From Hyphomonadaceae bacterium ML37 (GTDB taxonomy: Bacteria; Pseudomonadota; Alphaproteobacteria; Caulobacterales; Maricaulaceae), in NCBI GenBank assembly GCA_027627685.1, contig CP091241.1:1015149-1079148 (forward strand): 64,000 nt of DNA, read 5' to 3'. Positions 1-64,000 of this stretch are shown piece after piece (position 1 is the stretch's first letter; every line of letters starts with the position of its first letter). The position numbers and the translations under genes are program-made. The notes beneath the pieces were generated by a model. The model ran no database searches and was not told the origin of the DNA. It saw only the letters and a program-made list of their open reading frames with translations.

Positions 1-850
1 TGGCGAGTACCAGCGCATCGAAGATCCCGGCCTGCGTCTGAAACTGCCGTATCCGGTGGAAACCGTGGAGCTGGAGTCGGTCACGACCGTGCGTGAGATC
101 CGCGTCGGAACCACGCCGCAGGAAAGCCTGATGCTGACGCGCGACGAGAATATCGTCGACATCACCTTCACGGTGCAGTGGCGCGTCGATCTGACCCGGC
201 CCGATGGCGAGGGCGTACGCGACTTCCTGTTCAATGTGCGCGATCCCGAAGCCACGGTGAAAGCCGTGGCCGAGAGCGCCATGCGCGAAGTGGTCGGCAC
301 CAACGATCTGCAGCCGATTATCACCCAGGCCCGCGCCGAAGTGGGCCGCCGCGCGCGTGACATCCTACAGACCGCGCTCGACAACTATTCGGCGGGCATC
401 CAGGTGCTGGAAGTCCAGCTTCAGGAGGCGACCCCGCCGGCCACGGTCATCGACGCCTTCCGTGACGTGGACGCGGCGCGTCAGGACCGCACCCGGCTTG
501 AGCTGGAAGCGCGCGCCTACGCCAATACCGTCATTCCCGAAGCGCGCGGTGAAGCGTCACGCATCGACGAGCAGGCACGCGGTTATCGCGAGCGCGTGAT
601 CGCCGAGGCGGCGGGTCTGGCTGACCGCTTCAACTCCATTTACGCCGAGTACCAGCTGGCGCCGGACGTGACGCGCCGCCGGATGTATCTCGAAACCATG
701 GAGCAGGTGCTGGGACGGTCCGACCTGATGATCCTGGAACAGGATGGCGGCGCGGTGCCTTACCTGCCGCTCGACAGACTCGGACAGAACCGGGGTGCGG
801 CCCCCCAGAACAGCGCGACCCAGTCGCGCGGCCGCACGGGAGGCCAGTAA
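1..850 (+). CDS. hflK: FtsH protease modulator HflK (5' truncated by window edge)
   Basis: C-terminal part of HflK, a membrane-anchored SPFH/prohibitin-family protein that forms the HflKC cage around the FtsH protease. The reading frame is open from base 2 and reads GEYQRIEDPGLRLKLPYPVE, the typical start of the SPFH domain. The N-terminal Gly-rich region and membrane anchor lie outside the window. A long SPFH domain is followed by an Ala/Glu/Arg-rich helical part (EARGEASRIDEQARGYRERV) and a polar tail. The gene ends 3 bases before hflC, so the two are co-transcribed as in most proteobacteria. Confidence 0.95.
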   Translation, partial: GEYQRIEDPGLRLKLPYPVETVELESVTTVREIRVGTTPQESLMLTRDENIVDITFTVQWRVDLTRPDGEGVRDFLFNVRDPEATVKAVAESAMREVVGTNDLQPIITQARAEVGRRARDILQTALDNYSAGIQVLEVQLQEATPPATVIDAFRDVDAARQDRTRLELEARAYANTVIPEARGEASRIDEQARGYRERVIAEAAGLADRFNSIYAEYQLAPDVTRRRMYLETMEQVLGRSDLMILEQDGGAVPYLPLDRLGQNRGAAPQNSATQSRGRTGGQ

Positions 851-853
851 GCC

Positions 854-1771
854 ATGCGTACGATCATCTATCTCATCCTTGCTTTGGTCGTCGTCGGTGT
901 CATCGTCCTGATGAACTCGCTCTACGTGGTCACCGAGCGTCAACAGGCGCTGGTGTTGCGGTTCGGTGAGCCGGTCGGCGTAGTCAACGCCATTGTCGAT
1001 CCGCAGAACCCGCGCCCGAGCGAAGCCGGGCTGCACTTCCGCACGCCGTTCGTGACCACGGTCACGATGTTCGACAAGCGTAATCTCGAGTTCGACACCA
1101 ATCCGGCTGAAATCCTGGCGTCGGACCAGGAGCGGATCGTCGTGGACGCCTTCCTGCGCTACCGGGTGGTCAATCCGCTGCGCGTGTTCCAGACGGTGCG
1201 CGACGAGCGCGGCCTGCGCCAGCGCCTGCAGGCGATTATGGACGACTCGGTGCGCGGCGTCGTCGCCTCCATGCCGTCCAACGAAATCATCTCCGGACAG
1301 CGCGCCGAGCTGATGGAACGCATCCGCGTCGCGGTCGAGACCCAAGCGCTCAACCAGGACCTCGGGATTGAAGTCATTGATGCGCGCATCAAGCGGGCCG
1401 ATCTGCCCCAGCAGATCGCCACTCAGGTGTTCGAACGCATGCGCGCCGAACGCCAGCAGGAAGCGGCGCAGATCCGCGCCGAGGGTGAGCAGCGCTCACG
1501 CGAAGTGCGCGCTGACGCCGACCGCCAGGTGGAGGTCATTCTGGCCAATGCCCGTGCGGATTCCGAGCGCATCCGCGGTGAAGGCGATGGCGAACGCAAC
1601 CGCATCTTCGCCGGCGCCTATGGCCAGGATCCCGAGTTCGCCGACTTCTACCGCACCATGATCGCTTACGAGACGGCCATGCGGGCCGGAACGCCGATCA
1701 TCGTGCCCGCCGACTCGGAGTTCTTCCGCTATTTCCGCAGTGAGCGCGGCACGGCTCCGTCGCCGCGCTGA
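854..1771 (+). CDS. hflC: FtsH protease modulator HflC
   Basis: Partner of HflK in the membrane complex that limits access of FtsH to its substrates. The 305 residues match the usual length. One N-terminal membrane anchor (IIYLILALVVVGVIVLMNSL) is followed by VVTERQQALVLRFGEP, the conserved start of the SPFH domain, then a helical stretch (ERQQEAAQIRAEGEQRSREV) typical of HflC. The start ATG lies 3 bases after the hflK stop. The stop codon overlaps the next ATG by one base (TGATG), so hflK, hflC and the DUF2065 gene form one operon. Confidence 0.97.
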   Translation: MRTIIYLILALVVVGVIVLMNSLYVVTERQQALVLRFGEPVGVVNAIVDPQNPRPSEAGLHFRTPFVTTVTMFDKRNLEFDTNPAEILASDQERIVVDAFLRYRVVNPLRVFQTVRDERGLRQRLQAIMDDSVRGVVASMPSNEIISGQRAELMERIRVAVETQALNQDLGIEVIDARIKRADLPQQIATQVFERMRAERQQEAAQIRAEGEQRSREVRADADRQVEVILANARADSERIRGEGDGERNRIFAGAYGQDPEFADFYRTMIAYETAMRAGTPIIVPADSEFFRYFRSERGTAPSPR

Positions 1772-1965
1772 TGCTGGAATGGGTGCTGATCGGGCTGGGC
1801 GTGGCGTGCGTCATTGAAGGCGTGTGCTACGCCGCCGCTCCCGGCGCCATGAAGCGGATTGCCGCAGCGGCCGCCATGACCGACCCGTCGCACCTGCGGC
1901 TGGCCGGACTGGCGGCGGTCGCGTTCGGGGTGGGGATTGTCGCGCTTGTGACCGGGACGGCGTAA
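1771..1965 (+). CDS. DUF2065 family small membrane protein
   Basis: A 64-residue protein with two hydrophobic helices (WVLIGLGVACVIEGVCYAAA and LAGLAAVAFGVGIVALVTG) separated by a short polar stretch. This length and layout, and the position directly after hflC, are typical of the DUF2065 (YjeT-like) family, which has no established biochemical role. Start and stop overlap (TGATG) indicates translational coupling to hflC. A link to the HflKC-FtsH complex is inferred from context only. Confidence 0.85.
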   Translation: MLEWVLIGLGVACVIEGVCYAAAPGAMKRIAAAAAMTDPSHLRLAGLAAVAFGVGIVALVTGTA

Positions 1966-2043
1966 AGCGCGCGCACACGTCCTCTTGGCGCGAGGCGCCA
2001 TGGCGCGTTAAGTCTTTGTAGACCTCGCCGCCGGAGCCGCCCC

Positions 2044-3441
2044 ATGCGCCCTTACGTTTTTTTCGCCGCCAGCATCACCCTGCTCCTCGCGGCCCCCGGC
2101 GCGGCCTTTGGCCAGCCTTCCGAAGGCTTTGCTAACCTGAACGACCGCCTCAGCCCCGCCGTTGTGAATATCGCCACGGCCCAGCGGGTCGGCGCGGCGG
2201 ATGGCCTGCCCGTGTTTCCGCCCGGCTCGCCGCTGGAGCGTTTCAACGACATGCTGGGCGAGGGGCCGCGCATGGCCCGCTCTCTGGGGTCCGGCTTCAT
2301 CATTGACGGTGAAGGCCTGGTCATCACCAACAACCACGTCATCGAGGAAGCCGACGCCGTCGAGGTGGTGCTGCAGGACGGGCGCGTGCTGCCGGCCGAG
2401 GTGATCGGGCGTGACCCGGCCACGGACCTGGCGGTGTTGCGCGTGGACGCCGGCGAAGTGTTGCCCCATGTCGAATTTGGCGATAGCGATGCGGCGCGTG
2501 TCGGCGACTGGGTGGTGGCCATCGGCAATCCGTTTGGCCTCGGCGGTTCGCTCACTGTGGGCGTGATCAGCGCACGCGGGCGCGATATCGGTGGCCAGTA
2601 TGACGACTATCTGCAAAGTGACGTGTCCATCAATCGTGGCAATTCGGGCGGGCCGCTGTTCAATCTGGATGGCGACGTCATCGGCGTGAACACGGCGATT
2701 TTCTCGCCAACGGGCGCCAGCGTCGGGATTTCCTTCTCGGTGCCCAGCGCGGTGGCCCAGCCGGTCATCGCCCAGCTCATTGAATATGGTGAAACGCGCC
2801 GGGGCTGGCTGGGCGTGAACGTCCAGCCCGTGACGCCGGACATGGCGCGCGCCATGGGTCTGTCATCGGCGCGCGGCGCGGTGGTGACGAGGATCGATCC
2901 CGAGGGCCCCGCCGCCTCCAGCGGCCTGCAGCCCGGTGATGTCATTCTGGCCATCGCCGGACGCGCGGTCGCCGATGACCGCCGTCTGACGCGCATCGTC
3001 GCCGAGACCGAGCCCGGCGCACGCGTCCGGCTGGAAGTGTTCCGGCGCGGCGAATCCCTGACGCTGGATGTCGAGATCGCCCGCCTGCGCGAGAGGGCGC
3101 CGTCCACGCGCCCCGGCGTGCGCAATGGGGGGGAGACCGCGCCGGCCGAGCCCGCCAGCGCCAGCCTGTTCGGCCTGACTCTTGCGCCGCTGACCGATGC
3201 GCTGCGCCGGCAGTACCGCGTGCATCCCGACGCGGAAGGGCTGGTGGTCACCGCCGTGGACGCCGCCAGCGATGCCGCGGGCAAGGTGCGGGTCGGCGAT
3301 GTGCTTGAAGAGATCGCCTGGACGCGGGTGGAGAGCCTGACCCAGGCGCGCGAGACCGCCGAGGCCGCGCGCGCCAGCGGGCCGGTTCTGGTCACGCTGA
3401 ACCGGCAGGGCCAGTACCTGCTCCAGACCCTGCGCGGGTGA
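2044..3441 (+). CDS. degP: Periplasmic serine endoprotease, DegP/DegQ (Do) family
   Basis: Envelope quality-control protease and chaperone of the HtrA family. A cleavable signal peptide occupies about residues 1-23. The trypsin-like domain contains the full triad: His98 in TNNHVIEEAD, Asp128 in DPATDLAVLRVD and Ser201 in NRGNSGGPLFN. Two PDZ domains follow, at about residues 250-345 and 365-465. The 465-residue length is normal. It lies about 80 bases after the DUF2065 gene, a common alphaproteobacterial arrangement of hfl genes and degP. Its stop overlaps the GTG start of miaA (GTGA). Confidence 0.95.
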   Translation: MRPYVFFAASITLLLAAPGAAFGQPSEGFANLNDRLSPAVVNIATAQRVGAADGLPVFPPGSPLERFNDMLGEGPRMARSLGSGFIIDGEGLVITNNHVIEEADAVEVVLQDGRVLPAEVIGRDPATDLAVLRVDAGEVLPHVEFGDSDAARVGDWVVAIGNPFGLGGSLTVGVISARGRDIGGQYDDYLQSDVSINRGNSGGPLFNLDGDVIGVNTAIFSPTGASVGISFSVPSAVAQPVIAQLIEYGETRRGWLGVNVQPVTPDMARAMGLSSARGAVVTRIDPEGPAASSGLQPGDVILAIAGRAVADDRRLTRIVAETEPGARVRLEVFRRGESLTLDVEIARLRERAPSTRPGVRNGGETAPAEPASASLFGLTLAPLTDALRRQYRVHPDAEGLVVTAVDAASDAAGKVRVGDVLEEIAWTRVESLTQARETAEAARASGPVLVTLNRQGQYLLQTLRG

Positions 3442-4385
3442 GCCTTCGCCGGGACATATTGCTCCTTGGCGGCCCGACCGCGTCGGGCAAGTCGGCGCTG
3501 GCGATCCACGCCGCGCGGCGCCTGGACGCGGAGATCATCAACGCCGACTCCCTTCAGGTGTATGACGGCCTGCGCATACTCACCGCGCGGCCCGGGGCGG
3601 ACGACACGGGCGATGTCCCGCATCACCTGTTCGGGATGATTGATCCGGGCGAGCGCTGCTCTGTCGGGCGCTGGACGCGTCTGGCGGTGGACCTCATTGA
3701 TGACGTTCGCAGCCGCGGACGGCGCATCGTGCTGGCGGGTGGCACGGGGCTCTATTTCAAGGCGCTGCTGGACGGGTTGGCGCCGGCGCCGGACATCCCC
3801 ACTGAAATCCAGGCCGAAATTGACGCTCTCTACGCCAGCGGCGGCGTCGAGGCGTTGCGCACTGAAGCCGAGCGGCTTGACCCGGTGGGCGCGGCGCGCG
3901 TCGAGGCGGGCGACCGCCAGCGGCTGATGCGCCTGATCGCCGTGGCGCGCGCGTGCGGGCGGTCTTTGTCGCAGCTGCAGGCCGATACCCGGCCGCTGAT
4001 CGATCCGGCGAGCGCACTGGGCGTGGCGATCCTGCCGGACCGGGCTGCGCTCTACGCCCGAATCGAGGCGCGCTTTGATGTGATGATCGAAGGCGGCGCG
4101 CTGGATGAAGCGCGCATGATCGCCGGACGTGCGCTCGCGCCGGACTTGCCAGCCATGAAGGCGGTAGGCCTGCCGCCTTTGCTGGATCATCTAGCCGGGC
4201 GCATCACCCTTCAGGAGGCGGTCGAAACCGCCAAGCGCGACAGCCGCCGCTACGCCAAGCGCCAATTCACCTGGTTTTCCAACCAGCATCCCGATTGGGC
4301 GCGCATGACCAGCCTTGACCCGAAAGGCGCCTGCGCCGAGCTTGAGGCCATTCTGGACGCCCATTTTGAAAGCACGCCATCATGA
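3438..4385 (+). CDS. miaA: tRNA dimethylallyltransferase MiaA
   Basis: Transfers the dimethylallyl group to N6 of A37 in tRNAs that read codons beginning with U. The protein has 315 residues, with the P-loop GGPTASGKSALA at the N-terminus and INADSLQVYDGL, the substrate-binding motif of the family. The C-terminal KRDSRRYAKRQFTWF is a family hallmark. The GTG start is chosen because it overlaps the degP stop by four bases (GTGA) and places the P-loop at the expected distance. The stop overlaps the start of the next gene (ATGA). Confidence 0.96.
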   Translation: MSLRRDILLLGGPTASGKSALAIHAARRLDAEIINADSLQVYDGLRILTARPGADDTGDVPHHLFGMIDPGERCSVGRWTRLAVDLIDDVRSRGRRIVLAGGTGLYFKALLDGLAPAPDIPTEIQAEIDALYASGGVEALRTEAERLDPVGAARVEAGDRQRLMRLIAVARACGRSLSQLQADTRPLIDPASALGVAILPDRAALYARIEARFDVMIEGGALDEARMIAGRALAPDLPAMKAVGLPPLLDHLAGRITLQEAVETAKRDSRRYAKRQFTWFSNQHPDWARMTSLDPKGACAELEAILDAHFESTPS

Positions 4386-5371
4386 CTGACGTCCTTTACG
4401 AAGCCGATATTGATCGCGCGCCGCTGGACGGGCGCACGCTGGCGATCATCGGCTATGGCAATCATGGCCGCTCCCATGCGCTCAATCTGCGCGACACGGG
4501 CATGCAGGACATTCTGGTCGCGCTGCGCGAGGGATCGCCCAACCGGGCGCGGGCTGAAGGCGACGGGTTTGAAGTGGTGAGCCTGGCTGAGGCGGCCCGG
4601 CGCGCCGACATTGTCTCCTTGCTGGCCGCCGACGAGGCTCACGGCGAGATCTGGCGCGAGCACATCGCGCCGCACCGCCAGCCGGGTCAGGCGCTGATCC
4701 TGTGTCATGGCTTTTCCATCGATTACGGGCTGATCGATCCAGCGCCGGATGGCGATGTGGTGCTGGCCGCCGCCAAGGGGCCGGGCGGGGCGGTGCGGTC
4801 AGCGTTCCAGCGCGGCGGCGGGCTGTTGGGATTCTGGGCCGTGCACCAGGACGCCAGCGGCGGCGCCGGAGATTTGGCGAAAGCCTATCTCGCGGGCCTC
4901 GGGTGCGGACGGGCGGGCATCCGCGAAACCAGCTTCCGCGAGGAGGCGCTGGCCGACATTCTGGGCGAGCAGGCCGTGCTGGTGGGCGGCGTGTGCGCGC
5001 TGGCCCGCGAGGGGTTTGAAACATTGATACACGCCGGCATCAGCCCGGAAATGGCGTATATCGACACCGTTCACGAGATCAAATACATCGCCGATCTGAT
5101 CCATGAGCGGGGCATGGCGGGCATGTATGAAGCCATCTCCGACACTGCCGAGTTCGGCGCGCACGAGGTGGAGGGCGCCATCCGCGAAGCGGTCCGTCCG
5201 GTGTTTCAGGCCATTGTGGAGGACGTGACATCCGGCGCATTTGCGCAGCGCTGGGTCGCGGACTATGAGAACGGGCGAAAAGCGCTTATGGCGCGGCGCA
5301 ACGCGGCCGCCGCTCACCCGGTGGAAACGGCCGGCGACGCGATCCGGGCCGGGGCGGCGCGGCGCAGCTGA
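4382..5371 (+). CDS. Divergent ketol-acid reductoisomerase (class I KARI family)
   Basis: Member of the IlvC family, which isomerises and reduces acetohydroxy acids with NADPH and Mg2+ in branched-chain amino acid synthesis. The Rossmann motif is IIGYGNHGRSHALNLR, followed by ALREGS, which fits NADPH binding. The knotted C-terminal domain has LGEQAVL, SPEMAYIDTVHEIK and ISDTAEFG. Metal-site Asp192, Glu196 and Glu232 and Ser253 are kept, but the usual Glu of the FECLHE motif is Asp (residue 228). Cys after GEQAVL is Val, and KGPGH is KGPGG. The miaA-ilv neighbourhood is typical of alphaproteobacteria, but ilvB and ilvN are absent here. It may be a paralogue with another substrate or the organism's only IlvC. 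Confidence 0.8.
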   Translation: MTDVLYEADIDRAPLDGRTLAIIGYGNHGRSHALNLRDTGMQDILVALREGSPNRARAEGDGFEVVSLAEAARRADIVSLLAADEAHGEIWREHIAPHRQPGQALILCHGFSIDYGLIDPAPDGDVVLAAAKGPGGAVRSAFQRGGGLLGFWAVHQDASGGAGDLAKAYLAGLGCGRAGIRETSFREEALADILGEQAVLVGGVCALAREGFETLIHAGISPEMAYIDTVHEIKYIADLIHERGMAGMYEAISDTAEFGAHEVEGAIREAVRPVFQAIVEDVTSGAFAQRWVADYENGRKALMARRNAAAAHPVETAGDAIRAGAARRS

Positions 5372-5420
5372 CGGCGCCGGACTTACAAAGGACCGCGTCT
5401 GCGCGCGGGGCGGGAGTAGC

Positions 5421-6191
5421 ATGCGGCTGGATTCAGTGATCCGTTTCTTCTCCAACATGGACGCGCGCGCCGTGCGTGCAGTGGTCATTTCGCTGGGCCT
5501 GTTCGCGCTGGTGGCGCTTATGTTCGTGGTCGGGCGCAGCGGGCTGGTGGATTCCGACGCCATCAACGCCTGGCTCGGCGCGACGGCGCGCCACTGGTAT
5601 TACGCGCTGCCGGCCACCATTCTGGCCTTCACCGTGCTGGCCTATATCGGCGCGCCGCAGTTTGCGCTGATCGCGGCGTGCGTCCTCGCCTTCGGGCCGT
5701 GGAGCGGGTCGGGCTATGCCTGGATCGCCACGCTCGTCTCGGCCAGTGTGACTTTCTATACCGGTCGTCTTGCCGGCGCCGACGTGGTGCGCCGCTATGG
5801 CGGGCGCACGGTGAACCGCATTTCGGAATTCGTCGGGCGCAACGGCTTCTGGGCCAGCATGATTATCCGCAACGTGCCAAGCGCGCCGTTTATTGTGGTC
5901 AACATGGCCGCGGGCGTGTCCCGGATGACGTTTCTGGCGTTCATCGCCGGGACAGCCATCGGGATCATTCCGAAAATCGCCCTGGTCGCCTTCGCCGGAC
6001 GCGGGGTGATCGAGCTGGTGGGCGGCGGCAGTCTGTGGCTTGCGGCGTCCGCGCTTCTGGCCGCCGGGGGGTGGCTGGGCGCCATGCTCATCGCCCGGCG
6101 CTGGCTCAGCGGTGCTGAGGACAGCGAAGCTGCTGACAGGGAAGCGGGTGACGTGCTTGCAAAGACGCCCGGACCATCGCACAAGGAATAG
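5421..6191 (+). CDS. TVP38/TMEM64 family (VTT domain) membrane protein
   Basis: Polytopic inner-membrane protein of 256 residues with about six hydrophobic helices. It carries the SNARE-associated/VTT core, seen as FWASMIIRNVPSAPFIVVNM with later IAGTAIGIIPKIALVAFAG; the Arg-Asn-x-Pro segment and the Gly-x-x-Pro loop are typical of the DedA/TVP38 superfamily. These proteins are linked to lipid handling or ion transport in the membrane. The start at 5421 follows a GGGAG ribosome site and precedes the first amphipathic segment; an upstream in-frame extension has no such signal. It stands 50 bases after the KARI gene and 63 bases before mreB. Confidence 0.8.
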   Translation: MRLDSVIRFFSNMDARAVRAVVISLGLFALVALMFVVGRSGLVDSDAINAWLGATARHWYYALPATILAFTVLAYIGAPQFALIAACVLAFGPWSGSGYAWIATLVSASVTFYTGRLAGADVVRRYGGRTVNRISEFVGRNGFWASMIIRNVPSAPFIVVNMAAGVSRMTFLAFIAGTAIGIIPKIALVAFAGRGVIELVGGGSLWLAASALLAAGGWLGAMLIARRWLSGAEDSEAADREAGDVLAKTPGPSHKE

Positions 6192-6209
6192 AGCCAAATT
6201 TTACCATAG

Positions 6210-7295
<1,086 letters not shown>

Positions 7296-7321
7296 CGCAC
7301 CAGCGCGACGAACGGGGATGA

Positions 7322-8257
7322 GTGTTGGCGCAGCGCTGGACCGGGAGACGGCAGGTAGATGACGGGGTCCGCTTTGCGCCGACCCTGACCATCGTCTGTC
7401 TGGCGGTCGCCATCGTGCTCGCCTTTCTTGATCGTCCCGATGCCCGCATCCAGCCGCTGGCCAATATGCGCGCCGGGTTCAATGATCTCGCGGCGCCGGT
7501 CCTGGAACTCGCCGCGCGGCCCTTGCGCGGGTTCGCCAATACTGGTCCGTGGTGGCGCACTCAGCTGGCTTTGGCCGAAGAGAACCGCCAACTGCGCCTG
7601 CAGGTCTCCGAGCTGCGCGCCTGGCGCGATGTCGCTCTGGCCGGGCAGGAGCGCAATGCGCGCTATCGCGAAGCTCTGAATCTGCAAGCCCCTGACGCAG
7701 GCGAGCGGATCACCGCCTGGACGGTGGCGGACCGCTCCAACGCCTTCGTGCGATCACGCCTGGTGGGCGCCGGGGCGGACGCCGGCGTGCGCGCAGGCTT
7801 TCCCGCGGTGAATGTCTACGGTCTTGTGGGGCGCATCGTGGATGTCGGGCGAAGCTCCTCGCGCATCCTGCTTTTGACCGACCTCAACAGCCGCGTCGCG
7901 GTGATGGCCGACCGGTCCAATGCACGTGCGCTTCTGCTCGGCGATAACACCGGCCAGCCGCGTCTGGAGTATCTCAGCCGGGAGCCCGATCTGATGGTGG
8001 GCGACCGCATCGTCACGTCGGGCGATGACAATGTCCTGCCGCGCGGCCTGCCGGTGGGGCAGGCCTTCCTCGACAACGAGGGACGGTGGCGCGTGGCGCT
8101 GTACAGCGACGCCGCGCCGCTGGATCTGGTGTGGATCTGGCCGTTCAACGCTGTGGCGGACCCGGGCGAAGAGCCTGAGCCCGTCTTCCCGATTCCGGGG
8201 CCGATTGAGGACGTGGCCGGCATGGCCGCACCGGTGGTGTCCGAGGGGGAAGGCTGA
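7322..8257 (+). CDS. mreC: Rod shape-determining protein MreC
   Basis: Bitopic periplasmic scaffold of the elongasome that activates PBP2. A single N-terminal membrane helix (LTIVCLAVAIVLAFLD) is followed by a coiled coil (ALAEENRQLRLQVSELRAW) and the beta-barrel MreC domain containing GLVGRIVDVGRSSSRILLLT. The GTG at 7322 is used because it sits just downstream of GGGG and no ATG in this frame precedes the membrane helix. The 311 residues end in an acidic, Pro-rich tail. The stop overlaps the mreD ATG by one base. Confidence 0.96.
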   Translation: MLAQRWTGRRQVDDGVRFAPTLTIVCLAVAIVLAFLDRPDARIQPLANMRAGFNDLAAPVLELAARPLRGFANTGPWWRTQLALAEENRQLRLQVSELRAWRDVALAGQERNARYREALNLQAPDAGERITAWTVADRSNAFVRSRLVGAGADAGVRAGFPAVNVYGLVGRIVDVGRSSSRILLLTDLNSRVAVMADRSNARALLLGDNTGQPRLEYLSREPDLMVGDRIVTSGDDNVLPRGLPVGQAFLDNEGRWRVALYSDAAPLDLVWIWPFNAVADPGEEPEPVFPIPGPIEDVAGMAAPVVSEGEG

Positions 8258-8781
8258 TGCGGGTTGGGCGCGACAGCAATGCTCTGTGGCCGTCGGTCGC
8301 CGGGTTCATCGTGTCGCTGGTGCTGGCGCTGGTGCTGTACACCGCGCCGTCGAGCGTCGGCGGGCTGCCGGACCTGACGCCGTCCCTGCCTTTGATCGCC
8401 CTGTACATCTGGGCGGTGCGGCGGCCCTGGTTTGTGTCGCCGCCGGTCATCCTGCTGGTCGGTCTGCTGCAGGACCTGATCAGCGGCGGCGTTATGGGTG
8501 TCTGGGCGCTGGCCTATCTGGCGGCGTTCGCTATCGCGCGGCCGCGCAGCGACGAGGGCGCCGCTGACCTAGTGCCGCTCACTGTCCGGTTTGTCGTGCT
8601 GTCCCTGCTGGCGTTCGGCTTTGCTTGGGGGGTAGGGTCAGCGGCCATCGGTGTTCCGGCGGGGGTGATGCCGTTGATTACCGAAGCGATTGTGACCATT
8701 CTGGTGTTTCCAATGCTGGGATGGGTGTTTGCACGGCGTAAAGAACGCTCTGCCATGTTCAACTCCGGCCGCGGCGGATGA
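8257..8781 (+). CDS. mreD: Rod shape-determining protein MreD
   Basis: Integral membrane component of the elongasome. The protein has 174 residues with five to six hydrophobic helices and no extended soluble domain, matching the MreD family in size and layout. Sequence conservation in MreD is low, so the assignment rests strongly on its place between mreC (one-base overlap) and the PBP2 gene. Confidence 0.93.
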   Translation: MRVGRDSNALWPSVAGFIVSLVLALVLYTAPSSVGGLPDLTPSLPLIALYIWAVRRPWFVSPPVILLVGLLQDLISGGVMGVWALAYLAAFAIARPRSDEGAADLVPLTVRFVVLSLLAFGFAWGVGSAAIGVPAGVMPLITEAIVTILVFPMLGWVFARRKERSAMFNSGRGG

Positions 8782-8824
8782 GCTGACGCGATCAATGCGC
8801 CCCGAAGCATGAGGCCCAAGCGGC

Positions 8825-10702
8825 ATGCGACGCGACAAGCAGGAGTTCCAGGCGCGGTTTAACCGGCGCGTGATGCTGCTGGGCGGCGCGGGCGCCCTCA
8901 TGTTCGCCGGTCTGGGCGGCCGACTCTATACCCTGCAAATCCTTGAGCAGGACCGCTACCGCACCCTGTCCGACAGCAATCAGTTCAGCTTCCGCCTCCA
9001 GCCGCCCATGCGCGGACGTATTCTGGACCGGTTCGGCGAACCGCTGGCGGAGAACCGCGACAATTACCGGCTCTTTATCGTGCCCGAACAGGCGGGAAAT
9101 CCGGCGCAGGCGCTGGAGCGGCTGGCGCGCCATCTGCCGATCAGCGAGCAGCGCATGGAGCGCTTGCTGTTCCAGATTGCGCGCGCGCCTCGGTTTCAGC
9201 CGGTGACCGTGGCCGAAGATCTGGACTGGGAGACGTTCGCGCGTATCAACCTGCACCTGCCCGAACTGCCGGGCATTCTGCCGGACGTGGGCGAGGTGCG
9301 CACCTATCCCCATGCCCAAGTCATGTCTCATGTCACCGGCTATGTTCAGGTCGCGTCGGTAGACGTCGCGCAGAATGACCGGCTGCTGCTCCATCCCGGC
9401 TTCCGGATCGGTCGCGCCGGGGCGGAGATCGCCAATGAACACACGCTGCGTGGTGCTCCGGGCCAGTTGAAGGTGGAGGTCAACGCCTTTGGCCGGGTGA
9501 TCCGCGAGATGCCCGAGCAGTCCATCCCGGCGCGCGCCGGCGGCGACGTGCCGCTGAGCATCGATTTGCGCGCCCAGCGCACGGCGATGCAGGCGCTGGG
9601 TCAGGAATCGGCTGCGGCTGTGGCGCTGGACATGACCAATGGCGAGCTGCTGGTGCTGGCCTCGACACCCGGCTTTGACCCCAACGCTTTCGTCCTGGGC
9701 ATTGGCCAGAGCGAGTTCAATGCGCTTAACACCAACGAATTGCGTCCCCTGTTCAACAAGGCGACCACGGGTCTGTATGCGCCCGCCTCCACCATCAAGG
9801 GCATGATCTCCATGGCGGCGCTGGAGCATGGGCTGATCAGCCCCACCGAGCGCATCCATTGTTCGGGCAGCGTGGTCCTGGGCGATCGCCGGTTCCATTG
9901 CTGGCGGCGCGAGGGTCACGGCCACGTCCACATGCACGATGCGATCAAAGTGTCGTGCGACACGTATTTCTATGAAGTGGCGCGCCGGCTGGGCATTGAC
10001 CGTATCCGCGATATGGCGGTGCGGTGCGGGCTGGGTCAGCTGTTTGATATCGGTCTGCCCATCCCCGATCGCGCCTCGGGCCTTGTGCCCAGCGCGGCCT
10101 GGAAGCGCGCCCGGCGTGGCCAGCCCTGGACCACAGGCGACACGTTCAATACCGGCATCGGTCAGGGCTATATGCTGACTTCCCCGCTCCAGCTTGCGGT
10201 GATGACCGCGCGCGTGGCGACGGGCAGGGCGGTCATGCCGACCCTCGCGCTGCGCCCGCAGGGTTTCGAGTTTGAACCGCTGGGCTTTGATCCTGAACAC
10301 GTTAGCGCGGTGCACCGGGCCATGCATGGCGTGGTCAATGAACCGGGCGGCACGGCGTACTGGACGCTGCATCCGGGTCTGGGCGTGCCCGACGCCCAGA
10401 TGTGCGGCAAGACCGGTACGGCGCAGGTCTATTCCATCACACCGGAAGAGCGCGCCCGCGGGGTGCGCGACCAGGACGATCTGCCCTGGCGGCTGCGCAA
10501 TCACGGCCTGTTTGTGGGATACGCCCCGTCGGACAATCCGCGCTATGCGGTCGCCGTGGTGGTCGAGCATGGCATGGGCGGCACCCGCTCCGCGGCGCGT
10601 CCGGCGCGCGATATCTTGCGCGATCTGGTGGAACGCGACCCGGCCGGGAGCCGGCCCGAAGCCGTCGCCGAGCTGGCGCGCACAACCGGGCGGGAGGGCT
10701 GA
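8825..10702 (+). CDS. mrdA: Penicillin-binding protein 2 (elongasome transpeptidase)
   Basis: Class B PBP that cross-links peptidoglycan during side-wall growth. An N-terminal membrane anchor (VMLLGGAGALMFAGLGG) is followed by the dimerisation domain, which has the RGRILDRFGEPLAEN motif. The transpeptidase domain has the Ser322-Thr-Ile-Lys325 active site (YAPASTIKG), Ser377-Cys-Asp379 and Lys529-Thr-Gly-Thr. The length of 625 residues is normal. It is cotranscribed with rodA, which starts 3 bases downstream. Confidence 0.97.
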   Translation: MRRDKQEFQARFNRRVMLLGGAGALMFAGLGGRLYTLQILEQDRYRTLSDSNQFSFRLQPPMRGRILDRFGEPLAENRDNYRLFIVPEQAGNPAQALERLARHLPISEQRMERLLFQIARAPRFQPVTVAEDLDWETFARINLHLPELPGILPDVGEVRTYPHAQVMSHVTGYVQVASVDVAQNDRLLLHPGFRIGRAGAEIANEHTLRGAPGQLKVEVNAFGRVIREMPEQSIPARAGGDVPLSIDLRAQRTAMQALGQESAAAVALDMTNGELLVLASTPGFDPNAFVLGIGQSEFNALNTNELRPLFNKATTGLYAPASTIKGMISMAALEHGLISPTERIHCSGSVVLGDRRFHCWRREGHGHVHMHDAIKVSCDTYFYEVARRLGIDRIRDMAVRCGLGQLFDIGLPIPDRASGLVPSAAWKRARRGQPWTTGDTFNTGIGQGYMLTSPLQLAVMTARVATGRAVMPTLALRPQGFEFEPLGFDPEHVSAVHRAMHGVVNEPGGTAYWTLHPGLGVPDAQMCGKTGTAQVYSITPEERARGVRDQDDLPWRLRNHGLFVGYAPSDNPRYAVAVVVEHGMGGTRSAARPARDILRDLVERDPAGSRPEAVAELARTTGREG

Positions 10703-10705
10703 CGC

Positions 10706-11851
10706 ATGGGCGTCTTCACCCAGTCGGTCCCGCGCGGCCTGCGCGAGAAACTTTACGAGATCAACTGGGCGCTGGTTCTGCTGATCATCCTGATCGGCAT
10801 GATCGGCGTGGGCATGTTGTATTCGGTCGAAGGCGGGCAGTGGGACCCCTACGCCTCGCGCCATGCCGTGCGCTTCGCCGCCGGCTTCGCCGTGATGCTC
10901 ACCGTGGCCCTGGCGCCGCCCCGCCTGTGGATGGGGCTGGCCTATCCGGCGTATCTGGGCGCGCTGATCCTTCTGGTCGGAGTGGAGTTTTTCGGCTCGG
11001 TCGCCATGGGCGCCAAGCGCTGGCTGGAGATCGGCCCCATCCGCATGCAGCCATCGGAAATCATGAAGATCGCGCTCGTGCTGGCCCTGGCGCGCTACTA
11101 CCACGACCTGGAAGAACACCGCGTCTCCAGCCTGTTAGGCCTGCTCATCCCGGTCATGATGATCGCCGCCCCGGTGCTGCTGGTGTCGCGCCAGCCGGAT
11201 CTGGGCACCTCGGTGCTGATTGCGGCCACCGGTCTGGTGATCGTATTCCTGGCCGGCCTGTCCTGGCGGGTGATCGGCGCGGGCGCGGTGTTCGGCGCCA
11301 TCGGCGTCTGGGGGCTGCTGCAATACGGGCTGAAGGAATATCAGCGCGAGCGCATCTTCACCTTCCTCAATCCGGAAGCTGACCCGCTGGGCGCCGGCTA
11401 TCAGATCATGCAGTCCAAGATCGCGCTCGGCTCAGGGGGCATGACGGGCAAGGGATACATGGAGGGCAGTCAGGCTCACCTCAATTACCTGCCTGAAAAA
11501 CAGACCGATTTCATTTTCACCATGCTGGGGGAAGAATTCGGATTTGTCGGCTGCATCGTGGTGTTGGGGCTCTACGCCATCCTGTTGATGAATTGTCTGA
11601 TGATCGCCGCATCGTGCAAGTCGACTTTCCTGCGCCTGGTGGTGATGGGGGTGGCCTCCACCTTCGCCTTCTATGTCTTCATCAATGCAGGCATGGTGAT
11701 GGGGCTATTCCCCGTGGTTGGCGTGCCGCTGCCCATGATCTCCTATGGCGGATCGGTGATGATGACTGTGCTCATCGGGCTGGGATTGATCCTGGGCGCC
11801 CACGTGCATCGCGGCGCCGAGCCGCCCAAAGGCGCCGGGCTGTTCGGATAG
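10706..11851 (+). CDS. rodA: Rod shape-determining protein RodA (SEDS glycosyltransferase)
   Basis: SEDS-family lipid II polymerase that works with PBP2. The 381 residues form about ten membrane helices. Recognisable family motifs include GAKRWLEIGPIRMQPSEIMK, RQPDLGTSVLI (with the conserved Asp of the QPDLGT motif) and the C-terminal FPVVGVPLPMISYGGS. It closes the mre/mrd operon. Confidence 0.97.
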   Translation: MGVFTQSVPRGLREKLYEINWALVLLIILIGMIGVGMLYSVEGGQWDPYASRHAVRFAAGFAVMLTVALAPPRLWMGLAYPAYLGALILLVGVEFFGSVAMGAKRWLEIGPIRMQPSEIMKIALVLALARYYHDLEEHRVSSLLGLLIPVMMIAAPVLLVSRQPDLGTSVLIAATGLVIVFLAGLSWRVIGAGAVFGAIGVWGLLQYGLKEYQRERIFTFLNPEADPLGAGYQIMQSKIALGSGGMTGKGYMEGSQAHLNYLPEKQTDFIFTMLGEEFGFVGCIVVLGLYAILLMNCLMIAASCKSTFLRLVVMGVASTFAFYVFINAGMVMGLFPVVGVPLPMISYGGSVMMTVLIGLGLILGAHVHRGAEPPKGAGLFG

Positions 11852-11995
11852 CGGCGCCAAGGGCGCCCGCCAGCTTGACCGGGCGCGCCGGATCGCCCAC
11901 CCTCCCGCGCCAAATGGCCCTGTTAACGCAGGGCTTCACTGTGAGTTGCGCGTCCTTGACCGGATGCGCCGGGCGTCAAACGGGGAGATCACTTC
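11852..11995 (+). other. Intergenic gap between rodA and the symporter gene
   Basis: The 144 bases hold no gene. Two hairpins are visible: a short GGCGCC/GGCGCC pair directly after the rodA stop, and GCCCTG/CAGGGC with loop TTAACG at 11917-11934. Neither is followed by a run of T, so a strong terminator is not shown. The second hairpin lies 62 bases before the symporter start and may be in its leader. Confidence 0.35.
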
Positions 11996-13363
11996 ATGGC
12001 CGGTGGCGGGACGATTACCTGGAACTCGCGGTTCGGGTTCCTGATGGCGGCGATCGGCTCGTCCGTGGGCCTGGGCAATTTCTGGCGCTTTCCCTATACC
12101 GCCGGCGAGAATGGCGGCGCCGTTTTCGTTCTGGTGTATCTGGCCTGCGTCATCCTGATCGCCTTTCCCATCCTGATCGCGGAGCTGGCGGTGGGCCGCC
12201 ATGCGCGCCGCTCCGCCGTCGGCTCGACCCGCAAGATGGCGTTCGACGCCGGCGCCTCGGAGATGTGGTCCATCGCCGGCTGGGTGGCCATGGCGGGCGG
12301 GGTGATGATCCTGTGCTTCTATTCGGTGGTGGCAGGCTGGGTGGCGGCCTATATCTTTGAAATGGCGACGGGCGGGTTGGTGAATGCCGCGCCTGAGGAG
12401 ATCGCATCCTCTTTCGGGAATCTGGTCGCAGACGTTCCCAAGGTGATCGGTTGGCATAGCCTGTTCATGGTGATGACCATCGGCATTGTGTGCCTGGGCG
12501 TTACCCAGGGCATCGAGCGGGCGGTCACCATTCTGATGCCGCTCTTCTTCCTGATGCTGGTGGGCCTGGTGGTTTATGCCGGGATGACCGCGGATATGGG
12601 CGCAGCGCTGAGTTATCTGTTCACCCCCGACTTCAGCGAGCTGACCGGGCAGACCCTGATTGCGGCGCTCGGCCAGGCCTTCTTCTCCATCGGGGTGGGC
12701 GGGGCGATCATGATCACCTATGGCTCCTATCTGCGCCGTGACGACAACCTGCCCCAGTCGGCGACCATCATCGCCGGCGCCGACACCCTGGTGGCGATCA
12801 TTGCGGGTCTGGCCATCTTCCCGTTCGTGTTCGCTTTCGGACTCAATCCGGCTGGTGGTCCTGGCCTGTTCTTCGAAACCCTGCCGGCGGTGTTCGCGCA
12901 GATGCCGGGCGGACAGTGGGTGGGCACCGCCTTCTTCTCCCTGGCGTTCATCGCCGCCCTGACCAGCTCGATTTCGCTTTTGCAGGTGATCGTGTCCTTT
13001 GGCGAGGAGCATACTGACTTTGGCCGTGTCGGCTCGGCGGTGTTCTTTGGCGCCATCATCTTCATGTTCGGCGTGGGCGCGGCCTTCTCGGGCGGGTTCT
13101 TTGACGTGCTGGACAAGGTGTCGGGCACGGTCCTGCTGCCGCTGGGCGGCCTCCTGATCGCGGTATTCACCGGCTGGATCGTGTCGCGTCAGCTCATGCT
13201 GACCGAACTCGAGCAGGCGAGCACAGCCTTCTTCGGCTACTGGCGCTTTTCGGTCCGTTATATCGCGCCCGTCGCCGTGGCGCTGATCATCATCGCGGGC
13301 CTCGCCGACACGTTCAGCATCCCGCTGCCTTTCCTGGGCCAGACCGAGGTGGCGACGGACTGA
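11996..13363 (+). CDS. Neurotransmitter:sodium symporter (SNF/NSS) family transporter
   Basis: Sodium-coupled uptake system with the LeuT fold, probably for amino acids; the substrate cannot be read from the sequence. The 455 residues form 11-12 membrane helices. TM1 carries the family signature GLGNFWRFPYTAGENGGAVF, which lines the sodium and substrate sites; the TM6 region carries QAFFSIGVGGAIMITYGSY, and TM8 ends in LTSSISLLQV. The gene is monocistronic and followed by a strong hairpin. Confidence 0.92.
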   Translation: MAGGGTITWNSRFGFLMAAIGSSVGLGNFWRFPYTAGENGGAVFVLVYLACVILIAFPILIAELAVGRHARRSAVGSTRKMAFDAGASEMWSIAGWVAMAGGVMILCFYSVVAGWVAAYIFEMATGGLVNAAPEEIASSFGNLVADVPKVIGWHSLFMVMTIGIVCLGVTQGIERAVTILMPLFFLMLVGLVVYAGMTADMGAALSYLFTPDFSELTGQTLIAALGQAFFSIGVGGAIMITYGSYLRRDDNLPQSATIIAGADTLVAIIAGLAIFPFVFAFGLNPAGGPGLFFETLPAVFAQMPGGQWVGTAFFSLAFIAALTSSISLLQVIVSFGEEHTDFGRVGSAVFFGAIIFMFGVGAAFSGGFFDVLDKVSGTVLLPLGGLLIAVFTGWIVSRQLMLTELEQASTAFFGYWRFSVRYIAPVAVALIIIAGLADTFSIPLPFLGQTEVATD

Positions 13364-13399
13364 TCGCGCGCGGCGCATCCAGCTGGCGCATTACAATGA

Positions 13400-13431
13400 A
13401 AAGCCCCGGAGCAGCGCTGCTCCGGGGCTTT
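13400..13431. terminator. Perfect 32-base palindrome, bidirectional terminator
   Basis: AAAGCCCCGGAGCAGC followed immediately by its exact reverse complement. With the A/T ends it forms a Rho-independent-type hairpin in both directions. It sits between the convergent symporter gene (plus) and the SleB-type hydrolase gene (minus), where it would stop both transcripts. Confidence 0.85.
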
Positions 13432-13456
13432 GTCTATTGAGGCTGGATGCAGCCTG

Positions 13457-14209
13457 TCAGGCTTCGCGCTCTCTCAGCAGACGCCGCTCGGACGGGCTGG
13501 GGATGCGGTAGAAGATGTGCGCGCCAATGCGGCGTGTCTGCACCAGCGAGGCGTTCCAGACCGGATCGACCTGCGTGGTGTGATAGTGCGTGGCCGAGCG
13601 CGTCATCGGCCGGGCAAAGCCCATCAGCGCATGATCGGCGACCAGCTCGGCCCGCCGCCAGGCGCGGCCTTGCGCGGTGCGGTCCAGCGACCCGTCGCAG
13701 GTGAAAGAGAACTGGCACCCGGTGACGCGCTCGGAGCCCTGATAGACCACGCCGCAAACCGTTTCGGGGTAGGCGCGGTGACGCACCCGGTTGAGCACGA
13801 CCTCGGCCACGGCCAGCTGCCCGGCAAAGCTTTCGCCGCGCGCTTCGTAATAGACCGCTTCGGCCAGGCACTGGCGCTCGCGGGCATTCAGGCGCGCGCG
13901 CTGCAGGTGTCCGGCGTCAAAGCTGCGCAAATCGTCCAGCGAGCGGGTCACCACGGCGGCGCTCATTTCGGTGTCGGGCGCAATGGTGTAAGTGGCCGCG
14001 ACCAGCTGGGCAGGCGCGTCCCATTCCATGGTGTCGCCGGCCTCGAGATAGGCGACCGCCAGGCTGCGCCAGACGGCGGCCTCGTCCTGTTCGCGCGCCC
14101 GTTCGGGCGCCAGGGTGACCGCTCCGGCCACCAGCACAAGCGCCGCTGTCGCAGCGGCGCCTTTCAGTGCAGTCCGTGAACGCCGGATAAGATCCTTGGC
14201 GGCCAGCAT
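13457..14209 (-). CDS. SleB-type cell wall hydrolase (Hydrolase_2 family), exported
   Basis: A predicted peptidoglycan hydrolase of 250 residues. An N-terminal hydrophobic segment (AAATAALVLVAGAVTLA) acts as signal or anchor. The catalytic domain starts near AREROCL-like sequence ARERQCLAEAVYYEARGE, with the conserved Glu of the EARGE motif, followed by GQLAVAEVVLNRVRH, CGVVYQG and CQFSFTCDG, all hallmarks of the SleB/CwlJ domain common in non-sporulating alphaproteobacteria as well. The ATG at 14209 precedes a basic stretch and the hydrophobic helix. The 228 bases upstream contain only the promoter region; no other gene was seen. Confidence 0.9.
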   Translation of the reverse strand: MLAAKDLIRRSRTALKGAAATAALVLVAGAVTLAPERAREQDEAAVWRSLAVAYLEAGDTMEWDAPAQLVAATYTIAPDTEMSAAVVTRSLDDLRSFDAGHLQRARLNARERQCLAEAVYYEARGESFAGQLAVAEVVLNRVRHRAYPETVCGVVYQGSERVTGCQFSFTCDGSLDRTAQGRAWRRAELVADHALMGFARPMTRSATHYHTTQVDPVWNASLVQTRRIGAHIFYRIPSPSERRLLREREA

Positions 14210-14437
14210 GCAGTCTCCGTCTTGGGCGCTTCGTTTGCGCCGCGCGAAACAGCGGGCGGTCCGAAGCGTCGGCCCGCATCAGGGATTTACGAGAAATTCC
14301 TGTGCAAGGATTGAACCATTAAGAGGGGACGTATGTCGCCCGAAGCCGCCGGTCAATAGTGTTGAGGTGAGGCGAAAATTAGGCAGAGCTTGTGCGCTGC
14401 AGCAATAACGGCCCAAGTCACCTGCCAGTCAAGGCGA

Positions 14438-17104
<2,667 letters not shown>

Positions 17105-17144
17105 ATCAAGGCCTCATCATTTTCGCCCGCGCGCCGGACAGGCA

Positions 17145-19532
17145 TCAGCCTTCCAGCCGGGAAAAATCCGCCACCGCGTCCGCCGCGGCGCGAATCCGCG
17201 ACAGAAGCACCAGTCTGTTGCGACGCACAATAGGGTCTTTGTCGTTCACGACAACCGCCTCGAAGAAGGCGTCCACCGGCCCGCGCAATTGGGCGAGGGC
17301 GGACATGGCGGCGGAGAAGTTTTCCGTTGTGAGTGCAGCTTGGGCCGCAGCTTCCGCGTTTCCGATTGCGATCACGAGGGCGCGCTCTTCAGGCGCGCTG
17401 GCGGTCTCGGCGATTCTGGAGAGAAGGCTGGACGCGTCATCGCCCTGAACCTCGGCCAGCGCGGCGCTGAGATCAAACCCCTTCTTCTCCTCCGCCGAGA
17501 GGATATTCGCCGCCCGGCGATACCCCGCCAGCAGCGCTGCCCCGTCCGGCGTATCCAGGAAAGCCTGCAGCGCGCGGGACTTTTTCGTCACGCGCACAAG
17601 GTCGTCGTCGCCGAGTGCGAACACGGCGTCGATGACGTCATGGCGGATGCCTTCGTCCTTCAGATGGACTTTCAGGCGGTCGGCGAAGAAGTTCATCAAA
17701 TCGATGGCCTCAGGGTGCGCCTTTCGCCAAATTTGCTCTTCAATGTCTTCCGGAACGCCCGCTCGTTTTTCCCAGATCAGGCGCGTGAGTTCGGTTTGGT
17801 CGTCGAAAATCTGTGACAGACCTGAGCTGCCGATTCGATGTCCTAACGCTTGCATTTTATTGGCATACAAAAAGATGTGAGTGGCTAGAGAGTGTCGGAG
17901 TATGACACGCTTCATCTCAATTCGATGGGCGTCCACTATGACAACCTTGATAACCCCCAGCGCCGCCCGCCGCAGCGCGAACGGGTCTTTGGACCCTGTC
18001 GGCTTTTCGTCGATCGCCCAGAAGCCCACCAGCGTGTCCAGCTTGTCGGCCAGCGCCACGGCGGCGCTCACCGGCGCGGTGGGGACAGCGTCGGAGGGGC
18101 CTTGCGGCTTGTAGTGATCGCGGATGGCGTCGGCGACTTGCTGGCGGTCTGATGCGGAGAGACCCGTGAGCTCCCCCCCTCGGCCCTTCGGGCCACTCCC
18201 CCCGCGAGCGGGGGGAGACAGGGGGGCGTCTTGTCCTCCCCCGCTTGCGGGGGAGGTGTCCGCGAAGCGGACGGAGGGGGGATCTCCTGCCTGGAGCGCC
18301 AGATACCGCCCCATCACGCCTTGCAATTCAGGAAACTCATAGACCATCTGGCTGACCAGATCGGCCTTGGCGAGTTTGGCGGCCAGCTCGGCCAGGTCCG
18401 GGTTGGCGCCCACGTGCTCAGCAAGCTCGCGCGCCAGCGCGGCGACCCGCGCCGTCTTGTCCGCCACCGTCCCCAGCTTGTCGTGGAACGTCACCTTGGA
18501 CAGCTCGCTCGCCATCGCCTCAAGGCCCTTGGCGCGGTCCAGGTCCCAGAAATGGCGGGCGTCGGACAGGCGGGCCGAGAGCACGCGGGCATTGCCCGCG
18601 GCGATGGCGGCGCCGCCGTCCGGGGCGGTCTGGTTGGCGATGGTGACAAATTTGGGCGCCAGCGCGCCGGATTTGGGATCGCGCACCGCGAAGTATTTCT
18701 GGTGGGTGCGCATGGTCAGGGTGATGACCTCGGGTGGCAGGTCGAGGAAGCCGGTATCCATGTCGCCCATCACCGCCACCGGGTGCTCGGCCAGGCCCGT
18801 GACCTCGTCCAGCAGGCCCTCATCCTCGATGAGTTCGAGGCCGGCTTTCGCGCACACGGCGCGCGCCCCGTCGAAAATGGTCTGGCGCCGCTCGGCGCGG
18901 GTCAGGATGACGCCATTGGCTTTGAGCTTCTGCGCATAGTCGGCATAGCCCGTCACCGTGAACGGGCCGGAGCCGTGTATCCGGTGACCTTGCGTGATGT
19001 TGGAGGCGGTGAGGCCAAACACCTCCACCGGGACGACCTGGCCATCGAGGAGGCAGATCAGCCGGTGCAGCGGCCGCACCCAGCGCTGGGCTTTTGCGCC
19101 TTCGCCGAACTTCATGGATTTGGGCCAGGGGAAGCTGCGCGCGATCTCAGGCAGGGCGGTTTTGAGCACCTGCGCCGTGTCGCGGCCCGGCGTCTCAATC
19201 AGGGCGATATAGAACGAACCCTTCTTGTCCTCGCGCACACTGCACTGGTCTAGGCTGGACAGCCCGGCGCCGCGCAGGAAGCCCTCGATGGCTTTTTCAG
19301 GTGCATCGGTGCGCGGCCCCTTGCGCTCCTCGCGCACGGCTTCGGTCTTCAGCGGCAGGCCGGACATGGCCAGGCCCAGCCGGCGCGGGCCGGAGAAAGC
19401 CTCCAGAGTGTCCCAGTTGAGCCCCGCGCCTTTGAGCGCATCGCCCAGCAGGCGCGCAAGATCGGCCTCGGCGCGCGCTTGCATGCGGGCGGGGATTTCC
19501 TCGCAGAAGAATTCGATGAGCAGGTCAGCCAA
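17145..19532 (-). CDS. glyS: Glycine--tRNA ligase beta subunit, enlarged by two insertions
   Basis: Beta subunit of the alpha2beta2 glycyl-tRNA synthetase. The start is a TTG at 19532, giving M-ADLLIEFFCEEIPARMQ, which matches the family N-terminus; no ATG is available and a GGA lies just upstream. Conserved blocks include MRTHQKYFAVRD, ARFWD-like ARLSDARHFWDLDRAKGL, VADAIRDHYKPQGPSD and ADKLDTLVGFWAIDEKPTGS. The product is about 795 residues, longer than the usual 690-700. The excess comes from an in-frame repeat insertion at about residues 416-454 and a long variable segment at about residues 529-610 encoded by A+T-rich DNA. The C-terminal anticodon-binding domain (DALR-like) is intact, so the gene looks functional. 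Confidence 0.93.
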   Translation of the reverse strand: MADLLIEFFCEEIPARMQARAEADLARLLGDALKGAGLNWDTLEAFSGPRRLGLAMSGLPLKTEAVREERKGPRTDAPEKAIEGFLRGAGLSSLDQCSVREDKKGSFYIALIETPGRDTAQVLKTALPEIARSFPWPKSMKFGEGAKAQRWVRPLHRLICLLDGQVVPVEVFGLTASNITQGHRIHGSGPFTVTGYADYAQKLKANGVILTRAERRQTIFDGARAVCAKAGLELIEDEGLLDEVTGLAEHPVAVMGDMDTGFLDLPPEVITLTMRTHQKYFAVRDPKSGALAPKFVTIANQTAPDGGAAIAAGNARVLSARLSDARHFWDLDRAKGLEAMASELSKVTFHDKLGTVADKTARVAALARELAEHVGANPDLAELAAKLAKADLVSQMVYEFPELQGVMGRYLALQAGDPPSVRFADTSPASGGGQDAPLSPPARGGSGPKGRGGELTGLSASDRQQVADAIRDHYKPQGPSDAVPTAPVSAAVALADKLDTLVGFWAIDEKPTGSKDPFALRRAALGVIKVVIVDAHRIEMKRVILRHSLATHIFLYANKMQALGHRIGSSGLSQIFDDQTELTRLIWEKRAGVPEDIEEQIWRKAHPEAIDLMNFFADRLKVHLKDEGIRHDVIDAVFALGDDDLVRVTKKSRALQAFLDTPDGAALLAGYRRAANILSAEEKKGFDLSAALAEVQGDDASSLLSRIAETASAPEERALVIAIGNAEAAAQAALTTENFSAAMSALAQLRGPVDAFFEAVVVNDKDPIVRRNRLVLLSRIRAAADAVADFSRLEG
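18171..18284. repeat. Palindromic repeat element inserted in frame within glyS
   Basis: Two hairpin modules lie side by side: ACTCCCCCCGCGAGC with its near inverted copy GCGGGGGGAG, and CCTCCCCCGCTTGCGGGGGAGG followed by TGTCCGCGAAGCGGACGGAG. The second module, including the TCCGCGAAGCGGA hairpin, recurs almost exactly at 56009-56060. Read through glyS it encodes PPSVRFADTSPASGGG and a Gly/Pro-rich tail, a stretch absent from ordinary GlyS proteins. The codon phase of glyS is kept. Confidence 0.8.
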
Positions 19533-19545
19533 GGTGCGGTGTCCG

Positions 19546-20142
19546 TCAGGTATTGGTTGCTTGCATGCGCGCATAGGCCGGCCGGGCGTGCAGCCGGTCG
19601 ATATAGCGGTCAATGGACGAGTTTTCGCCCATCAGCTTGAAATGTTTCAGCCAGCCCAGCGCCCCGCCGATCAATATGTCAGCCGCGCTGAAACGGTCGC
19701 CGAGGATATACTCGCCATCGGACAGGCGCCGCTCCACCAGCGACAGGACCGTGTCCCAATCGCCCCAGCCGACCATGCGCGGGTCCACATCCAGGCCCTG
19801 AGACTTCGTAATGATCGCCGGCTCCAGCACGCCGGGGCGGAACACCGACCAGTAGAGATAATCGGCGCGCCTGGGATCGCCGATGGCGGGCGCGAGCCCA
19901 GCGTCCGGGAAGGCGTCGGCGAGATAGAGCGAAATGGCGGCCATCTCGGTCAGGGTCTTGCCGTTATGGCGGATGGCCGGGACCTTGCCCGCCGGGTTCA
20001 CCGCCAGAAAGTCCGGCCCGCGCGTGGCGCCGCCGAATACATCCACCTTGCGCAGCTCGTACGGCACGCCCAGCTCCTCCACCAGCCAGACCGTGCCGGT
20101 GGAGCGTGTATTGGGTCCGTGCCAGACGGTGAGGTTGGTCAT
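19546..20142 (-). CDS. Glutathione S-transferase family protein
   Basis: A 198-residue GST with an N-terminal thioredoxin-like domain ([20 protein letters not shown], then NPAGKVPAIRHNGKTLTEMA, the glutathione-binding Val-Pro and Ser/Thr-type region) and an all-helical C-terminal domain with GDRFSAADILIGG. The ATG at 20142 overlaps the glyQ stop by one base (TAATG), so it is translated from the glyQ-glyS message. The stop is 13 bases before the glyS TTG start. The substrate is unknown; its link to glycyl-tRNA synthetase is positional only. Confidence 0.9.
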   Translation of the reverse strand: MTNLTVWHGPNTRSTGTVWLVEELGVPYELRKVDVFGGATRGPDFLAVNPAGKVPAIRHNGKTLTEMAAISLYLADAFPDAGLAPAIGDPRRADYLYWSVFRPGVLEPAIITKSQGLDVDPRMVGWGDWDTVLSLVERRLSDGEYILGDRFSAADILIGGALGWLKHFKLMGENSSIDRYIDRLHARPAYARMQATNT

Positions 20143-21023
20143 TACGCGGCGTCCTTTTGCTGATGGGCCACCCACGCGCTCGCGCACCCTTTGGCCAGCT
20201 CGCGTACCCGCGCGATCCAGCTGGCGCGTTCCGCCACGGAGATGGCGCCGCGGGCATCGACCAGATTGAACAGGTGCGACGCCTTCAGGCACCAGTCATA
20301 GGCGGGCAGGGGCAAAGGCGGGTCCAGAGCAAGCAGGGCCATGCACTGCTTTTCCGCGCCCTTGAACCATTCGATGAGCATATCGACATCGGCATGCTCG
20401 AAATTGAAGGCCGATTGCTGGCGCTCGTTTTCGAGGAATACGTCGCCATAGGACAGCCCGGCGCCGTTGAAATCGAGATCGTAGACATTCTCCACGCCCT
20501 GGACATACATGGCGAGGCGCTCGAGGCCGTAGGTCAGCTCGCCCGAAACCAGCTCCACATCCAGCCCGCCGACCTGCTGAAAGTAGGTGAATTGGCTCAC
20601 CTCCATGCCGTCGCACCAGACCTCCCAGCCCAGCCCCCAGGCGCCCACGGTGGGGTTTTCCCAGTCATCCTCCACAAAGCGCACATCGTGAAGTTTGCGG
20701 TCGATGCCGATAGCGTCCAGCGAACCGAGATAGAGGTCCTGAATGTCCGCCGGGCAGGGCTTCAGGAGCACCTGGTATTGATAATAATGCTGCAACCGGT
20801 TGGGGTTTTCCCCATAGCGCCCGTCGCCCGGACGGCGCGAGGGCTGCACATAGGCCGCGCGCCAGGGCTTCGGTCCCAGCGAGCGCAACGTGGTGGCTGG
20901 ATGCAGCGTGCCGGCGCCCACCTCGATGTCATAGGGCTGCAGAATCGCGCAGCCCTGATCGGCCCAGTAGCGGTGCAGGGTGAGGATCAGGTCCTGAAAC
21001 GAGGGCGCGTTGCGGGCGGTCAT
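20142..21023 (-). CDS. glyQ: Glycine--tRNA ligase alpha subunit
   Basis: Catalytic alpha subunit of the bacterial heterotetrameric glycyl-tRNA synthetase; 293 residues. The N-terminus [20 protein letters not shown] and the blocks [40 protein letters not shown] and [15 protein letters not shown] are strongly conserved class II core sequences. It is first of the glyQ-gst-glyS unit and is preceded by a 70-base gap. Confidence 0.98.
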
Positions 21024-21093
21024 GGCGGGTCCGGACTGGGAAAGGGAGGCGGTTGCAAACAGGGCGCGACACTAGGCGTGCGCCGGGGCGTGA

Positions 21094-21291
21094 TCAAGAA
21101 CGCGGACCGGCTGTGCCGCCGCCATCCTCATCGCCTGGCCGGTCCTCCGGTTCGCCCTCCGGTTCGAGGCCGCGGCGCACCGCTTCGCGGGCGGCGTCTT
21201 CCGCGGCGGAATTGCGGGCGCGGGTGTTAGGTTGCAGGAGAAAATAGAGCGCTGCGGCGGCGATCAGCAGGAGCAGGGTCAGTCCGATCAT
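21094..21291 (-). CDS. Small single-TM protein of unknown function
   Basis: A 65-residue protein with one N-terminal helix (MIGLTLLLLIAAAALYFLLQ) and a charged tail rich in Glu, Arg and Gly. The ATG at 21291 is four bases downstream of the pyrD stop and places the membrane helix at the very N-terminus. No family is recognised. The pyrD-small protein-glyQ order suggests a shared transcript. Confidence 0.6.
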   Translation of the reverse strand: MIGLTLLLLIAAAALYFLLQPNTRARNSAAEDAAREAVRRGLEPEGEPEDRPGDEDGGGTAGPRS

Positions 21292-21295
21292 CAAT

Positions 21296-22330
21296 TCAAG
21301 CCTCCACCCCGACAGCGTCGGAGAGGCGCGCATAGCCGTCGCGTTTCAGGAGTGCGGCCAGACCATCGCGGATGCGCACCGCCAGGCCAGGTCCCTGATA
21401 GATGAGAGCTGTGTAGAGCTGGACCGCGCTGGCGCCGGCGCGGATCTTTTCGTAAGCGGCCTGCGCACTATCAATCCCGCCCACGCCGATAATGGGAAGC
21501 TCGCCGCCCACGCGCTGGTAGAAGGCGCGCACCAGTTCGGTTGAGCGCGCGCGCACCGGCGCGCCGGACAGGCCGCCGGTCTCGCTGCGGTGACGGCTTT
21601 TCAGCGTGTCGGGCCGCGCCAGCGTGGTGTTGGACACGATCAGGCCGGATACGCGGTGGCGCAGTGCGGCCTGCGCGATGACATCGATATCGGCAGGCTC
21701 CAGATCGGGCGCCACTTTCACGAAGACGGGCTCGGTCCAGCGCGTGTCATTGACCCGCTTCATCAGCTCGTCCAGCGCCTGCGCGCCCTGCAGATTGCGC
21801 AGGCCTGGCGTGTTGGGCGAGGAAATATTGAGGGTGAAGAAATCGGCCAGCCCCGATAGCGATTTCAGCAGGATCGCGTAGTCGGCGGCGCGGTCTTCAG
21901 AATCCTTGTTGGCGCCCAGATTGACGCCCACCACGCCGGGCTCGCCCTGGCGCGCTTCCAGCCGCGCCTTCACGGCGTCCAGGCCTTCATTGTTGAAGCC
22001 CATGCGGTTGATCACCGCCTTGTCTTCGCGCAGGCGGAACAGGCGCGGGGCGGGATTACCGGCCTGCGGACGCGGGGTGACGCCGCCCACTTCAACAAAG
22101 GCGAAACCGGCGTCCAGCAGCGCATCGGGCGCTTCGGCATTCTTGTCGAACCCGGCGGCCAGACCCACCGGATGGGCCAGCTCCATCCCCGCGATCGCCG
22201 TGGCCAGCACCGGATCAGCCGGCGTTCGCACCTGCGGGCCCAGACCCTGAATGAGGGCGTTTAGCGCCGCCCGGTGCGCCTGTTCGGGCGGCAATAGCGT
22301 CATCAGGCGGGCGGCGGCGTCGGCGATCAT
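21296..22330 (-). CDS. pyrD: Dihydroorotate dehydrogenase (quinone), class 2
   Basis: Membrane-associated flavoenzyme that oxidises dihydroorotate with quinone in pyrimidine synthesis. Class 2 features are the N-terminal helical extension (MTLLPPEQAHRAALNALIQG), the FMN-site sequence GLAAGFDKNAEAPDALL, and the catalytic Ser in NISSPNTPGLRNLQ. IIGVGGIDSAQAAYEKIRAG is the phosphate-binding end of the barrel. The ATG at 22330 overlaps the stop of the DUF952 gene (ATGA) and has AGGA nine bases upstream; an ATG two codons earlier (22336) is possible. Confidence 0.96.
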   Translation of the reverse strand: MIADAAARLMTLLPPEQAHRAALNALIQGLGPQVRTPADPVLATAIAGMELAHPVGLAAGFDKNAEAPDALLDAGFAFVEVGGVTPRPQAGNPAPRLFRLREDKAVINRMGFNNEGLDAVKARLEARQGEPGVVGVNLGANKDSEDRAADYAILLKSLSGLADFFTLNISSPNTPGLRNLQGAQALDELMKRVNDTRWTEPVFVKVAPDLEPADIDVIAQAALRHRVSGLIVSNTTLARPDTLKSRHRSETGGLSGAPVRARSTELVRAFYQRVGGELPIIGVGGIDSAQAAYEKIRAGASAVQLYTALIYQGPGLAVRIRDGLAALLKRDGYARLSDAVGVEA

Positions 22331-22677
22331 GGGCATAATTCCTGGGGCAGGCGCCAGCCATCATCGGTCCGGGTGATCAGATGCACGGCGCGCACGGCGC
22401 TGAAGGGCAGGGGGCCGTAAATATGCGGGAACAGCTCGCCGCCGCGTGACGCTTCCCATTTGAGGGTATCGCCCAGTGCGCCCGCATCGATCACCGCCAC
22501 CGCCAAGCGGTTGGCGCCGGCGTAATGAGTCTCCAGCGTGCCGGCGAGCTGGTCGAGGCCGGAGCAATGGATGAAGCCGTCGGCGCGGTCATGGGCTTCG
22601 CCTTCATAGGCGCCGGACACGGACGCGGCGGCCAGAGCCGCCGGATCGGCGATGCGGTAAATCTCGAGTGTGTTCAT
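22327..22677 (-). CDS. DUF952 family protein
   Basis: A 116-residue protein with the DUF952 pattern: N-terminal YRIADPAALAAASVSGAYEG, then DRADGFIHCSGLDQLAGTL, with the conserved Gly-Phe-Ile-His-Cys-Ser, and FPHIYGPLPFSAVRAVH near the end. The family fold resembles ADP-ribosyl-transferase-like proteins and its role is unknown. The start ATG at 22677 begins with MNTLEIYRIAD. It is coupled to pyrD by a four-base overlap, an arrangement seen often in alphaproteobacteria. Confidence 0.88.
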   Translation of the reverse strand: MNTLEIYRIADPAALAAASVSGAYEGEAHDRADGFIHCSGLDQLAGTLETHYAGANRLAVAVIDAGALGDTLKWEASRGGELFPHIYGPLPFSAVRAVHLITRTDDGWRLPQELCP

Positions 22678-22789
22678 GGACCCATGGCGGTACGGCGCCC
22701 GGCGCGTGCAGGCAAGGGGCAAGGCGCTGACGCGCCGCGCGTGCGCGCGCCCAGCTGGCTTGATTTTCGTCCGCCAGAACGCTTGGAAA

Positions 22790-22803
22790 AGGAAAATTAT
22801 CCT
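22790..22803. promoter_or_regulatory. Near-palindromic A+T-rich site before the S24 regulator gene
   Basis: AGGAAAATTATCCT is symmetric at 12 of 14 positions. It lies 38-51 bases before the ATG of the S24-family regulator in otherwise GC-rich DNA. An autoregulatory operator is a reasonable guess; no promoter hexamers can be fixed with confidence. Confidence 0.4.
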
Positions 22804-22840
22804 GCTAATGAAGCATAGGGTTCTCCGGATGAGGGATCAC

Positions 22841-23467
22841 ATGCTCACTCATGCCCAGATCTGGCGCGGCGTGGACCGGCTGGCGCAGCGCGCCGGCCTC
22901 AGCGCCTCCGGGCTCGCGCGCCAGGCCGGGCTGGACCCGACCACGTTCAATCCCTCCAAGCGAATCAGCGCCGACGGGGCCAAGCCGCGCTGGCCCTCCA
23001 CCGAAAGCATCGCCAAGGCGCTGGAGGCCTCACGCATCGGGTTTGAGGACTTCGCCGCGCTTGCCACCGGGGCCGCCAGCGGGCGGTCTGTACCACTGAT
23101 CGGCTTCGCCCAGGCGGGCAGCCATGGCTATTTCGACGATGCCGGCTTTCCCGCCGGGACAGGCTGGGAAGAGGTGCGCTTTCCCGGCGTCGATGACGAA
23201 GACGCCTATGCGCTGGAAATCTCGGGCGACTCCATGGCGCCGGTCTATCGCGAGGGCGACCGCATCGTGGTGGCGCCCCATGCCCCGCCCCGGCGCGGCG
23301 ACCGGGTGGTGGTCAAGACCCGCGCCGGCGAGGTGATGGCCAAGGAGCTGGGCCGGGTCACCAATCAGAGCGTTGAGTTGATCTCCCTGAACCCGGCCTA
23401 TGACAACCGCCTCCTGAACCCGTCCGACATCGTGTGGATGGCGCGCATCGTCTGGGCCAGCCAGTAG
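22841..23467 (+). CDS. HTH regulator with LexA-like S24 peptidase domain
   Basis: A 208-residue repressor-type protein. The N-terminal helix-turn-helix (LSASGLARQAGLDPTTFNPS) is followed by a linker and a LexA/UmuD-fold domain. The catalytic pair is visible: Ser131 in EISGDSMAPVYREGD and Lys159 in RGDRVVVKTRAGEV. Ala92-Gly93 in FAQAGSHG is a candidate self-cleavage site. The start at 22841 has GAGGG six bases upstream; in-frame ATGs at 22829 and 22808 are alternatives. Members of this family are widespread in alphaproteobacteria as stand-alone regulators; its targets are unknown. It is convergent with the XRE gene. Confidence 0.88.
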   Translation: MLTHAQIWRGVDRLAQRAGLSASGLARQAGLDPTTFNPSKRISADGAKPRWPSTESIAKALEASRIGFEDFAALATGAASGRSVPLIGFAQAGSHGYFDDAGFPAGTGWEEVRFPGVDDEDAYALEISGDSMAPVYREGDRIVVAPHAPPRRGDRVVVKTRAGEVMAKELGRVTNQSVELISLNPAYDNRLLNPSDIVWMARIVWASQ

Positions 23468-23470
23468 CGG

Positions 23471-23689
23471 TCAGTCTGCGTACTGGAACACGTCCTCCAG
23501 CGGCTTGCCAAAGGTGCGCGCCACGCGGAACGCCACTTCCAGCGAGGGCGAGTAGCGCCCCTGTTCCATGGCGATCACGGTCTGGCGGGTGATCCCCACC
23601 GCCTCAGCGAGCTGGGCCTGGGTCATCTCGCCAGCGTGAAAGCGCTGTTCTCGAATGGTGTTGGAGATGCGGTTGGCGCCCTTGCCCAT
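23471..23689 (-). CDS. XRE-family HTH transcriptional regulator (small)
   Basis: A 72-residue DNA-binding protein consisting of one Cro/CI-type HTH: REQRFHAGEMTQAQLAEAVG, then TRQTVIAMEQGRYSPSLEVA, ending FGKPLEDVFQYAD. This compact form (YgzD/PBSX-like) commonly sits beside a small membrane protein gene, as here, and represses its own operon. It starts four bases after the stop of the membrane protein gene. Confidence 0.92.
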   Translation of the reverse strand: MGKGANRISNTIREQRFHAGEMTQAQLAEAVGITRQTVIAMEQGRYSPSLEVAFRVARTFGKPLEDVFQYAD

Positions 23690-23693
23690 GGCG

Positions 23694-24131
23694 CTACACG
23701 CCCCGGCGGTAGTCGATGAGCTTGGAGACCGCCTTGACGATCTCGCCCAGTACGAGGCCCGCCAGGATCAGATTGAGGATCCAGAAATGCGCCGCCGCGA
23801 TCATGGCGAGCCCCATGGCGCAGACGGCAAAGACCGCCATCACAAAGCCGCCGCGCTGGTCACCGCGCATCTCGATCAGCGTGTCGCGCTCGTCCTGACG
23901 CCCCGCCTCCTTGCGATTGAGCAGGGCGATCACGATGTGGCCGAATACCGTGATCGCCACCATGGCCGGGATCGAGGCGATCACCAGCCCGTTCGACATC
24001 AGCAGGGCGATATCGGTGTTGATCTCCGCACCCGAAGCCAGCGGTCCGCCGAACACCACCGCGAAATACACCCCGTACACCAGGGTGATCGCGCCCAGCA
24101 TCACCAGGTTCGATTTTTCCAGAAACGTCAT
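23694..24131 (-). CDS. Four-TM membrane protein paired with the XRE regulator
   Basis: A 145-residue protein with four hydrophobic helices (LVMLGAITLVYGVYFAVVFG, IASIPAMVAITVFGHIVIAL, FVMAVFAVCAMGLAMIAAAH, WILNLILAGLVLGEIVKAVS) and a cytoplasmic loop with RKEAGRQDERDTLIEMRG. The DERD-x-x-I pattern between helices 2 and 3 resembles DUF2178-type proteins, which are also encoded with small XRE regulators. Start ATG at 24131 has a perfect GGAGG five bases upstream. Function unknown. Confidence 0.8.
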   Translation of the reverse strand: MTFLEKSNLVMLGAITLVYGVYFAVVFGGPLASGAEINTDIALLMSNGLVIASIPAMVAITVFGHIVIALLNRKEAGRQDERDTLIEMRGDQRGGFVMAVFAVCAMGLAMIAAAHFWILNLILAGLVLGEIVKAVSKLIDYRRGV

Positions 24132-24150
24132 GTCTGCCTCCGTTGACAAA

Positions 24151-24205
24151 ATGTCTGAAAAACCAGACATGACGCGATATGGAGGCAGGCGGCGGGGGAT
24201 GTCAA
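24151..24205 (-). promoter_or_regulatory. Promoter and dyad operator of the membrane protein/XRE operon
   Basis: On the minus strand TTGACA (24200-24205) is a perfect -35 box, with a weaker CCATAT about 17 bases later as possible -10. The expected start point falls at the edge of ATGTCTG-N6-CAGACAT (24151-24170), a perfect seven-base dyad and a good operator for the small XRE protein. A further TGTCTG half-site overlaps the start codon region at 24130-24135. Confidence 0.7.
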
Positions 24206-24212
24206 GTTTCTC

Positions 24213-24956
24213 TTACTCGCCCGCCTCGATGCGAAACAACCCGTCGTCATATGTCTCGCCCGTGGTGAAGGCGGTCCAGTAGACCTCGTTGGCTTTCACG
24301 CCATTGTAGTAGAGGCGCAAACGCCCGGGCTGGACGAAGCCGCCCGGCGTGTTGGCATAGAAATCGGAGTAGATGCGCTCGTGCCAGCCGCGCGGGGTGT
24401 CGAAGCCGACGCGCACGATGGCGAAATCATCGTGGCGGATGGAGAAGATCGTCTCGCCGCCCGCCGGATCGTTGAGGCGCACCGTGTAGGCGGGTTGGGC
24501 GTCCACCAGATCATCGGGCAGGCGGTCAATGGTCCAGCCCTCGTCAAAGGCGTGGCGAATGGCGCCGAAGCCGAAATTGGACGCCCAGTCATCGGCCCCG
24601 GCCTCCACCGGGCCGTCCTGGTTGTAGGATTGCTCTCCGTCATAGGCGAGCTGGAACACGATTTCGCCCTCGCGATACGCCTCGATGCGCACGCGGCCGC
24701 TGGCCTGACGGGCGTCGGGTTTGTCGCTCGCATACACCCGCCACATCCGGTAGGGCTCGTAGCGCACAAAGTCGGCGCCCCCGCGCCAGAACAGGCCATA
24801 CCCCTCCATGTAAAGCGAACCCGGATCGCGCCAGCCCTCGCCGCCGGCGGCTGCGTGGGCGCGCGCCATGATCTCGTCCCCGGTCAGGGCGTCAGGCTCA
24901 GTCGTTGTGGGCGGGGAGAGGGCCAGCGCCAGGCTGGCGAGGAAGGTGATCAGCAT
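24213..24956 (-). CDS. Exported protein of unknown function
   Basis: A 247-residue protein with a signal peptide (MLITFLASLALALSPP). The mature part begins ALTGDEIMARAHAAAGGEGW, and is rich in beta strands and aromatic residues (GYGLFWRGGADFVRYEPYRM). The layout resembles LolA/outer-membrane-lipoprotein-sorting-like folds, but this is only an impression. The ATG at 24956 has GGAGA six bases upstream. The 168-base region to the divergent VOC gene contains a TGGTATACCA site. Confidence 0.65.
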   Translation of the reverse strand: MLITFLASLALALSPPTTTEPDALTGDEIMARAHAAAGGEGWRDPGSLYMEGYGLFWRGGADFVRYEPYRMWRVYASDKPDARQASGRVRIEAYREGEIVFQLAYDGEQSYNQDGPVEAGADDWASNFGFGAIRHAFDEGWTIDRLPDDLVDAQPAYTVRLNDPAGGETIFSIRHDDFAIVRVGFDTPRGWHERIYSDFYANTPGGFVQPGRLRLYYNGVKANEVYWTAFTTGETYDDGLFRIEAGE

Positions 24957-25032
24957 GGGTCTCTCCTTGAGGCGCCGGCAAGCGGCGGCGGACAAAACGC
25001 AGGCCATGGCTTGCGCACCGGAATGGTTCAAA

Positions 25033-25042
25033 TGGTATACCA
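25033..25042. promoter_or_regulatory. GntR-type operator candidate TGGTATACCA
   Basis: A perfect ten-base palindrome matching the TGGTnnACCA core bound by many FadR-subfamily GntR regulators. It lies between divergent genes, about 80 bases before the VOC gene and the exported protein gene. No GntR gene is in the window, so the regulator would act from elsewhere. Confidence 0.45.
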
Positions 25043-25124
25043 ACTCACCAAGCCGTGGCGAGCCCGGCTGTCCGGTCACGCCCTGCGCCCTCCGGCGCCG
25101 GGGTCAGAATGAGGGTCTGAACCG

Positions 25125-26006
25125 ATGAAGCTCCTGCGCGCCGCCACACTGACAGTCGCCGATCTGGACGCCGCCGAGGCGCGCTATCGCGATTATCTTG
25201 ACTACACCACAGTGTCGCGCGGGGTGCTGGGCGCGGACCTGGCGGAGGCCTACGACGCGCCCGCGTCAGCTGACGCGCCATGCCTGGTCATGGCGCCGGC
25301 CTCGGGCGCGGAGATTTATCTGCGCCTGGTGCAGCAGGCGCCGGTGCCGGAATACAAGCCGCTGAGGACCTATGGCTGGAACTCCATCGAGATCTGCGTT
25401 CAGGATGTGCTCGCGGCCCATGAGCGCATCAAGCCCTCGCCGTTCGAGGTGATCGGCCCGCCGCGCGAGATCGAGGGTCTGCCGGCCATCTATCCCATGC
25501 AGATGAAAGGCCCGGACGGGGAGATCGTGTATCTCACCCAGATCCGCGATGATCTGCCGGCCTATGATCTGCCGCGCGCCACCGCGCCCATCGACCGCCT
25601 GTTCATTCTGGTGGTCGGTTGCTCGGATATGCACGCCGGCCTGAAATGGTTTGACGAGACGCTGGGATTCGAGACCGGCCGGGTGATGGAGATCGAATAC
25701 CATATGCTCGCCGACGCCTTCGGGACGCCGAAGACCGAGTTGCACACCATCTCCACCGGCGTTCATGGCCGCGACGTGTTTCTGGAACTCGATCAATACC
25801 CGCCCGCCGCGACGGAGCGTCCCCGGCATGAGGGCATGCTGGTTCCCGGCTGCTGCGTGGGCAGCTTCCTCCACCCCGAGTTCGACTCAATCAAAGGCGA
25901 CTGGGTCAGCCCGCCCAAAGTGCGCAAGGGCGCGCCCTATAACGGCAAACGCTCCGGCACGCTGCGCGGCCCGGACGGCCTGCTGGTGGAAGTGATCGAG
26001 CTTTAA
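25125..26006 (+). CDS. VOC (glyoxalase/dioxygenase superfamily) protein, two domains
   Basis: A 293-residue protein with two vicinal-oxygen-chelate repeats: one at about residues 1-145 (LLRAATLTVADLDAAEARYR, GWNSIEICVQDVLAAHERI, GPDGEIVYLTQIR) and one at about residues 155-293 (RLFILVVGCSDMHAGLKWFD, GTLRGPDGLLVEVIEL). These enzymes catalyse metal-dependent isomerisation, epoxide opening or ring cleavage. The usual His at the start of each domain is not obvious, so the activity cannot be named. The last four bases overlap the convergent msrB gene. Confidence 0.82.
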   Translation: MKLLRAATLTVADLDAAEARYRDYLDYTTVSRGVLGADLAEAYDAPASADAPCLVMAPASGAEIYLRLVQQAPVPEYKPLRTYGWNSIEICVQDVLAAHERIKPSPFEVIGPPREIEGLPAIYPMQMKGPDGEIVYLTQIRDDLPAYDLPRATAPIDRLFILVVGCSDMHAGLKWFDETLGFETGRVMEIEYHMLADAFGTPKTELHTISTGVHGRDVFLELDQYPPAATERPRHEGMLVPGCCVGSFLHPEFDSIKGDWVSPPKVRKGAPYNGKRSGTLRGPDGLLVEVIEL

Positions 26007-26542
26007 GCCCCCTGCGGCCGCGCCACAAAGTTCAGCGCCAGGCCATTATTGCACCAGCGCTGGCCTGTGGGGCGGGGGCCGTCGTCGAAGACATGGCCCT
26101 GATGGCCGCCGCAGCGGGCGCAGTGATATTCGGTGCGCGGGGTCCACAGGCGGCGGTCCGGCTTGGTGTTGACCGCGTTTTCGAGCGGCGCCCAGAAGCT
26201 GGGCCAGCCAGTGCGGCTGTCATACTTCGTACGCGACGAAAACAAGGGCAGGGCGCAGCCGGCGCACACGAAAATTCCCTCGCGCGTCTCGTCGTCCAGC
26301 GGGCTGGAGCCGGCGCGCTCGGTGCCTTCCTGGCGCAGGATGCGGAACTGGTCGGGCGTCAGGCGAGCGCGCCAGTCGTCCTCGGTGAGGGCGGAGAAAT
26401 CTTCGGCCTCCTCGCCCCAGGGCACGATGCCCGGATGGGCGAACAGATCGCTCTCGTCAAAGCGGGTACGCGCCAGCGCCGGGCCGGCGGCAGCGATTGC
26501 GAGCGCGGCGCCCAGAAACACACGGCGGGTGGTCAGCGTCAT
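26003..26542 (-). CDS. msrB: Exported peptide-methionine (R)-S-oxide reductase
   Basis: Repairs methionine-R-sulfoxide in envelope proteins. A Tat-type signal peptide (TRRVFLGAALAIAAAGPALA) comes first. The MsrB domain has the two zinc-binding CxxC motifs (FVCAGCALPLF and CARCGGHQGHVF) and the catalytic Cys in GQRWCNNGLALNF. FSSRTKYDSRTGWPSFW is the family substrate-site block. The 179-residue length fits an exported MsrB. The Tat signal suggests folding or cofactor loading before export. Confidence 0.94.
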   Translation of the reverse strand: MTLTTRRVFLGAALAIAAAGPALARTRFDESDLFAHPGIVPWGEEAEDFSALTEDDWRARLTPDQFRILRQEGTERAGSSPLDDETREGIFVCAGCALPLFSSRTKYDSRTGWPSFWAPLENAVNTKPDRRLWTPRTEYHCARCGGHQGHVFDDGPRPTGQRWCNNGLALNFVARPQGA

Positions 26543-26625
26543 GACGCAAATCCTTATCTTGGATGCCTGACGCTCAATCTATCCCGCAAGGCCGGCGCGG
26601 CCAGTCACAAGCCAGCGAGCCGGGA

Positions 26626-28701
26626 TCACCGTTTGCGCGAGCGCGGCGCCGGCTCGGGGTCCGGCTCAGGGTCGGTTTCGTCTTTGGGGTCCATGTTCGC
26701 CAGGAGATCGCGCCAGCGCCAGCCCGGGTCGCGTCCCGCCGCCGAAGGCCGGGACGACACGGCGTCGTCGCCTGAGGGGTCAGTCCCGGGGGACGCCTCG
26801 TCTGCGAGGTCATCGGACTTGTCGCCGCGCGGCGCGCGCTCAGTTTGCGCATCGTCATCCGTCTTGTCGCGGGCGGGACGCGGCGTCGCGGTGCGCGCGC
26901 GGCTCTCACCGGTGCGCCGGGCGCTGAGCGGGTCGGGGACTTCATTGGCGGGCAGATCGAGCGGCTTGCGCCCGCCGGCCACAGATCCCATGCGCAGGAT
27001 GAAGTCGGACAACAGCTCGTAGTTCTGCCGGATTCGGGCCTGGAACTGGGCGTCGATCTCGCGCGCCTGGTCGCTGGCTTCAGCCGCTGTGCTGGTCAGG
27101 CGCTCCAGCCCTTCAGACAGGATGCGCTCAATGGCCTGCGCGCTTTCGCGGGCGGCGCCGGGCGCGGCTTCCAGCTTGCGGCGCAGATCAGCCAGCTCGG
27201 ATTCGACGCGCTCGGTCTCGCGCTTGGACGCATCCAGCGTATCAGCCAGCTGGCGGCGCACGGCTTCTGAGGCGGACTCGGCGGCTTTGGCCGCGCGTTC
27301 GGTGAGGGTTTCCGCTTCCTGCAGACGGGCCTGGAAGGCGTCGTCGGAGCGGCGCGCCGCCTCGAACCCGGCTTCGCTGACGCGCTCCAGTGCGGCCTCG
27401 GCGGCCCCGGCCTGCGCTTCCAGGCTGGATCCGGCGCTTTCGGCAGCTTCACGGGCGGCTTCAGCCACCGCGCGCAAACGGTCCATGGCCTTTTCCTGAG
27501 CCTTGGCGGCGTCCGCGCTCTCCTTGCGAACCAGCTCGCCCAGCGATTCAGCGCGCTTGAGGGCGGCTTCCACGGCGGTCTGGAAGACCTGGCCGGACTT
27601 CTCGGCGGCGGCTTTGAGCGTGTCGGCGCCGCCGCGGGCGGTGCGGGTCATGGTTTCCAGCTCGGCCTTGTGGAAATCGAGCGAGGCGGCGATCTTTTCC
27701 TGCTCCTTGCGCAGCGCGTCGCTGGCTTCGCCCAGCCGGTCGCGATGCTTGAGATAGGCCGCCTCCAGCCCCTCGCTGCGCGCACGCAGCACGTCGGCGA
27801 AGTCCCGCAGCTCGGTGGAGCGCGCATCCAGCGACAGGGTGACCCGGTTGCTCGCGTCCTCCACGCTGTCGCCAGCCGATTTGAGGCGGTCGGCGCCCGA
27901 CCGTATGCGCTTTTCGCTCTCGGCGGCGCGCGAATCGGCGAGCTCGGCGGCGGCGGCGACCATTTTGGACTGGTCCTGGATGGCGGCGGCGATGAGTGCG
28001 GCCTTGTCGTCCAGGCTTTCCGACACGTCTGACAGCTTCTCACGCTCCGCGCGCAGCGAGCGCACCAGCGCTTCGGCGCGTTCGCGCGCCTTGCCCGAAC
28101 TGTCTTCCAGGCTGTCGGCGTGGTGGGTGATCACTTCTTCCATGGCGGCCAGGCGCGCGAGCGCGCTTTCCATGGTGGAATTGACCCGGTCGATCTGAAC
28201 CGCGATGGCGTCGGCCAGGCGCGCGGTATCGGTTTCGGCATGGGTCAGGGGCGCAGCCAGGCGCGCCACCGCCAGGTCCAGCCGGCGGGCGCGCGCGCCG
28301 GAGCGGGCGACTTCACGGCCGAGCAAGCCCGCCAGAATGAACAACAGCGCGGGCGCCACGGCGAAGACCGACAGGCCGGCCAGCTGTGCGGCGGTCAGGC
28401 TGGCGAGGTCTGTGTATCCTGCGAGATACGCGCTGGCGCCGCCTGCCCATAAAAGGCCGAAGGCCAGTCCCAGGAAGGCGATCCAGCCGCCGCCGCGCGC
28501 TGGCGCTGCGAGTTCGGGCTCCACCGAGGGGGGCGCCGTCACGTCGCGGCGCGTGCGCACTGTATCCAGCACCCCGCCGCCGGGCAGGCTCGCCGCGTCG
28601 CTGATGTTCGCAGCGGTCGGTTCGGTTTTCGCGTCCCTGGCGGCCATGACGCCCCGTTTTTTCAAAGCCGTGCGCGGATGCGCGCCCACACGCGCGCTCA
28701 T
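26626..28701 (-). CDS. Two-TM, long coiled-coil protein, TipN-like polarity factor
   Basis: About 691 residues. After a polar N-terminus come two membrane helices (WIAFLGLAFGLLWAGGASAY and LSVFAVAPALLFILAGLLG), then roughly 450 residues of Ala/Glu/Arg/Ser-rich heptads without Pro, then a disordered acidic/basic tail with a short conserved-looking WRWRDLLANMD near the end. Two N-terminal TMs plus a long cytoplasmic coiled coil is the architecture of TipN, the Caulobacter birth-pole marker that positions flagella and division machinery. Identity is inferred from architecture and lineage, since coiled coils align poorly. The start is uncertain: 28701 (AGGGA upstream), 28731 or 28647. Confidence 0.6.
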   Translation of the reverse strand: MSARVGAHPRTALKKRGVMAARDAKTEPTAANISDAASLPGGGVLDTVRTRRDVTAPPSVEPELAAPARGGGWIAFLGLAFGLLWAGGASAYLAGYTDLASLTAAQLAGLSVFAVAPALLFILAGLLGREVARSGARARRLDLAVARLAAPLTHAETDTARLADAIAVQIDRVNSTMESALARLAAMEEVITHHADSLEDSSGKARERAEALVRSLRAEREKLSDVSESLDDKAALIAAAIQDQSKMVAAAAELADSRAAESEKRIRSGADRLKSAGDSVEDASNRVTLSLDARSTELRDFADVLRARSEGLEAAYLKHRDRLGEASDALRKEQEKIAASLDFHKAELETMTRTARGGADTLKAAAEKSGQVFQTAVEAALKRAESLGELVRKESADAAKAQEKAMDRLRAVAEAAREAAESAGSSLEAQAGAAEAALERVSEAGFEAARRSDDAFQARLQEAETLTERAAKAAESASEAVRRQLADTLDASKRETERVESELADLRRKLEAAPGAARESAQAIERILSEGLERLTSTAAEASDQAREIDAQFQARIRQNYELLSDFILRMGSVAGGRKPLDLPANEVPDPLSARRTGESRARTATPRPARDKTDDDAQTERAPRGDKSDDLADEASPGTDPSGDDAVSSRPSAAGRDPGWRWRDLLANMDPKDETDPEPDPEPAPRSRKR

Positions 28702-28756
28702 CGTCCCTGTACGGTCAGATGAGTGCAGCACTGTTTTAGGCGCTGAGAGCGGGGAG

Positions 28757-29011
28757 TTAAAGCACCGGAAGCGTCAGGGCTGCGCGCGTCTGCTCGCAAT
28801 CGCGCGACACCTCGCTCCACACCGCGCCCGACGCGGTCTGTGAATAGCTCAGTTCGACCAGCGGGCGGGCGGTCTCGGGCTGTGCGCTGACATGGGCGGC
28901 AGGCTCGAAGCGGATTGGCGGGCAATCCTCTCGGTCGCGCTCATAGCCAATTCCCAGAATGGCCAGCAGCGCCGCTGCGAGGATATGGAGAAGCTCGATG
29001 AGCAATGACAT
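28757..29011 (-). CDS. Small secreted or anchored protein of unknown function
   Basis: An 84-residue protein with an N-terminal hydrophobic segment (LLIELLHILAAALLAILGIG) followed by a soluble part with two Cys residues (DCPPIRF and DCEQTRAAL) that could form a disulfide in the periplasm. No family is recognised. It lies upstream of the TipN-like gene on the same strand, 55 bases away. Confidence 0.55.
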   Translation of the reverse strand: MSLLIELLHILAAALLAILGIGYERDREDCPPIRFEPAAHVSAQPETARPLVELSYSQTASGAVWSEVSRDCEQTRAALTLPVL

Positions 29012-29229
29012 GGACCGCCAGCCTTTCGTCGTAACGGTTATGCGCTCAGGGTCGCTCGCCTGACAAGCGCAAACACTCTGAAGTCGCCGTGAATTCTTGG
29101 TAAGAAAGTGCGCTTGAACTCACTAAAATCTTGCAGGGGCGCCGCTAAATCGCCAGCGTGCCTGCGTGAAACGGGTCAGGCCGGTTGCGGTCTCGATGCA
29201 GCAGGCGGTCAGGGCAAGGGGACACCATC

Positions 29230-30450
29230 ATGAACGCACACACCGCGCCGGTGGCGGCGAAAGACCGGTTTGAAAGCCTGGATGTTCTGCGCGGCATCGC
29301 CGTGCTGGGGATATTGATGGTGAATGTTCAGGCGTTCATGATGTATTTTGGTGCCTATCCCTATCCGCCCGCCCACATGGATGTAACCGGCGCGAACGCG
29401 ACGGCTTGGCTCGTCTCCCATGTGTTTTTCGAATTGAAATTTGTGACCCTGTTCTCGGCGATGTTCGGGGCGGGAATCATGCTGATGGTGGGCGACAGCC
29501 CGGACGCCTCGCGCAAAATCCATTTCTCGCGAATGCGCTGGCTGCTGGTGATCGGCCTCATCCATGGCTTTGTGTTCTGGTTTGGCGACATCCTTACCCC
29601 CTATGCGGTCTTCGGCATGATCGCCGTCCTTTTCCGCAAGATGAGCGTGACCAAGCTCCTGTTATGGGGCGGGCTTCTGGTGCTGGTGGGCACGCTGCTA
29701 ATGGTTGGAAATTACTGGTCGATGTCAGCCTTGCCGGGCGGCCTTGAGCCAAGCCCCTTTGGGGTCGTTCCTGACGCAGACACGTTCGCCATGTTCAGCC
29801 AGGCGTATCAGGGCGGGTTCCTTGACAGCCGGATCGTCAACGCGATCGGTAATGCTGTCGGGCTGATCAGCCAGGTGACATTTTTTGGCCCGCGCATTCT
29901 GGGCATGATGCTTATCGGTATGGCGCTGTACAAGTCCGGCTTCCTGCTCGCGCGCTGGGCCGCGCCTGTCTATGGCGGGATCGCTCTGGTGTGCCTGGGC
30001 GCCGGCTTGCCCGCCCTGTGGTATGTCGCGGCGCCGGTTGCGGCCGCGGGCTTTCCGGCCGAGACTCACTGGATGCACATGTCGGTGAACGCCTTCGTGA
30101 GCCTTGCGGTCGCCTTCGGCTACGCCGCCCTGGTGATGCTGATCTGCAAGGCGCCCTGGCTGAAGCTTGTGCGGGCGCCCTTCGCAGCGGCGGGACGCAT
30201 GGGTTTCACCAATTACCTCACCCAGACCTTCATTATGGTCACGCTATCGACGGGTGTGTTCGGTGCCGCCTTGTGGGGCGAGATCGAGCGCGTCCAGCAG
30301 GTCCAGCTCGTCCTCGCCGTCTGGGTGGTGCAGCTCATCGTCTCTGTCCTGTGGCTGCAGGTGTTCCGCTACGGACCGTTCGAGTGGCTTTGGCGGGCGC
30401 TGACCTATGGCAAGCTGCATCCGATCCTGAAGGAGCGCGCCGCGGCGTGA
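29230..30450 (+). CDS. DUF418 family membrane protein
   Basis: A 406-residue polytopic protein of the DUF418/YeiB family. The N-terminus RFESLDVLRGIAVLGILMVN is the acyltransferase-3-like signature of this group, followed by LFSAMFGAGIMLM and the C-terminal DUF418 block with GRMGFTNYLTQTFIMV and FRYGPFEWLWRALTYGK. About ten helices. The ATG at 29230 follows AAGGGG. Family members are thought to be transporters or transferases, without a proven reaction. The stop overlaps the GTG of the next gene (GTGA). Confidence 0.9.
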   Translation: MNAHTAPVAAKDRFESLDVLRGIAVLGILMVNVQAFMMYFGAYPYPPAHMDVTGANATAWLVSHVFFELKFVTLFSAMFGAGIMLMVGDSPDASRKIHFSRMRWLLVIGLIHGFVFWFGDILTPYAVFGMIAVLFRKMSVTKLLLWGGLLVLVGTLLMVGNYWSMSALPGGLEPSPFGVVPDADTFAMFSQAYQGGFLDSRIVNAIGNAVGLISQVTFFGPRILGMMLIGMALYKSGFLLARWAAPVYGGIALVCLGAGLPALWYVAAPVAAAGFPAETHWMHMSVNAFVSLAVAFGYAALVMLICKAPWLKLVRAPFAAAGRMGFTNYLTQTFIMVTLSTGVFGAALWGEIERVQQVQLVLAVWVVQLIVSVLWLQVFRYGPFEWLWRALTYGKLHPILKERAAA

Positions 30451-30842
30451 GCCAGTCGGTGCGTGACGGCGATCTGATCGCGGTCTATGGCCTGCTGCGG
30501 GCCGGCCAGAGCGGGTTTGCCCGCTTTGGCCTCGCCGGCGCGTTCGAGGCGCGCGGGCCGTGCCGGATCCCCGGCCTGCTCTATGATCTGGGCGATTATC
30601 CCGGCCTTGTCGGCGGGCCGGGCCAGGTGCGCGGCGAGTTGTTCGCCGTGCGTAATGCGCTGGTGATGCCGCGCCTGGATGCGTTTGAGGATTACTGGCC
30701 GGGCGACAAGTCGCGCACCCGCTATGAGCGCCGCCGGCTCACACTGGCGCAGCCTGAGGGGCTGGAGGCCTGGGTGTATGTCTGGGTCTGTCCGCTCACC
30801 GGTGCGCGGGCCATCCCGAGCGGGGACTGGCTGGCGCGTTAG
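30447..30842 (+). CDS. Gamma-glutamylcyclotransferase-like (AIG2/GGCT fold) protein
   Basis: A 131-residue protein of the GGCT superfamily: IAVYGLLRAGQSGFARFGLA carries the substrate loop (usually YGSLR), then GLLYDLGDYPGLV, and LDAFEDYWPG, with the catalytic-type Glu. The GTG start at 30447 overlaps the DUF418 stop, and no better start exists. It may cleave gamma-glutamyl peptides or amines to 5-oxoproline. Confidence 0.85.
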   Translation: MSQSVRDGDLIAVYGLLRAGQSGFARFGLAGAFEARGPCRIPGLLYDLGDYPGLVGGPGQVRGELFAVRNALVMPRLDAFEDYWPGDKSRTRYERRRLTLAQPEGLEAWVYVWVCPLTGARAIPSGDWLAR

Positions 30843-30851
30843 CAGCCCGGC

Positions 30852-31496
30852 TCAGACAGCATCGGGCTGAAGCGCCGGGTCGGCAGCGGCCAGCTCGGGC
30901 AGGGCGCGTGCGGCGACGTCGGCGGCGACGAGGCGCGGGAAGGGCGACAATTCTACGCCGAAACGGCGCGCATTGAACATTTGCGGCAACAGATAGATTT
31001 CCGCCAGCGACGGCCCGCTGCCGAAGATGAACCCGCCTTGCCCACCTGCGTCAGCGGCCAGCGCTTCCAGGGCCGTGAACCCGGTCTCGATCCAGTGGCG
31101 CGCCCAGGCGGTGGCCCCGTCCTGATCCGCGCCATGGTCTGCGCGCAGCTTTTTCATCACCCGCAGATTCTGGATCGGGTGGATGTCGCAGCCAATGGCT
31201 GCCGCGAAGGCGCGCACCCGCGCCCGCTCATGCGGATCGGCAGGCAGGAGCGGGCGCTCGGGCCAGGTCTCCTCGATCCATTCGATGATCGCCGGGCTCT
31301 GGGTGAGGATGCGCCCGTCCGCCTCCAGCGCGGGGACCAGGCCTTGGGGGTTGCGCGCCAGATAGTCGGCCGCGCGCTGGCCGCCATCGACCAGATTGAC
31401 CGGCACAGTCTCGTACTTCAGCCCTTTCCAGTTCAGCGCCAGACGCACGCGATAGGTGGTGCCGGAGCGGAAATAGCCGTGGAGAACGAGCTTCAT
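30852..31496 (-). CDS. maiA: Maleylacetoacetate isomerase (zeta-class GST)
   Basis: Isomerises maleylacetoacetate to fumarylacetoacetate in tyrosine degradation, using glutathione. The 214 residues begin MKLVLHGYFRSGTTYRVRLA, close to the zeta-class SSCSWRVRIAL motif, though the catalytic Ser-Ser-Cys appears as Arg-Ser-Gly. NPQGLVPALEADGRILTQSP and IGCDIHPIQNLRVMKKL are typical of MaiA. It is divergent from hppD, which supports the pathway role. hmgA and fahA are not in this window. Confidence 0.85.
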   Translation of the reverse strand: MKLVLHGYFRSGTTYRVRLALNWKGLKYETVPVNLVDGGQRAADYLARNPQGLVPALEADGRILTQSPAIIEWIEETWPERPLLPADPHERARVRAFAAAIGCDIHPIQNLRVMKKLRADHGADQDGATAWARHWIETGFTALEALAADAGGQGGFIFGSGPSLAEIYLLPQMFNARRFGVELSPFPRLVAADVAARALPELAAADPALQPDAV

Positions 31497-31528
31497 GACG
31501 GGCGCTCCTGCGCGTGCGGGGGTGAAAT

Positions 31529-31546
31529 TAGTTGCAAATGATACTA
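31529..31546. promoter_or_regulatory. Dyad in the maiA/hppD divergent promoter, candidate MarR operator
   Basis: TAGTTGCAAATGATACTA has the symmetric pattern TAGTnnCAnnTGnnACTA (12 of 18 positions). It stands in the only A+T-rich stretch between maiA and hppD. MarR-family proteins bind dyads of this size, and a marR gene follows hppD. Confidence 0.55.
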
Positions 31547-31632
31547 TTCTGTCCGAAGAACGATGCACGCGCCGGCGGGCCGATATCAAGCCCCCGTGCG
31601 GCGTCCCCCACAGATAATGAAGGAGCCCCGCC

Positions 31633-32703
31633 ATGGCCGATCTGTTCGAGAACCCGCTGGGAACCGATGGTTTCGAGTTCGTCGAGTTCACCAGCCCGCA
31701 GCCAGAAAAGCTGGAGGCGCTCTTCACCACGCTGGGCTTCACCGCCGTGGCCAAACACAAGACCCGCGACATCACACGCTGGGCCCAGGGCGACATCACT
31801 TTCCTGGTCAATCGCGAAGCGACCGGCCAGGCGGCCGATTTCCGCGCCGCCCACGGCCCCAGCGCCAACGCCATGGCGTTCCGCGTGAAAGACGTGCGCA
31901 AGGCCTATGGCGAGGCCATCGCGCGCGGCGCCGAGCCCTATGGCGAGGGCGTGTGGGCCGATGACAGCCTGGCGCCGGCCCTGCGCGGCATTGGCGGTTC
32001 GGTGCTGTATCTGGTCGATCGTTACGGCGAGAGCACGATCTATGACGAGGCGTTCGAGCCCCTGCCGGGCGCGGGCGACACCAAAGGCGTCAATCTCGAA
32101 ACGCTCGATCACCTGACCCACAACGTGCTCAACGGCAATATGAACACCTGGGCCGGCTTTTATGAGCGCGTCTTCAACTTCCGTGAAATTCGCTATTTCG
32201 ACATCAAGGGCCAGCACACCGGCCTGCTGTCGCGGGCGATGACGGGAGCGTGCGGCAAGCTGCGCATCCCGCTCAACGAAAGCTCTGACGATCAGTCGCA
32301 AATCTCCGAATACCTGCGCGAATACAACGGCGAAGGCATTCAGCACATCGCCCTGACCACGCCGGATATCTACGCCACGGTGGAAAAGCTGCGCGCCGCG
32401 GGACTGGAGTTCCAGTCCACGCCCCAGACCTATTACGAGCTGGTGGACGAACGCGTGCCGGGTCATGGCGAGGACCTCGCGCGGCTGAAAGCCAACAATA
32501 TCCTGGTGGATGGCGACCCGGAGAAGGGCGACGGGCTGCTGTTGCAGATCTTCACCACCACGAATATCGGCCCGATCTTCTTCGAGATCATCCAGCGCAA
32601 GGGCAATGAGGGCTTCGGCGAGGGCAATTTCAAAGCCCTGTTTGAATCCATCGAGCTTGATCAGATCCGGCGCGGCGTGATCAAGACCGCCGCGGCCAGC
32701 TAG
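31633..32703 (+). CDS. hppD: 4-hydroxyphenylpyruvate dioxygenase
   Basis: Non-haem iron enzyme that converts 4-hydroxyphenylpyruvate to homogentisate. The 356 residues have the two VOC domains and the iron ligands His160 (LDHLTHNV), His238 (GIQHIALTT) and Glu318 (IFFEIIQRKG). The C-terminal GFGEGNFKALFESIELDQ is a family signature. Preceded by GGAG. It forms an operon with the downstream marR gene (4 bases apart) and is divergent from maiA. Confidence 0.97.
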   Translation: MADLFENPLGTDGFEFVEFTSPQPEKLEALFTTLGFTAVAKHKTRDITRWAQGDITFLVNREATGQAADFRAAHGPSANAMAFRVKDVRKAYGEAIARGAEPYGEGVWADDSLAPALRGIGGSVLYLVDRYGESTIYDEAFEPLPGAGDTKGVNLETLDHLTHNVLNGNMNTWAGFYERVFNFREIRYFDIKGQHTGLLSRAMTGACGKLRIPLNESSDDQSQISEYLREYNGEGIQHIALTTPDIYATVEKLRAAGLEFQSTPQTYYELVDERVPGHGEDLARLKANNILVDGDPEKGDGLLLQIFTTTNIGPIFFEIIQRKGNEGFGEGNFKALFESIELDQIRRGVIKTAAAS

Positions 32704-32707
32704 ACCT

Positions 32708-33202
32708 ATGGACGACACGCCGTCCCGAATACGCCGCGAAGGCGCAACCATGCGCCTTCGCGACTATCTGCCCTACCGGCTCTCGGTGGTCTCGAACAAG
32801 GCGTCGGGCCTGATCGCCCGCGCCTATCAGGCCCGGTTCGGGCTGACCATCTGGGAATGGCGGGTCATCGCGGTGCTGGGCGAGGGCGCCCCGCTGACCG
32901 CCCAGGCGGTGTGCGAAGCGACCGCCATGGACAAGGTGACGGTCAGCCGCGCCATCCGCGCACTGGACGCGCGCCGCCTAGTCAAGCGCACGCAGAGCCC
33001 GGCCGACAGGCGCGCCAGCGATGTCACGCTGACCCCGGATGGACAGGCGATTTATCTCGAAATTGCCCCGCTGGCCCTTCACTATGAAGCCGCGCTGCTG
33101 GAGGGCTTCTCGGACGAAGAGCGCGCCCAGCTCGGCACGCTGCTCGACAAGCTGGAGGCGCGGCTGATCGGGCTGACAGAAACGGTCAGCGTCACCCTCT
33201 AA
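32708..33202 (+). CDS. MarR-family transcriptional regulator
   Basis: A 164-residue winged-helix regulator. The core is TIWEWRVIAVLGEGAPLTAQ, then MDKVTVSRAIRALDARRLVK as recognition helix region and SPADRRASDVTLTPDGQAIY as wing. Directly downstream of hppD, so it probably controls tyrosine catabolism, with the dyad at 31529-31546 as candidate operator. Translation may begin at 32708 or at the internal ATG (MRLRDYLPYRLS) 14 codons later. Confidence 0.9.
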   Translation: MDDTPSRIRREGATMRLRDYLPYRLSVVSNKASGLIARAYQARFGLTIWEWRVIAVLGEGAPLTAQAVCEATAMDKVTVSRAIRALDARRLVKRTQSPADRRASDVTLTPDGQAIYLEIAPLALHYEAALLEGFSDEERAQLGTLLDKLEARLIGLTETVSVTL

Positions 33203-33298
33203 ATCGAGGCGATGTGACGCACGGGTTCAAGTCATTAGCCAGACGCCGCTTTACACGCCACCTCCACGATATCGCCGCAGCCCGGATGCGACACTTTC

Positions 33299-33312
33299 GC
33301 AAGATGTCTTGC
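33299..33312. promoter_or_regulatory. Palindrome upstream of the alternative oxidase gene
   Basis: GCAAGA-TG-TCTTGC is a perfect six-base dyad 76 bases before the AOX start codon. AAGATG half-sites occur in NsrR-type nitric oxide-responsive operators, and bacterial AOX is known to respond to NO in Vibrio. The match is partial and the regulator is not in the window. The rest of the 186-base gap shows no gene. Confidence 0.35.
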
Positions 33313-33388
33313 ACCTGTCTGGAGCAGGACTTACCTGCGTCAGCAAGAAACCCCGCAATCCACCTTAAACCTTTTGGAGCGATACATC

Positions 33389-34054
33389 ATGACCGCCCGG
33401 TCCGAAGACAGTCCGATCACCCGGCGCACCCCGGAGGGCGTGCGTGACCGCATCGCCCTGGTGATGGTGCGCGTCATGCGCGTGTTCGCCGATCTGTTCT
33501 TCCGCAAGCGTTACAGCCACCGGGCGGTGGTGCTGGAAACCGTGGCCGCTGTGCCGGGCATGGTGGGCGGGCTTTTGCAGCACCTGAAATGCCTGCGTCA
33601 TATTTGCGAAGATCAGGGCTGGATTCGAGAGCTGCTCGATGAAGCGGAAAACGAGCGCATGCATCTCATGACGTTCATCCATATCGCCAAGCCGAGCATG
33701 CTGGAACGCGCGCTGATCATGATTGCTCAGGCGATCTTCTATAATGCTTATTTCTTCCTCTACCTGTTTGCGCCGCGCACCGCGCACCGCTTTGTGGCCT
33801 ATCTCGAGGAAGAGGCTGTGGTGAGCTATACGCAATACCTCACCGCCATCGATGACGGCCAGATCGAAAATGTGGCCGCACCGGCGATTGCGCGTGACTA
33901 CTGGAAAATGCCTGCGGATGCGCGCCTGCGCGATGTGGTGATCCAGGTGCGCGACGATGAAGCGCGTCACCGCGACACCAACCACGCCTTCGCCGATGCG
34001 CTGACCAAACCTGGCGAGGCCGACGCTGGCGCGGATGTGAGATCGCAGGCGTAG
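33389..34054 (+). CDS. aox: Alternative oxidase (di-iron ubiquinol oxidase)
   Basis: Cyanide- and NO-resistant ubiquinol:oxygen oxidoreductase that does not pump protons. The 221 residues hold all iron-ligand blocks: Glu50 in VVLETVAAVPGMVGG, Glu89 and His92 in EAENERMHLMTF, the LEEEAVVSYTQYL block at 139-151, and Glu191/His194 in VRDDEARHRDTNHAFAD. A hydrophobic membrane-binding region (ALIMIAQAIFYNAYFFLYLF) lies in the middle. The ATG at 33389 follows TTTTGGAG. The gene stands alone with its own promoter region. Confidence 0.96.
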   Translation: MTARSEDSPITRRTPEGVRDRIALVMVRVMRVFADLFFRKRYSHRAVVLETVAAVPGMVGGLLQHLKCLRHICEDQGWIRELLDEAENERMHLMTFIHIAKPSMLERALIMIAQAIFYNAYFFLYLFAPRTAHRFVAYLEEEAVVSYTQYLTAIDDGQIENVAAPAIARDYWKMPADARLRDVVIQVRDDEARHRDTNHAFADALTKPGEADAGADVRSQA

Positions 34055-34087
34055 CGATGCCGGTGAGCGCCCGCCGGGCGTGACCGG

Positions 34088-34447
34088 TCAGCCGTGAGGG
34101 TCGCCGGCGGCGCGGGCGAATGCTTCTTCAACGCGGCGCGCATCGGCGTCAGCACCGGCTCGTTCTTCAAAGGAAGCGCGGGCGCGGGCCGCGGCGGCGT
34201 CGGTGACAAAGCTGGCATAGCCGGCCAGCGAACGGCCGACAGCGCACAGATCGCTGTGGTCGGCGCAGAACCCGGATTCGAGCGCCTCACCCGTCCCGGC
34301 GGCGGCCATCGCCGCCTCTCGGGCCGGGCCGGAGAGAATGGCATGGGCCTCGCGTGCGAAGGCGCCGTTTTCAGGCGCGCTGAAGCCGGCGGGCGCAAAT
34401 GCAGCCACCACAGCGATCCAGAATGCAGCTCTCAACATGAAGACCAT
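34088..34447 (-). CDS. Small exported protein, DUF5330-like
   Basis: A 119-residue protein with a signal peptide (MLRAAFWIAVVAAFAPAGFS). The centre has SGFCADHSDLCAVGRSLAGY, a two-Cys pattern that resembles the DUF5330 family of alphaproteobacterial exported proteins. The remainder is Ala-rich and helical. Starts at 34447 or 34438 (MLRAAF) are both possible. Function unknown. Confidence 0.6.
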   Translation of the reverse strand: MVFMLRAAFWIAVVAAFAPAGFSAPENGAFAREAHAILSGPAREAAMAAAGTGEALESGFCADHSDLCAVGRSLAGYASFVTDAAAARARASFEERAGADADARRVEEAFARAAGDPHG

Positions 34448-34534
34448 GTTTGCCTCTCACACACTGCCCATCCCGAGCAAGAATGAGGCTAGCGCATCCA
34501 GGGCCGGACTCGCCAGTCAAACCGGGCCGAAAGG

Positions 34535-34549
34535 TAAATGGTGTGTTAA
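34535..34549 (-). promoter_or_regulatory. CtrA-like box upstream of the DUF5330-like gene
   Basis: On the minus strand TTAA-N7-TTTA, one mismatch from the TTAA-N7-TTAA consensus of the cell-cycle regulator CtrA. It lies 88 bases before the start codon. Such short motifs arise by chance, but are rarer in DNA this GC-rich. Confidence 0.3.
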
Positions 34550-34599
34550 GGCTGAACAGACAGGGTGAATCGCGCGTTAACCCATCGCCGTAATGTGTG

Positions 34600-35670
34600 T
34601 CAGTTCGAGACGGTGATATGGTCGAGATTGCGCCGCTCGCGCTGGGCGGTGGTCAGGCATTGGGCCACGTCATTCAAAGCGTGGGCTGCGATGCAATAGC
34701 TGTCCTCATAGCGGAAGCTGCCTGCGGCGATGCATTGCTGAAGCATCAGGCGCGACCACTCGATGCACCGCTCCACCGCCGGATCGTCCAGCAGCGTATC
34801 TAGCATGCCCATGTCGCCGGTCTCGATTGACTGCAGGGCGGCCACGGCCAGGTAACGGCCGACGCGACGCTCGTCCGGCGTCATCTGCTGCTCGCCCACC
34901 GCGACCGACAGTTCGGGCAGGTCGGGAAGATTGGCCGGGCGTTCGGCGAACAGCGACACGGCCGATCCCATGCGGCCGTCGCGGGTCAGGCGCATGGCGG
35001 TCTCTGAGTCGGCGTCCGCCGCCGGATCCGGATCGGCGCGGCGGAAGCTGGTCTGCAGGCGCATATGAGCGGTGTTGAGGGCCTCGTTGCGCTCTCGCCG
35101 GTCGCGCTCGCGGCGCGAGGCCCAGCTTTCGCGCTGTAGCGAGTAGGCGGCCTGGCGGTAGCGCTCGCCCACCTGGCGCATATGGGTGACGTCTTCCTCA
35201 ATGGCGCCGATGACATTCTGCTGGGCCAGATCCGCGCCCGCAAAGCCAGTGACGAAAATCGGATCGTGCAGCAGCGCCGCGCGCGCAGTCTCGAAGCCGT
35301 AATAGTCAGCCACGGCGCGCACGGCATCGACGAACTCGGGGTTCTGGGCGGCCACCAGGGCGGCGTAGGCGATCTGGGCGTCCACCAGCCGGTCGCCCTG
35401 ATAATAGGAGGCCAGCGAATCCATAACCACGTCGAGATCGGCGCCGGAGCGCAATTCGCGCCGGCCCGCCCGGCTCACATCCAGATGGAACGCGGCGTAC
35501 ACCTCGGCCGTTTCGGTCAGCGGGCCAAGCTCAGGACCTTGCGCCAGCACCGGGCCGTCCGACGCGGCGGCCGGTTGCTCGGCCTGCGCCGGCGAATCAG
35601 CGGGTTCGTCCGCGAGAGCGGCATGGGTGAAAGCGGCGGCGAGGGCGGCGGCGATCCAGGCGGTCTTCAT
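34600..35670 (-). CDS. Exported protein of unknown function
   Basis: A 356-residue protein with a clear signal peptide (MKTAWIAAALAAAFTHAALA). The mature protein begins with an acidic, Ala/Pro-rich linker and continues as mostly helical sequence with Arg/Glu-rich segments (WASRRERDRRERNEALNTAH). Four Cys residues near the C-terminus (VERCIEW, MLQQCIAAG, SYCIAAHAL, VAQCLTTAQ) could form two disulfides. No family is recognised. The ATG at 35670 is chosen because it begins the signal peptide. Confidence 0.7.
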   Translation of the reverse strand: MKTAWIAAALAAAFTHAALADEPADSPAQAEQPAAASDGPVLAQGPELGPLTETAEVYAAFHLDVSRAGRRELRSGADLDVVMDSLASYYQGDRLVDAQIAYAALVAAQNPEFVDAVRAVADYYGFETARAALLHDPIFVTGFAGADLAQQNVIGAIEEDVTHMRQVGERYRQAAYSLQRESWASRRERDRRERNEALNTAHMRLQTSFRRADPDPAADADSETAMRLTRDGRMGSAVSLFAERPANLPDLPELSVAVGEQQMTPDERRVGRYLAVAALQSIETGDMGMLDTLLDDPAVERCIEWSRLMLQQCIAAGSFRYEDSYCIAAHALNDVAQCLTTAQRERRNLDHITVSN

Positions 35671-35757
35671 GGCGGAACCTGTTGTCGGGCTGGGGGCGAA
35701 GATGCCAAGTTTCATAATGACCGCGATCAGTTTCGACGCCAAGGGCAGGCCTGCGGA

Positions 35758-35772
35758 TTAATGCCGATTCAA
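35758..35772 (+). promoter_or_regulatory. CtrA-like box upstream of the DivJ-like kinase gene
   Basis: TTAA-N7-TCAA (one mismatch from consensus) followed six bases later by GTTAAC, 60-85 bases before the kinase start. A+T-rich relative to its surroundings. Regulatory meaning is inferred only. Confidence 0.3.
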
Positions 35773-35841
35773 TAATTGTTAACGCGCCCGGCGCAGCGTG
35801 CGGTCGTTCCGGTGACCCTCATGTGAGTCGGCCCCGCCATC

Positions 35842-37590
35842 ATGCCCACGACCCCGATGCCTGACCCTCGTCTGACCGCGTGGCTGGACCGCGCCGCCGG
35901 GCCTGTCATGCACGGCGCATGGCTGGCGGTGTGCGCGGTGACCGCGCTGAGTCTGGCTCCATTATCGCCTCAGGCTTTCGCGCTGGTGCTGGCTGCGGGC
36001 GCGCCAGGCCTCATCGGATTGTTCTTCAGCGCCGCCCGAGCTGATTCACGCGACGGCGCGCGCCTGGTGCTGGCGCTGGCCTGGTGCCTGCCGGGCCTGG
36101 CCGCATCGGTGATGTTCGCCAGCGCGCTCTCGCCTGCGGCCCTGGTGTATCTGGCCGGCCCCATGGCGCTGGCGGCGGCCGGCGGCGCGCGCGCGGCGCG
36201 CCTGAGCGCTGTTTTGTCGGCCTGCGCGTTCATTCTGGCGGCGTGCTTCAGCCTGCTGGGGCCAGACCCAGTCCTTGCGACGCCCACAGGCGTGCTGGCA
36301 GGCGTGGTTGCGCTGGCGGCGTTCTTTGCCCTGACCGGTTTTGCGGCACGCGCGCGTCTGGCGGCGCGGCTCAATGCCGCCCGGCGCGAGCTTGATGAGA
36401 TCCGCCCCGCGGCGGACGGCTTCACCCATGCGCCGTCACCCTTGCTCGCGCTCAGCCCCGACGGCGTGATCACAGCGTCGTCTCGCGCCCTGCGCCGGGT
36501 CGCCCCGGGCGTGCCGCGTGACGTGACAGGACTGCCCGCTGACGGACTGGGTTTTGATGAAGATCAACAGGCCGCCCTGCGCGCCGGACTCGCCTCGGCC
36601 CGGTCGGGCGGCGGCGCGGATGGCGGCCGCTTCACTTTCACCGTGCGTGGACCGCGCGGGCGCGAAAGTGCGCTGACAGCGCGCGCCGTGGCGACGCCGG
36701 CGGGTTATGTGCTGAGCTTGGCCGAAACCGCCGGGGTTGATGCCGAGGCCGAGCGCCGCCTGGTCGCTGAGCGCGACGCCGCCATCGCCGCCAGCCGGGC
36801 GAAATCGGAATTCCTCGCCGCGGTGAGCCATGAGCTGCGCACGCCGCTCAACGCCATTATCGGTTTCTCCGACGTGATGAAGCAGCGCCTGTTCGGCCCG
36901 CTGCCCGCGCGCTACGCCGAATATGGCGATCTGATCCATGAGAGCGGGCGTCACCTGCTCGAACTGATTGGCGACGTGCTGGACATGTCCAAGATCGAAG
37001 CTGATCGCTACGAGCTGTCGCTGGATGAGTTCGACGTGCGCGACATCGCCGATATCTGCGCGAAGATGATGCGCCTGCGCGCCACCGAACAGGGCGTCAC
37101 GCTCTACGTCGATGCCGGCGATGCGCCGATTCAGGTGAACGCGGATCGCAAGGCGCTGCGCCAGATTCTGCTCAATCTTCTGTCCAACGCCGTGAAGTTC
37201 ACGCCCGAAGGCGGCGCCGTCGTCCTGATGGCCTGCGCCGAAGGTCCCGATCTGGTCATGGCCGTGGGCGATAGCGGGGTCGGCATCAGCGAGGACGAAA
37301 TCGCGCGCCTGGGCCAGCCCTACGCGCAGAGCCAGTCGGGCCGCGATTCCGCCGAGCGCAGCTCCGGGCTCGGCCTGGTGCTGGTGCGCCAGCTGGCCGA
37401 GCTGCATGGCGGATCCATGACGATTGAAAGCCAGGCGGGCGAGGGGACGACCGTCACCGTGCGCCTGCCCGTGCTGGCGGGCTCTGCCGGTGCAGCCACC
37501 AATGTCGAGCCGCTGGAAGTCCACCAGCGCATCCGCGCCGCCCAGACCGCCGGCGAACACATCGCGCGCACCAGCGAAGGCGCAGCCTGA
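35842..37590 (+). CDS. Membrane sensor histidine kinase, DivJ/PleC-like
   Basis: A 582-residue hybrid-free sensor kinase. About six hydrophobic helices fill residues 15-170. They are followed by a PAS-like region (SPLLALSPDGVITASSRALR), then a HisKA domain with His330 in FLAAVSHELRTPLNAIIGFS, and a HATPase with the N box LLNLLSNAVKFTPEGG, G1 VGDSGVGIS and G2 GLGLVLVRQL. The H box and the following DVMKQRLFGPLPARYAEYG stretch are characteristic of the DivJ/PleC/PdhS group that acts on DivK in alphaproteobacterial cell-cycle control. Six N-terminal helices fit DivJ best. Exact identity needs phylogeny. Confidence 0.8.
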   Translation: MPTTPMPDPRLTAWLDRAAGPVMHGAWLAVCAVTALSLAPLSPQAFALVLAAGAPGLIGLFFSAARADSRDGARLVLALAWCLPGLAASVMFASALSPAALVYLAGPMALAAAGGARAARLSAVLSACAFILAACFSLLGPDPVLATPTGVLAGVVALAAFFALTGFAARARLAARLNAARRELDEIRPAADGFTHAPSPLLALSPDGVITASSRALRRVAPGVPRDVTGLPADGLGFDEDQQAALRAGLASARSGGGADGGRFTFTVRGPRGRESALTARAVATPAGYVLSLAETAGVDAEAERRLVAERDAAIAASRAKSEFLAAVSHELRTPLNAIIGFSDVMKQRLFGPLPARYAEYGDLIHESGRHLLELIGDVLDMSKIEADRYELSLDEFDVRDIADICAKMMRLRATEQGVTLYVDAGDAPIQVNADRKALRQILLNLLSNAVKFTPEGGAVVLMACAEGPDLVMAVGDSGVGISEDEIARLGQPYAQSQSGRDSAERSSGLGLVLVRQLAELHGGSMTIESQAGEGTTVTVRLPVLAGSAGAATNVEPLEVHQRIRAAQTAGEHIARTSEGAA

Positions 37591-37747
37591 GGGCAGGGGG
37601 CTCGCGTCCATTTCCTCCCCGCAGGCGCTTGGTGTCAGCAAACCGGTCCAATTCTCGCCCCGATGACGCAAAACCTTGGCGCAGCGCGTCCCATCCGCGA
37701 TACATAGTCCGGACAAATCAGCGCAAGCGGCCCGGGACCCAGCCTCC

Positions 37748-38752
37748 ATGATCTCCACCATGCAACAAGGCGTGCTTCGCGCGCCGCTTGAGCAATCCCC
37801 GCGGGCGGAGGATTTCGCGATTGTCGAGACGGCGCGGCCAGACTGCCCCGAAGGCGGGGTGCTGGTGCGGGCGAGCCATGTGTCCATGGACCCGTATGTG
37901 GGCGCGCGCCTGCGCGGGCGGCATATGGGCGAGGCGGCGCCCGAGCCCATGCGTGAGGCGATCCCCGGCCATGGCGTGGGCGTTGTGGTGCAGAGCCGCT
38001 GCGCTATCGAAGAGGGTTCGATGGTGCATCTGGTGGGCGCGGGCTGGCGCGAATACGCCCCGGCGCTGGAAGGTGAAGTCAGGGTGATCGCGCCGGGCGC
38101 TATGTCGCCGTCGGTCTTCCTCTCCGCCCTCGGCATGCCGGGGCTGACGGCCTGGGCGGGGATGACGCAGCTGGCCAAAGTGACGCAAGGCGATGTAGTG
38201 CTGGTGGACGCCGCTGCCGGGGCCGTGGGCGGCGCTGTCGGCCAGATCGCCCGGGCGCGCGGCGCGGCGCGCGTGATCGGGATCGCGGGCGGGCCGGACA
38301 AGTGCGCGCTGGTGCGCGGGATGTACGGCTTTGACGCCTGCACAGATTATCGCGCCGACGGTTGGCGCGACGCGCTGGCCGAGGCCGCAGGCGGCGGGAT
38401 CAGCGTGCATTTTGAAAATGTGTCCAGCGAGCTGCTGACCCTCGCCCTTACGCACATGAAACCCTATGGCCGCGCGGTGCTGTGCGGGCTGGCGGCCCAT
38501 TACCAGAGCGACTCGCCTGCGCCGGGCATTCCCTTCGGCCTGATCATCGGCAAGCGGGCCAGCCTGCACGGGCTGGTGGTGTATGATTTCTATGACCGCT
38601 GGGCGGACTTCCTGGCCGAGTGCCAGCCCCTGGCCGACGCCGGCCGGCTTGTCATCGCCGAGGATATTGCCGACGGCCTCGCTGAAGCGCCTGCGGTGTT
38701 CGAACGCCTGATGGCGGGGCGAAATCGCGGCAAGGCGCTGATCGCACTATGA
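37748..38752 (+). CDS. NADP-dependent MDR oxidoreductase (leukotriene B4 dehydrogenase-like)
   Basis: A 334-residue zinc-free medium-chain reductase. The N-terminal catalytic domain has VSMDPYVGARLRGR, typical of the PTGR/CurA (YncB) group, followed by GLTAWAGMTQLAKVTQGDVV and the Rossmann motif AAAGAVGGAVGQIARARGA. SVHFENVSSELLTLALTHMK and GRAVLCGLAAHY are further family blocks. These enzymes reduce alpha,beta-unsaturated ketones or aldehydes. The start is 37748 or 37760. The stop overlaps the hydrolase start (ATGA). Confidence 0.9.
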   Translation: MISTMQQGVLRAPLEQSPRAEDFAIVETARPDCPEGGVLVRASHVSMDPYVGARLRGRHMGEAAPEPMREAIPGHGVGVVVQSRCAIEEGSMVHLVGAGWREYAPALEGEVRVIAPGAMSPSVFLSALGMPGLTAWAGMTQLAKVTQGDVVLVDAAAGAVGGAVGQIARARGAARVIGIAGGPDKCALVRGMYGFDACTDYRADGWRDALAEAAGGGISVHFENVSSELLTLALTHMKPYGRAVLCGLAAHYQSDSPAPGIPFGLIIGKRASLHGLVVYDFYDRWADFLAECQPLADAGRLVIAEDIADGLAEAPAVFERLMAGRNRGKALIAL

Positions 38753-39828
38753 GCGGGCAATCCCACGCATGGGGCCGGCGCGGCGCAGTGATCGTGCATG
38801 GCCGCGCGGTGCACTACCGGCGCGCCGGGTCGCCGGGCGCGCCGGCGGCGATCCTCCTCCACGGCTCGCCGGAAAGCGCCAGCGCGGTGCATGAGGCGGC
38901 GCGTGCACTGGCCGGGCGGTTCTGCGTCATTGCGCTGGACACGCCGGGCAATGGCCTGTCCGCGCCACTGGATCAGCCTGATCCTGACCGGGAGGACTAT
39001 GCGCGCCAGCTTCTGGCGTTCATGGACGTAATGGGCGTGGCGCGCGCCGGGCTTTACGGCTTCCATACGGGGGCGGGCACGGCGATGGCGGCGGCGCTGC
39101 TGGCGCCGGAGCGCGTCTCCGCGCTGGCGCTGGATGGCTATGCCGTCTGGACGGCGCAGGAGCGGGAAGATCTGCTGGCGCGGTATTGCGTGGTGTACCC
39201 GCCGGTGTGGAATGGCTCGCACCTTGCGCAGATTTGGGCAAGGCTGGAGGCGCAGCTGGTCTTCTTTCCCTGGTATGACACGCGGCCCGAGGCGCGGATG
39301 GCGCTGCCCCCCACGCCCATGGAGACGCGCCTGCGCCGCCTGCGCGACTGGCTGACGGCCCATGAGCACTATCCCGCCCCCTATCGCGCCGCGTTCAAGG
39401 CGGTGGGCGAAGACGGACCGGAGCGTGTGGCGGTCCCGACCCTGATCGGGGCGATGGACCGCGATCCGTTGAGCGCGCATCTTGACCGACTGCTCGCGCT
39501 GGAGCCGGGCGTAAGGCTGGAGCGCTGGGGCGCGGACCGGGCCGGCGCACTCACCAGTATCGAAGCCCATTTCGCCACCCATCCGGGGAACCCGGCCTCA
39601 AAGCCAGATCCGTCAGACAAGACCCTGCTGGAAAGCCTCGCCTCGCCGCAGACGCGCCATGACTGGGCGCCGGATGATCATGGCGGCTTCCTGCTCAAGG
39701 TCTGGCAGGATTTGCGCGATGAGGTGATTTCGGGCGCGGGCGATCAGGCGGCGCTGGACGCAGGCCTCGACCCGTACGACCTCCACGCCCGCGTCACGGC
39801 AGCGATCCAGGCACGCACCGGCCTGTGA
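38749..39828 (+). CDS. Alpha/beta hydrolase-fold protein with His at the nucleophile position
   Basis: A 359-residue alpha/beta-hydrolase fold protein. The oxyanion-hole motif is LLHGSPESA, the loop ALDTPGNGLS follows, and the catalytic His region is probably DDHGGFLLKVW near the C-terminus. The nucleophile elbow reads LYGFHTGAG: at the Sm-x-Nu-x-Sm turn (residues 104-108), His106 replaces the usual Ser. It is translationally coupled to the MDR reductase, so both may act on one substrate class. Activity is unclear; it may use another residue or be non-hydrolytic. Confidence 0.82.
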   Translation: MSGQSHAWGRRGAVIVHGRAVHYRRAGSPGAPAAILLHGSPESASAVHEAARALAGRFCVIALDTPGNGLSAPLDQPDPDREDYARQLLAFMDVMGVARAGLYGFHTGAGTAMAAALLAPERVSALALDGYAVWTAQEREDLLARYCVVYPPVWNGSHLAQIWARLEAQLVFFPWYDTRPEARMALPPTPMETRLRRLRDWLTAHEHYPAPYRAAFKAVGEDGPERVAVPTLIGAMDRDPLSAHLDRLLALEPGVRLERWGADRAGALTSIEAHFATHPGNPASKPDPSDKTLLESLASPQTRHDWAPDDHGGFLLKVWQDLRDEVISGAGDQAALDAGLDPYDLHARVTAAIQARTGL

Positions 39829-39832
39829 GGCG

Positions 39833-40933
39833 TCACGGCGTCACCGCTTCCCGCGCCTTGTCGCTGCCGAGATACACTGCAAAGCTCGCCAGCCAGTGGC
39901 TGCCTTCGTAATGCTCTTCGGACACGGACGCGACGCCGGCCTGCGTATGCACCGCCTCAGCGGCGTTCAGGGATGCGATGCGCGGATCGTCTTCGGGCAG
40001 GCTGGCGGCGATGCCTTGCAGATTCCAGGCGCGCGACAGATTGACCCCGTCCAGATGCACCAGATGGCCATCAGTGGGGTCCAGCACGATGCCCGGCGCC
40101 AGCCAGTCCGCCGAGCCATCCTCGGGAATCCCTGGCAGATAGGCCGACAGCCAGGCAGGATAGTCCGCCGCCGGGATCACACGGCGCATCAGGTCGGCGG
40201 TCATCAGGCAGGGCGACAGGAAATCGGTCCCCGACGGCTCGTAATGCAGCGGGCAGGCACGGTCTTCGAGATGAAAGGCGAGCGATTTGGCGGTGATCAG
40301 ATCGGCAAGCTCAGTCCGCCCGGCCTGGCGCGCCCAGTCCAGCGTCAGCGCAAAGCCGAAGGCGGTCTGGTTATGGGTGCCGGAGCGCACCGGATAGACC
40401 AGATTGGGCAGCCAGGTGAGGAAGCGGTCCTCAATCACATCCTCCAGCGGCGTCAGAATTTCAGCCCATTGGCCCGCCTGCGGGTCGTCCCAGGCGCGCA
40501 GCTCGGCCGTGAGCTGGAGGAACCAGGCCAGCCCATAGGGCCGTTCGAACGAGGCCCGGCCTTCTCCTTCGAAATATGCCAGCTCTCCTGCCAGATTCTC
40601 CGCCGTGAAGCTTTGCGCCAGCGCCGCGCGGGCGTCTGCGGCAAAGGGCGCGTCTGGGAACTGGCGCGTCAGACGCGTCAGCAGCCAGTGGCCATGAACC
40701 GCCGAATGCCAGTCAAAGCAGCCATAGAAAATCGGCGTGAGATCGCGCGGCGGAAGCGCGTCTTCGTCGGAGACCATCACATGGGCGATCTTGTTGGGGT
40801 ATTCGCGGTGCACACAATCGAGCGCCAGCTGAGCAAACCGGTCCGCTGCGGCCACGTCCAGCATGTCACTCTCCTGCGCTGCGCCCGCCGTCAGTGCCAG
40901 CGCCCCGACCGCCATCATCCCTGCCAGCATCAT
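39833..40933 (-). CDS. DUF2891 family exported protein
   Basis: A 366-residue protein with a signal peptide (MMAVGALALTAGAAQ). The mature part matches DUF2891: ALDCVHREYPNKIAHVM, PIFYGCFDWHSAVHGHWLLT, RSGTHNQTAFGFALTLDWAR and HYEGSHWLASFAVYL. The His/Asp/Trp-rich blocks and all-helical pattern suggest an (alpha/alpha)6-type fold as in glycosidases, but no reaction is known. GAGGAG lies eight bases before the ATG at 40933. Confidence 0.88.
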   Translation of the reverse strand: MMLAGMMAVGALALTAGAAQESDMLDVAAADRFAQLALDCVHREYPNKIAHVMVSDEDALPPRDLTPIFYGCFDWHSAVHGHWLLTRLTRQFPDAPFAADARAALAQSFTAENLAGELAYFEGEGRASFERPYGLAWFLQLTAELRAWDDPQAGQWAEILTPLEDVIEDRFLTWLPNLVYPVRSGTHNQTAFGFALTLDWARQAGRTELADLITAKSLAFHLEDRACPLHYEPSGTDFLSPCLMTADLMRRVIPAADYPAWLSAYLPGIPEDGSADWLAPGIVLDPTDGHLVHLDGVNLSRAWNLQGIAASLPEDDPRIASLNAAEAVHTQAGVASVSEEHYEGSHWLASFAVYLGSDKAREAVTP

Positions 40934-41116
40934 GATCGGCTCTCCTCAAGCTTTGCCATTGACCACGCTAGCCCAGCCGGGGCGGTGTGCAAATGCCGGG
41001 CGGTATCTGGCGCGAGGAGGGGTGATTTCCGGCGCGCAGGGGGGTAGAACCCTTTTCAAGGACCGCTTCGCCAGATGGGCGGCCAAACAACACACATCCC
41101 GATATGGGGGGACACC

Positions 41117-42712
41117 ATGGCTGACGGCCAGATATCGAGCCGGGATCTGCGCGATCTCGGCGTGACCGATGCGATCCTGCATTATAACTGGACCGAAGAG
41201 GCGCTCTACGAAGAGGCCGTGCGACGCGGTGAAGGCCGCGTCGCCAAAGGCGGAGCGCTGGTGGTTGCCACCGGCCAGCACACGGGTCGCTCAGCGCGCG
41301 ACAAGTTCACTGTGCGCGATGCGACCACCGAAGACACCGTCTGGTGGGACTTCAACGTCGCCATGGAGCCGGCGCATTTCGACGCGCTCTGGTCTGACGT
41401 GCGCGCCCACATGGCCGGGCGCGAGCTGTTCGTGCAGGAGCTGCATGGCGGCGCCGATCCGGCCCACCGGCTTCCCGTACGCGTGGTCACCGAGCTGGCC
41501 TGGCACGGCCTGTTTATCCGCCACCTCTTGCGCCGTCCGGCGCCCAGCGATCTCTCACGCTTCGAGCCCGGCTTCACCATCGTCAATCTGCCGAGCTTCA
41601 AGGCCGATCCCGAACGTCATGGCGTGCGCTCTGAGACCGTCATCGCGGTCAATTTCGCCCAGCGCCTGGTGGTGATCGCGGGCACGTCCTATGCTGGCGA
41701 GACCAAGAAGGCGGTCTTCACCATCCTCAACTATCTCCTGCCCGAAAAGCGCATCATGCCGATGCATTGCTCGGTCAATGTGGGCGAGGCGGGGGATGCG
41801 GCCGTGTTCTTCGGCCTGTCGGGCACGGGCAAGACCACGCTGTCGGCTGACCCCAAACGCACCCTCATCGGCGATGACGAGCATGGCTGGTCGCCTGACG
41901 GCCTGTTCAATTTCGAAGGCGGTTGCTACGCCAAGATGATCCGCCTGTCGGCCGAGGCCGAGCCGCAAATCCACGCCACCACCCGCATGTGGGGCACGGT
42001 GCTGGAAAACGTGGTGATGGACCCGGTCACGCGCGAGCTTGATCTTGACGACGATGCGCTGGCGGAAAACTCGCGCGGGGCCTACCCGCTGCACTACATC
42101 CCCAATGCCTGCGACAAGAATGTTTGCGGCCATCCGGGCAATATCGTCATGCTGACCTGCGATGCGTTCGGCGTGATGCCGCCCATCGCCCGGCTGACGC
42201 CGTCCATGGCGATGTACCACTTCCTGTCGGGCTACACGGCCAAGGTGGCCGGCACGGAAAAGGGCGTCACCGAGCCCAGCGCCACTTTCTCCACCTGCTT
42301 TGGCGCGCCCTTCATGCCGCGCCACCCGGCTGAATATGGCGCGCTTCTGAAAACCCTGATCGCGCAGCACGGCGCCAACTGCTGGCTGGTCAATACCGGC
42401 TGGACGGGCGGGCCCTACGGGGCGGGGCAGCGCATGCCCATCAAGGTGACGCGCGCGCTGCTGAACGCCGCGCTCGACGGTTCGCTGGCCGAAGCGCAGA
42501 TGCGCATTGATCCGGTGTTCGGCTTTGCGGTGCCGACGCAAGTCGCCGGCGTCGATCCCAAACTCCTCGACCCGCGCCAGACCTGGGCGAACCCGTCCGA
42601 CTACGACGCCCAGGCCCGCAAGCTCGCCGACATGTTCGTGGCGAATTTCGAGAAGTTCGCGTCGCATGTGGATGAGCAGGTGCGCGCCGCGGCGCCGAAG
42701 GCGGGGGGTTAG
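41117..42712 (+). CDS. pckA: Phosphoenolpyruvate carboxykinase (ATP)
   Basis: Converts oxaloacetate + ATP to PEP + CO2 + ADP for gluconeogenesis. The 531 residues contain the kinase P-loop [13 protein letters not shown], the metal/substrate block [36 protein letters not shown] and the C-terminal [15 protein letters not shown]. The ATG at 41117 follows GGGGGGA. Its stop is 75 bases from the next small gene. Confidence 0.97.
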
Positions 42713-42787
42713 GGGGGCGCAAAGCGTCACCCTTACCGCCATTGACCTGCCGCTCAACGGTCGCGGCATGCGCCAGCGAGGAAACCG

Positions 42788-43060
42788 ATGAGCACGCCCG
42801 ATATGCATGCCTTCCTGGCTGCTTTTGACGCTCTGCCGCTAGGCTGGACGCAGGGCGAGTATGCCGGGACCCGCTGGGCCGCGACCGTGACCGGCGGCCT
42901 TGGCGAGCCGGTGCGCAAGCTCTACGCCGAGCGCCTGGCCGGGGGCGATCATGTCAGCTTCAATCTATACACCACCGCGCGCGGCGCACAGTTGAAGCCG
43001 TGCGAAATGCCTGAGGCGAAAGTCATCGATTTCGTGCTCGGCTTCGCACCTGACCCGTAG
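42788..43060 (+). CDS. Conserved small protein of unknown function
   Basis: A 90-residue soluble protein: HAFLAAFDALPLGWTQGEYA, then GTRWAATVTGGLGEPVRKLY and GGDHVSFNLYTTARGAQLKP, ending with VIDFVLGFAPDP. Acid/base composition and codon use match the neighbours, and the ATG has GAGG upstream. The pattern looks conserved in related alphaproteobacteria but has no known role. Confidence 0.65.
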   Translation: MSTPDMHAFLAAFDALPLGWTQGEYAGTRWAATVTGGLGEPVRKLYAERLAGGDHVSFNLYTTARGAQLKPCEMPEAKVIDFVLGFAPDP

Positions 43061-43099
43061 CGCTGGGGGGCAGGTTGCCCGGCGGGCAAGGCGCGTGGG

Positions 43100-44317
43100 T
43101 CAGGGCGCCTGAGCTCCGTCCGCATCCTCAGTCAGCATCGCCATCAGCCCGTCGACCAGCGCATATTCGGTTTGCCGGCGGCTGTGGCCGTCGGGGTAGT
43201 CGGTGTAGCGCACTTCAAACCCGGCCGCGCGCAGGGTTTGCGCCGCTTCGCGTGTGGTAACGCGGAAGCCAAGCTCATACAGGCCGGCGCTCAGCATGAA
43301 GCGCACATGGCGCGCGTCCTCACCGGGCTCGGAACGCGAGGGCATGCCGCGCGACATGACGATAGCGCCGGTGAAGGCGTCAGGCCGCAACAGGGCCGCT
43401 TCATGGGCGAAGACTGCGCCATTCGAAAAGCCTGCGAGGATGCGCTGGACCGGTTCACGGCCCTCCAGGCGCGCCTCAACAAGGGGGATGGCCTCATCGG
43501 CGACAAAGCTCAGGTGCGCGCTGAAGCGGTCGCCGGCCTCACTGAAGCGCTCCTCTCTTTCATGAAGGCCGGGCAGATTGTCCGCCGCGCGCACATCAAA
43601 CCCGTAATCGGGTTCCGGCACGATGGATTCCGCCCCGGACGGCACGCCCAGCATCACGATTTGGGGCAGATGGCCTGCCTCCATCGGCGGTTCGAGAAAG
43701 CGTGCATCGTGACGGATGCTGCCCCCGTCCATCAGGGTGAGCAGGGCGAAGGGCTCATCGCGGTCGAATTGCGGCGGCCAGTAGAGGATGAGCCGGCGCG
43801 TCTCGCCATGGGCGGCGCTGTCCAGCGTCAGGTCTTCAAAAATTCCGGCCGTTTCGCGCTGCTCTGGCCGGGGGCGCGCCTGCGCGCCTTCAAAGACCAG
43901 CACATGTTCATTCCCGCCCTGGCCGCGGGGAATGAACCACAGATGCGCCTCATCCAGATGGCGCATGCGGAACTGGGATGCGAACAGGCCGTCCTCCATG
44001 CGCACCATCGGCTGCTGGATCGAGCAGCAGCTGCGCAGTTCTTCGGCGTCCGAGCGGGCCAGCAACAGGAACCGGTCGCCATTGCTGTCGGCGAGCAGCA
44101 GCCGGTCACCCATCCGTGACGCCGCCTCGCGCACCCAGGCGGGATCCGGCGTGTCGCGGCAGATGAATATCTCGCCGTCGAGCTCGGTGTCGGCGCAATC
44201 GGCCATTTGCCGCCGCGCGTCTGCGGGCGCAGCGAAGGTCAGCGCCGTACAGGCGGCAGCGATGACGGCGCCGGCAAGACCGTGAAGGCGCAGGGGGGAA
44301 TGGAGAGCGGAGACCAT
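43100..44317 (-). CDS. Exported esterase, enterochelin-esterase (Fes/D-like) family
   Basis: A 405-residue exported protein. A signal peptide (LHGLAGAVIAAACTALTFAA) precedes a Cys-containing N-terminal domain (RQMADCADTELDGEIFICRD). The C-terminal half is a putative esterase domain with RRLILYWPPQF, LTLMDGGSIRHDARFLE, the nucleophile turn LAGFSNGAVFAHEAAL and the probable catalytic His in DYPDGHSRRQ. Related enzymes open cyclic siderophores, but no siderophore genes are nearby, so the substrate is open. The ATG at 44317 is the first that gives the signal peptide. Confidence 0.82.
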   Translation of the reverse strand: MVSALHSPLRLHGLAGAVIAAACTALTFAAPADARRQMADCADTELDGEIFICRDTPDPAWVREAASRMGDRLLLADSNGDRFLLLARSDAEELRSCCSIQQPMVRMEDGLFASQFRMRHLDEAHLWFIPRGQGGNEHVLVFEGAQARPRPEQRETAGIFEDLTLDSAAHGETRRLILYWPPQFDRDEPFALLTLMDGGSIRHDARFLEPPMEAGHLPQIVMLGVPSGAESIVPEPDYGFDVRAADNLPGLHEREERFSEAGDRFSAHLSFVADEAIPLVEARLEGREPVQRILAGFSNGAVFAHEAALLRPDAFTGAIVMSRGMPSRSEPGEDARHVRFMLSAGLYELGFRVTTREAAQTLRAAGFEVRYTDYPDGHSRRQTEYALVDGLMAMLTEDADGAQAP

Positions 44318-44519
44318 GACAGACCTGATAGTGGCAACCGGGGATAGGGCATAGCACACCGGAAGGGGGTGAGGCGGCAAGCCCTTTTTCCTGTGAGGCA
44401 CGATTCCTGATGTGCGGCGCGCCGCAGACAGGCAGGCCGCCCCGTCTCGACATTTGCCCTTGGCAGGCCGCCGCGCAGAACCCACAGTTATTGAGGCATC
44501 CGGCCTGGGGGGATTGCGC

Positions 44520-45305
44520 ATGCGGTTGAGGCGCATCACAGACCATTTGAGAGATCAGAACTGGTTCGCGGTCGCGCTGGACTTTGTCATCGTCGTTATT
44601 GGTGTCGGCGCCGCGCTCATGGGCCAGCAATGGCTGAGCGAAAGGCAGGGCCGCGCGGACTATGAGCGCGCGCTCGGGGATGTGCGAGACCAGCTGTCGA
44701 TCGTGTATTTCGCCTCCAAGGAGCGGCTGGCTATCGCGCCGTGCCGCAAGGCGCGCTACCGCGAACTGGGCGGGCTCCTCATGCAGACGGACCAGCCCTG
44801 GCCCGGCTCGCCGGGAACGTACGGACCCAATGAACTGGACTCGACCTTCCCGATCGTGCTGCGCTCGCCCTACCGCATCTGGACGTCGCGCATGTGGGAC
44901 GCGGAGCTGGACAGCGGCACGTTCGACCGGATGGACAAGACCGTGCGCACGCTGGTCAGCTATACTTTCTCCTTCGGGGTGCAGGCCGAGGCGGTGCAGA
45001 CCAGGGTGGGCGATATGGAGGCCAGCCTGCAGGCGCTGGCCTATCCGCTCGATCTGAGCCTTAGCGACCGGCTGCGCTATTACGACGTGCTGACGCGCGC
45101 TGATTCCGCCAGCCTGCTGATTGAGGTGCTCGCGGCCCAGAATATTGGCCGCATCGAAGCGACGGGCCTGCACCGTCCTGTGGATGACACCCAGATGGCG
45201 GCGCACCGCACCTATCTCGAGACCAATAATGCGCGGCTCGTGGACATTTACGGGGACTGCGTGACACCCATGGAATTCGATTATCTGGAAGACGCGGCTC
45301 GATGA
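44520..45305 (+). CDS. Membrane-anchored protein of unknown function (DUF6090-like)
   Basis: A 261-residue protein. A short basic N-terminus and the helix WFAVALDFVIVVIGVGAALM are followed by a helical soluble domain (ERQGRADYERALGDVRDQLS). The pattern of ITDHLRDQNWFAVALDF followed by one helix and a helical domain resembles DUF6090-type proteins common in marine bacteria. The start at 44520 is the ATG just before MRLRRITDHLR. Its stop overlaps the next start (ATGA). First gene of a three-gene operon. Confidence 0.7.
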   Translation: MRLRRITDHLRDQNWFAVALDFVIVVIGVGAALMGQQWLSERQGRADYERALGDVRDQLSIVYFASKERLAIAPCRKARYRELGGLLMQTDQPWPGSPGTYGPNELDSTFPIVLRSPYRIWTSRMWDAELDSGTFDRMDKTVRTLVSYTFSFGVQAEAVQTRVGDMEASLQALAYPLDLSLSDRLRYYDVLTRADSASLLIEVLAAQNIGRIEATGLHRPVDDTQMAAHRTYLETNNARLVDIYGDCVTPMEFDYLEDAAR

Positions 45306-45745
45306 GGCAGCCGCCCCGCCTCTTCCCCGCCATGCGCGCCCATAAGGGCGTCTGGACCGGGACCTACACCCATCTCGATGCGGACGGCCGCGAGATCGAC
45401 CGGCACGCCGCGCGCGTTGTCTGCGAGTTTCCGGCCTCCGGCGATCCCTTCTACGTCCAGCACATCACATTTACCTGGCCTGACGGGCGAGTGCGTGAAG
45501 ACCGGTTTGACGGGCGTGTCGAAGGCGACCGCATCGTATTCGACACGCCGACTTTCACCGGCGCTGCCTGGGAGAGCGGGCCGCATGTCCTGCTGCATCT
45601 CGACCGCAAGGATGAGCCGGGCGCCCATTTCGTCGAGATCATCGTGATGGCCCCGGACGGGCGCACCCGCGCGCGCACATGGCACTGGTTCAAGGATGGC
45701 GTGCTGGTCCGGCGCACGCTGTGCGATGAGCGGCGGGCGGGGTGA
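45302..45745 (+). CDS. Calycin-like protein of unknown function (DUF3598-like)
   Basis: A 147-residue beta-rich protein with no signal peptide: AMRAHKGVWTGTYTHLDADG, then FYVQHITFTWPDGRVREDRF and ARTWHWFKDGVLVRRTLCDE. The Trp-x-Gly-x-Tyr start and alternating strands suggest a lipocalin/calycin barrel of the DUF3598 type. It overlaps both neighbours (ATGA upstream, GTGA downstream), so it is tightly coupled to the flavoenzyme gene and may bind its substrate or product. Confidence 0.65.
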   Translation: MRQPPRLFPAMRAHKGVWTGTYTHLDADGREIDRHAARVVCEFPASGDPFYVQHITFTWPDGRVREDRFDGRVEGDRIVFDTPTFTGAAWESGPHVLLHLDRKDEPGAHFVEIIVMAPDGRTRARTWHWFKDGVLVRRTLCDERRAG

Positions 45746-46857
45746 GCGGGCGCTGCGACATCGCCGTGATTGGGCTGGGCGCCATGGGCGCGGCGGCCCT
45801 GAGCGCGCTGGCCCAGGCCGGGGCGGACGTGGCGGGCTTTGAGCGTTATGACAGCCCCCACGATCTGGGCAGCTCCCATGGCGAGAGCCGCCTGGTTCGC
45901 CAGGCCTATGCCGAAGGCGAGCGCTATCTGCCCCTCGCCCGGCGCTCGGCTGAGCTGTGGCGGGCGCTTAACGCCAGGACGGGCGAAGCGATCTACACCG
46001 AATGCGGGGTGCATTACGCCGCCCCCGCAGGCGCACGCCTGACCCGCGACGTGGTCCGGGCGGCGCAGGCGGCCGGCCTGCCCGTGCGCAGGGGCGACGA
46101 CCTTCCCGGCGCGGACCGCATCACCTGCCCGGCGGGTTATGAGCGCGTGTTCGAGCCCGAGGCGGGGTTCGCCCGCCCCGAAGCGGCGATAGCGGCCTGG
46201 CTGTCCCGGGCGCGGTCGGCGGGAGCGCGCGTGGCGATGCGCACGCCGGTGCGCCACATCGCGCGCACTCCGGATGGTTTCACGCTCGCGCTGGATGGCG
46301 GCGCTGTGAAGGCCCGCCGGGTGATTGTCACCGCCGGTGGCTGGACCGGTGATCTCGCCGCGCCGCTGCGCGCGCGCCTCACCCTCCAGCGCCGGGTGAT
46401 GAGCTGGTTCGCCGATCCGGACGGCCTGCACGGACCGGAACACCTGCCCGCCTTCGTGATCGAGGCGCAAGGCGGCTGGTACTACGGCGCGCCGGCCATC
46501 GGGGCGGACGGGGTGAAGATCGGGCGGCACCATGGCGATCAGCCCTGCGCGCATCCTGACCAGCTTGACCGCGCCCCCGGGCCGGAAGACGCCGCCGATG
46601 TGACGCGGTTTGCCCGCAGCGCCTTGCCCGGTCTCGGGCCCATGACGCGCCAGGCGGTATGCTTCTACACCATGAGCCCGGACGAGGATTTCATCCTTTC
46701 CTTCGGTGAGCTGGACCCGGACATGGCGGTGGTGGCGGGCCTGTCCGGCCACGGCTTCAAGTTCGCTCCCGCCATCGGCGAGGCGCTGGCCCGCTGGGCG
46801 CTGGACGAAACTCCAGCCATCGATCTGTCCACCTTCGCGCTGGCGCGCTTCGGCTGA
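45742..46857 (+). CDS. solA: N-methyl-amino-acid oxidase (SolA / monomeric sarcosine oxidase family)
   Basis: FAD enzyme that oxidatively demethylates N-methyl amino acids such as sarcosine or N-methyltryptophan, giving formaldehyde and H2O2. The Rossmann motif is IAVIGLGAMGAAALSALAQA. DLGSSHGESRLVRQAY contains the conserved Ser-His-Gly-x-x-Arg. Cys307 in RQAVCFYTMSPDEDFIL is at the covalent flavin attachment site. SGHGFKFAPAIGEALA closes the fold. The GTG start at 45742 overlaps the previous stop (GTGA). It is convergent with the lysC-lysA fusion gene, 4 bases apart. Confidence 0.9.
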   Translation: MSGRCDIAVIGLGAMGAAALSALAQAGADVAGFERYDSPHDLGSSHGESRLVRQAYAEGERYLPLARRSAELWRALNARTGEAIYTECGVHYAAPAGARLTRDVVRAAQAAGLPVRRGDDLPGADRITCPAGYERVFEPEAGFARPEAAIAAWLSRARSAGARVAMRTPVRHIARTPDGFTLALDGGAVKARRVIVTAGGWTGDLAAPLRARLTLQRRVMSWFADPDGLHGPEHLPAFVIEAQGGWYYGAPAIGADGVKIGRHHGDQPCAHPDQLDRAPGPEDAADVTRFARSALPGLGPMTRQAVCFYTMSPDEDFILSFGELDPDMAVVAGLSGHGFKFAPAIGEALARWALDETPAIDLSTFALARFG

Positions 46858-46861
46858 GGGA

Positions 46862-49438
46862 TCAGATCACCGCCTCGCCCGCCGGGTCGCGCAGATTGTA
46901 GCGCGAGGCCATGACGGCACCGTAGGCGCCGGTTTCGGCGATCAGCATGACGTCGCCTTCATGGGTCTCGGGCAGCAGGCGGTCGGCGCCCAGAAGGTCA
47001 GCGCTTTCGCAGATCGGGCCGACGACCGACGCCATGCCGGCGCCGGGTTCGCCGAGCCTTGTAAGGTTCACGATCTCGTGGCGGGCGCCGTAGAGGGCGG
47101 GGCGGATCAACGAATTCATGCCCGTGCCCAGCCCGATAAACCGCGTCCCGAAGGCGTGCTTGACCTGGGTGACGCGCGCCAGCAGCACGCCGGCTTCGGC
47201 CACGGGATAGCGGCCGGGCTCCATCCACAGCTCAAAGCGCGGATGGGCTTTCTTCAGAAGCGCCAGCTCCTCGTCCACGCGCAGAAGATCAAGCGCGGGC
47301 GCGTCCGGGCTTTCGGGCACGCCCAGGCCCCCACCGCAATTTAGGATGCGGGCATCTGGAAAAGCCTGCGCTGCCTTGGCCAGGATCGCGCCGATTTCGC
47401 GCCAGTGGTCAGGGTCGGTGACGCCGGAGCCCGCATGGGCGTGCAGGCCGATCACCCGCGCCCCGGCGGCGTCGGCGGCGGCGCGCGCGTCGTTGAGGGC
47501 GTCCAGCGGAATGCCGAACTTGGCCTTGGGGCCGGCGGTCTTGACGTGCTGGTGGTGGCCGCGCGGCCGGTCGGGATTGACTCGCAGGATAATATCCGCG
47601 CCGCGGAACACGTCTGGCCAGTGGGTGAGCGGGTGCAGCCCGTCAATGGTCAGATGGGCGCCGAAGGCCACCGCCGCCTCATACTCGCTGCGATGGGCGA
47701 AATTGGGGGTGAACAGGATCTCGTCCGGGCGGATGTCGGCGAAGGTCTCGCGCACCCGCGCGATCTCTCCCGGCGAAACACACTCAAATCCCAGTCCGGC
47801 CGCCCGGATCGCGCGCAGCACGTCCGGGTGTGCATTGGCCTTCATGGCGTAGAAGGCGCGCGACAGCGTCCTGATCCCCGCCACGGCGCGGGCGCGGGCG
47901 CTGACGGTTTCGAGATCATAGACGTAGAGCCCGCCGGTTGGCGGCGCGACATCGAGCAGCGCGTCGCGCTTGCGGGTCCACCAGGGGGCCGGGCGCGCGG
48001 GCTGGGCCGGACCGGGCCGTGCGAGCTGCGCCCAGCTGGGGCCGAACACCGCGCCTTCGGGCGCCGTGCTGATCAGCTCCTCGTGCAGGCGCTTGGCCAA
48101 AGCGGCGCCCTCGGTCTCGTCGACCACCACGGTGAAATTGAGATCATTGGCGGCCTGGCTGACCAGCCGGATCGGCTTGTCCTGGAACATTTCCAGCGCC
48201 GGGGCGAGCTGGTGCAGAATGCGCCGGATGCCATAGCCCAGAAGGCTGACCGCAGCAGCGTCCTCGATGATCTTCACCCGGCACAGGGGCGCCAGCGTCT
48301 CGCGCAGTCGGTCAAGGCGCGCCTGATCGAGACCCGGATCGGGATCGAGGCTGACCGTGACATTGGTTTCAGAGGTGGAGACCAGATCCACCGACACGCC
48401 GCACGCCTTGAACCCGGCGAACACGTCGGCGAGGAAGCCGGCTTGGCGCCACATGCCGGCGCCCTCCATGACCACCAGGCGCACGCCGGTCTTGACCGAC
48501 ACGGCCTTCAGGCGCGGCGCGTCATCGCCGGGGGCGCCGGTGATGCGCGTGCCGGGAAGCTCGGGCCGCAGGGTGGAGCGCACCTCCATGGGAATATTCG
48601 CCCGGCGCGCGGGGCCAATGCAGCGCGGATGCAGCACCTTGCCGCCCATGGTGGCGATTTCCTGCGCCTCTTCATAGGACAGGGCGCGCAGATGCCGGGC
48701 GCCTTCGGTCAGGCGTGGATCGGCGCTGAACAGGCCGGGCACATCGGTCCAGATTTCGAGGCGCGCCGCCTGCAACCGTGCAGCAAAATACGCCGCTGAC
48801 GTATCCGACCCGCCCCGGCCCAGCAGCACGGTGGCGCCGCTGGCATGGCGCGCGATGAAGCCTTGAGTGAGGACCAGATCGGCGCCAGAAAGTGTCTCTT
48901 GCAGCGCCGGGTCGGCGTCCTCGCCCGCGCCATTGTCGAGCCAGGCGCGCGGCTCGTCGGCATTGTTGAGGGCGGTGAGGGCGTCGCGGGCATCCAGCAG
49001 CACCGGATCCAGCCCGGCGGCTTTCAGGCATTCCAGTCCCAGCACGCTGGCCATCAGCTCGCCCTGGGCCATCAGCTCGGCGCGCAGGCGGGCGCTGGCC
49101 TCGCCCGAATAGCCGATCCCGGCGGTGCGCCGGTCGATGAGATCGAAAATCTCCGCCAGCAGCGTATCCGCGTCGAGGCCCGCGGCGGCGGCGAACTCGC
49201 GATGGCGCGCCTTGACCGCTTCAGCCGCCGCCTCGCCGGCGCCCGCCAGCGCGGCGGCAGGCAGGGCTTCGAGCAGGTTGGACACGCCGGCCAGCGCCGA
49301 GTGGACGATCATGACCCGCTCGCCGGCCTCAAGCCGCGCACGGGCGATATCAGCGATCACGCGCCACCGTTCCGGAGTGGCCACGGAGGTGCCGCCGAAC
49401 TTCATCACGATCCAGGGACGGGCGGCAGATGCAGGCAT
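46862..49438 (-). CDS. lysA: Bifunctional aspartate kinase / diaminopimelate decarboxylase
   Basis: An 858-residue fusion of the first and last enzymes of lysine synthesis. The N-terminal aspartokinase (residues about 1-320) has MKFGGTSVATPERW, LGRGGSDTSAAYFAARL and WTDVPGLFSADPRL. Two ACT-like regulatory repeats follow (LVSTSETNVTVSLDPD and PIRLVSQAANDLNFTVVVDE). A linker with QPARPAPWWTRKRDALLD leads into the PLP-dependent decarboxylase with the cofactor Lys in FYAMKANAHPDVL, LNCGGGLGVPES and the C-terminal PICESADLLGADRLLP, with the active-site Cys. The same fusion is known in Xanthomonadaceae. It allows feedback by lysine within one polypeptide. Confidence 0.93.
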   Translation of the reverse strand: MPASAARPWIVMKFGGTSVATPERWRVIADIARARLEAGERVMIVHSALAGVSNLLEALPAAALAGAGEAAAEAVKARHREFAAAAGLDADTLLAEIFDLIDRRTAGIGYSGEASARLRAELMAQGELMASVLGLECLKAAGLDPVLLDARDALTALNNADEPRAWLDNGAGEDADPALQETLSGADLVLTQGFIARHASGATVLLGRGGSDTSAAYFAARLQAARLEIWTDVPGLFSADPRLTEGARHLRALSYEEAQEIATMGGKVLHPRCIGPARRANIPMEVRSTLRPELPGTRITGAPGDDAPRLKAVSVKTGVRLVVMEGAGMWRQAGFLADVFAGFKACGVSVDLVSTSETNVTVSLDPDPGLDQARLDRLRETLAPLCRVKIIEDAAAVSLLGYGIRRILHQLAPALEMFQDKPIRLVSQAANDLNFTVVVDETEGAALAKRLHEELISTAPEGAVFGPSWAQLARPGPAQPARPAPWWTRKRDALLDVAPPTGGLYVYDLETVSARARAVAGIRTLSRAFYAMKANAHPDVLRAIRAAGLGFECVSPGEIARVRETFADIRPDEILFTPNFAHRSEYEAAVAFGAHLTIDGLHPLTHWPDVFRGADIILRVNPDRPRGHHQHVKTAGPKAKFGIPLDALNDARAAADAAGARVIGLHAHAGSGVTDPDHWREIGAILAKAAQAFPDARILNCGGGLGVPESPDAPALDLLRVDEELALLKKAHPRFELWMEPGRYPVAEAGVLLARVTQVKHAFGTRFIGLGTGMNSLIRPALYGARHEIVNLTRLGEPGAGMASVVGPICESADLLGADRLLPETHEGDVMLIAETGAYGAVMASRYNLRDPAGEAVI

Positions 49439-49551
49439 GGCGACGATCCGGTTAGGTCTCACAGCGGGGCTGTGTGACATAGCGCGCCATGCTGCACTGC
49501 GCAAAGACGTTCAGCGAGGGGGTGCAGATCCCCGTCCCCCGCGCTGCGATA

Positions 49552-50751
49552 TCAGTAAAACGCCTGCAATCCGGTCTGAGCGCGGCCGAGGATGAGGGCG
49601 TGCACATCGTGCGTGCCCTCATAGGTGTTGACCGTCTCCAGATTCACCGCGTGACGCAGGATATGGTATTCCTCGGCGATGCCGTTGCCGCCATGGATGT
49701 CGCGCGCCTCGCGGGCGATGGCCAGCGCCTTGCCGCAGTTGTTACGCTTCATCATGGAGATGGCCTCGGGCACATAGGCGCCTTCGTCCAGCAACCGGCC
49801 CAGGCGCAGCGCGCCCTGATAGCCCAGTGCAATCTCGGTCTGCATGTCGGCCAGCTTCTTCTGCACCAGCTGGGTGCCGGCGATGGGCTTGCCGAACACG
49901 ACACGCTCCATGGCGTAGTCGCGCGCCGCGCGCCAGCAGAACTCCGCCGATCCCATCGCGCCCCAGGCGATGCCGTAGCGCGCCTTGTTGAGGCAGGAGA
50001 ACGGGCCGCGCAGACCCTTCACATTCGGCAGGAGGGCGTCTTCGGGCACCAGAGCGTCGCTCAACGAGATCGACCCGGTGACCGAGGCGCGCAGCGACAT
50101 CTTGCCCTCAATCTTCGGGGTCTCGAAACCCTTCACGCCGCGCTCCACCACGAAGCCGCGAATGACGCCGTCGAGCTTTGCCCACACCACCGCCAGATCG
50201 CTGATCGGCGAATTGGTGATCCACATTTTCGAGCCGTTGAGCAGGTAGCCGCCATCGACCTTTTTGGCCGTGGTGCGCATGGCGCCCGGATCCGATCCGC
50301 CATCCGGCTCGGTCAGGCCGAAACAGCCAACCCATTCGCCGGTGGCGAGCCTGGGCAGGTATTTGCGTTTCTGGGCTTCGGTGCCGAAGGCTTCAATCGG
50401 GTACATGACCAGAGAGGACTGCACGCTCATCGCCGAGCGATAGCCTGAATCCACCGCCTCGACCTCGCGCGCGATCAGGCCGTAGGCGACATGGGACAGG
50501 CCCGAGCCGCCATATTCTTCGGCCACCGTGGCGCCCAGCAGGCCCAGCGCGCCCATTTCGGTCATGATCTCGCGGTCGAAGCGCTCCTCGCGATAGGCGC
50601 TTATCACGCGCGGCATCAGCTTTTCGCGGCAATAGGCGCGCGCGCTGTGCGCGATCATGCGCTCTTCTTCGCTGAGCTGATGCTCCAGGTGGAGCGGGTC
50701 TTCCCACGAAAAGCTCAGCGGGGTGTTATCTGCAGCGTCCAGCGCGGCCAT
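49552..50751 (-). CDS. gcdH: Glutaryl-CoA dehydrogenase (acyl-CoA dehydrogenase family)
   Basis: Flavoenzyme that oxidises and decarboxylates glutaryl-CoA to crotonyl-CoA in lysine/tryptophan breakdown. The 399 residues have [18 protein letters not shown] (FAD/substrate), [17 protein letters not shown], and the catalytic Glu in [35 protein letters not shown] and [16 protein letters not shown] at the N-terminus are typical of GcdH rather than other acyl-CoA dehydrogenases. It lies upstream of the lysine-biosynthesis fusion gene on the same strand (113-base gap) and is divergent from the aconitase-like operon. Confidence 0.93.
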
Positions 50752-50890
50752 GGGTCGTCTCCTCATCGTGGCCTGCCGCGCGCGGGCTGGCGCAGCGTGC
50801 AGGCTCGGGTTCGAAATGTTATAAAGATATATCCTTTGATCGGAAACCGTTTGCGCGTGTAGTCTGGCAGTGTGGTACTGAGGCGGAGCT
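50752..50890. promoter_or_regulatory. Divergent promoter region of gcdH and the aconitase-like operon
   Basis: The 139 bases between two divergent starts contain an A+T-rich block at 50816-50840 (TGTTATAAAGATATATCC, with the eight-base palindrome GATATATC and a TTCGAA just before it). This is the likely site of back-to-back promoters and a regulator, but no box can be fixed to consensus. Confidence 0.4.
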
Positions 50891-52177
50891 ATGGCGGCAA
50901 CCCTTGTAGAGAAGATCATGGCGCGCGCAGCCGGGCGCGACACGGTGTCGCCGGGCGAGATCGTGACGATCGCGGTGGATCTGGCGATGGCCCATGATTC
51001 GTCCGGGCCCAGGCGCTGGCAGGCGCGGCTGGAGGCGCTGGGGACAGGTCTGTGGGACCCGAGCCGGGTGGTGATTGTGTCTGACCATTACGTGCCGGCC
51101 GTGGACGCCGAATCCGCCGCCATCCTGCAGGTGACCCGGCAGTTCGCGAGCGATTACGGCGTGAAGAATTTCTATGACATGAAGGGCATCTGCCATGTCA
51201 TCCTGCCCGAAAACGGGCATGTGAAACCGGGCATGGTGATCGCGGGCGGCGACAGCCACACCACGAATGCCGGCGCGTTCGGCGCCTATGCGGCCGGGTT
51301 CGGCGCCACAGACATGACCGCCATCGTGGCGACCGGCGAGACCTGGACCGTGGTGCCTGAAACGATCCGCGTGGAGATCGCCGGGGCCTTGAGCGCAGGC
51401 GTCACGGCCAAGGACATCATGCTGGCCCTGTGCCGCGATCTGGGCATGGGCAATCATTTCAAGGTCATCGAATACGCCGGCGCGTGCGTGGACGCGATGG
51501 ACATGGAAGCGCGCACCGTGCTGGCCAATATGGCCGCTGAGCTGGGCGGCGAGACCGGGCTGATCGCGCCGGACGAGACGACGCTGGCTCATATCCGCGC
51601 CCATGGCGGCGCGGTGGATGACGAGGCGATGCAGCGCTGGCGCTCCGACCCGGACGCGGCGTACGCGCAGGTGTTCGATCTGGACACCTCCGCACTGAGC
51701 CCTCAGGTGGCCGCGCCGCATTCGCCGGCCAATAGCGCGGACGTGGGCGTCCATGCCGGCACGCGGATTGATCAGGCGTATATCGGCGCCTGCGTGGGCG
51801 CGAAGCTGAGCGATCTGCATATGGCCGCCTCTGTCCTGAAGGGCCGGAAGATCGCCCCCGGCGTGCGCCTGCTGGTGGCGCCGGCCTCCTCCAAAGTCAC
51901 GGCGGCGGCGGCCAGAGACGGCACGCTGGAGGCGCTGGTGGAGGCGGGGGCTGTGGTGCTCGCCTCGGGCTGCGGCGCGTGTGCGGGACTGGGCGCCGGC
52001 CTGCTGGCGGCGGGGGAGGTGTGCATCTCCTCGACCAACCGGAATTTCAAGGGCCGGATGGGCCACAAGGATGCGTCGGTGTATCTGGGCTCACCCTATA
52101 CCGTGGCGGCCAGCGCGATCGAGGGCCGCATCGCCGATCCGCGCCCCTTCCTCAAGGACCGGAGGGCGGCGGCATGA
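50891..52177 (+). CDS. Aconitase-superfamily hydro-lyase, large subunit (LeuC/DmdA-like)
   Basis: Large [4Fe-4S] subunit of a two-part dehydratase of the isopropylmalate/homoaconitate/dimethylmalate type; 428 residues, the short form. Substrate and cluster blocks: [49 protein letters not shown]. Cluster Cys are Cys301 ([14 protein letters not shown]), Cys361 and Cys364 ([11 protein letters not shown]). The usual GSCTNGR of LeuC reads GACVGAK, so the Asn-Gly-Arg substrate contact is lost, which argues against ordinary isopropylmalate. The stop overlaps the small subunit start (ATGA). Downstream lyase suggests a dehydratase-plus-lyase pathway. Confidence 0.85.
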
Positions 52178-52713
52178 GCGTGCGCGAGGGCCGGGCCTGG
52201 GTCTATGGCGACGGGATCGACACCGATCTGCTGGCGCCCGGCCACGCCATGAAGAAAAGCCCGGCAGAGCTCGCCAAGCACACGCTTGAAGCCATCGACC
52301 CCCATTTTGCAGCGCACATCAAGCCCGGCGACATGCTGGTGGCCGGCGCGGACCTCGGCATCGGATCGAGCCGGGAGCAGGCGGCGATCTCGCTGAAAAC
52401 GCTGGGCGTTTCGGCGGTGATTGCGAAGATCTTTGCGCGCATATTCTACCGCAATTGCATCAATATCGGCCTGCCCGCGATTGTGTTCAATCCGGCCGGC
52501 CGCATCCATCCCGGCGACACGCTGCGCCTCGATCTGGCCGCCGGGCGCCTGTCCAACCTGGCCACGGGCGAGACCTGGCCGGTTCCCGCGCTGCCGCCCC
52601 ACCTCATGTCCATGATCGAGCAGGGCGGACTGATGGCGAGCCTGACGGCCCGCTTTGCTGACCCCGCCGCCCGCCACCCGATGCCGCCCCGGCCCCAGGG
52701 AGCCACCCAATGA
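52174..52713 (+). CDS. Aconitase-superfamily hydro-lyase, small subunit (LeuD/DmdB-like)
   Basis: A 179-residue swivel-domain subunit that completes the dehydratase encoded just upstream. GRAWVYGDGIDTDLLAPGHA is the family N-terminus, with the conserved Asp-x-Asp. VAGADLGIGSSREQAAISL contains the Gly-Ser-Ser-Arg-Glu substrate loop, and IFARIFYRNCINIGLPAI follows. It overlaps both neighbours by four bases (ATGA), so the three proteins should be made in balanced amounts. Confidence 0.88.
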   Translation: MSVREGRAWVYGDGIDTDLLAPGHAMKKSPAELAKHTLEAIDPHFAAHIKPGDMLVAGADLGIGSSREQAAISLKTLGVSAVIAKIFARIFYRNCINIGLPAIVFNPAGRIHPGDTLRLDLAAGRLSNLATGETWPVPALPPHLMSMIEQGGLMASLTARFADPAARHPMPPRPQGATQ

Positions 52714-53594
52714 CCGACCTCAAATCCCGCCTCAACAACGGACCCGCCGTCCTGGCGCCGGGCGTATATGATGCGCTGAGCGCGCTGCTGGTGGCCGAAG
52801 CCGGGTTCGAGGCGGCGTATCTGTCGGGCGCCTCCATCGCCTACACCCAGCTGGGGCGCCCCGATCTGGGCCTGGTCAGCGCCAAGGAGGTCGCCGACAC
52901 GATCGCGCGCATTCATGAGCGCACGGACATCCCCCTGATCGTCGACGCCGATACCGGCTTTGGCAATGCGCTCAACGTGATGCGGACGGTGAAAACCTTT
53001 GAGCGGGCGGGCGCCAGCGCTATTCAGCTGGAAGACCAGCAATTGCCCAAGCGCTGCGGGCATCTGGCCGGCAAGAGCCTGGTGAGCCTCTCCGAGATGG
53101 CCGGCAAGGTGCGCGCCGCGGTGGATGCGCGCGCCAGCGAGACCACCCTGATCATTGCGCGCACCGACGCCATCGCGGTGGAGGGCTTCAATGCCGCGCT
53201 GGACCGCGCCGAGGCGTATCTGGATGCGGGCGCCGACATCCTCTTCATCGAAGCGCCCCAGGACATGGCCCAGATGAACGCCGCCGCCGCCCGCTTCGCC
53301 GGCCGTGCGCCCCTGCTGGCCAATATGGTGGAGGGCGGGCGCACCCCGATGCGCACCCTCGATGACCTGTCGGGCGCCGGATACCGCCTCGTGATCACGC
53401 CCGGCGCCCTGGTGCGCGCCCTGGCTTTCATGGCCCGCGACTTCCTCAAAACCCTCAAAACCGACGGCGCCACAGCCCGGTACCGCGACCGCATGCTCGA
53501 TTTCGGCCAGCTCAACGCCCTGCTCGGCATTGACGAGATGAAGGCCGACGGCGAGCGCTATGATGCGGGCGAAGCGCCGAAAGCGGCGGAATGA
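52710..53594 (+). CDS. Isocitrate lyase / PEP mutase superfamily lyase
   Basis: A 294-residue member of the superfamily that cleaves C-C bonds of 2-hydroxy di- and tricarboxylates (methylisocitrate lyase, 2,3-dimethylmalate lyase, oxaloacetate decarboxylase). APGVYDALSALLVAEAGFEA, the Mg2+ site IVDADTGFGNALN (79-85) and the lyase signature LPKRCGHLAGK with catalytic Cys116 are present, so it is a true lyase and not a mutase. The C-terminus ends YRDRMLDFGQLNALLGIDEM. Co-translation with an aconitase-like pair resembles the dmdAB/dml set of nicotinate degraders. The exact substrate is not known. Confidence 0.87.
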   Translation: MTDLKSRLNNGPAVLAPGVYDALSALLVAEAGFEAAYLSGASIAYTQLGRPDLGLVSAKEVADTIARIHERTDIPLIVDADTGFGNALNVMRTVKTFERAGASAIQLEDQQLPKRCGHLAGKSLVSLSEMAGKVRAAVDARASETTLIIARTDAIAVEGFNAALDRAEAYLDAGADILFIEAPQDMAQMNAAAARFAGRAPLLANMVEGGRTPMRTLDDLSGAGYRLVITPGALVRALAFMARDFLKTLKTDGATARYRDRMLDFGQLNALLGIDEMKADGERYDAGEAPKAAE

Positions 53595-53617
53595 GGGGGG
53601 CGGGCTGGCGGGGGCGT

Positions 53618-53641
53618 GTGAGAGCGTGAGAGTGTGAGAGT
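53618..53641 (+). repeat. Three tandem 8-base units
   Basis: GTGAGAGC, GTGAGAGT, GTGAGAGT in direct tandem 23 bases after the lyase stop codon. A small simple repeat, probably from slippage; no function seen. Confidence 0.6.
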
Positions 53642-53813
53642 CGGCGCTGAGCCTGAATTCTTATCATGATTATCACCCTCCCGCTTTTCCGGCCGTTCGC
53701 GTGCGAGGCCGCCTGGCGCCCCTGCAATCGGGACGCGGCGGATATTCCGGCATGAGAAAGAGCGGCCCGAAGGTTACACCGGCGTGGGGCGGGGGTGGAT
53801 AAGGGGGGTTGTG

Positions 53814-53909
53814 GTCGCCAGGCGGTTCAAGGCCGGGGGCAGCATTGCGTGATATCGTGAGCGCATGGTGGATTTCGGGTCGACGAATGCGCTGCTGGGA
53901 ATTGAATAA
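53814..53909 (+). pseudogene. 3' remnant of a second isocitrate lyase/PEP mutase-family gene
   Basis: The frame reads VARRFKAGGSIA, a TGA stop, then YRERMVDFGSTNALLGIE and TAA. This matches the C-terminus of the intact lyase 220 bases upstream (ARDFLKTLKTDGATARYRDRMLDFGQLNALLGIDE) over about 30 residues, with an Arg codon changed to stop. Differences are both silent and replacement, so it is an old copy and not a recent duplication. The rest of the copy is not detectable between 53595 and 53813. Confidence 0.7.
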
Positions 53910-54128
53910 AGGGAGGCGGACGACGAGGGTCATGATGCGGGGGTTGTTGGGGCGCGTGTGAAAACGGCCCCAAAATTGTTGCATGAAAAGTAATGTCGAT
54001 TTTAGTTGAATTTTTACGTGGTGCCCTTATTTTTGTGAGTGGCCACGGAGCGTATGAACCGTGTCCGATTCCGGAGCCCGTGCACAATATCGCGCGGGCT
54101 TCCGCGTATTTGGGGGTTCAATCCAAGC

Positions 54129-54911
54129 ATGCATCTAGCTTTCTTGGACGAGTTCGGACATTGCGGACCTTACATAGCTAGGAGCGATCCGCGCTACAAT
54201 CAAAGCCCCGTTTTTGGTTTGGCGGGTTATGTAATTCCCCACATTGAAGCCCGTAATTTTGCAACATTCGTTCTTAAACTTAAGAGTACGATGCTGGCAG
54301 CTGATTTGGCTCACGTCCGAAAGCATCCTGCGACGTGGGAGAAAAAAGGAAGTGCGCTAATCACGACAAAGAATATACGTAAATATGCCCACATCAGGGA
54401 GGGGCTGTCCCGCTTTCTAAACGAGCTTTATAAAAGAAGAGGGCGAATTTTTTGGTACGGTCGGGAAAAGTATTTATCACCAGAGCAAAGTCGCCCGAGC
54501 GGCTTGTATGCCACTGTGCTAGGGCACTCCATTAGGAGCCTGAACGATTTTGTGGAAGGAAACAACAGTCAATTTATGATGATTCTCGACCAGCACTCGG
54601 ACCGTATTCGCCTTATTGAAACTGCTGCAAAGACAATGTTTAGTCCGGAAAATCCAACACGTTCTTTAATTGAACCGCCGTTTGAAGTGGAGAGCCACTT
54701 ATACCAGACGATACAAGCAGCGGACTGGATCGCAACTTTGGTCGGCCGATTGCTCACCCACCAAGTTGCACCACAAGCGTATTCTGACTGGGAGTGGTCG
54801 GAGAGGCTATTTGGGGAAAAGGTCCGCTCTCTGTCAACGAATAGCCGCCTTTGGAGGCCGCGCCCCAAGACTACACGGCCATTGGCGTTTGGCCCGCCAA
54901 AAGAAAGATGA
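54129..54911 (+). CDS. DUF3800 domain protein in A+T-rich DNA
   Basis: A 260-residue protein that begins MHLAFLDEFGHCGPYI, the DUF3800 N-terminal motif (usually YIDESG). Acidic residues continue in QFMMILDQHSD, and the C-terminal signature is LYQTIQAADWIATLVGR. The fold is RNase H-like, and the acidic residues suggest a nuclease site, but no activity is established. DUF3800 genes often sit on mobile elements and near defence genes. Codon use (many A/T-ending codons) is unlike all neighbours and marks recent transfer. The start at 54129 is chosen from the domain boundary; a GTG at 54039 would add 30 residues. Confidence 0.8.
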   Translation: MHLAFLDEFGHCGPYIARSDPRYNQSPVFGLAGYVIPHIEARNFATFVLKLKSTMLAADLAHVRKHPATWEKKGSALITTKNIRKYAHIREGLSRFLNELYKRRGRIFWYGREKYLSPEQSRPSGLYATVLGHSIRSLNDFVEGNNSQFMMILDQHSDRIRLIETAAKTMFSPENPTRSLIEPPFEVESHLYQTIQAADWIATLVGRLLTHQVAPQAYSDWEWSERLFGEKVRSLSTNSRLWRPRPKTTRPLAFGPPKER

Positions 54912-54988
54912 ATAAGGAATTCGTTTTTAAATCGTAGTTCAAAAAATCTTTAATAACATTCATAAAAATCCATCCGTTTTACTCAAAT

Positions 54989-55460
54989 TCAACCCCCCAC
55001 CCCCGCATGAAAACTCTTCACCCATTCGGCTTCCTGCACCACGGCCTCGCTGTCCATGCCCTGGTGCAGGCGCCAGCGGGAGACTTCTGCCCAGTCCCAC
55101 AGGGGGCTGGCGGTGGTGATTCGCGCTTTTTAGGGCGGGGAAGCCGGCGCCGCGCTCGCCGCTGACATAGTTGGAGATGGCTGAGCGGGTGAGGTTGGCT
55201 CGGGCCGCGATCTCCGACTGGCTGACCCAGACATCCGGCTCCAGCCGCTCGATGCGGGCGCCTGTCTTCTCTACGTCGCGGCAGGCGGAGGTGACGGCGT
55301 TTGCAAAGCTGTCCGCCTCGCGGGTTAAGGCGGCAATGACGGCGCCGCGATGCACCGTTAGCGTCGCGTCATCCCAGCCCGCCTCAAAAAAGCGATCCTA
55401 GAAATCATCCGCGTGCGGGTCGACGCCGGAGACGATGAGGGCGAATTCATAAGCGTTCAT
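54989..55460 (-). pseudogene. Broken HTH DNA-binding protein gene (premature stop and frameshift)
   Basis: From the ATG at 55460 the frame reads MNAYEFALIVSGVDPHADDF, TAG, then DRFFEAGWDDATLTVHRGAV and continues through a helix-turn-helix (VSQSEIAARANLTRSAISNY) to VSGERGAGFPAL. There it shifts frame at an A run (CCTAAAAAGC), after which the expected end TASPLWDWAEVSRWRLHQGM to VKSFHAGVGG is in another frame, ending with TGA at 54989. The intact family is a common alphaproteobacterial small DNA-binding protein of about 150 residues with the same GERGPGGFPAP and SPLWRWSEV blocks. Two independent lesions show it is dead. Confidence 0.75.
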
Positions 55461-55545
55461 GGCGGGGCTGCGTCCTGGGGCGGGGCGGGATCGTAACGTC
55501 AGATTCTGTGAGCTGTGAACATTTGTCAACGGGTGGGAGGAGCTT

Positions 55546-55678
55546 CCTCTCCCCCCTTTATGGGGGAGAGGATAAAGGTGAGGGGGCGGCGCCGGTCCGG
55601 CCCAACGCGGCGGCGCAAGGTGAGACGGAGAGGTCCGCCCCCCTCACCCTACCCTCTCCCCCACAAGTGGGGGAGAGG
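55546..55678. repeat. Inverted-repeat element, 133 bases
   Basis: The left end CCTCTCCCCCCTTTATGGGG, with GGAGAGG and GTGAGGGGG after it, is mirrored by CCCCCCTCACCCTACCCTCT and CCCCCACAAGTGGGGGAGAG at the right end. Each end is itself a small hairpin, and the ends pair with each other across a GC-rich centre. The size and structure suit a non-autonomous palindromic element. No coding capacity. Confidence 0.7.
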
Positions 55679-56008
55679 AGGCTTTGACGCCTGGGGGTTT
55701 ACCGGCATCGCTTTCGCCTGGCCCAGCCGGGAAGGGCGTTCGGGTTGCTTGATCCACACGCCCGCCAAACCCGATTGGCGAGTCTCCCGCAAGGCGTCTC
55801 CGGCGCGTCAAGGCCAAGCCTTCAGCCTGCCGCAGAGCGGTGCCTCGGATCAAGTCCGGGGCGGCCTTGACCCGCCGGAGCGCTTGCGAGTGAGGCCCCC
55901 AAGAACGATCCGGGGGATCGTTCGACGGGCCGAACGGGCTGCCGTGGGGTTTAGGGGGAGGATTGGGCCGGGAGCGGCTTGACGCCGGTTATTCCGGCGC
56001 CATTTTCT

Positions 56009-56155
56009 TCCCCCGCTTGCAAGGGAGGTGTCCGCGAAGCGGACGGAGGGGGGGGGACACACCGCTCCGCCTGCGCCGCCCCCGATGATTGACCGCCTGA
56101 TCCCCCCTCCGTCTGGCGCTGCGCGCCATCCACCTCCCCCGCGCGCGGGGGAGGA
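56009..56155. repeat. Inverted pair of the same repeat module found inside glyS
   Basis: The left module (CCCCCGCTTGCAAGGGAGG, TGTCCGCGAAGCGGACGGAG, then a G run) is nearly identical to the second module at 18231-18280 in glyS. The right module (CCCCCCTCCGTCTGGCGCTG, then CACCTCCCCCGCGCGCGGGG) is its inverted, diverged copy. Centre about 50 bases. The two copies in one window indicate a dispersed genomic family. Confidence 0.75.
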
Positions 56156-56265
56156 AAGCCGTGTGCGCGCACGCCCCGCCTCCCCACATTTCCATTGCGT
56201 CTCAATGACTTATGTGACCTTGTCGGCGGCACGGCGCAGTCCGCGCCGCTTCGGGGAGTCTGTCC

Positions 56266-56712
56266 ATGCGTTGTTTGCCCACTCAACTGACCGCCGCTCT
56301 GATCGTCCTGGCTGCGGGCGCTGCGCCTGTGATGGCGGACGAGGTGTGGTCCACCCCGTTCGGGGACATGCAGTGGGAGACCACGCTGCGCGATATGGCG
56401 GTGTTCAATCTCTATGGCGACGGGGTGGCGCCGTCGGAGATGCGCCTGTTCCTGCCGGACCTGCAGAATGATGTGATGGGCGGGCGCGGCCATTATTCGG
56501 GCTTCTGGACCGCCGAGAGCGGCTCGCCGGCGTGCAGCGCGGCGCTGACCGATCCCATGGGCACGACCACCTATGACTGGGGCCGGGTGGAGCTGACCTT
56601 CGACAATCCCGAGTTTCCGTCCAGCTGGACGGCCCGGTTCGGCGTCTGTTTCGGCGAGCCGGTGGAAGAGTTCCGCGGCGAGACGCCGGCAGGTGCGGGG
56701 ACGGGGAAGTAG
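56266..56712 (+). CDS. Small exported protein of unknown function
   Basis: A 148-residue protein with a signal peptide (MRCLPTQLTAALIVLAAGAA, cleavage near VMA-DE). The mature protein is beta-rich and acidic (DEVWSTPFGDMQWETTLRD) with two Cys (PACSAAL and FGVCFGEP) likely to form a disulfide. It ends in a Gly-rich tail. No family is recognised. Start ATG at 56266 begins the signal peptide. Confidence 0.7.
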   Translation: MRCLPTQLTAALIVLAAGAAPVMADEVWSTPFGDMQWETTLRDMAVFNLYGDGVAPSEMRLFLPDLQNDVMGGRGHYSGFWTAESGSPACSAALTDPMGTTTYDWGRVELTFDNPEFPSSWTARFGVCFGEPVEEFRGETPAGAGTGK

Positions 56713-56981
56713 GGGGCTTCTGGCCCAAACCCTCACCGCTGTTTTCCCGGACAGCCCCGGCCTTGAGCCGGGGCTGTCCGGGACCCATCCCCGCTCCTTT
56801 GAGCCGCCTCGGCGTTGGAGATGATCAGTGGATGGGTCCGGGGCCGGCTGCGCCGCCCGGGAAAACACGGTGGGTTGATCTCATCCACCCCAGCCCCGCG
56901 TTATTCTATAACGCGCAGACAGGCCCGCGCCGCGCATGCTAACCCTCTGACCGAAACAGATATTCGGCGGAGGGTGTTGAG
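56713..56981. repeat. Intergenic stretch with a perfect 16-bp stem hairpin
   Basis: CCCGGACAGCCCCGGC (56746-56761), loop CTTGA, then its exact reverse complement (56767-56782) form a very stable hairpin. Flanking GGGACCCATCC (56780-56790) recurs inverted as GGATGGGTCCGGGG near 56830, so the whole is a larger inverted repeat to about 56870. It may end the upstream transcript, though no T run follows. The rest up to 56981 is leader for the amidohydrolase gene; nothing else is seen. Confidence 0.65.
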
Positions 56982-59072
56982 ATGCGGGTCATGATGCGGT
57001 TGTGGGCGGCGGTGCTGGCGGCGCCTCTGGTTCTGACAGCGTGTGGCGAGGACGCCGGCACGGCGGATGAGCCGGGCGCGCCCGAAGCCGATCGCTGGGG
57101 GCAGAGCGAGCCTGCCGACGCGGTCTTTACTGTGCTCACCAGCGGAACGGCCATCGGCGCGCTGGAGGTCTGGCGCGAAGAGGTCGGCTACGCTATCGGC
57201 TATGAATTCCGCAATAACGGGCGCGGGCCGACCTATCAGGAAGATATCCGCCTCGACGCCGCCGGTTATCCTGTCCACTGGACGGTGGAGGGCGCGACCA
57301 CGTTCGGCAATCAGGTGGACGAAATGTTCCATCGCGATGAGGCCGGCGCGCGCTGGCGTGATTCCACCGGCGAGGGAGAGGCGTCGCCGGACGGCCCGGC
57401 GCTCTATGTGCCGCAGAACGCCAGCCCGTATGCGCTGGGCCTGGCGGCGCGGGCTTTGATGGCGGCGCCGGAGCGCACCCTGCCGGCCCTGCCCGGCGGG
57501 TCGCTGCGCCTGGACCCGGTGGAGACGCTGGAGGTGACCCATGCCGATGGCGGGGTGCGTGCGGTGAGCGTCTGGGCGCTGTCAGGCACCAGCCTGAACC
57601 CGTCCTGGGTGCTGATGGACGGCGAGGATTTCTTCGGCACGGTGTCGCCGCGCTTTGCGGTGCTGGCGCAAGGGTTTGAGGGCGAGGATGCACGCCTGCG
57701 CGAGCGGGCGGGGCGTTACGAGTCCGAGCGCTATGGCGCCATCCAGGAGAGGGTCGCGCGGCGATACGAGACGCCGGTGCGCATCGCCCATGTGCGCGTG
57801 TTCGATCCTGATGCGCTGGGCCTGACGGATCTGGTGTCGGTACGCGTGGAGGGCGAGCGGATCGTGGCGGTGGAGGCGCCGGACGCGCGCCAGACCGGCG
57901 AGACGGTGATTGACGGCGCGGGCGGGACGCTGGTCCCGGGCCTGTTTGAGATGCATGCGCATTTGAGCGAGACGGCGGCGTTTCTGAACATTGCCGCAGG
58001 CGTGACCAGCGTGCGCGACATGGGCAATGACAATGACAGCCTGGACCGGCTGGTGGCCGATATCGAGGCGGGCCGGGTGGCCGGGCCGCGCGTGTTCCGC
58101 AGCGCCTTCATCGAGGGGCGCAGCCCGTTCAACTCCAATTCCGGCGTGCTGGTGGATTCGGTGGAGGACGCGGTGGCCGCCGTCCACGCCTATGCCGACC
58201 GGGGCGGGTTCCACCAGATCAAGATCTACAACTCCATGAGCCCGGACTGGATCCCCGAGGTGATCGCCGCCGCGCGCGAGCGCGAGATGCGGGTGTCGGG
58301 CCATGTGCCCGCCTTCACCAATGCCGACGCCATGATCGCGGCGGGCTATGACGAGATCACCCATATCAACCAGCTCATGCTGGGCTGGGTGCTGGATGAG
58401 GGCGAGGATACGCGCACGCTTCTAAGGCTGACCGCGCTCAAGCGCCTGCCCGATCTGGATCTCGACAGCGAGGCCGTGACGGCGACGCTGGACGCGATGG
58501 TGGCGCGGGGCGTGGCGATCGATCCCACCCTGGTGATCCATGAATCGCTTCTGCTGTCGCGCAATGGCGAAGTGAACCCCGGCGCGGTGGATTATATCGA
58601 TCACATGCCGGTCTCGGTGCAGCGCTCGGCGCGCAGCGCCTGGGTGGAGATTGCCTCTGATGCGGATGACGCGGCCTATCGCGGCGCGTTCGACCAGATC
58701 ATCGAGACCCTGCGGCGCATGCACGCGCGCGGGATTTTCCTGGTCCCCGGCACCGACACGGGCGGCTCCTTCACCTTCCACCGCGAGCTGGAGCTGTATC
58801 AGCAGATCGGCATGAGCCCGGCGGAGATTCTCGCCTGGGCCGGTCACGGCATGGCCGAATATCTGGGCGCGGGCGACGAGGTCGGCCGTATCGCACCGGG
58901 CTATCTGGCGGACTTTTTCCTGGTGCCGGGCGATCCCACGGCGGACCTGAAAGCCATCAAGACCATCGCCATGGTGGCCGCTGACGGCGTGATCTATTTC
59001 CCGGCGGATATCTATCCGGAGTTCGGGATCAGGCCGTTTGCGGACGCGCCGGCGGTGAGCGTGGCGGAGTAG
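56982..59072 (+). CDS. Lipoprotein of the amidohydrolase superfamily with a large N-terminal domain
   Basis: A 696-residue exported lipoprotein: signal MMRLWAAVLAAPLVLTACGE with lipobox Leu-Thr-Ala-Cys. Residues about 30-265 form a beta-rich domain of unknown function. The amidohydrolase domain follows, with DGAGGTLVPGLFEMHAHLSE (first metal His-x-His), RVSGHVPAF, YDEITHINQLML and the Asp in VPGTDTGGSF, ending in GRIAPGYLADFFLVPGDPT. These enzymes hydrolyse amides, imides or dipeptides (imidazolonepropionase/prolidase-like). GGAGG precedes the ATG. It leads the set of two AbgT transporters and a P1 peptidase. Confidence 0.87.
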   Translation: MRVMMRLWAAVLAAPLVLTACGEDAGTADEPGAPEADRWGQSEPADAVFTVLTSGTAIGALEVWREEVGYAIGYEFRNNGRGPTYQEDIRLDAAGYPVHWTVEGATTFGNQVDEMFHRDEAGARWRDSTGEGEASPDGPALYVPQNASPYALGLAARALMAAPERTLPALPGGSLRLDPVETLEVTHADGGVRAVSVWALSGTSLNPSWVLMDGEDFFGTVSPRFAVLAQGFEGEDARLRERAGRYESERYGAIQERVARRYETPVRIAHVRVFDPDALGLTDLVSVRVEGERIVAVEAPDARQTGETVIDGAGGTLVPGLFEMHAHLSETAAFLNIAAGVTSVRDMGNDNDSLDRLVADIEAGRVAGPRVFRSAFIEGRSPFNSNSGVLVDSVEDAVAAVHAYADRGGFHQIKIYNSMSPDWIPEVIAAAREREMRVSGHVPAFTNADAMIAAGYDEITHINQLMLGWVLDEGEDTRTLLRLTALKRLPDLDLDSEAVTATLDAMVARGVAIDPTLVIHESLLLSRNGEVNPGAVDYIDHMPVSVQRSARSAWVEIASDADDAAYRGAFDQIIETLRRMHARGIFLVPGTDTGGSFTFHRELELYQQIGMSPAEILAWAGHGMAEYLGAGDEVGRIAPGYLADFFLVPGDPTADLKAIKTIAMVAADGVIYFPADIYPEFGIRPFADAPAVSVAE

Positions 59073-59177
59073 GGGAGCGATTCCTCCCTCACCTCCCCAC
59101 GGCGCCGGGCGGGTTTCCAGACGGGCTGCGGCGCGCTAATCCTTTGGCAATCATGCGCGGACCGGAGGGGGAGTTCC

Positions 59178-60824
59178 ATGAGCGACGAAGTGCGCAGCAG
59201 CGGCGGCGCCGAGCGCCAGACCGGCATTCTCGGCCTGATCGAGCGGGCCGGGAACCGGCTCCCCGACCCGGCTTTCATCTTCTTCTATCTGATCCTGTTC
59301 ATGGTGGTGATCTCCACCATCGCCTATTTCCTGGGCTGGTCGGTGGCCCATCCTACCTTGCGCGACGCCGACGGCGCCCCCCAGGCGGTCAACGCCATCA
59401 GCGCGCTGCACCCGGACTCCCTGCGCCATCTTCTGGTGGACATGCCGCGCATCTTCACCAGCTTCCACCCGCTGGGCTATGTGCTGGTGGTGATGCTGGG
59501 TGCAGGCGTGGCCGAGCGGGCGGGCCTGTTCGGCACGGCGATGCGCGCCGCGGTGCGCGACGTGCCGCGGCTGCTGCTTACCCCGGCGGTGGCGCTGGCG
59601 GCGATGATGGGCAATCTGGCCGCCGACGCGGCCTATGTGGTGCTAATCCCGCTGGCCGCTGTGATCTACGCAGCCGCCGGACGTCACCCCATCGCGGGCA
59701 TTACGGCCGCCTTTGCGGGCGTGTCGGGCGGGTTCTCGGCCAACCTTCTGCCCGGCCAGCTGGATGCGCTGCTGTTCGGCATCACCGAAGCCACGGTGGT
59801 GGCCCTCGATCCGGGCTGGACGATGAATATCGCGGGCAACTGGTATTTCATCGCGGCGATGACCTTCCTTTTCCTGCCGGTGATCTGGTTTGTCACCGAC
59901 CGCATCGTGGAGCCGCGCCTGGGCCAGTGGACCGGCGGCACGGTGGCGGGCGGCGCGCCCAGGACCGGCGATGAAGACCCTGAAGGCGAAACCACGCCGG
60001 CGCAGAAAAAGGGCCTCGCCCACGCCGGGCTCGCCGTGCTGGCGGTGTGCTTTGTCTGGCTGTTCCTGACGGTGGATCTGGTCAGCCTCATCACCTTGGG
60101 CGGGGTCTCGCTTTATGGCGGCAATGCGCCGCTCTATGCGGGCGATCCCGAGCTCAGCGTGGCGCAGAATCTGGTGCCCTTCTTCTCGTCCCTGGTGGCG
60201 GGCTTCATGATCCTGTTCATCTTCGCCGGCATCGCCTATGGCCGCGCGGCGGGCACGATCAAGGACCATCGCGACATCGTCGACATGATGGCCGGCGCCA
60301 TGAAGGACATGGGCTATTATCTCGTGCTGGCCTTCTTCGCGGCCTATTTCGTGGAGATGTTCAACCAGTCCCAGCTGGGCCTGATCTCGGCGGTGAACGG
60401 CGCCAACGCCATTCAGGCGTCCGGCCTGCCGCTGCCTATCGTGCTGGGCCTGATCGTGGTGTTTGCCGCCATCCTCAACCTGTTCGTCGGCTCGGCCAGC
60501 GCCAAGTGGGCGCTGATGGCGCCGGTGCTGGTGCCGATGCTGATGCTGCTCAATGTCAGTCCGGAAATGGCCACCGCGGCCTACCGCGTGGGCGACAGCG
60601 CCACCAATATCATCACGCCGCTGATGGTGTATTTCCCGCTGGTGCTGGTGTTCGCGCGCCGCTGGGTGCCGGAGTTCGGCATCGGGTCGCTGACCTCGGC
60701 GATGATCCCGTATTCGATCTGGCTTCTGATCGTGGGCATCGCGATGACGGTCGGGTGGGTATATCTGGGGCTGCCGCTGGGGCCGGGCGCGGATGTCGCC
60801 TATACCCTGCCGGCAGCCGGCTAG
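59178..60824 (+). CDS. AbgT family transporter, first of two tandem copies
   Basis: A 548-residue inner-membrane transporter of the p-aminobenzoyl-glutamate (AbgT/MtrF) family with about eleven helices and two re-entrant hairpins. Family blocks: GAGVAERAGLFGTAMRAAVR, GVSGGFSANLLPGQLDALLF, AGNWYFIAAMTF, VGSASAKWALMAPVLVPMLM and AAYRVGDSATNIITPLMVYF. AbgT proteins import p-aminobenzoyl-glutamate or export sulfonamides. The ATG at 59178 follows GGAGGGGGAG. Twelve bases separate it from the second copy. Confidence 0.94.
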   Translation: MSDEVRSSGGAERQTGILGLIERAGNRLPDPAFIFFYLILFMVVISTIAYFLGWSVAHPTLRDADGAPQAVNAISALHPDSLRHLLVDMPRIFTSFHPLGYVLVVMLGAGVAERAGLFGTAMRAAVRDVPRLLLTPAVALAAMMGNLAADAAYVVLIPLAAVIYAAAGRHPIAGITAAFAGVSGGFSANLLPGQLDALLFGITEATVVALDPGWTMNIAGNWYFIAAMTFLFLPVIWFVTDRIVEPRLGQWTGGTVAGGAPRTGDEDPEGETTPAQKKGLAHAGLAVLAVCFVWLFLTVDLVSLITLGGVSLYGGNAPLYAGDPELSVAQNLVPFFSSLVAGFMILFIFAGIAYGRAAGTIKDHRDIVDMMAGAMKDMGYYLVLAFFAAYFVEMFNQSQLGLISAVNGANAIQASGLPLPIVLGLIVVFAAILNLFVGSASAKWALMAPVLVPMLMLLNVSPEMATAAYRVGDSATNIITPLMVYFPLVLVFARRWVPEFGIGSLTSAMIPYSIWLLIVGIAMTVGWVYLGLPLGPGADVAYTLPAAG

Positions 60825-60836
60825 GAGGGCGCCGTC

Positions 60837-62414
60837 ATGGCCAGGACAGACGAGACAGGCGCACGCCGCGGCGGGTTTCTGGATGCGGTCGAGCGCTTCG
60901 GCGACCGGCTGCCCGATCCGGTCTTCATTTTCGTCTGGCTGATCGGCATCCTGATGGTGATGTCCGCGGTGGCGGCCTTCGCGCAGTTCACCGCGGTCAA
61001 TCCGATCACCGGCGAAACGCTGATGGCCCAGTCGCTGTTCTCGCGCGACAATGTCCAGCGCCTGCTGACCTCCATGCCCGACACGCTGACCAGCTTCACC
61101 CCGCTTGGGCTGACTCTGGTGATCATGCTGGGCGCGGGGGTGGCCGAGCGCTCCGGCCTGTTCTCCGCCGCGCTGCGCGCCGGGCTTCGCAACGCCCCCA
61201 AAGCCGCCATGACGCCCATCGTCATGCTGCTGGCGCTGGTGGCGACGCACTCGTCGGATGCGGCCTATGTAGTGCTGATCCCGCTGTCGGGCGTGATCTA
61301 TGCGTCCGTGGGCCGCCACCCCATCGCCGGGATCGCGGCGGCGTTTGCGGGCGTGTCGGGCGGGTTCTCGGCCAATTTCATGCCCGGACCCATCGATGCG
61401 CTGATCCTGGGCGTGACCGAGCCGGCGGTGCACATCATTGATCCGACCTGGACAGTGAATGTCGCGGGCAACTGGTATTTCATCCTGGGCATGGCGATCG
61501 TGTTTTTCCCCATCGGCTGGTTTGTCACCGACAGGATCATCGAGCCGCGCCTTGGGACATATGTCCCCACCGGCGATACGCCCCTGTCGAGCCAGAAGGG
61601 CGACAGCCAGCTGACGGCGCAGGAGCGCAAGGGGCTGTGGCTGGCGCTGATCGGCTTCCTCGGCGTGACGGGGCTGTGGCTCCTGCTCACCTTCGGGCCG
61701 GGCCAGTATCTGCAGATACCCGGCGCGCCCTGGGACCAGCGCCTGAACCCGATGCTGGACAGCCTGATCGCGTATTTCTTCCTGCTCTTCCTCATTTGCG
61801 GGGTATGCTTCGGCATTCCCACCGGCACGATCAAAAGCCATCGCGACGTGGTGCGCATGTCCACCGAGGCGATGAAGGACATGGCCGGCTATATCGTGCT
61901 GGCGTTTACCGCCGCACACTTCGTGGTGATGCTCAACTGGACGGGGCTGGGCGCGATCACGGCCATTCATGGCGCCGAGGCCGTGCAGTCGGCCGGCCTG
62001 CCCGCGCCGCTTCTGCTGGCGGTGATGGTGCTGCTGGCCGCCACGCTCAATCTGGTGGTGGGATCGGCCAGCGCCAAATGGGCCTTCATGGCGCCCTTCC
62101 TGGTGCCGATGCTGATGATCCTGGGGATCAGCCCGGAAATGACCACGGCGGCCTATCGCGTGGGCGACAGCGTGACCAATATCATCACGCCGCTGATGGT
62201 GTATTTCCCCATGGTGCTGGCCTTCTGCCGGCGCTGGAATCCCGAGTTCGGGATGGGCGGGCTCCTGTCGAACATGCTGCCCTATTCCTTCGCCTTCCTG
62301 ATCGGCGGGCTGGCGCTGACCATTTTCTGGGTCTGGGTCGGACTGCCCGTGGGGCCGGGCGCGCCCATCGGCTATGTCATGCCCGAAGGCGTGACGCCCG
62401 CGATTGGCGGCTAG
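60837..62414 (+). CDS. AbgT family transporter, second of two tandem copies
   Basis: A 525-residue paralogue of the preceding protein, with the same blocks (GAGVAERSGLFSAALRAGLR, GVSGGFSANFMPGPIDALIL, VGSASAKWAFMAPFLVPMLM, AAYRVGDSVTNIITPLMVYF). Differences cluster in the central loop and re-entrant region (PGPIDAL instead of PGQLDAL), which suggests different substrates. The stop is immediately followed by the ATG of the peptidase gene, so all are one operon. Confidence 0.94.
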   Translation: MARTDETGARRGGFLDAVERFGDRLPDPVFIFVWLIGILMVMSAVAAFAQFTAVNPITGETLMAQSLFSRDNVQRLLTSMPDTLTSFTPLGLTLVIMLGAGVAERSGLFSAALRAGLRNAPKAAMTPIVMLLALVATHSSDAAYVVLIPLSGVIYASVGRHPIAGIAAAFAGVSGGFSANFMPGPIDALILGVTEPAVHIIDPTWTVNVAGNWYFILGMAIVFFPIGWFVTDRIIEPRLGTYVPTGDTPLSSQKGDSQLTAQERKGLWLALIGFLGVTGLWLLLTFGPGQYLQIPGAPWDQRLNPMLDSLIAYFFLLFLICGVCFGIPTGTIKSHRDVVRMSTEAMKDMAGYIVLAFTAAHFVVMLNWTGLGAITAIHGAEAVQSAGLPAPLLLAVMVLLAATLNLVVGSASAKWAFMAPFLVPMLMILGISPEMTTAAYRVGDSVTNIITPLMVYFPMVLAFCRRWNPEFGMGGLLSNMLPYSFAFLIGGLALTIFWVWVGLPVGPGAPIGYVMPEGVTPAIGG

Positions 62415-63425
62415 ATGGCCGGGCCGGGCCCGCGCAATGACCTCACGGACGTGGCCGGGCTGCGCGTCGGCCAGGCCGAAGACGAAAGCGTGCGCACCGG
62501 TGTAACGGTTGTCCTGTGCGATGCGCCCGCAACCGCCTCGGTCGATGTGCGCGGCGGCGGGCCGGGCACACGCGAGACCGATCTTCTTGGGCCTGGCGCG
62601 CTGGTCGAGCAGGTGGACGCCATCGCGCTCTCCGGCGGCTCGGTCTATGGCCTCGCCGCTGCCGACGGCGTGTGCGCCGGTCTCGGCGCGCAAGGACGCG
62701 GCTATGGCCTGATGAACCTGCCCGGCGTGCCCAAAAGCCCCATCGTGCCGGGCGCGATCCTCTATGATCTGGCCAATGGCGGCGACAAGGACTGGGGCCA
62801 GGCGCCGCCCTATCGCGCGCTGGGCCTGAAGGCGCTTGAAGACGCCGCCGCCGGCGCGCCCGTACGTCAGGGCCGGGCCGGGGCGGGCTACGGCGCGCGT
62901 GCAGGCGCTCTGGCCGGCGGCACGGGCAGCGCCAGCTATGTGACGGATGACGCAATCACCGTGGCGGCGCTGGCGTGTGTGAACAGTTTCGGCTCGGTGC
63001 AGATGCCCGGCAGCGAGGCCTATTGGGCCTGGCCGTTCGAAATCGATGGCGAGTTTGGCGGCGCGCGCCCCGACAGCGCCCGTGCGATCAACGCTGAAGA
63101 CTGGGGCGCGGCCAAGATGGACCCGAGATTGCTGGCCAACACCACGCTGTGTGTGGTGGCCACCGATGCGGCCCTGACCAAGGACCAGGCCCGGCGCCTG
63201 GCCGTGATGGCGCAGGACGGGCTGGCGCGCGCGATCCGCCCGGCCCATGCGCCGTTTGACGGCGATGTGGTGTTCGCCCTGTCGACGGCGGCGCGCCCCC
63301 TGCCGGACCCGGCGCCGGTCTCGCTCACCCGGCTGGGGTCCATTGCGGCTGACTGCCTGGCGCGCGCCATCGCGCGCGGCGTTCACGCAGCGCAGGGGCC
63401 GGGGCAAGGGCCGGGGCAGGGCTGA
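62415..63425 (+). CDS. P1 family peptidase (DmpA/BapA/NylC-like Ntn-fold aminopeptidase)
   Basis: A 336-residue enzyme of the self-processing P1 (S58) family. NDLTDVAGLRVGQAEDESVR and GVTVVLCDAP are the typical start, followed by ALSGGSVYGLAAADGV and KSPIVPGAILYDL. The activation site is likely Asn190-Ser191 in ALACVNSFGSVQ, where cleavage would free Ser as N-terminal nucleophile, as Thr does in NylC. These enzymes cleave N-terminal or beta-amino acid amides and small acyl peptides. With AbgT transporters upstream, it probably processes the imported compound in the cytoplasm. The end is a GQGPGQG repeat. Confidence 0.92.
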   Translation: MAGPGPRNDLTDVAGLRVGQAEDESVRTGVTVVLCDAPATASVDVRGGGPGTRETDLLGPGALVEQVDAIALSGGSVYGLAAADGVCAGLGAQGRGYGLMNLPGVPKSPIVPGAILYDLANGGDKDWGQAPPYRALGLKALEDAAAGAPVRQGRAGAGYGARAGALAGGTGSASYVTDDAITVAALACVNSFGSVQMPGSEAYWAWPFEIDGEFGGARPDSARAINAEDWGAAKMDPRLLANTTLCVVATDAALTKDQARRLAVMAQDGLARAIRPAHAPFDGDVVFALSTAARPLPDPAPVSLTRLGSIAADCLARAIARGVHAAQGPGQGPGQG

Positions 63426-64000
63426 ACAGGCAGGCCCCGGGCGGCTCTGCACCGGCGCTGCAACACGCCGCCGCGCACGCTTGCCAAGCGCGGCGCCCGC
63501 CGCTAGTTTCCGCCCTCTCGTGATCGGGGCCACCCCGATCCGGCACGCGCCCGTAGCTCAGCTGGATAGAGCACCAGACTACGAATCTGGGGGTCAGAGG
63601 TTCGAATCCTTTCGGGCGCGCCATCTCTAATTTTCCGCCGCAAATATCGCCTAACGCCTTGAAAGGTAACGATATTTTGGGTGTTCGAAAACCGTGTTCA
63701 CGGTCGTAGGATAATTGGTCTGCAAATGCCAATTTTAGCACTGTTTGACGGTGCTCAATACTCCCATTTTCCCATATTTTCCAAGGGCTTGATAGGAAGT
63801 TCATCGAGTGTTCGAACGATTCCTCGTAGGTATCGATCGGTTTGCCGCATTTTTCGATCTTTTCACGCATGACCAGGCGCTCACGTTCAAGACTGCCAAT
63901 GCGCTTTTCGTATGCGCGGATGACGGATTCGCTATCCGCCTCGACCAAGCGGTCCATCAGCTGTTCAATCTTCCGCTCTACCTGGGACAGTTCCGCTTTC
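63325..64000 (-). CDS. Large serine recombinase, C-terminal end (truncated by window edge, runs antisense through tRNA-Arg)
   Basis: The frame is open from the right edge. It reads KAELSQVERKIEQLMDRLVE and further coiled coil, then NFLSSPWKIWENGSIEHRQT and GFRTPKISLPFKALGDICGG, the characteristic C-terminus of large serine site-specific recombinases; the N-terminal resolvase domain lies beyond the window. After GKLEMARP the frame enters the antisense of tRNA-Arg (ARPKGFEPLTPRF) and stays open to a stop at 63325, overlapping the peptidase gene. That part is probably a by-product of integration and not a conserved domain. DNA from about 63625 onward is A+T-rich, unlike the backbone. Confidence 0.8.
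   Translation of the reverse strand, partial: KAELSQVERKIEQLMDRLVEADSESVIRAYEKRIGSLERERLVMREKIEKCGKPIDTYEESFEHSMNFLSSPWKIWENGSIEHRQTVLKLAFADQLSYDREHGFRTPKISLPFKALGDICGGKLEMARPKGFEPLTPRFVVWCSIQLSYGRVPDRGGPDHERAETSGGRRAWQACAAACCSAGAEPPGACLFSPAPALAPAPALRERRARWRAPGSQPQWTPAG
63547..63623 (+). tRNA. tRNA-Arg (anticodon ACG)
   Basis: A 77-base cloverleaf: acceptor GCGCCCG pairs with CGGGCGC, discriminator G and encoded CCA. The D arm starts GCTCAGCTGGATAGAGC, the anticodon stem is CCAGA/TCTGG around loop CTACGAA, giving anticodon ACG, and the T loop is TTCGAAT. The T stem is AGAGG/CCTTT with one G-U pair. Its 3' half is the likely integration site of the adjacent element. Confidence 0.97.

Follow-up and report, generated by a model that had tools for sequence, protein, structure and literature searches.

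In the nicotinate fermentation of Eubacterium barkeri, ring opening is followed by DmdAB, a two-subunit aconitase-family hydro-lyase that adds water to a dialkylmaleate, and by Dml, an isocitrate-lyase-superfamily lyase that cleaves the product. A three-gene locus of Hyphomonadaceae bacterium ML37 appears to follow the same logic, and a hydratase-plus-lyase scheme resembling dimethylmalate dehydratase and its lyase, which a sequence-only reading of this DNA had offered as the nearest parallel, indeed emerges here. The likeness is drawn at the level of the pathway, and the trio differs in occurring in Proteobacteria, in its ring openers and in its glutaryl-CoA dehydrogenase (gcdH) partner. HacAB and archaeal isopropylmalate (IPM) isomerase, likewise two-part enzymes, are the closest solved relatives of the large and small hydro-lyase subunits; unlike them, the trio carries GAC[V/I/T]GAK instead of GSCTNGR and a small-subunit loop x-x-M-K instead of Y-L-R-T-T, scores under the equivalog cut-offs, and lies in a degradative context. 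PrpB and the petal death protein, which convert 2-methyl hydroxy-diacids to pyruvate and a carboxylate, have KRCGH and ARTDA in common with the trio's lyase, whose ANMVEGG is near the ANMIEGG of the petal death protein, whereas PrpB has ANITEFG. Finally, the creatinine pathway via N-methylhydantoin (HyuAB with N-carbamoylsarcosine amidohydrolase) and that of the maleamate amidohydrolase NicF each combine a ring opener with an isochorismatase-type amidohydrolase. Here such a combination is associated with a hydro-lyase and a C-C lyase.

The three genes lie on the forward strand of the window, the whole 64,000-nucleotide stretch of ML37 DNA that was analysed. The first, LSU (50891..52177, 428 aa), codes for the Fe-S hydro-lyase large subunit and carries the clade signature IGACVGAK, in which GACVGAK (residues 299–305, 51785..51805) holds the first cluster cysteine, C301. 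The second, SSU (52174..52713, 179 aa), codes for a small subunit that keeps GSSRE and has HAMKK as its substrate-recognition region (residues 24–28, 52243..52257). The third, LYA (52710..53594, 294 aa), codes for the lyase, with its KRCGH active-site motif at residues 114–118 (53049..53063). Both junctions are 4-base ATGA overlaps, as had been noticed from the sequence, and family profiles bear out the accompanying assignment of a two-part Fe-S hydro-lyase and an isocitrate lyase/PEP mutase superfamily lyase: LSU matches PF00330 and hacA_fam/PRK00402, SSU matches PF00694 and LeuD/DmdB, and LYA matches PF13714 (153.7 bits) and PF00463. The three cluster cysteines said to be kept (C301, C361 and C364) are invariant in 18/18 aligned LSU relatives, and the same holds for GDSH and for most of TxRNFxGRMG; KRCGH, from which a Cys-dependent lyase had been called, is invariant in 14/14 aligned LYA relatives, and M26 K27 of SSU in 12/12. 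The LSU-SSU-LYA order recurs in Caulobacter, Nisaea, Stappia and Bordetella, and the arrangement is thus more than chance; in several Burkholderiales LYA is placed at the operon end instead. No second LYA match is present in the ML37 genome at E≤1e-40. On the reverse strand, gcdH (49552..50766, start codon not settled) diverges from LSU across a short intergenic stretch (50767..50890) that may be a shared control region.

Several lines of evidence separate the large subunit from LeuC. First, the tree places LSU apart from LeuC, in a separate clade with SH-aLRT 99. Second, the GACVGAK that had been contrasted with the LeuC motif is a genuine signature of this clade, GAC[V/I/T]GAK, at the position where LeuC has GSCTNGR and ML37's own LeuC has GSCTNAR. 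Third, LSU scores 237.9 bits against the leuC equivalog, under its cut-off of 560.25, and the genome holds a separate leu locus. The earlier judgement that isopropylmalate is an unlikely substrate therefore stands, and the LeuCD phylogeny proposed as its check agrees with it. Tree, equivalog cut-offs and leu locus together rule out canonical LeuCD, and a canonical or paralogous LeuCD retained for leucine biosynthesis is scarcely credible even though public records name some relatives 3-isopropylmalate dehydratase. Among the matches listed, 13 plasmid relatives have at least 50% identity, and the two that are annotated both bear that name. One scan matched at least 594 LSU relatives, not all of them necessarily clade members.

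The trio also scores below the more specific models of its other relatives, namely HacA (LSU, 450.9 bits against a cut-off of 550), HacB (SSU, 152.1 against 230) and prpB (LYA, 292.9 against 354.4), while passing the broad subfamily cut-offs of hacA_fam (491 > 385.7) and LeuD-DmdB (159.2 > 108.95). These misses argue against a homoisocitrate- or methylisocitrate-type route in which homoaconitate or methylaconitate of central metabolism is hydrated and cleaved and no imide is involved. That the best solved match of LSU is the homoaconitase of M. jannaschii (376 bits, versus 363 for IPM isomerase) and that LYA scores best against PrpB would fit such a route; however, the genes linked to the trio are ring openers, amidohydrolases and uptake systems, and the presence of the trio in relatives tracks the ring opener, leaving the route very improbable. 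LYA also matched solved chains named 2,3-dimethylmalate lyase, and a dimethylmalate lyase is named among methylcitrate genes in excerpts of published work.

In homoaconitase and IPM isomerase enzymes the small-subunit loop sets substrate choice, as described in excerpts of PMC7308503. The trio clade has a distinctive loop: M-K is read in 34/41 clade SSUs and L-K in three, with four unread, whereas ordinary LeuD proteins have ARFLT, ARYLT or AKFLS and none has M-K (29 read of 30). Across 80 named loci, M-K is read in 40, another loop in 16 and none in 24. By our reading of the alignment, Lys27 of SSU corresponds to the Arg of the methanogen homoaconitase recognition loop and to a Val of IPM isomerase. 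That Lys27 occupies this Arg position favours a substrate whose side chain bears a carboxylate.

Local context alone gave no pathway from the window; the answer came via other genomes and a second ML37 locus. Neighbourhoods were compared in the 59 of the 80 named loci that have at least 5 kb on both sides, with genes counted by tblastn because heuristic gene calls sometimes pick shadow frames. A ring opener is present in 42/59 loci, belonging to one of three unrelated enzyme types: HyuAB (29), PuuE-type (10) and AllB-type (3). No locus of the 59 has two kinds together at the thresholds used; locus L117 has PuuE-type genes plus a HyuB-like stretch. An isochorismatase-type amidohydrolase occurs in 36/59 loci and LYA in 45/59, the other 14 being without a LYA of at least 50% identity. 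Counting against a tie to ring opening, no ring opener is in reach in 17/59 loci, which include L091, whose LSU is 91% identical to that of the window, four Cupriavidus, two Bordetella and two Stenotrophomonas loci.

In ML37, the ring-opening module lies ~1.08 Mb from the trio (C1:2,150,871–2,154,212), beside a CpeT-family (bilin-lyase-like) gene, and consists of ICHb, an isochorismatase-type amidohydrolase, and PDA2 and PDA, two PuuE-type amidohydrolases. The sequence-only reading had captured the hydratase and lyase steps but missed both this system and the probable gcdH partnership. Distribution was compared in 61 relatives from the window's order, which share ancestry. The LSU clade, counted at ≥64% identity with two further rows at 43% left out, is present in 14/61 and PDA2 in 21/61. 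As expected of the proposed cyclic-imide pathway, the ring opener is found in every relative with the LSU clade (PDA2 in 14/14), versus 7/47 relatives without the LSU clade (Fisher 5e-9, 61 genomes of shared ancestry). HyuA matches occur in 37/61 relatives, all at 32–39% identity, which suggests that the PuuE-type module is the one employed in the window's group.

The seven genomes with PDA2 and without the LSU clade hold a replacement cassette instead: a LeuCD-type hydro-lyase, a CoA-transferase (CaiB) and an HMG-CoA-lyase-like protein, family names that were checked in one or two of these genomes. The HMG-CoA-lyase-like protein of this type is confined to them (58–100% identity; all others ≤42%), and none of the 61 genomes has both the LSU clade and the cassette, or the cassette alone. 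The SSUs of the cassette carry SREMK in the recognition loop (7/7), matching the M-K of the SSU they replace.

We consider it likely that the trio carries out the two closing steps in the breakdown of a cyclic imide. This reading is built on gene content, gene order, co-occurrence, displacement, motif and tree, and from these we infer the substrate and every reaction. Upstream enzymes (ICHb-type and two PuuE-type amidohydrolases in ML37, HyuAB or AllB-type openers elsewhere) would take an alkylated maleimide through ring opening and loss of nitrogen, by way of a half-amide, to an alkyl-maleate. LSU/SSU would hydrate the double bond with a [4Fe-4S] cluster to give an alkyl-malate; LYA would then split this into a carboxylate and a 2-oxo acid, in a cleavage like those of methylisocitrate lyase and dimethylmalate lyase. 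Hydantoins, lactams and ureides are also substrates of the HyuAB, PuuE-type and isochorismatase families, so an imide fits best without being the only candidate. The openers could thus act on hydantoin-type compounds while the trio treats an acid arising later, as might be expected from their nearest families: caprolactamase for HyuAB, allantoinase and dihydropyrimidinase models for the single-gene opener, PuuE for PDA, and N-carbamoylsarcosine amidohydrolase (and 3ot4/3uao) for ICHb. Such hydantoin, lactam or ureide catabolism is improbable, however: amino acids are what the hydrolysis of ureides releases, and these call for neither a hydro-lyase nor a C-C lyase, and both of the interchanged hydro-lyase/lyase cassettes suit a hydratable unsaturated diacid.

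The divergent neighbour had been called gcdH, and PDB matches named glutaryl-CoA dehydrogenase uphold this at 588 bits (which we take to be the Burkholderia enzyme, 3gnc/3eom) and 536 bits (presumably human, 1siq); the highest-scoring entry, 4w9u (592 bits), bears only the name acyl-CoA dehydrogenase. A gcdH of at least 60% identity occurs in 9/80 named loci, mostly divergent. It is downstream in locus L159, whereas in L157 it lies upstream, together with a CaiB that comes nearest to succinate-glutarate CoA-transferase. Only 2/35 HyuAB-type loci have a gcdH, a point against the proposed pathway. On balance gcdH is probably a pathway partner of the trio. This recurrence in several lineages and positions weighs against a DmdAB/Dml-like dehydratase and lyase that would convert a small dialkylmaleate (dimethylmaleate, citraconate or ethylmethylmaleate) to pyruvate and propionate, acetate or butyrate, with gcdH accidental, as does Lys27, which would favour a side-chain carboxylate. 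Such an enzyme pair is unlikely, but it is the alternative we take most seriously: SSU falls under the LeuD/DmdB subfamily model, LSU is a member of that wider family too, LYA has dimethylmalate lyase and the petal death protein among its matches, and ethyl- and vinyl-methylmaleimides are also pigment fragments.

Within cyclic-imide catabolism, hematinic acid would account for the gcdH partner. Opened and deaminated, it would yield 2-(2-carboxyethyl)-3-methylmaleate (methyl-homoaconitate), which LSU/SSU would hydrate to 2-methylhomoisocitrate; LYA would split this to pyruvate and glutarate, products that would explain the gcdH beside the trio in this case, with glutarate leaving through glutaryl-CoA and GcdH. 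An uncharacterised branched C4–C6 acid pathway had been suggested from the sequence; a branched-acid route for which we found no published name or description in the open-access literature is retained, but a larger alkyl-maleate is the more probable acid, and it would be a C8 tricarboxylate if hematinic acid is its source. It is conceivable, at somewhat less than even chances, that the trio completes a bacterial route which, via hematinic acid, draws carbon and nitrogen from the monopyrrole fragments of heme, chlorophyll or bilins. The pigment itself would perhaps be handled upstream by CpeT-like proteins, DUF1838 proteins and TonB receptors. The CpeT family occurs in 16/21 PDA2-positive versus 1/40 PDA2-negative genomes, and DUF1838 in 17/21 versus 0/40. 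A tblastn search at E≤1e-8 with a single query for each found neither of them in the 80 named loci, so the pigment link is drawn solely from the 61 relatives of the window's order. A second CpeT copy has no solved relative at E≤0.01.

In the open-access literature, nothing was found on a gene cluster for cyclic imides or imidases, on hydantoinase and isochorismatase together with such lyases, or on IPM dehydratase together with PEP mutase, and no work on hematinic acid as a bacterial carbon source is apparent in the portions available. If true, the imide reading would give a function to LSU relatives, annotated as isopropylmalate dehydratase where annotation was seen, and likewise to the HyuAB, PuuE-type and isochorismatase-type enzymes linked with them. 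Against the imide reading, three clade members (L131, L137 and L158) adjoin an Iso_dh-family dehydrogenase and a rhodanese. The pigment reading, if true, would provide a last step in the mineralisation of tetrapyrroles, pigments that abound in nature, and would assign roles to DUF1838 and to CpeT proteins beyond the cyanobacteria.

The three coupled genes described in the sequence-only reading are recovered as drawn. LSU, the large hydro-lyase subunit (50891-52177, + strand, 428 aa), SSU, the small subunit (52174-52713, + strand, 179 aa), and LYA, the lyase (52710-53594, + strand, 294 aa), share 4-base ATGA overlaps at both the LSU/SSU and SSU/LYA junctions. Their assignment as a two-part hydro-lyase plus lyase also stands, with LSU matching the aconitase family and the homoaconitase/archaeal isopropylmalate (IPM) isomerase subfamily models, SSU the LeuD/DmdB model, and LYA the PEP mutase and isocitrate lyase families. 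Aligned relatives retain the cluster cysteines and GDSH (18 rows), GSSRE (12 rows) and KRCGH (14 rows), so that all three proteins look functional. As proposed, the gene diverging from the trio is gcdH; among named solved structures its product is closest to glutaryl-CoA dehydrogenases. The earlier observation is correct, and understated. An 880-aa frame adjoining gcdH (46862-49504, - strand) resembles an aspartokinase-diaminopimelate decarboxylase fusion, and two tandem frames of 548 and 525 aa (59178-62414, + strand) resemble AbgT-type transporters.

Three observations reject LSU as an enzyme of leucine biosynthesis. First, the genome (one contig of 3,038,461 bases) contains three PF00330 loci, namely a 930-aa frame that would fit AcnA in length, a gene of LeuC size and LSU, and its own LeuC sits in a run read as leuB, leuD, leuC, leuA and ilvC (the first two named by tblastn, the last two from protein starts). 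Second, LSU scores 237.9 against a leuC model cut-off of 560.25; it is also below cut-off for the HacA model (450.9 against 550). Third, in a 49-row tree built by a quick method, in which some of the distant rows have long branches, 30 clade rows form a single group (SH-aLRT 99), outside of which lie three LeuC-type sequences, the M. jannaschii LeuC and HacA, and 14 remoter alphaproteobacterial relatives. The separate leu run and the position outside the LeuC rows uphold the view that isopropylmalate is an unlikely substrate. The GACVGAK sequence singled out as distinctive proves to be a clade mark: GAC[V/I/T]GAK is present in 96 of 98 large subunits, and the frame chosen for the other two yielded no motif. 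Of the 14 distant rows, 12 could be read, and each has GSC or GTC with different residues after it.

A scan of named genomes matched at least 597 stretches, at least 594 of them relatives, and the best 80, kept as named loci, represent Caulobacter, Brevundimonas, Stenotrophomonas, Nisaea, Stappia, Acidovorax, Cupriavidus, Paraburkholderia and Bordetella, along with numerous metagenome bins. A frequent order is a GntR/UTRA regulator, Liv-type ABC transporter, LSU, SSU, LYA, HyuB, HyuA, isochorismatase-type hydrolase and fumarate-reductase-like flavoprotein, and LYA is the last gene in several Burkholderiales loci. Among the 59 of these 80 loci flanked by ≥5 kb on each side, SSU is present in all 59, LYA (≥50% identity) in 45, the isochorismatase in 36, the regulator in 33, the flavoprotein in 25, LivK in 23 and a TctC-type protein in 17. 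Some ring opener is present in 42, either HyuA and HyuB together (both ≥50%; 29 loci), a PuuE-type protein (10) or an AllB-type protein (3), and none contains two kinds at the thresholds used. These three families are unrelated; what they share is a single type of reaction, in which a cyclic amide, imide or ureide is hydrolysed. Their nearest models, all under cut-off, are caprolactamase alpha for HyuA, allantoinase PuuE for the PuuE-type PDA and allantoinase AllB for the single-gene opener; those of the flavoprotein are flavocytochrome c and then tricarballylate dehydrogenase, both under cut-off. Locus L117 contains PuuE-type genes and, between these and LYA, a HyuB-like stretch (L117:12666-15577, 86% over a short part) that may be left over from the exchange of one ring opener for another. 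In L127 and L149, an MmgE/PrpD-family protein (named by Pfam on the L149 copy) lies between SSU or LYA and HyuB, and TctC-type binding proteins are present.

The DISPLACEMENT and co-occurrence analysis covered 61 related genomes, with LSU clade presence set at ≥64% identity and two genomes whose only matches were LeuC-like, at 43%, not counted. The clade is present in 14 genomes and PDA2, a second PuuE-type protein, in 21, including all 14 LSU genomes (Fisher 5e-9, an overstatement as the genomes are related). Within the window's genus the two agree in 15/15 genomes (9 both, 6 neither). LYA at ≥63% identity is limited to LSU genomes (13/14; all other genomes ≤46%), and in the fourteenth, G013, the copy is cut by a contig end. 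The seven genomes with PDA2 and no LSU clade (G015, G021, G048, G052, G053, G056 and G057) are exactly those encoding an HMG-CoA-lyase-like protein (58-100% identity to the query; ≤42% elsewhere), whose neighbours are a family III CoA-transferase and hydro-lyase subunits of LeuC type (large) and LeuD type (small) (names determined on G021, partly G015). This replacement cassette adjoins PDA2 in three of the seven and lies ~35-50 kb away in four. Thus 14 + 7 genomes account for all 21 with PDA2, none has both cassettes, and neither occurs in any of the 40 PDA2-negative genomes. Seven genera (g1, g2, g20, g22, g23, g25 and g27) hold both states, and the cassette tracks PDA2 in each, a contrast that includes the 73% complete G033. 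Both cassettes are a hydro-lyase plus a C-C lyase; the replacement lyase would cleave a CoA thioester. A further conserved branch near ring openers (L232-L243; G021, G052, G015, G048, G011) comprises a second PuuE-like protein (28-29%), an SDR, an acyl-CoA dehydrogenase, CoA-transferases, MaoC/mesaconyl-CoA-hydratase-like and CitE/HpcH-like proteins and, in some, two MmgE/PrpD proteins; it possibly serves another maleimide.

One published passage describes a five-residue small-subunit region as determining substrate preference in the LSU/SSU enzyme family (PMC7308503). Aligned to solved sequences, the window SSU loop G-H-A-M-K-K stands opposite Y-L-R-T-T of methanogen homoaconitase and Y-L-V-Y-T of IPM isomerase, with Lys27 at the position of the homoaconitase Arg, close to a one-residue gap set by the aligner. 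The M-K ending occurs in 34 of 41 clade SSUs of related genomes (three L-K, four unread) and in 40 of the best 80 named loci (16 other loops, of which six M-R, two M-Q and the rest single; 24 unread). The LeuD-type subunits replacing SSU read S-R-E-M-K in 7/7, whereas the ordinary LeuDs of the same relatives (29 of 30 read) are A-R-F-L-T (26), A-R-Y-L-T (2) or A-K-F-L-S (1). A common ending in two lineages that swap one genomic role argues for SSU and its replacement using the same substrate, which plausibly carries an extra carboxylate.

No ring opener lies beside the trio within the stretches fetched from the window's genus. In the window's own genome, a PuuE-type protein 80% identical to a relative's query is encoded ~1.08 Mb from the trio (C1:2152615-2153508), in a one-strand locus of a DUF1838-like protein (weak, 27.3 bits), carbon-nitrogen hydrolase, CpeT-family protein (76.9 bits), isochorismatase-type amidohydrolase ICHb, PDA2, PDA, a short protein that fits no known family and a second carbon-nitrogen hydrolase, some names being determined on a genus member's copy. 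PDA2 is closest among solved structures to PuuE-type allantoinase, and ICHb to N-carbamoylsarcosine amidohydrolase and 3ot4/3uao, the latter presumably maleamate amidohydrolase NicF. In G104, a divergent LSU (41%, motif GSCANGS) adjoins LYA (40%), ICHb, PDA2 and PDA (L262:2572-7713), a sister lineage with the same logic without the GAC motif. G028 has two LSU-SSU-LYA/PDA cluster copies on one contig, one near its end and one, broken across frames, near its start (L062, G028:C1:3000-21000).

CpeT/CpcT is a phycobilin lyase family. Its model matches 17 of the 61 relatives and, among 14 control genomes, Synechococcus only. CpeT occurs in 16/21 PDA2-positive versus 1/40 PDA2-negative genomes, and DUF1838 in 17/21 versus 0/40, with 0/14 controls. 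One own-genome CpeT copy adjoins ICHb-PDA2; the second belongs to a DUF1838-TonB receptor-CpeT triad ~108 kb past the window end (C1:1,187,357-1,192,085; L230:7358-12086), also present in G011 (L244); this triad is a candidate unit for taking up and handling bilin or heme. The distance between CpeT copies and PDA2 is 12-40 kb in G015, G021, G048 and G052, all four of which also have a second CoA-type branch lying between these genes or flanking them; three of the four have TonB receptors there as well. Against a pigment link, a search of the best 80 named loci recovered no CpeT and no DUF1838; other lineages may thus supply the trio from a different source, or hold these genes elsewhere.

gcdH (≥60% identity) recurs in nine of the best 80 named loci (L091, L095, L096, L098, L099, L100, L110, L157 and L159) and in 13/42 loci of a further fetched set that includes the window. 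Most of these copies are divergent from LSU. That of L159 comes after the flavoprotein, whereas that of L157 lies upstream, accompanied by a CoA-transferase for which the top family model is succinate-glutarate CoA-transferase (472.4 bits against a cut-off of 750). Only 2/35 HyuAB-type loci have gcdH. Hematinic acid is a maleimide whose ring bears a methyl group and a propionate side chain. Opened and deaminated, it would give a diacid, methyl-homoaconitate, which agrees with the likeness of the hydro-lyase to homoaconitase and of the lyase to methylisocitrate lyase; hydration at the methyl-bearing carbon followed by cleavage would yield pyruvate and glutarate. In its logic the trio would work like dimethylmalate dehydratase plus lyase. 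Beside the observed gene order, opener exclusivity, co-occurrence, displacement, motifs and tree, we infer the imide substrate, reaction order, stereochemistry and products, and there is a real chance that the trio belongs to an undescribed pathway for tetrapyrrole-derived imides.

Some trio loci do not fit. A ring opener within reach is absent from 17/59 loci and a close LYA from 14/59. In L131, L137 and L158, clade LSU/SSU without a close LYA are linked to a rhodanese, an Iso_dh-family dehydrogenase, an acyl-CoA dehydrogenase and a CoA-transferase (names determined on L131 only). In the Xanthomonadales loci L104, L109 and L112, a 282-306 aa protein follows SSU in LYA's place; the one copy examined, that of L109, gave no Pfam match and looks VOC-like by eye. 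Different members of the LSU clade may therefore act on different alkyl-maleates.
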